This document shows, one piece after another, positions 1-11,476 of a stretch of DNA of 11,476 bases. Each line of letters opens with the position of its first letter. Positions within the stretch are counted from its first letter, which is position 1. The notes beneath the pieces are model-generated. The model made no database searches. It had not been told where the DNA came from and saw nothing but the letters and a program-made list of their open reading frames with translations. The position numbers were made by a program, and so were the translations under genes. This DNA is from Promethearchaeota archaeon (GTDB lineage Archaea; Asgardarchaeota; Lokiarchaeia; Sigynarchaeales; SOKP01). Where the stretch lies: the NCBI GenBank assembly GCA_016839905.1, contig JAEOTJ010000481.1, positions 1 through 11,476 of the forward strand, written 5' to 3'.

Positions 1-85
1 GAGCTTGAATCGACAGAGCTTAGATCATGTGATAAACCGCATGGAATTACAACTTGGAGGGGAAGTGCGTAATTTTATTAGTTAA
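1..85 (+). CDS. C-terminal tail of an unidentified protein (partial)
   Basis: Reading from base 2, an open frame of 27 codons runs in from outside the window and ends with TAA at 83-85 (ending ...GGEVRNFIS). The base composition is richer in G and C than the A/T-rich sequence that follows at 86-191, which fits the end of a gene. A second open frame from base 1 ends with TAA at 70-72, so the frame is not certain; I prefer the longer one because its amphipathic residue pattern looks more like a folded C-terminus. The reverse strand has stops in this stretch. I do not recognise the protein. The gene would converge on the minus-strand gene that ends at 192. Confidence 0.35.
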   Translation, partial: SLNRQSLDHVINRMELQLGGEVRNFIS

Positions 86-137
86 GAAATATCATTTAAA
101 TATACACAAAATTTAGGAATTAATCTTACTTTTATAT

Positions 138-150
138 AAAAAAAAAAAAA
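138..150 (-). terminator. Candidate T-tract terminator
   Basis: A run of 13 A on the plus strand reads as 13 T on the minus strand, about 40 bases past the stop of the minus-strand gene 192-1400. Archaeal RNA polymerase commonly terminates at oligo-T tracts without a strong hairpin, and none is evident here. The tract separates two convergent genes. It would not serve the plus-strand gene, for which it reads as A. Confidence 0.4.
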
Positions 151-191
151 GATATAAAAATTAATAAATTAATTATAAAAGATTCTACTAT

Positions 192-1400
192 TTAGGATCT
201 TTTCTTTTTAATAACAAAGCTGATTCCTATTATGGCAACAACTACAAGGATGCCGACAGTTAAAAGAATTATTGGAATAATGCTTATGCTTTCCTTCCTA
301 AAGAACTCATTTCCATCTTCATCTTTAAATACTACTATTGTTTGAGTTCCCATATCGCTATATGTGAATTCAATCGTGAAATCTTCTTCTGCGGTTCCAA
401 ATTCCGTGAAGTCCCCTGCCTTTACAACTACATTTACCACCATTCCCGAGCGAGTAATGTCCTTTTCACCCACTGTTTCTATAAGTTCATCAAGATATTC
501 TTTAATTGGGGTCATTCCTGCTAATCCATCACATAATTTCGAGAGGGCAAAATATTTTTTAGTAAGGGGAGTCCCTCCTGCTGAAGCTGTAATCGCAGTT
601 AGCAAAAGATTAACATTATAATCCAATGCAGCAGAGGTTCCAGCACCTAATGTGGTGTCAATTGCAAGTCGATGGTCATAATCCCACATAGCAATCATAG
701 CAGAAGCATTTAATAATGCTCCTAATGTGGCTCCTTGAGTAGATAAAACCACTGTTGATTGGGTTTCAAATGCTTTAATATCTGTATATATTGAAAAAGC
801 ATCGCTAGGGTCTTTAATTATGGGATCTTTTTTTCCTTCATGATCGGGGTTGTCCTTAAAATCATCTGTGGTATAATACCATTTATCTGTTTCGATAATG
901 AATGCCTTATAATTATTATCATACAAAGCATCTAATTCTGTTTTACTCAAGCCTGCGGAAGCGAAAATAGTGCCATTTCCACTTGTTAAAGCTGCTATTG
1001 ATGCATATCCACTAAGTCCTAGTACGTAAGCAACACCTTGGAAGGATGTATTTAGCGCTTTTAGATTCGTGTCTAACGTAATTAGAGAATCATAGGATGT
1101 CTTAACTTTAGCATCATCAAGCATATCATAGCTTTTCTCTTCCCAGCCTACTACTTTAATCTTGCTTTTTGCTCGTGCTTCATCTGCGGCCCCATCAAAA
1201 ACATCCTCTGGAGTCACACTTGTGCCCACGATATTCTCCCATTTGTCTTTGTCATATATTTTTATTTCACTTTCTACTGAAATTCCTTTAGCGGCGGAAG
1301 GAATTCCAAATGAATATTCTGTATTTGCTAGTACCGGTATGACCGCACTCAATGTAAATATTATGGTAAAAATTATGCCATAAGAATATTTTTTATTCAT
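192..1400 (-). CDS. Secreted, membrane-anchored protein of unknown function
   Basis: The 402-residue protein has a clear signal peptide: basic MNKK, a hydrophobic stretch at about 8-24 and a likely cleavage site after VLA (A25). A single membrane helix at about 375-397 is followed by the stop-transfer tail KKKRS. The bulk, 26-373, should therefore lie outside the cell, held by the C-terminal helix. The ectodomain is a mix of helix-like, Ala/Leu/Thr-rich segments (about 95-160 and 210-290) and a strand-rich part near 315-372. It has only three N-x-S/T sequons, in sharp contrast with the sequon-rich proteins at 2552-9681. I do not recognise the family and give no function. The start is well set: AGGAG lies 9 bases upstream and a TATA box about 50 bases upstream. 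The gene reads as visibly less A/T-rich than its neighbours, which together with the signals suggests good expression. An S-layer-associated or cell-surface structural role is possible but unsupported. Confidence 0.85.
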   Translation of the reverse strand: MNKKYSYGIIFTIIFTLSAVIPVLANTEYSFGIPSAAKGISVESEIKIYDKDKWENIVGTSVTPEDVFDGAADEARAKSKIKVVGWEEKSYDMLDDAKVKTSYDSLITLDTNLKALNTSFQGVAYVLGLSGYASIAALTSGNGTIFASAGLSKTELDALYDNNYKAFIIETDKWYYTTDDFKDNPDHEGKKDPIIKDPSDAFSIYTDIKAFETQSTVVLSTQGATLGALLNASAMIAMWDYDHRLAIDTTLGAGTSAALDYNVNLLLTAITASAGGTPLTKKYFALSKLCDGLAGMTPIKEYLDELIETVGEKDITRSGMVVNVVVKAGDFTEFGTAEEDFTIEFTYSDMGTQTIVVFKDEDGNEFFRKESISIIPIILLTVGILVVVAIIGISFVIKKKRS

Positions 1401-1409
1401 TTTTTTTTA

Positions 1410-1414
1410 CTCCT
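1410..1414 (-). promoter_or_regulatory. Shine-Dalgarno site AGGAG for the gene ending at 192
   Basis: On the minus strand AGGAG precedes the ATG at 1400 by 9 bases of A-rich spacer. It matches the anti-Shine-Dalgarno end of archaeal 16S rRNA and confirms this start. Confidence 0.8.
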
Positions 1415-1446
1415 TTTAAGATTATTTAATATAATTTTAAAAGAAA

Positions 1447-1456
1447 GTATTTAAAC
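1447..1456 (-). promoter_or_regulatory. Archaeal TATA box (GTTTAAATAC)
   Basis: GTTTAAATAC on the minus strand is centred about 52 bases before the ATG at 1400. Archaeal transcription starts roughly 25 bases after the TATA centre, so the start would fall near 1425, giving a leader of about 25 bases that contains the AGGAG site. The spacing is coherent; the transcription start is inferred. Confidence 0.65.
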
Positions 1457-1524
1457 GCCCATAAATAGAAAGACTAGTTTAAAGAAAGAAAAATTAATAA
1501 AATAATAAAGGAGGATTTAGGAAT

Positions 1525-2208
1525 TTAAGATTTTTGTATTTTCCACGTGGTATAACCAACTATAAAAAGAGTTATAATCTCAGAATATACTACGATTTTT
1601 TGTCCTGTTGCTTGAATGAGAAGACCTTCTAACGTGTCACTACTAGGGCCAAAAAATATTAAACCTATATATGACGCAAGAATGATCTCAAATATTATAA
1701 GAGTAAGGACGTATCGATTGGGGAAATCTTTATTTAATATAAATGCAGGAATATAAAAAAGCACCATATAAAATGCGGAACCAAACGCAAGAATAACGAA
1801 TATTATGTGTGCTCCACCAAGAACATCATAAGGTGTAAATGCAATTCCGATATAACAAATCGCAGAAAATATACCTGTTATTGATCCAATAACACTAAGT
1901 TTTTGAGATATAGATTTCTTTTCCATTATTAAAGGACCTGAAATAAAAAGAGGGATAGATAACAGGCCAATAGCAATTAAAGCAATGGAAAATAGAATGT
2001 AAGAGATTAAATTACTACTACCGAGATGATTATTAACCCTTCCTAAATCACTGAAGTAATTTTCAAAGAAAGAATAGTATTTACTTGATGGATCATTAAG
2101 CGTGCCTCCACCATAAAAGATCATTGCTAAAATCGTAAGAATGGTAAATTGAGAAGCCCCTATCATCACAAGGACTCCTGACGTTTTACTCCATTCTTTT
2201 GAGTTCAT
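1525..2208 (-). CDS. DUF998-like six-helix membrane protein
   Basis: The 227-residue protein has six predicted membrane helices, at about 11-33, 67-91, 103-124, 131-157, 166-187 and 205-224. Three features fit the DUF998 (COG3371-type) family of predicted membrane proteins: the FSDLGR motif at 52-57 in the first extracytoplasmic or loop segment, a TPYD loop at 125-128 after helix 3, and a histidine at the head of helix 4 (GAH, 132-134). The match is made from memory of that pattern, not from a search. The biochemical function of the family is not known. The start at 2208 has no clear ribosome binding site. The gene lies 124 bases upstream of the start of the next minus-strand gene, which has its own promoter, so the two are probably not strictly co-transcribed. 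It is divergent from the surface-protein pair. Confidence 0.8.
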   Translation of the reverse strand: MNSKEWSKTSGVLVMIGASQFTILTILAMIFYGGGTLNDPSSKYYSFFENYFSDLGRVNNHLGSSNLISYILFSIALIAIGLLSIPLFISGPLIMEKKSISQKLSVIGSITGIFSAICYIGIAFTPYDVLGGAHIIFVILAFGSAFYMVLFYIPAFILNKDFPNRYVLTLIIFEIILASYIGLIFFGPSSDTLEGLLIQATGQKIVVYSEIITLFIVGYTTWKIQKS

Positions 2209-2262
2209 TTTATTTACTAATATATTTGCTTGAATTAAAGTATTATCAGTCAGCAGTAAAAC

Positions 2263-2270
2263 ATTATAAA
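2263..2270 (-). promoter_or_regulatory. Possible TATA box for the DUF998-like gene
   Basis: TTTATAAT on the minus strand is centred about 58 bases before the ATG at 2208. It would place the transcript start near 2240 and give a leader of roughly 30 bases without a ribosome binding site. The surroundings are A/T-rich, so chance matches are likely. Confidence 0.3.
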
Positions 2271-2372
2271 TTTTAAAATTAAACTAATGAAATTCTATAA
2301 ATAATAATTTTTTCATACTTACCCTTAAAATTAAAAATGATGATTAATTGCCAAAGTAGTTTTAATTGGATA

Positions 2373-2382
2373 TTTATATATA
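2373..2382 (+). promoter_or_regulatory. Distal candidate TATA box (TTTATATATA)
   Basis: This is a good archaeal TATA consensus. If used, transcription would begin near 2405 and leave a long leader of about 150 bases before the ATA start at 2552, with both TTGTNACAA dyads transcribed. The box at 2500-2507 is an alternative that gives a short leader. Confidence 0.4.
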
Positions 2383-2470
2383 CTGAATGTGTTAATAGTA
2401 TAGAATAAAACTCAATTTCCAACTATATTGAATACCAAGTTATAACAAATTAATAATTATTATAAATGAA

Positions 2471-2496
2471 TGTTGTCACAACATTATTTGTAACAA
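2471..2496. promoter_or_regulatory. Two TTGTNACAA dyads, possible operator
   Basis: TGTTGTCACAACA (2471-2483) is a perfect inverted repeat of six bases around one central base. TTGTAACAA (2488-2496) repeats its core, TTGT-N-ACAA, exactly 15 bases further on. A weaker copy, TTATAACAA, lies at 2440-2448. The pair sits directly before the proximal TATA candidate at 2500-2507, where an archaeal activator or repressor dimer could bind. Binding is inferred from symmetry, repetition and position only. Confidence 0.45.
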
Positions 2497-2499
2497 AAA

Positions 2500-2507
2500 A
2501 AATATAC
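2500..2507 (+). promoter_or_regulatory. Proximal candidate TATA box (AAATATAC)
   Basis: It is centred about 49 bases before the ATA start at 2552, so transcription would begin near 2529. The short leader would still include the ribosome binding site at 2538-2544, which is the usual archaeal layout. Confidence 0.4.
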
Positions 2508-2537
2508 AATTGTGTCGAGCTAATATTAATAGGATTT

Positions 2538-2544
2538 AGAGGTG
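2538..2544 (+). promoter_or_regulatory. Strong Shine-Dalgarno site AGAGGTG that sets a non-standard ATA start
   Basis: GAGGTG is an uninterrupted six-base match to the extended archaeal ribosome binding sequence AGGAGGTGATC. It ends 7 bases before ATA at 2552. No ATG, GTG or TTG occurs in that frame between the stop at 2537-2539 and 3131, so this site points to ATA as the initiation codon. Confidence 0.7.
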
Positions 2545-2551
2545 CTCATTC

Positions 2552-5500
2552 ATAAAAAAATTAAGTAAATTTAAGATTAACAAATTAATTCCATTTTTCA
2601 GTCTAATATTTGTTACATGCTTAAGTTTTTCTGTTCTTGTTACCATCCCTATTAAAATTGAGAATTTTTTTAATTCGATTGATGATGTCCATAAGACGCC
2701 TCTAATAAAAGATTTAAAGTCTCATAAATTATCCTCAGATAATATTTATAGGGGAATTGGAAACCCTTGGAATCTAACTCATTATGCAAACCGAACTTTT
2801 TATAATCATGATGTTAGTTTTGGGAACAATTCTAATGATCTCGTTGAAATCCCGGTTCAAGGAAATTGGAAAGGAATTAAATTAAATTCTACCATAAACA
2901 ATCTTTATGATGAGAGAAATTGGTGCAATGGTACTTTTAGTCTTGGTGATGATGATGGTAATCATTCTGCTGGTGAGGATGATACTGATGATATAATAAA
3001 TAGTTTTCAGAATTGGACTTTTGGTAAAAAGGATGTTATTTGGGAGGGGGAGTCATGGGGACAGGTAGTTAATAATTTTAGTGGTAATTATAATTCAAGT
3101 TTAGAAGGGCATAATTGCTTAGAGTTAAGAATGGATGGAAATGAAACTAAATATGGTCCTGGGAGATTTTGTTATGATGAATTTGATATGTGCTGGTGGA
3201 ACACGACTTTTAAGATTCCAAGAGGGTGCGTGGTTGACAGTGAATTGCAATTTGATGCAAGGACTTTGCATATAACTAATCTAAGTGCTTGGAAACTCAA
3301 ATTCTATTTAAATGATGAGGTAATTTGCTCCATTGATACTTATAAACTAAAGCAAGATTGTGAGGGTTCCTGGAAAACCTTTACAATTCCGCAACAGTAC
3401 TGGATAAATGAAACGAATATATTTTCAAATCCAGTAAATAACTCAGAAATAAGACTCAATATTACCTTTGAATATTTGTCTTGTACAGGGTGGTGGGATA
3501 ATCCATTAGCAGATTATCAACAATTATTCATTGATAACGTTAAAATAATAACCAAAGCAGAAGCAATACCGAAACAACTCGATCTAAAAATGAATCAGAG
3601 TGAAGTTATTGGTGAAGATTGGGGTAAGGGAACAGTAAAAATAGATGGTCCTTGGCAAGCTGCTGAAATATATTGCAATTTTACGAGTGATGATGCTTGG
3701 AATTTGAGTAGTTATGATATAGAATTTAAAACCGATTTACATTTGTTTATAATAAAAGAATCTCCAGAAACAAATTATGAGACGAATTATAACTCTATTG
3801 GTATTAGTTACTCTACAAGTAATAGTAGTATAGTTGATTGTGAAGGTTATGCATATATTTCTATTCCAAATGAGTATAGACAAATGGAAATGAGAATAAA
3901 TTATCCTAAAGATGTAAACATCACTTGGATATCTAGTCCTCAATATCCAGGAACTAATCAACTGTATCAATGTAATGATTCAACACCAGGTTTATTAATA
4001 GTTCCTATATATAATATTTCAAGTACTCCTGCAGGATATTGGAAGCTACAAGGGATTTCAGCCAATTATCTTGAAAATTTAAATATTTTTAAGAATGGTA
4101 CAAATGATCCTAATAATAATGTGTGGAATTCAGAAAACACGTTTTTAAGTGGAGATTATATCAATATAACAGCAAAAATATCCAATACATCATTGATTTC
4201 TGAATATATTAATGAAACAAAAGCAACACTATATATAAAATTTCCAAATCAGACTATTTGGACACTGCAAAATCAATTTAAATCACCCGATGCTAATGGA
4301 TTTATCTTTTTTGATTATTTCCAGATACCAGAAGCCCCTCCTCATTATAAAGTTGGAGTATATGAAGCAATAATTATATGGAATAACTCTTATTCGACAT
4401 TTGGATTAAATGAATCAGGAATAATGTGTAAAAAATTCACTGTAATACATAATTCTATATTAACACCTGAACGAGCTTTATATGAAGATGTTTTTGAAGG
4501 AACAATAATAAATTTAAAGGTATCTTTCAATGATTTTTCAAATTTTAAATCCATTCAAAATGCAACGGTATATCTCGATAATTTCACAGGAGGAAGGGAA
4601 ACCTTTACTGAAACAAATCCTGGTTGTTATTTACTTGAATTTAATACAAGTAGAGGCAATTCTGGGGTTAATAATTTAACGATTTATGCAAATTCTTCCT
4701 CATATGTGAATAAAGAAGTAAATATTACTATTGAATTAATGCTACCGACTATTCTTGTGGCCAAGGAATTTCCAAGCTTGCAAGTACAATGGAACGAAAA
4801 CTTCACGATCAATCTTAACTATACTGAGAAATCTTCTGGAAATGGCATAATCTCGAATCCTATAAATAATTGGATTGGTGATAACCATTATATGATGATT
4901 TCTCCAGGAGTCTTTAATCTAACATTTAATACTTCGGCTTATGAGGTAAATAAGTTCCATTTATTAATTTTTAGTCTAAATATATCTGGATATGAAGCCC
5001 AATCTTTAGTAATTAACATACAGATTATTGAAAGAGATACATCTATAAATAAAATATTTTTGAATGGATTAGATAGAACTCTTAATAAATCTATTGATCT
5101 TCTCATAGGGACTCCTTTAAATATTACACTAAAATATATAGATATAAGCAATAGTTTGTTCATTGAAAATGTCACTGTACAATTGATTGGAGAAAGTCAT
5201 ATCGTCCCATTAACAGAAAATAAATCGTTAGAACAATATTCTATCATCTTAAATACAGATATTTTAAAAACGGGAATTAACTTTCTTACAATCTATGCAC
5301 AAAAAGATTATTATACATCATCTTCAGAACTTATTATAATAAACTTAGATAGCATTCGGGGCGAGATTAATACAGAATCCCAGGAATCTGTAATAAACAT
5401 AAAGCAAGGTGAAAGATATAAATTAAAGATTGTTTTAAATAATTTAGATTTTGGGGGAAGAATAACGGATGCTGTGGTCAAATATTATTGGGAGTTTGGA

Positions 5501-6064
5501 AGTGGAGAGCTTGAAGATTCTGATAATGATGGTATTTATGAAGTGATATTAGAGAATATCCCACAAGGTGCTTTTATAATTACTATAACTGCAATTGCTG
5601 GTGATAATTACCAATTTGAAAGTGTTGATATAACAGTAAATGTGCATAGTGATGAGGGACTTATTCTATGGATAATTATTATATTACTTATAATAACTGC
5701 CGGCGTAACTAGTATAGGTATTGCTCTAGTAAAAAGATCCAAAAAAGAATTAAGAGAGGTAAAGGCAGAACTTATGGGTTTAAAAAAGCAGAGAGATGAG
5801 ATTACTGAAGAAGATATCTTATTATCTAAAGAACAACATATTTGTTTAGTCCATAAAGGCCCTATTGAAGGATTTTTATTTATTTGTGAATGTGGTGCTT
5901 ATTATTGTGATAGATGTGTGGATGCTATTAAAGAACTAGAAAATACATGTTGGTCCTGCGGAAAACCCTTAGATCCTTTTAGACCGTCTTTAAGTCCAAA
6001 AGAAAAAGAAACTAAATCAGAAGAAGAAACAAGAGATTCCCATAAAAAAGGTCCAAGGAAATAA
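2552..6064 (+). CDS. Large single-pass surface glycoprotein with cytoplasmic B-box/RING-like zinc domain (paralog 1)
   Basis: I extend this gene 193 codons upstream of its first ATG (3131). Codons 2552-3130 are open and closely match the N-terminus of the next gene (shared LYDERNWCNGTFS and NLTH). ATA at 2552 follows GAGGTG by 7 bases. The 1,170-residue product has a signal or anchor helix at about 12-34 and an acidic, possibly Ca-binding loop at 132-147. A jelly-roll-like domain spans about 150-335, with CWWNTTF and a terminal LFIDNVKI typical of such folds, followed by a strand-rich region to about 630. Four Ig-like repeats start near 635, 733, 830 and 938; the last contains DSDNDG, a calcium-loop-like motif. 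A membrane helix (1037-1060), a short charged helix and zinc ligands C1098, H1101, C1112, C1114, C1119, C1122, C1133 and C1136 follow. About 40 N-x-S/T sequons all lie on the outside. The function is unknown; adhesion or sensing is plausible. Confidence 0.85.
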   Translation: MKKLSKFKINKLIPFFSLIFVTCLSFSVLVTIPIKIENFFNSIDDVHKTPLIKDLKSHKLSSDNIYRGIGNPWNLTHYANRTFYNHDVSFGNNSNDLVEIPVQGNWKGIKLNSTINNLYDERNWCNGTFSLGDDDGNHSAGEDDTDDIINSFQNWTFGKKDVIWEGESWGQVVNNFSGNYNSSLEGHNCLELRMDGNETKYGPGRFCYDEFDMCWWNTTFKIPRGCVVDSELQFDARTLHITNLSAWKLKFYLNDEVICSIDTYKLKQDCEGSWKTFTIPQQYWINETNIFSNPVNNSEIRLNITFEYLSCTGWWDNPLADYQQLFIDNVKIITKAEAIPKQLDLKMNQSEVIGEDWGKGTVKIDGPWQAAEIYCNFTSDDAWNLSSYDIEFKTDLHLFIIKESPETNYETNYNSIGISYSTSNSSIVDCEGYAYISIPNEYRQMEMRINYPKDVNITWISSPQYPGTNQLYQCNDSTPGLLIVPIYNISSTPAGYWKLQGISANYLENLNIFKNGTNDPNNNVWNSENTFLSGDYINITAKISNTSLISEYINETKATLYIKFPNQTIWTLQNQFKSPDANGFIFFDYFQIPEAPPHYKVGVYEAIIIWNNSYSTFGLNESGIMCKKFTVIHNSILTPERALYEDVFEGTIINLKVSFNDFSNFKSIQNATVYLDNFTGGRETFTETNPGCYLLEFNTSRGNSGVNNLTIYANSSSYVNKEVNITIELMLPTILVAKEFPSLQVQWNENFTINLNYTEKSSGNGIISNPINNWIGDNHYMMISPGVFNLTFNTSAYEVNKFHLLIFSLNISGYEAQSLVINIQIIERDTSINKIFLNGLDRTLNKSIDLLIGTPLNITLKYIDISNSLFIENVTVQLIGESHIVPLTENKSLEQYSIILNTDILKTGINFLTIYAQKDYYTSSSELIIINLDSIRGEINTESQESVINIKQGERYKLKIVLNNLDFGGRITDAVVKYYWEFGSGELEDSDNDGIYEVILENIPQGAFIITITAIAGDNYQFESVDITVNVHSDEGLILWIIIILLIITAGVTSIGIALVKRSKKELREVKAELMGLKKQRDEITEEDILLSKEQHICLVHKGPIEGFLFICECGAYYCDRCVDAIKELENTCWSCGKPLDPFRPSLSPKEKETKSEEETRDSHKKGPRK

Positions 6065-6087
6065 AAAGAAATTAAAAATAAGAAAAA

Positions 6088-9000
6088 ATGAATAATATGA
6101 AAAAAATTGGGAAATGTAATAAAACAATATTGATATTTTCCATTGGAATGATAGTCTTGCTATTTATTAATTACATTCCACTTCATATAAATTCAATTAA
6201 TAATACCAATTCTATTAAAACCAATGAAAAACCATTTATTCCTACTAAAAATAATAATCTAAAATCTCAGAGAATTTCCTCAGATAATATATACGATGGT
6301 ATTGGAGTTGCATGGAATTTAACTCATTGGGCTGATCGAATGGTGAATGATACAACTATAGAATTCGGGAATAACACTCATGATAATGTAAAAATTCCTT
6401 TTGGAGTTGGTTGGGAAGCCAATAAGTTAAATGCAACAATAAATAATTTATATGATGAGAGAAATTGGTGTAATGGAACTTTCAGCTTCGATAATGATGA
6501 TGGAAGTGAAGCCGTTGGAGATGATGATACAAGTTATACTAGTGATAATAACTTTCAAAATTGGACGTTTAATAAAATTGATGAGCAAGCAGTATATACC
6601 AATGCTATGAGTGGAAATTATGTAAAAAATAAATATAGTCGTGATTGCTTGGAGTTAAGCTTGAATGGGCACTCTTTAGGGGGATCTAGATATGGATATG
6701 ATCAAGGGGATAAATGTTGGTGGAATACCTCCTTCAATATTCCTAGAGGGAAGATCATGGATAGCGAGATTCAGTTTGATGTATTAGCATCCCATTTAAT
6801 ACAAATAAATGCCTGGGAATTAAAATTCCATTTAAATGATGAAATAATTTATAATATTGGAGTCTATGACTTAAGGGAAGAATGCGGAGTAAGTGGGGCA
6901 GGTCCAGGATCTTGGACAACTATTAAAATCCCTCAAGGTATATGGATTAATACTACAAATGTTTTCTCAGATCCAGTTAATAATTCAATAATAACTCTAA
7001 ATGTTACCTTAGAGCATTCATCCCAGACATGTTGGTATGAATTCTTTTTAAATGGTCAATATCAACAACTCTTTCTCGATAATATAAAGTTAGTAACAAA
7101 AGCAGAGGCAAAACCTCAACAAATTAAATTAAAAATGAATGAGACGGATATAAATAATATAGATTGGGGTAAAGGAACTATAGAATTAGAAGGAAATTGG
7201 CAAGCTGATTATATCTATTGTAATTTTTCTAGTGACGATGTTTGGAATTTGAGCAGTTATGTTATTGAATTAAAAACCGATTTGCATCTTTTTGCGAAGA
7301 AAGGCTCTCCAGAAACTAATAATGAGACAAATTATGACTCTATTGGTACTATTTTCTCTATTAATAATGATAGTGTGGTGGAATGGGATTGTTATGCTTA
7401 CATTTCTGTTCCAAATGAGTATGAAGAAACAGAAATGAGGATAAACTTTCCTGAGGATATTAACATTACATGGATATCTTCTCCTCAAGATCCTGGGACT
7501 AATCAATTAAAGCACTGTTTTAATTCAACACCAGGACTTTTAATAGTTTCGGCGAAAAATATAACGACGATATCTAATGGTTACTGGAGGTTGAAAGGAA
7601 TTTCAAATAATTATTTAGATCAATTAGATCTTTTCAAAAATGGTACAAGTAATCCTAATGATAATATATGGAATCCAGAGAACTCCTTTTTAAGTGGAGA
7701 CTATATAAATATTACAGCAAAAATTACGGATTCTCCATTAATTTCTGGATATATAAATAAGACAAAAGCAAGCCTTTATATTAGATTTCCAAATGGCACG
7801 ATTTGGACCGCATTAGATCAATCAAAATCACCAGATGCAAATGGATATATATATTTTGATTATTTTAAAATACCGACCTCATCTCCTAATTATGTGGTAG
7901 GGAAGTATGAAGCAATTATTACATGGAATAATTCTTATTCTTCATTTGGATTAAATGAAACGGGTGTTATATGCAAAGAATTCACTGTAATACATGATTC
8001 GATATTATCATCTGAACAAGTCTTTTATGAAGATTATTTTAATGGAGATATAATAAATTTAAAGATATTATTCAATGATATTGATAATTTGGAAGCAATA
8101 GAAGATGCTAAAATATATCTTGATGATTTCATTGGAGGAAGGCAATTTTTCAGTGAAATAAGTCCAGGTTATTATTTTCTTGAGTTTAATACTAGTGGAG
8201 GAATTCAAGGCAATAATTCATTAACTATCTATGCTAATTCATCTTATTATAATAATAAAGAGTTAAATGTTACTATTGAACTAGTTAATCAAACTCTCCT
8301 TTCAGCTGAGGAATATCCAAGTATTCAAGTTCCATGGAATGAGAATTTTACAATCCATCTTAATTATACAGAGAAATCTTCTGGTATTGGTATTATCACT
8401 AATCCTACAAATAACTGGGATGGTGAAACTTTTACGATTATGGAAGTTCCTGGTATTTATAATATAACACTTAATAGTTCCGAATACAACATTAATACTC
8501 TTCATTCGTTAATTATAAACACAAAAACAACAGGATATGAAACGCAATCAATATTAATAAATGTTTTAATCATTGAAAGAGATATATCGATAAATGAGAT
8601 TTATTTGAATGGTTTAAATAAAACAATCGATAAATCCATTGAACTTCCTATAGGCAGTTTTTTAAATATTACAATGAAATATACTGATTTATTAACTGGA
8701 TTTAATATAGATAATGCCACAGTTCAACTAATAGGAGAAGGTCTTACAGAAAGCCTAAAAGAAAACAAAACTTATAAACAATATTCAATTATTCTCAACA
8801 CTACTAAATTAAATACAACAGGAATTAAATTCCTAAAAATCTACGCCCAAAAAACAAATTTTTCTATAAGTTCAACACTTATTAGAATTGATTTAGAGAA
8901 TATTAGAGCTGAAATTATCACACAATCACGTAAATCTGTAGTTAATATTGAGCCAGGTGATAGTTATACTTTAAAAATTATTTTAAATGATTTAATTTTT

Positions 9001-9681
9001 AGCCGAAACATAAAAAATGCTACTGTTTATTATTATTGGGAATTTGGAAGTGGAGAAATTAAAGATTCTAACAGCGATGGTGTTTATGAAATCACCTTAA
9101 GTGAGATCCCTAAAGGTACATTTACTATTACAATCACAGCTATCGCTGGAAATGATTATCAATTTGATAGTTATAAAATTACAATAAATGCTCAAATACC
9201 TGAAGAAGAAGAATCTTACCTTTGGCTCATTCTTTTGTTACTAAGTATAATCGCTATAATTTCTATGATAGGAATCGGAATTTTAATAAAGTCCAAAAAG
9301 GAAATTAGAGAAAAGGAATCAGAAATAGCTCTTTTAAGGATTCAGAGAGGAGAAATTACGGAAGATGATATCCTTCTATCAAAAGAAAGGCATTTCTGTT
9401 TAGTTCATAAAGGTCCTATTGAAGGATATATTTTTAGATGTGAATGTGGAGCTTTCTACTGCGATCCTTGTATGGATAAAATTCAGGAACTCGAAAATGA
9501 ATGCTGGTCTTGCGGAATACACTTGATAATTCCTAAATTAAAAGGAAAACATCGAAAAGAACGCATATTAATACCTGATAGAATAATCTCCTTAAATAAA
9601 GTAAAGGATTGGCGTAGAAGTATTGGAGAAAAAACCCCGCAGAAAAAACTTAATAAAGAAAATAAAGAAATTGATTCATAA
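6088..9681 (+). CDS. Large single-pass surface glycoprotein with cytoplasmic B-box/RING-like zinc domain (paralog 2)
   Basis: The 1,197-residue protein has the same plan as its upstream neighbour. It carries an N-terminal hydrophobic anchor or signal at about 13-31, an acidic loop at 135-147 and a jelly-roll-like domain containing CWWNTSF and ending in LFLDNIKL. A middle region precedes four Ig-like repeats starting near 638, 736, 833 and 942. A membrane helix lies at about 1044-1067, then a short charged helix with the conserved EITEDDILLSKE. The zinc ligands are C1104, H1107, C1118, C1120, C1125, C1128, C1139 and C1142. Around 40 N-x-S/T sequons lie outside; the zinc domain has none. After it comes a basic 55-residue tail, longer than and unlike that of paralog 1. 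The gene starts 23 bases after the neighbour's stop, without its own promoter or a clear ribosome binding site, so the two form an operon; the ATG at 6097 (residue 4) is an alternative start. The molecular function is unknown; a cell-surface receptor or adhesin signalling through the zinc domain is a hypothesis. Confidence 0.9.
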   Translation: MNNMKKIGKCNKTILIFSIGMIVLLFINYIPLHINSINNTNSIKTNEKPFIPTKNNNLKSQRISSDNIYDGIGVAWNLTHWADRMVNDTTIEFGNNTHDNVKIPFGVGWEANKLNATINNLYDERNWCNGTFSFDNDDGSEAVGDDDTSYTSDNNFQNWTFNKIDEQAVYTNAMSGNYVKNKYSRDCLELSLNGHSLGGSRYGYDQGDKCWWNTSFNIPRGKIMDSEIQFDVLASHLIQINAWELKFHLNDEIIYNIGVYDLREECGVSGAGPGSWTTIKIPQGIWINTTNVFSDPVNNSIITLNVTLEHSSQTCWYEFFLNGQYQQLFLDNIKLVTKAEAKPQQIKLKMNETDINNIDWGKGTIELEGNWQADYIYCNFSSDDVWNLSSYVIELKTDLHLFAKKGSPETNNETNYDSIGTIFSINNDSVVEWDCYAYISVPNEYEETEMRINFPEDINITWISSPQDPGTNQLKHCFNSTPGLLIVSAKNITTISNGYWRLKGISNNYLDQLDLFKNGTSNPNDNIWNPENSFLSGDYINITAKITDSPLISGYINKTKASLYIRFPNGTIWTALDQSKSPDANGYIYFDYFKIPTSSPNYVVGKYEAIITWNNSYSSFGLNETGVICKEFTVIHDSILSSEQVFYEDYFNGDIINLKILFNDIDNLEAIEDAKIYLDDFIGGRQFFSEISPGYYFLEFNTSGGIQGNNSLTIYANSSYYNNKELNVTIELVNQTLLSAEEYPSIQVPWNENFTIHLNYTEKSSGIGIITNPTNNWDGETFTIMEVPGIYNITLNSSEYNINTLHSLIINTKTTGYETQSILINVLIIERDISINEIYLNGLNKTIDKSIELPIGSFLNITMKYTDLLTGFNIDNATVQLIGEGLTESLKENKTYKQYSIILNTTKLNTTGIKFLKIYAQKTNFSISSTLIRIDLENIRAEIITQSRKSVVNIEPGDSYTLKIILNDLIFSRNIKNATVYYYWEFGSGEIKDSNSDGVYEITLSEIPKGTFTITITAIAGNDYQFDSYKITINAQIPEEEESYLWLILLLLSIIAIISMIGIGILIKSKKEIREKESEIALLRIQRGEITEDDILLSKERHFCLVHKGPIEGYIFRCECGAFYCDPCMDKIQELENECWSCGIHLIIPKLKGKHRKERILIPDRIISLNKVKDWRRSIGEKTPQKKLNKENKEIDS

Positions 9682-9755
9682 ATAAAAAAATTATAATCAA
9701 TTGAATAGAATTCTTCCTTAGATCTTTAATAATAAAAAATATTTTGTATCTTAAC

Positions 9756-9763
9756 TTTTAAAT
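9756..9763 (+). promoter_or_regulatory. TATA box for the dehydrogenase (TTTTAAAT), implying a leaderless mRNA
   Basis: The box is centred about 26 bases before the ATG at 9786, the usual distance from TATA centre to transcription start in archaea. There is no Shine-Dalgarno sequence between them, so transcription and translation probably start at or within a base or two of each other. Confidence 0.55.
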
Positions 9764-9785
9764 CTGAAAAAAAAATGGTTTGATT

Positions 9786-10973
9786 ATGGTTAAAATTGAT
9801 AATATTAAAACTTTTTCTGTCATTGGAGCTGGAACGATGGGTCGTGAAATTGCTGAAGTTGCTCTGATGGCGGGATTCAAAAAAGTAATATTGAATGATA
9901 CTAATAAAGAGGTTCTTGAAAAAGCTGAGAATTATATCAGAGAAGGTCTAAAAAAGCTGGATGCTAAAGGTAAATTGGGAAGTTTTAATACAGTAGATTA
10001 TCTTATGGGAAATTTATTTAAAGAATTAGACTTGAAAAAAGCAGTGGAAAATTCTGATTTTGTAGTTGAAGCGATACCTGAGATAATGGAATTGAAACAA
10101 AACTTATTTAAACAATTATGTAAATACGCTCCTGAACATGCAATTTTAACCACCAATACATCGACCATAAGCATTACTGAAATAGCTTCTGCTTCAGGGT
10201 GTCCTGATAGAATAGTAGGAATGCATTTTTTTATTCCTGTCCCTGTTCTTAGATTAATTGAAGTAATTAAGGGGAAAAAGACTTCTGAAGATACTATTAA
10301 TATTTGCATTGCAGTTGGTCAAAAATTCCCTGCTCTTAAAGGAAAGAAATTTTTGGCTCGTATTGAAAAAGAAAGCCCGGGATTTATAGTAAATCGATTA
10401 ACAATTACGGGGAACCTCTATTTAAGTTGGCTTCTTGATGAGGCAATGGAAAAAGGAATACCATATGAACAAATTGATGCGGATGCTGGATTCTTACAAG
10501 GATTAGGTCCATATGCTAAATGGGATTATTTAGGACTTGATGTAGTTTATAATACTCATAAATATTTGGAAGAAAATCTTTCTCCAGAATTTGCTCCCGG
10601 TAAAACTATTACAAAATTAGTTAAAGAAGGGAATATGGGAAGAAAAACCGGAAAAGGTCTTTATGAATGGATTGATGGAAATCCAAAAGTAGATAAAACC
10701 ATAAAGGCAGGATTATTTAATCCCGAATTATTCTTGGCGATTCAATTAAATGAAGGTTGTAGGCTTTTAGAAGAGGGCATCGTTTCCAATTATAAAATCA
10801 TTGATGATGCGATGTTTGCTGGAATGGATATTCCTGGACCATTTGGACCAGGAAAAAAAAATTACCAAAAATGGTCAAAAATGTTGGAAGATCTCATGGA
10901 AGAGTCTGGTATTCAACATTTTAAACCATGCTATTTAATGAAATCTGGTGAATTTTTAAAAAGGAGAAAATAA
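9786..10973 (+). CDS. 3-hydroxyacyl-CoA dehydrogenase
   Basis: The enzyme oxidises (S)-3-hydroxyacyl-CoA to 3-oxoacyl-CoA with NAD+, in fatty acid beta-oxidation or its reverse, in the cytoplasm. The 395-residue protein has an N-terminal Rossmann fold with GAGTMG at 14-19, and D38 at the end of the second strand, which favours NAD over NADP. The catalytic set of the family is present: S126 (in NTS), H147, E159, and N203 in PGFIVNRL. The C-terminal dimerisation domain follows (about 200-295, ending MGRKTGKGLYEW), then a second, shorter copy of that domain (about 312-375, with PGPFGPG). One oddity is MHFFIPVP where most relatives have HFFNPVP, so I150 replaces a usually conserved Asn next to the catalytic His. 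I choose ATG 9786 over the TTG at 9780 because the TATA box fits it and MVKIDNIK is a normal start. No hydratase or thiolase gene is visible beside it. The symbol is left blank because hbd and fadB-type paralogs cannot be told apart here. Confidence 0.93.
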   Translation: MVKIDNIKTFSVIGAGTMGREIAEVALMAGFKKVILNDTNKEVLEKAENYIREGLKKLDAKGKLGSFNTVDYLMGNLFKELDLKKAVENSDFVVEAIPEIMELKQNLFKQLCKYAPEHAILTTNTSTISITEIASASGCPDRIVGMHFFIPVPVLRLIEVIKGKKTSEDTINICIAVGQKFPALKGKKFLARIEKESPGFIVNRLTITGNLYLSWLLDEAMEKGIPYEQIDADAGFLQGLGPYAKWDYLGLDVVYNTHKYLEENLSPEFAPGKTITKLVKEGNMGRKTGKGLYEWIDGNPKVDKTIKAGLFNPELFLAIQLNEGCRLLEEGIVSNYKIIDDAMFAGMDIPGPFGPGKKNYQKWSKMLEDLMEESGIQHFKPCYLMKSGEFLKRRK

Positions 10974-11002
10974 ACATTTAATATTTATGTTATAATATGA
11001 AT

Positions 11003-11011
11003 CTTTTTATT
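11003..11011 (+). terminator. Possible weak T-rich terminator after the dehydrogenase
   Basis: CTTTTTATT lies about 30 bases after the dehydrogenase stop, preceded by an imperfect inverted repeat AACAT...ATGTT at 10974-10992. It is the best candidate in the gap, but T-rich runs are common in this sequence. Confidence 0.25.
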
Positions 11012-11024
11012 CAATTATACATAA

Positions 11025-11075
11025 TTTATATAAAATTATAACAGGATTTATATTTATATAAGATATTTTTAAATA
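11025..11075 (+). promoter_or_regulatory. Promoter region of the small gene
   Basis: Three TATA-like boxes follow each other: TTTATATAAA (11025-11034), TTTATATT (11048-11055) and TTTTTAAATA (11066-11075). The first would give a leader of about 29 bases that includes the GTGAT ribosome-binding-like site. The last is placed for leaderless translation from the second ATG at 11094. I cannot say which is used. Confidence 0.4.
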
Positions 11076-11080
11076 GTGAT
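11076..11080 (+). promoter_or_regulatory. GTGAT ribosome-binding-like site of the small gene
   Basis: GTGAT is part of the extended archaeal Shine-Dalgarno sequence GGAGGTGATC and lies 4 bases before ATG 11085. It belongs to the 11-base motif AAATAGTGATA (11071-11081), which recurs at 11416-11426 before the next gene. Confidence 0.45.
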
Positions 11081-11084
11081 ACTA

Positions 11085-11249
11085 ATGGGATTAATGAATT
11101 TTTTAGAGAATTCAGTCAATATTATAGAAGGATACATAAAGTTTTCGGAAGATGAATTAGTAAAAGAGGAATTGAAAAAATTATTAAATAAAATGAAAGA
11201 TACAATAAAAAATATTACTGATTTAAGCAAAATTTTTATCACTCGTTAA
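11085..11249 (+). CDS. Small helical protein of 54 residues, unknown function
   Basis: The frame runs from ATG 11085 to TAA 11247-11249 and encodes a 54-residue, Lys/Glu-rich protein. The residue pattern suggests two amphipathic helices, roughly 4-20 and 22-50, with leucine or isoleucine at regular spacing, as in EELKKLLNKMK. There is no signal peptide, membrane helix or cysteine. I do not recognise it. Support for a real gene comes from the TATA-like boxes upstream, the GTGAT site 4 bases before the start, and a composition unlike the stop-rich flanks. ATG 11094 (51 residues, MNFLENS) is an alternative start. It sits alone between the dehydrogenase and the gene that begins at 11432. Confidence 0.6.
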   Translation: MGLMNFLENSVNIIEGYIKFSEDELVKEELKKLLNKMKDTIKNITDLSKIFITR

Positions 11250-11431
11250 TATAATCATCATTTTTGATAAGGAAAATAAATTAACAAATTCTTTAAATAA
11301 ACGAATTACTTTATAAAAATTATTATCTTTAACCTATTAAAAAACCTTAATTACTATTCTTAAGTATTAAATTTTTAAATTTTAAATCTTAATATTATTT
11401 GTATTATTCATAAAAAAATAGTGATATTATA
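11250..11431 (+). other. A/T-rich intergenic stretch
   Basis: These 182 bases hold no convincing frame on either strand. The repeated TTTTTAAATTTTAAATC near 11370-11387 could supply a TATA box for the gene starting at 11432. The copy of AAATAGTGATA at 11416-11426 lies just before that start. Confidence 0.5.
11421..11425 (+). promoter_or_regulatory. GTGAT ribosome-binding-like site before the TTG start
   Basis: GTGAT ends 6 bases before TTG 11432 and lies within the same 11-base motif as the site at 11076-11080. It is the main reason to accept the TTG as a start. Confidence 0.45.
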
Positions 11432-11476
11432 TTGGCTGAAAAAATCGATATCCGAGAATTATTTTTTGACATCTTA
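11432..11476 (+). CDS. Start of an unidentified protein (partial, TTG start)
   Basis: Fifteen codons (MAEKIDIRELFFDIL if TTG is read as Met) stay open to the window edge. The frame has a stop at 11411-11413 and no ATG between, so TTG is the best initiation codon, with GTGAT 6 bases upstream. The fragment reads like the N-terminus of a soluble cytoplasmic protein. It is too short to identify. Confidence 0.5.
   Translation, partial: MAEKIDIRELFFDIL

What the first reader, a model, noticed from the sequence alone, without database searches (positions are those of the whole stretch)
2552..3130. Surface-protein gene that appears to start at ATA, with 193 codons hidden from ATG-based gene calling
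In the frame of the 3131-6064 gene, codons back to 2540 are open and encode a signal or anchor helix plus about 150 residues collinear with the N-terminus of the downstream paralog. No ATG, GTG or TTG occurs in frame in that stretch. A six-base Shine-Dalgarno match, GAGGTG, ends 7 bases before ATA at 2552, and that is exactly where a start is expected. Either the gene truly uses the rare ATA initiation codon, which could keep its expression low, or an ATG has mutated to ATA, or one base is wrong in the assembly. Without this extension the protein would lack its export signal.
Basis: seen in the sequence. Interest (0 to 1): 0.8.

Follow-up and report, generated by a model that had tools for sequence, protein, structure and literature searches.

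The report
Lokiarchaeal surface-protein gene starting at ATA
A surface-protein gene of an uncultured Asgard archaeon appears to begin at the codon ATA instead of ATG, and related genomes show the same kind of start in other genes, kept across species, which standard gene-finding programs do not look for.

Summary
Frame 2540-6064 is open, holds no ATG/GTG/TTG before 3131, and GAGGTG (2539-2544) ends 7 nt before ATA 2552. The 193 hidden codons match the N-termini of 84 of 86 retrieved family proteins; in the most similar relatives the codon aligned with ATA is a TTG start, equally far from the preceding stop. Following this outward: in 2.28 Mb of three Lokiarchaeota genomes, ORFs with no canonical start near their 5' end carry a Shine-Dalgarno match before in-frame ATA/ATT/ATC far more often than before other codons (29/795 versus 18/4111, p = 2e-12; not in the other frames), and in each genome separately. 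For three other genes, 62 orthologous starts read by eye gave ATA/ATT/ATC in 29, ATG/GTG in 32, ACG in 1; one gene keeps ATA in 13 species. So this ATA is very probably the real start, one case of an AUA/AUU/AUC initiation habit in Lokiarchaeia that my eight paper searches did not turn up. There were no reads, proteomics or ribosome data: the base itself and initiation with methionine remain unproven.

The parts
2537..2539 (+). in-frame stop TAG that bounds the frame upstream
2539..2544 (+). Shine-Dalgarno match GAGGTG, 7 nt before the start codon
   Evidence: 6-base match
2552..2554 (+). ATA, proposed start codon; the aligned codon is TTG in the most similar relatives L002 and L021
2552..3130 (+). 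193 codons missed by ATG/GTG/TTG-based calling: basic N-terminus, hydrophobic helix (export signal or anchor, my reading of the sequence), start of the conserved region
2552..6064 (+). whole proposed gene, 1170 aa; by reading, an exported protein with a C-terminal membrane helix (from about 5666) and a cysteine-rich tail (5843-5962)
   Evidence: no Pfam match; topology not predicted by a tool
3131..3133 (+). first canonical in-frame start (ATG), the start listed for this gene when ATG, GTG and TTG alone are allowed
   Evidence: P0001
2554..2560 (+). run of seven A; an indel here is the basis of the frameshift rival
6088..9681 (+). downstream paralog with an ordinary ATG start

Best explanation
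ATA 2552 is the real start codon of a 1170-residue exported protein of an archaeon related to Lokiarchaeia. The ribosome is placed by pairing of 16S rRNA with GAGGTG, and the ordinary methionyl initiator tRNA is accepted on AUA despite a mismatch at the third codon position. This is not an oddity of one gene: in the three Lokiarchaeota genomes surveyed, AUA, AUU and AUC behind a Shine-Dalgarno sequence start roughly 2% of genes, in exchange with AUG and GUG at orthologous sites. Shown: the open frame, the homology, the SD position, the statistical excess, the cross-species conservation. Inferred: that Met is inserted, that initiation uses the usual tRNA, and that relaxed third-position discrimination is the cause.
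For: Aligned TTG start, four codons after the stop in both, in L002 and L021. SD>=5 before in-frame AUH 29/795 versus 18/4111 other codons, p=1.8e-12; SD>=6: 12/795 versus 3/4111; no AUH excess in frames +1 and +2; AAT 0/398, AAA 0/565, AAG 0/122. Separately G010 14/440 v 11/2200, G007 9/153 v 3/753, G014 6/194 v 3/1129. Inside genes AUH shows no SD excess: 171/15015 v 1495/126680. Three genes, orthologs read: A ATA 4, ATT 1, ATG 7 of 12; B ATA 13, ATT 1, ATG 15, GTG 2, ACG 1 of 32; C ATA 9, ATC 1, ATG 7, GTG 1 of 18 (C's G047 read by eye). SD>=5 in 28/28 scored AUH sites versus 9/32 canonical ones. G050 has ATA in B and C on a 3.34-Mb contig. In 5 of 10 AUH-led proteins scanned, a Pfam domain begins before the first canonical start: Ras from residue 10 (first canonical codon 23), Gtr1_RagA 2 (15), receiver domain 8 (74), DsrE 8 (24), FkbM 90 (105).
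Against: No reads for the window; the contig's protein is a singleton in the database, so the base is unchecked. No relative read has ATA in this very gene. Start codons of A, B, C were assigned by eye, and the genes were picked because one genome had SD+AUH, so 3 of the 28 are circular, and orthologs are not independent events. Gene A's ATA sits at a longer SD spacing and is not among the 29; its neighbouring AGC counts among the 18 others. In C, G060 and G012 have an in-frame GTG inside the SD, so their ATA is ambiguous; B's G059 has ACG with an in-frame GTG upstream. Codons one step from ATG other than AUH (CTG, AAG, ACG, AGG) give 2/173 with SD>=5, against AUH p=0.06: by itself weak. G020 (200 kb) 1/43 v 1/277, not significant; replicate on other loci 1/54 v 1/234, no power. 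Of the 10 Pfam scans, 3 domains do not need the AUH start (L096, L123, L174) and 2 proteins had none. tRNA and aIF1 gave no molecular cause.
Confidence: 0.85

Rival explanations
1. One base is wrong in the assembly (or a minor population allele): the true codon is a canonical start.
For: No reads; contig unique in the protein database. Relatives have TTG or ATG here.
Against: It cannot explain the class-wide pattern: ATA is kept at one site in 13 species. Random errors should also produce CTG, AAG, ACG and AGG behind an SD; these give 2/173 against 29/795 for AUH, in the expected direction but p=0.06 alone. None of this tests the window's own base.
Confidence: 0.07
2. A frameshift: the A7 run 2554-2560 carries an extra base (error, or slippage during transcription), and the gene begins at GTG 2542 in another frame.
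For: Homopolymer of seven A; GTG 2542 lies one frame off.
Against: GTG 2542 is part of the GAGGTG match itself; the window aligns codon for codon, without a gap, to L002 from the start codon on.
Confidence: 0.03
3. The gene is a decaying paralog: the start codon was lost and the long ORF is a young pseudogene or is translated only from ATG 3131.
For: First canonical start lies 193 codons in; the intact paralog is next door.
Against: 1170 codons stay open, with the C-terminal cysteine motif shared with the paralog; a start at 3131 would drop the hydrophobic N-terminal helix; the SD match is intact and well spaced.
Confidence: 0.05

Closest known systems
AUU start of E. coli infC (initiation factor IF3)
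   Same: Non-AUG start with a third-position mismatch behind a Shine-Dalgarno sequence (recalled); my scan recovered infC as its only in-frame AUH hit in 200 kb of E. coli K-12.
   Different: In E. coli this is an isolated, autoregulated case (recalled); here the excess is spread over many genes, with ATA 13, ATT 12, ATC 4. pcnB, the other AUU gene (recalled), lay in the scanned stretch and was not picked up.
AUA/AUU/AUC as listed alternative starts of NCBI table 11 (recalled)
   Same: Same codons; PMC5397173 (passages read) accepted annotated AUA/AUU/AUC starts in its gene sets.
   Different: No class-wide habit or cross-species conservation is described in the passages read.
AUG, GUG, UUG starts of archaeal mRNAs (review PMC7531240)
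   Same: SD-led initiation; GUG and UUG are also mismatch starts. [quoted passage not shown]
   Different: AUA has no occurrence in that review's main text; it also suggests that SD is not prevalent at the annotated starts of a Lokiarchaeote.
Mitochondrial AUA/AUU initiation (recalled)
   Same: Same codons used as starts.
   Different: There AUA is usually read as Met throughout (recalled); here AUA stands at a conserved Ile position inside gene B and a tRNA-Ile(UAU) gene is present in G007.

Membership tests
SD-led initiation at AUA/AUU/AUC (infC-like non-AUG start) | no AUG/GUG/UUG available in frame where translation must begin | tested here: met
SD-led initiation at AUA/AUU/AUC (infC-like non-AUG start) | Shine-Dalgarno match at working distance | tested here: met
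   6-base match, 7 nt
SD-led initiation at AUA/AUU/AUC (infC-like non-AUG start) | start codon at the homologous position in relatives | tested here: met
   TTG in L002, L021 at the aligned codon
SD-led initiation at AUA/AUU/AUC (infC-like non-AUG start) | ATA itself conserved in orthologs of this gene | tested here: not met
   none of the relatives read has ATA in this gene; conserved ATA was shown for three other genes
SD-led initiation at AUA/AUU/AUC (infC-like non-AUG start) | N-terminal methionine in the protein made | not testable with these tools
   needs proteomics or ribosome profiling
infC-type autoregulation by a start-codon-discriminating factor | gene product controls start-codon discrimination | tested here: inconclusive
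   product looks like a surface protein and has no Pfam match, so a role as initiation factor is unlikely; regulation itself was not tested
Promethearchaeota surface-type protein family (unnamed) | long similarity including the N-terminal region | tested here: met
   86 hits, 30-57% identity apart from the window's own ATG-3131 protein; 84 of 86 match the N-terminal extension

The most novel reading that the evidence does not exclude
Lokiarchaeia have an enlarged start-codon set: AUA, AUU and AUC serve as routine, SD-dependent start codons in about 2% of genes, are kept at the same site through speciation, and exchange with AUG and GUG, which implies an initiation machinery with weak third-position discrimination in close relatives of eukaryotes. 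Current gene models of these genomes would be truncated or missing at such genes.
Probability: 0.78. Interest if true: 0.85.

Novelty: new variant of a known kind. Interest (0 to 1): 0.77.

Why it matters
Start codon choice is a core rule of gene expression. A lineage-wide use of AUA/AUU/AUC in Asgard archaea would bear on how start-codon selection evolved towards eukaryotes, make a prediction testable with aIF1, aIF2 and initiator tRNA of Lokiarchaeia, and mean that protein sets of these genomes, used for eukaryote-origin studies, carry systematic N-terminal errors. As a hint, of the 120 database hits listed (of 4263) for one such gene, 26 begin inside the first strand of the domain.

Tried and rejected
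Unconditional genome-wide count of SD+codon: dominated by SD-like words inside genes; ATA 107 observed against 94 expected, p=0.11. Replaced by the test restricted to ORFs lacking a canonical start near the 5' end.

Pairwise ortholog test within the three genomes: 1044 pairs, 33 with no canonical start near the aligned site; the aligned codon was AUH in 8 of 33, the rest scattered, many of them repeated rows of the same two ABC ATPases and one GTPase. Supportive only for single genes (G010_115 ATA against ATG in G014).

Replicate on loci L001-L074: 122 genes, 288 codons, no power. G020: 26 regions, not significant. In the E. coli control the out-of-frame counts were 2/43 and 2/36 AUH (p 0.12 and 0.07), so single hits of this kind occur by chance.

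Gene L103 (ATC): no match but itself in 83 genomes at E 1e-30, so not testable. The first genome-contig scan with the single protein found no relative; the second, with an alignment, found 21 loci.

Variant initiator tRNA: an initiator-type anticodon arm (motif recalled) was found in 25 of 83 genomes, among them G043, G051 and G058 that have ATA in gene B; forms with another base 34 in 13 of 83, no clearer than the reversed-pattern control. Most genomes matched neither, so this is inconclusive (tRNA introns are one recalled reason). aIF1 (SUI1) was found in 4 of 5 genomes, one match each, none in G007, and read for two; nothing decisive seen. The share of AUH among strong-SD starts near predicted gene starts (28-30%) is inflated by background and is not used.

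Considered and rejected: AUA read as Met throughout (AUA stands at an Ile position in orthologs); A-to-I editing of AUA (does not explain AUU and AUC).

Literature: eight of ten searches used; no listed title or abstract beginning reports AUA/AUU/AUC starts in Asgard archaea. Seen: those listings; passages of PMC7531240, PMC11834397 (an ATG-to-ATA start SNP in nadA of an engineered strain) and PMC5397173. No whole paper was read; most subscription papers and bioRxiv are not in the library.

Full report
The observation. The frame of the 3131-6064 gene stays open back to a TAG at 2537-2539 and contains no ATG, GTG or TTG before 3131. GAGGTG at 2539-2544 ends 7 nt before ATA 2552. The 193 codons from ATA to 3130 encode a basic N-terminus, a hydrophobic helix and the first part of a conserved region (my reading; no topology program was run). 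They match 84 of the 86 proteins found with the full-length query, one of them the window's own downstream paralog (47% over 185 residues). Where sources name the hits, they are MAGs of Promethearchaeota (Asgard) lineages. The window's protein is a singleton in the database, and no whole genome is held for it.

The start codon of this gene. Loci from 17 genomes, titled Lokiarchaeota, Lokiarchaeia or Prometheoarchaeum, were read at their N-termini. The most similar N-termini, L002 and L021, read TAA AGT GAA TTT ATT TTG AAA AAA; the window reads TAG AGG TGC TCA TTC ATA AAA AAA. Stop-to-start distance and the following codons correspond one to one, and ATA takes the place of the TTG start. L003, L020, L010, L004 and L017 also have a TTG near this site; most others have ATG. 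None of those read has ATA. So the position is right, and a canonical start stands there in relatives.

Is ATA a real start in such organisms? I took 2.276 Mb from three Lokiarchaeota genomes: G010 (isolate CSMAG_2237), G007 (LW60_4) and G014 (LW40_87) (names; DNA). Codon usage gave 1448 coding ORFs. In ORFs with ten or more codons between the stop and the first ATG/GTG/TTG, I asked which in-frame codons follow a Shine-Dalgarno match of five or more bases at working distance. ATA/ATT/ATC: 29 of 795. All other codons: 18 of 4111 (p = 1.8e-12). With six or more bases: 12 of 795 against 3 of 4111. The other two frames give 2/723 against 39/3426 and 5/439 against 51/3728. Codons of like composition give none or one (AAT 0/398, AAA 0/565, TTA 1/330). 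The excess over background is about 25 genes, 1.8% of the 1448 ORFs. Each genome shows it separately. Gene interiors do not (171/15015 against 1495/126680).

Controls. Bacillus phage G (200 kb, GC 0.30) gave 0/62 against 1/434. E. coli K-12 (200 kb, chosen to include infC and pcnB) gave 1/44 against 7/663 in frame, and the one hit is the annotated start of infC, known to be AUU (recalled; position). pcnB was not picked up, and out of frame E. coli gave 2/43 and 2/36, so single hits do occur by chance. One further genome of the class, G020 (200 kb), gave 1/43 against 1/277, which decides nothing. Codons one step from ATG other than AUH gave 2/173, against AUH p = 0.06 alone.

What the genes are. 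Ten AUH-led proteins were scanned with Pfam. In five a domain begins before the first canonical start: a Ras-like GTPase (ATT; residue 10 against codon 23), a Rag-like GTPase (ATT; 2 against 15), a response regulator (ATA; 8 against 74), a DsrE-like protein (ATA behind GAGGTGA; 8 against 24) and an FkbM methyltransferase (ATT; 90 against 105). In three the domain lies further in, one of them an ABC ATPase with ATC behind GAGGTGA; two had no match. A 3-hydroxyacyl-CoA dehydrogenase in G016 (L073) has its first canonical start inside the GxGxxG motif, and ATA behind AGGTG lies where relatives start.

Conservation across species. For three genes I fetched about 130 bases around orthologous starts and assigned the start by eye. 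Gene A (410 aa; 69 of 83 genomes match, 12 read): ATA in G010, G017, G003, G002, ATT in G029, ATG in seven more distant genomes. Gene B (DsrE-like; 64 of 83 match, 33 taken, 32 readable): ATA 13, ATT 1, GTG 2, ATG 15, ACG 1 (G059, ambiguous). Gene C (response regulator; 25 of 83 match, 18 read): ATA 9 (two with an in-frame GTG inside the SD, one read by eye), ATC 1, ATG 7, GTG 1. Some ATG starts lie a few codons off the aligned column. Where no canonical start stood at the place, the aligned codon was ATA, ATT or ATC in 29 of 30, although the codons before it differ between species. AUH sites have an SD of five or more in 28 of 28 scored cases, canonical sites in 9 of 32 (p = 1.7e-9; three of the 28 are the chosen references, and orthologs are related by descent). 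Gene A's ATA has a longer SD spacing and is not one of the 29. G050 carries ATA in genes B and C on a 3.34-Mb contig. Of the 46 genomes read for at least one gene, 24 have AUH in at least one, two of these (G060, G012) only at the ambiguous sites.

Interpretation. Sequencing error cannot explain a codon kept in 13 species. The pattern is what a weak but accepted start would show: a third-position mismatch with the initiator anticodon, tolerated where the SD is strong. AUA stands at an Ile position inside gene B, and G007 has a tRNA-Ile(UAU), so this looks like a property of initiation and not a changed code. The cause in the machinery (aIF1, aIF2, initiator tRNA, ribosome) is open; what I looked at was inconclusive.

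Back to the window. ATA 2552 with a 6-base SD at 7 nt fits this habit. I judge it the true start with about 85% confidence. Not shown: the base itself in reads, methionine at the N-terminus, and any effect on expression level.

Noticed in passing
L116:10857-10935 (G007): tRNA-Ile with anticodon UAU in a stretch with 27 tRNA genes; most archaea are said to read AUA with a modified CAU anticodon (recalled).
   Followed up: partly
window 9780-10973; G004:C242, G006:C87, G007:C16, G008:C61, G009:C114, G011:C199, G014:C21: A 3-hydroxyacyl-CoA dehydrogenase gene lies within about 2 to 6 kb of members of this surface-protein family, as in the window, in at least these 7 of 17 genomes.
   Followed up: no
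L073:1498-1500 (G016): The 3-hydroxyacyl-CoA dehydrogenase of G016 seems itself to start at ATA; the first canonical start falls inside the GxGxxG motif.
   Followed up: partly
P0087-P0206: 26 of the 120 listed database hits for the DsrE-like protein start inside the first strand (MLYVQ, MYVQ, LYVQ, MQTS), as expected if callers miss an upstream non-canonical start; not checked gene by gene.
   Followed up: partly
window 5843-5962 and 9397-9516: Both paralogs carry the same cysteine-rich tail after a hydrophobic helix (CLVHKGPIEG...CECGA.YCD.C...CWSCG); no Pfam family was reported for it.
   Followed up: no
G010:C4:139593-145907: A family member with a 2177-aa open frame whose N-terminal match is separated from the rest by a long insertion.
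   Followed up: no
window 192-1400 and 1525-2208, minus strand: Two genes, by reading membrane or surface proteins, without Pfam matches, divergent from the ATA gene.
   Followed up: no
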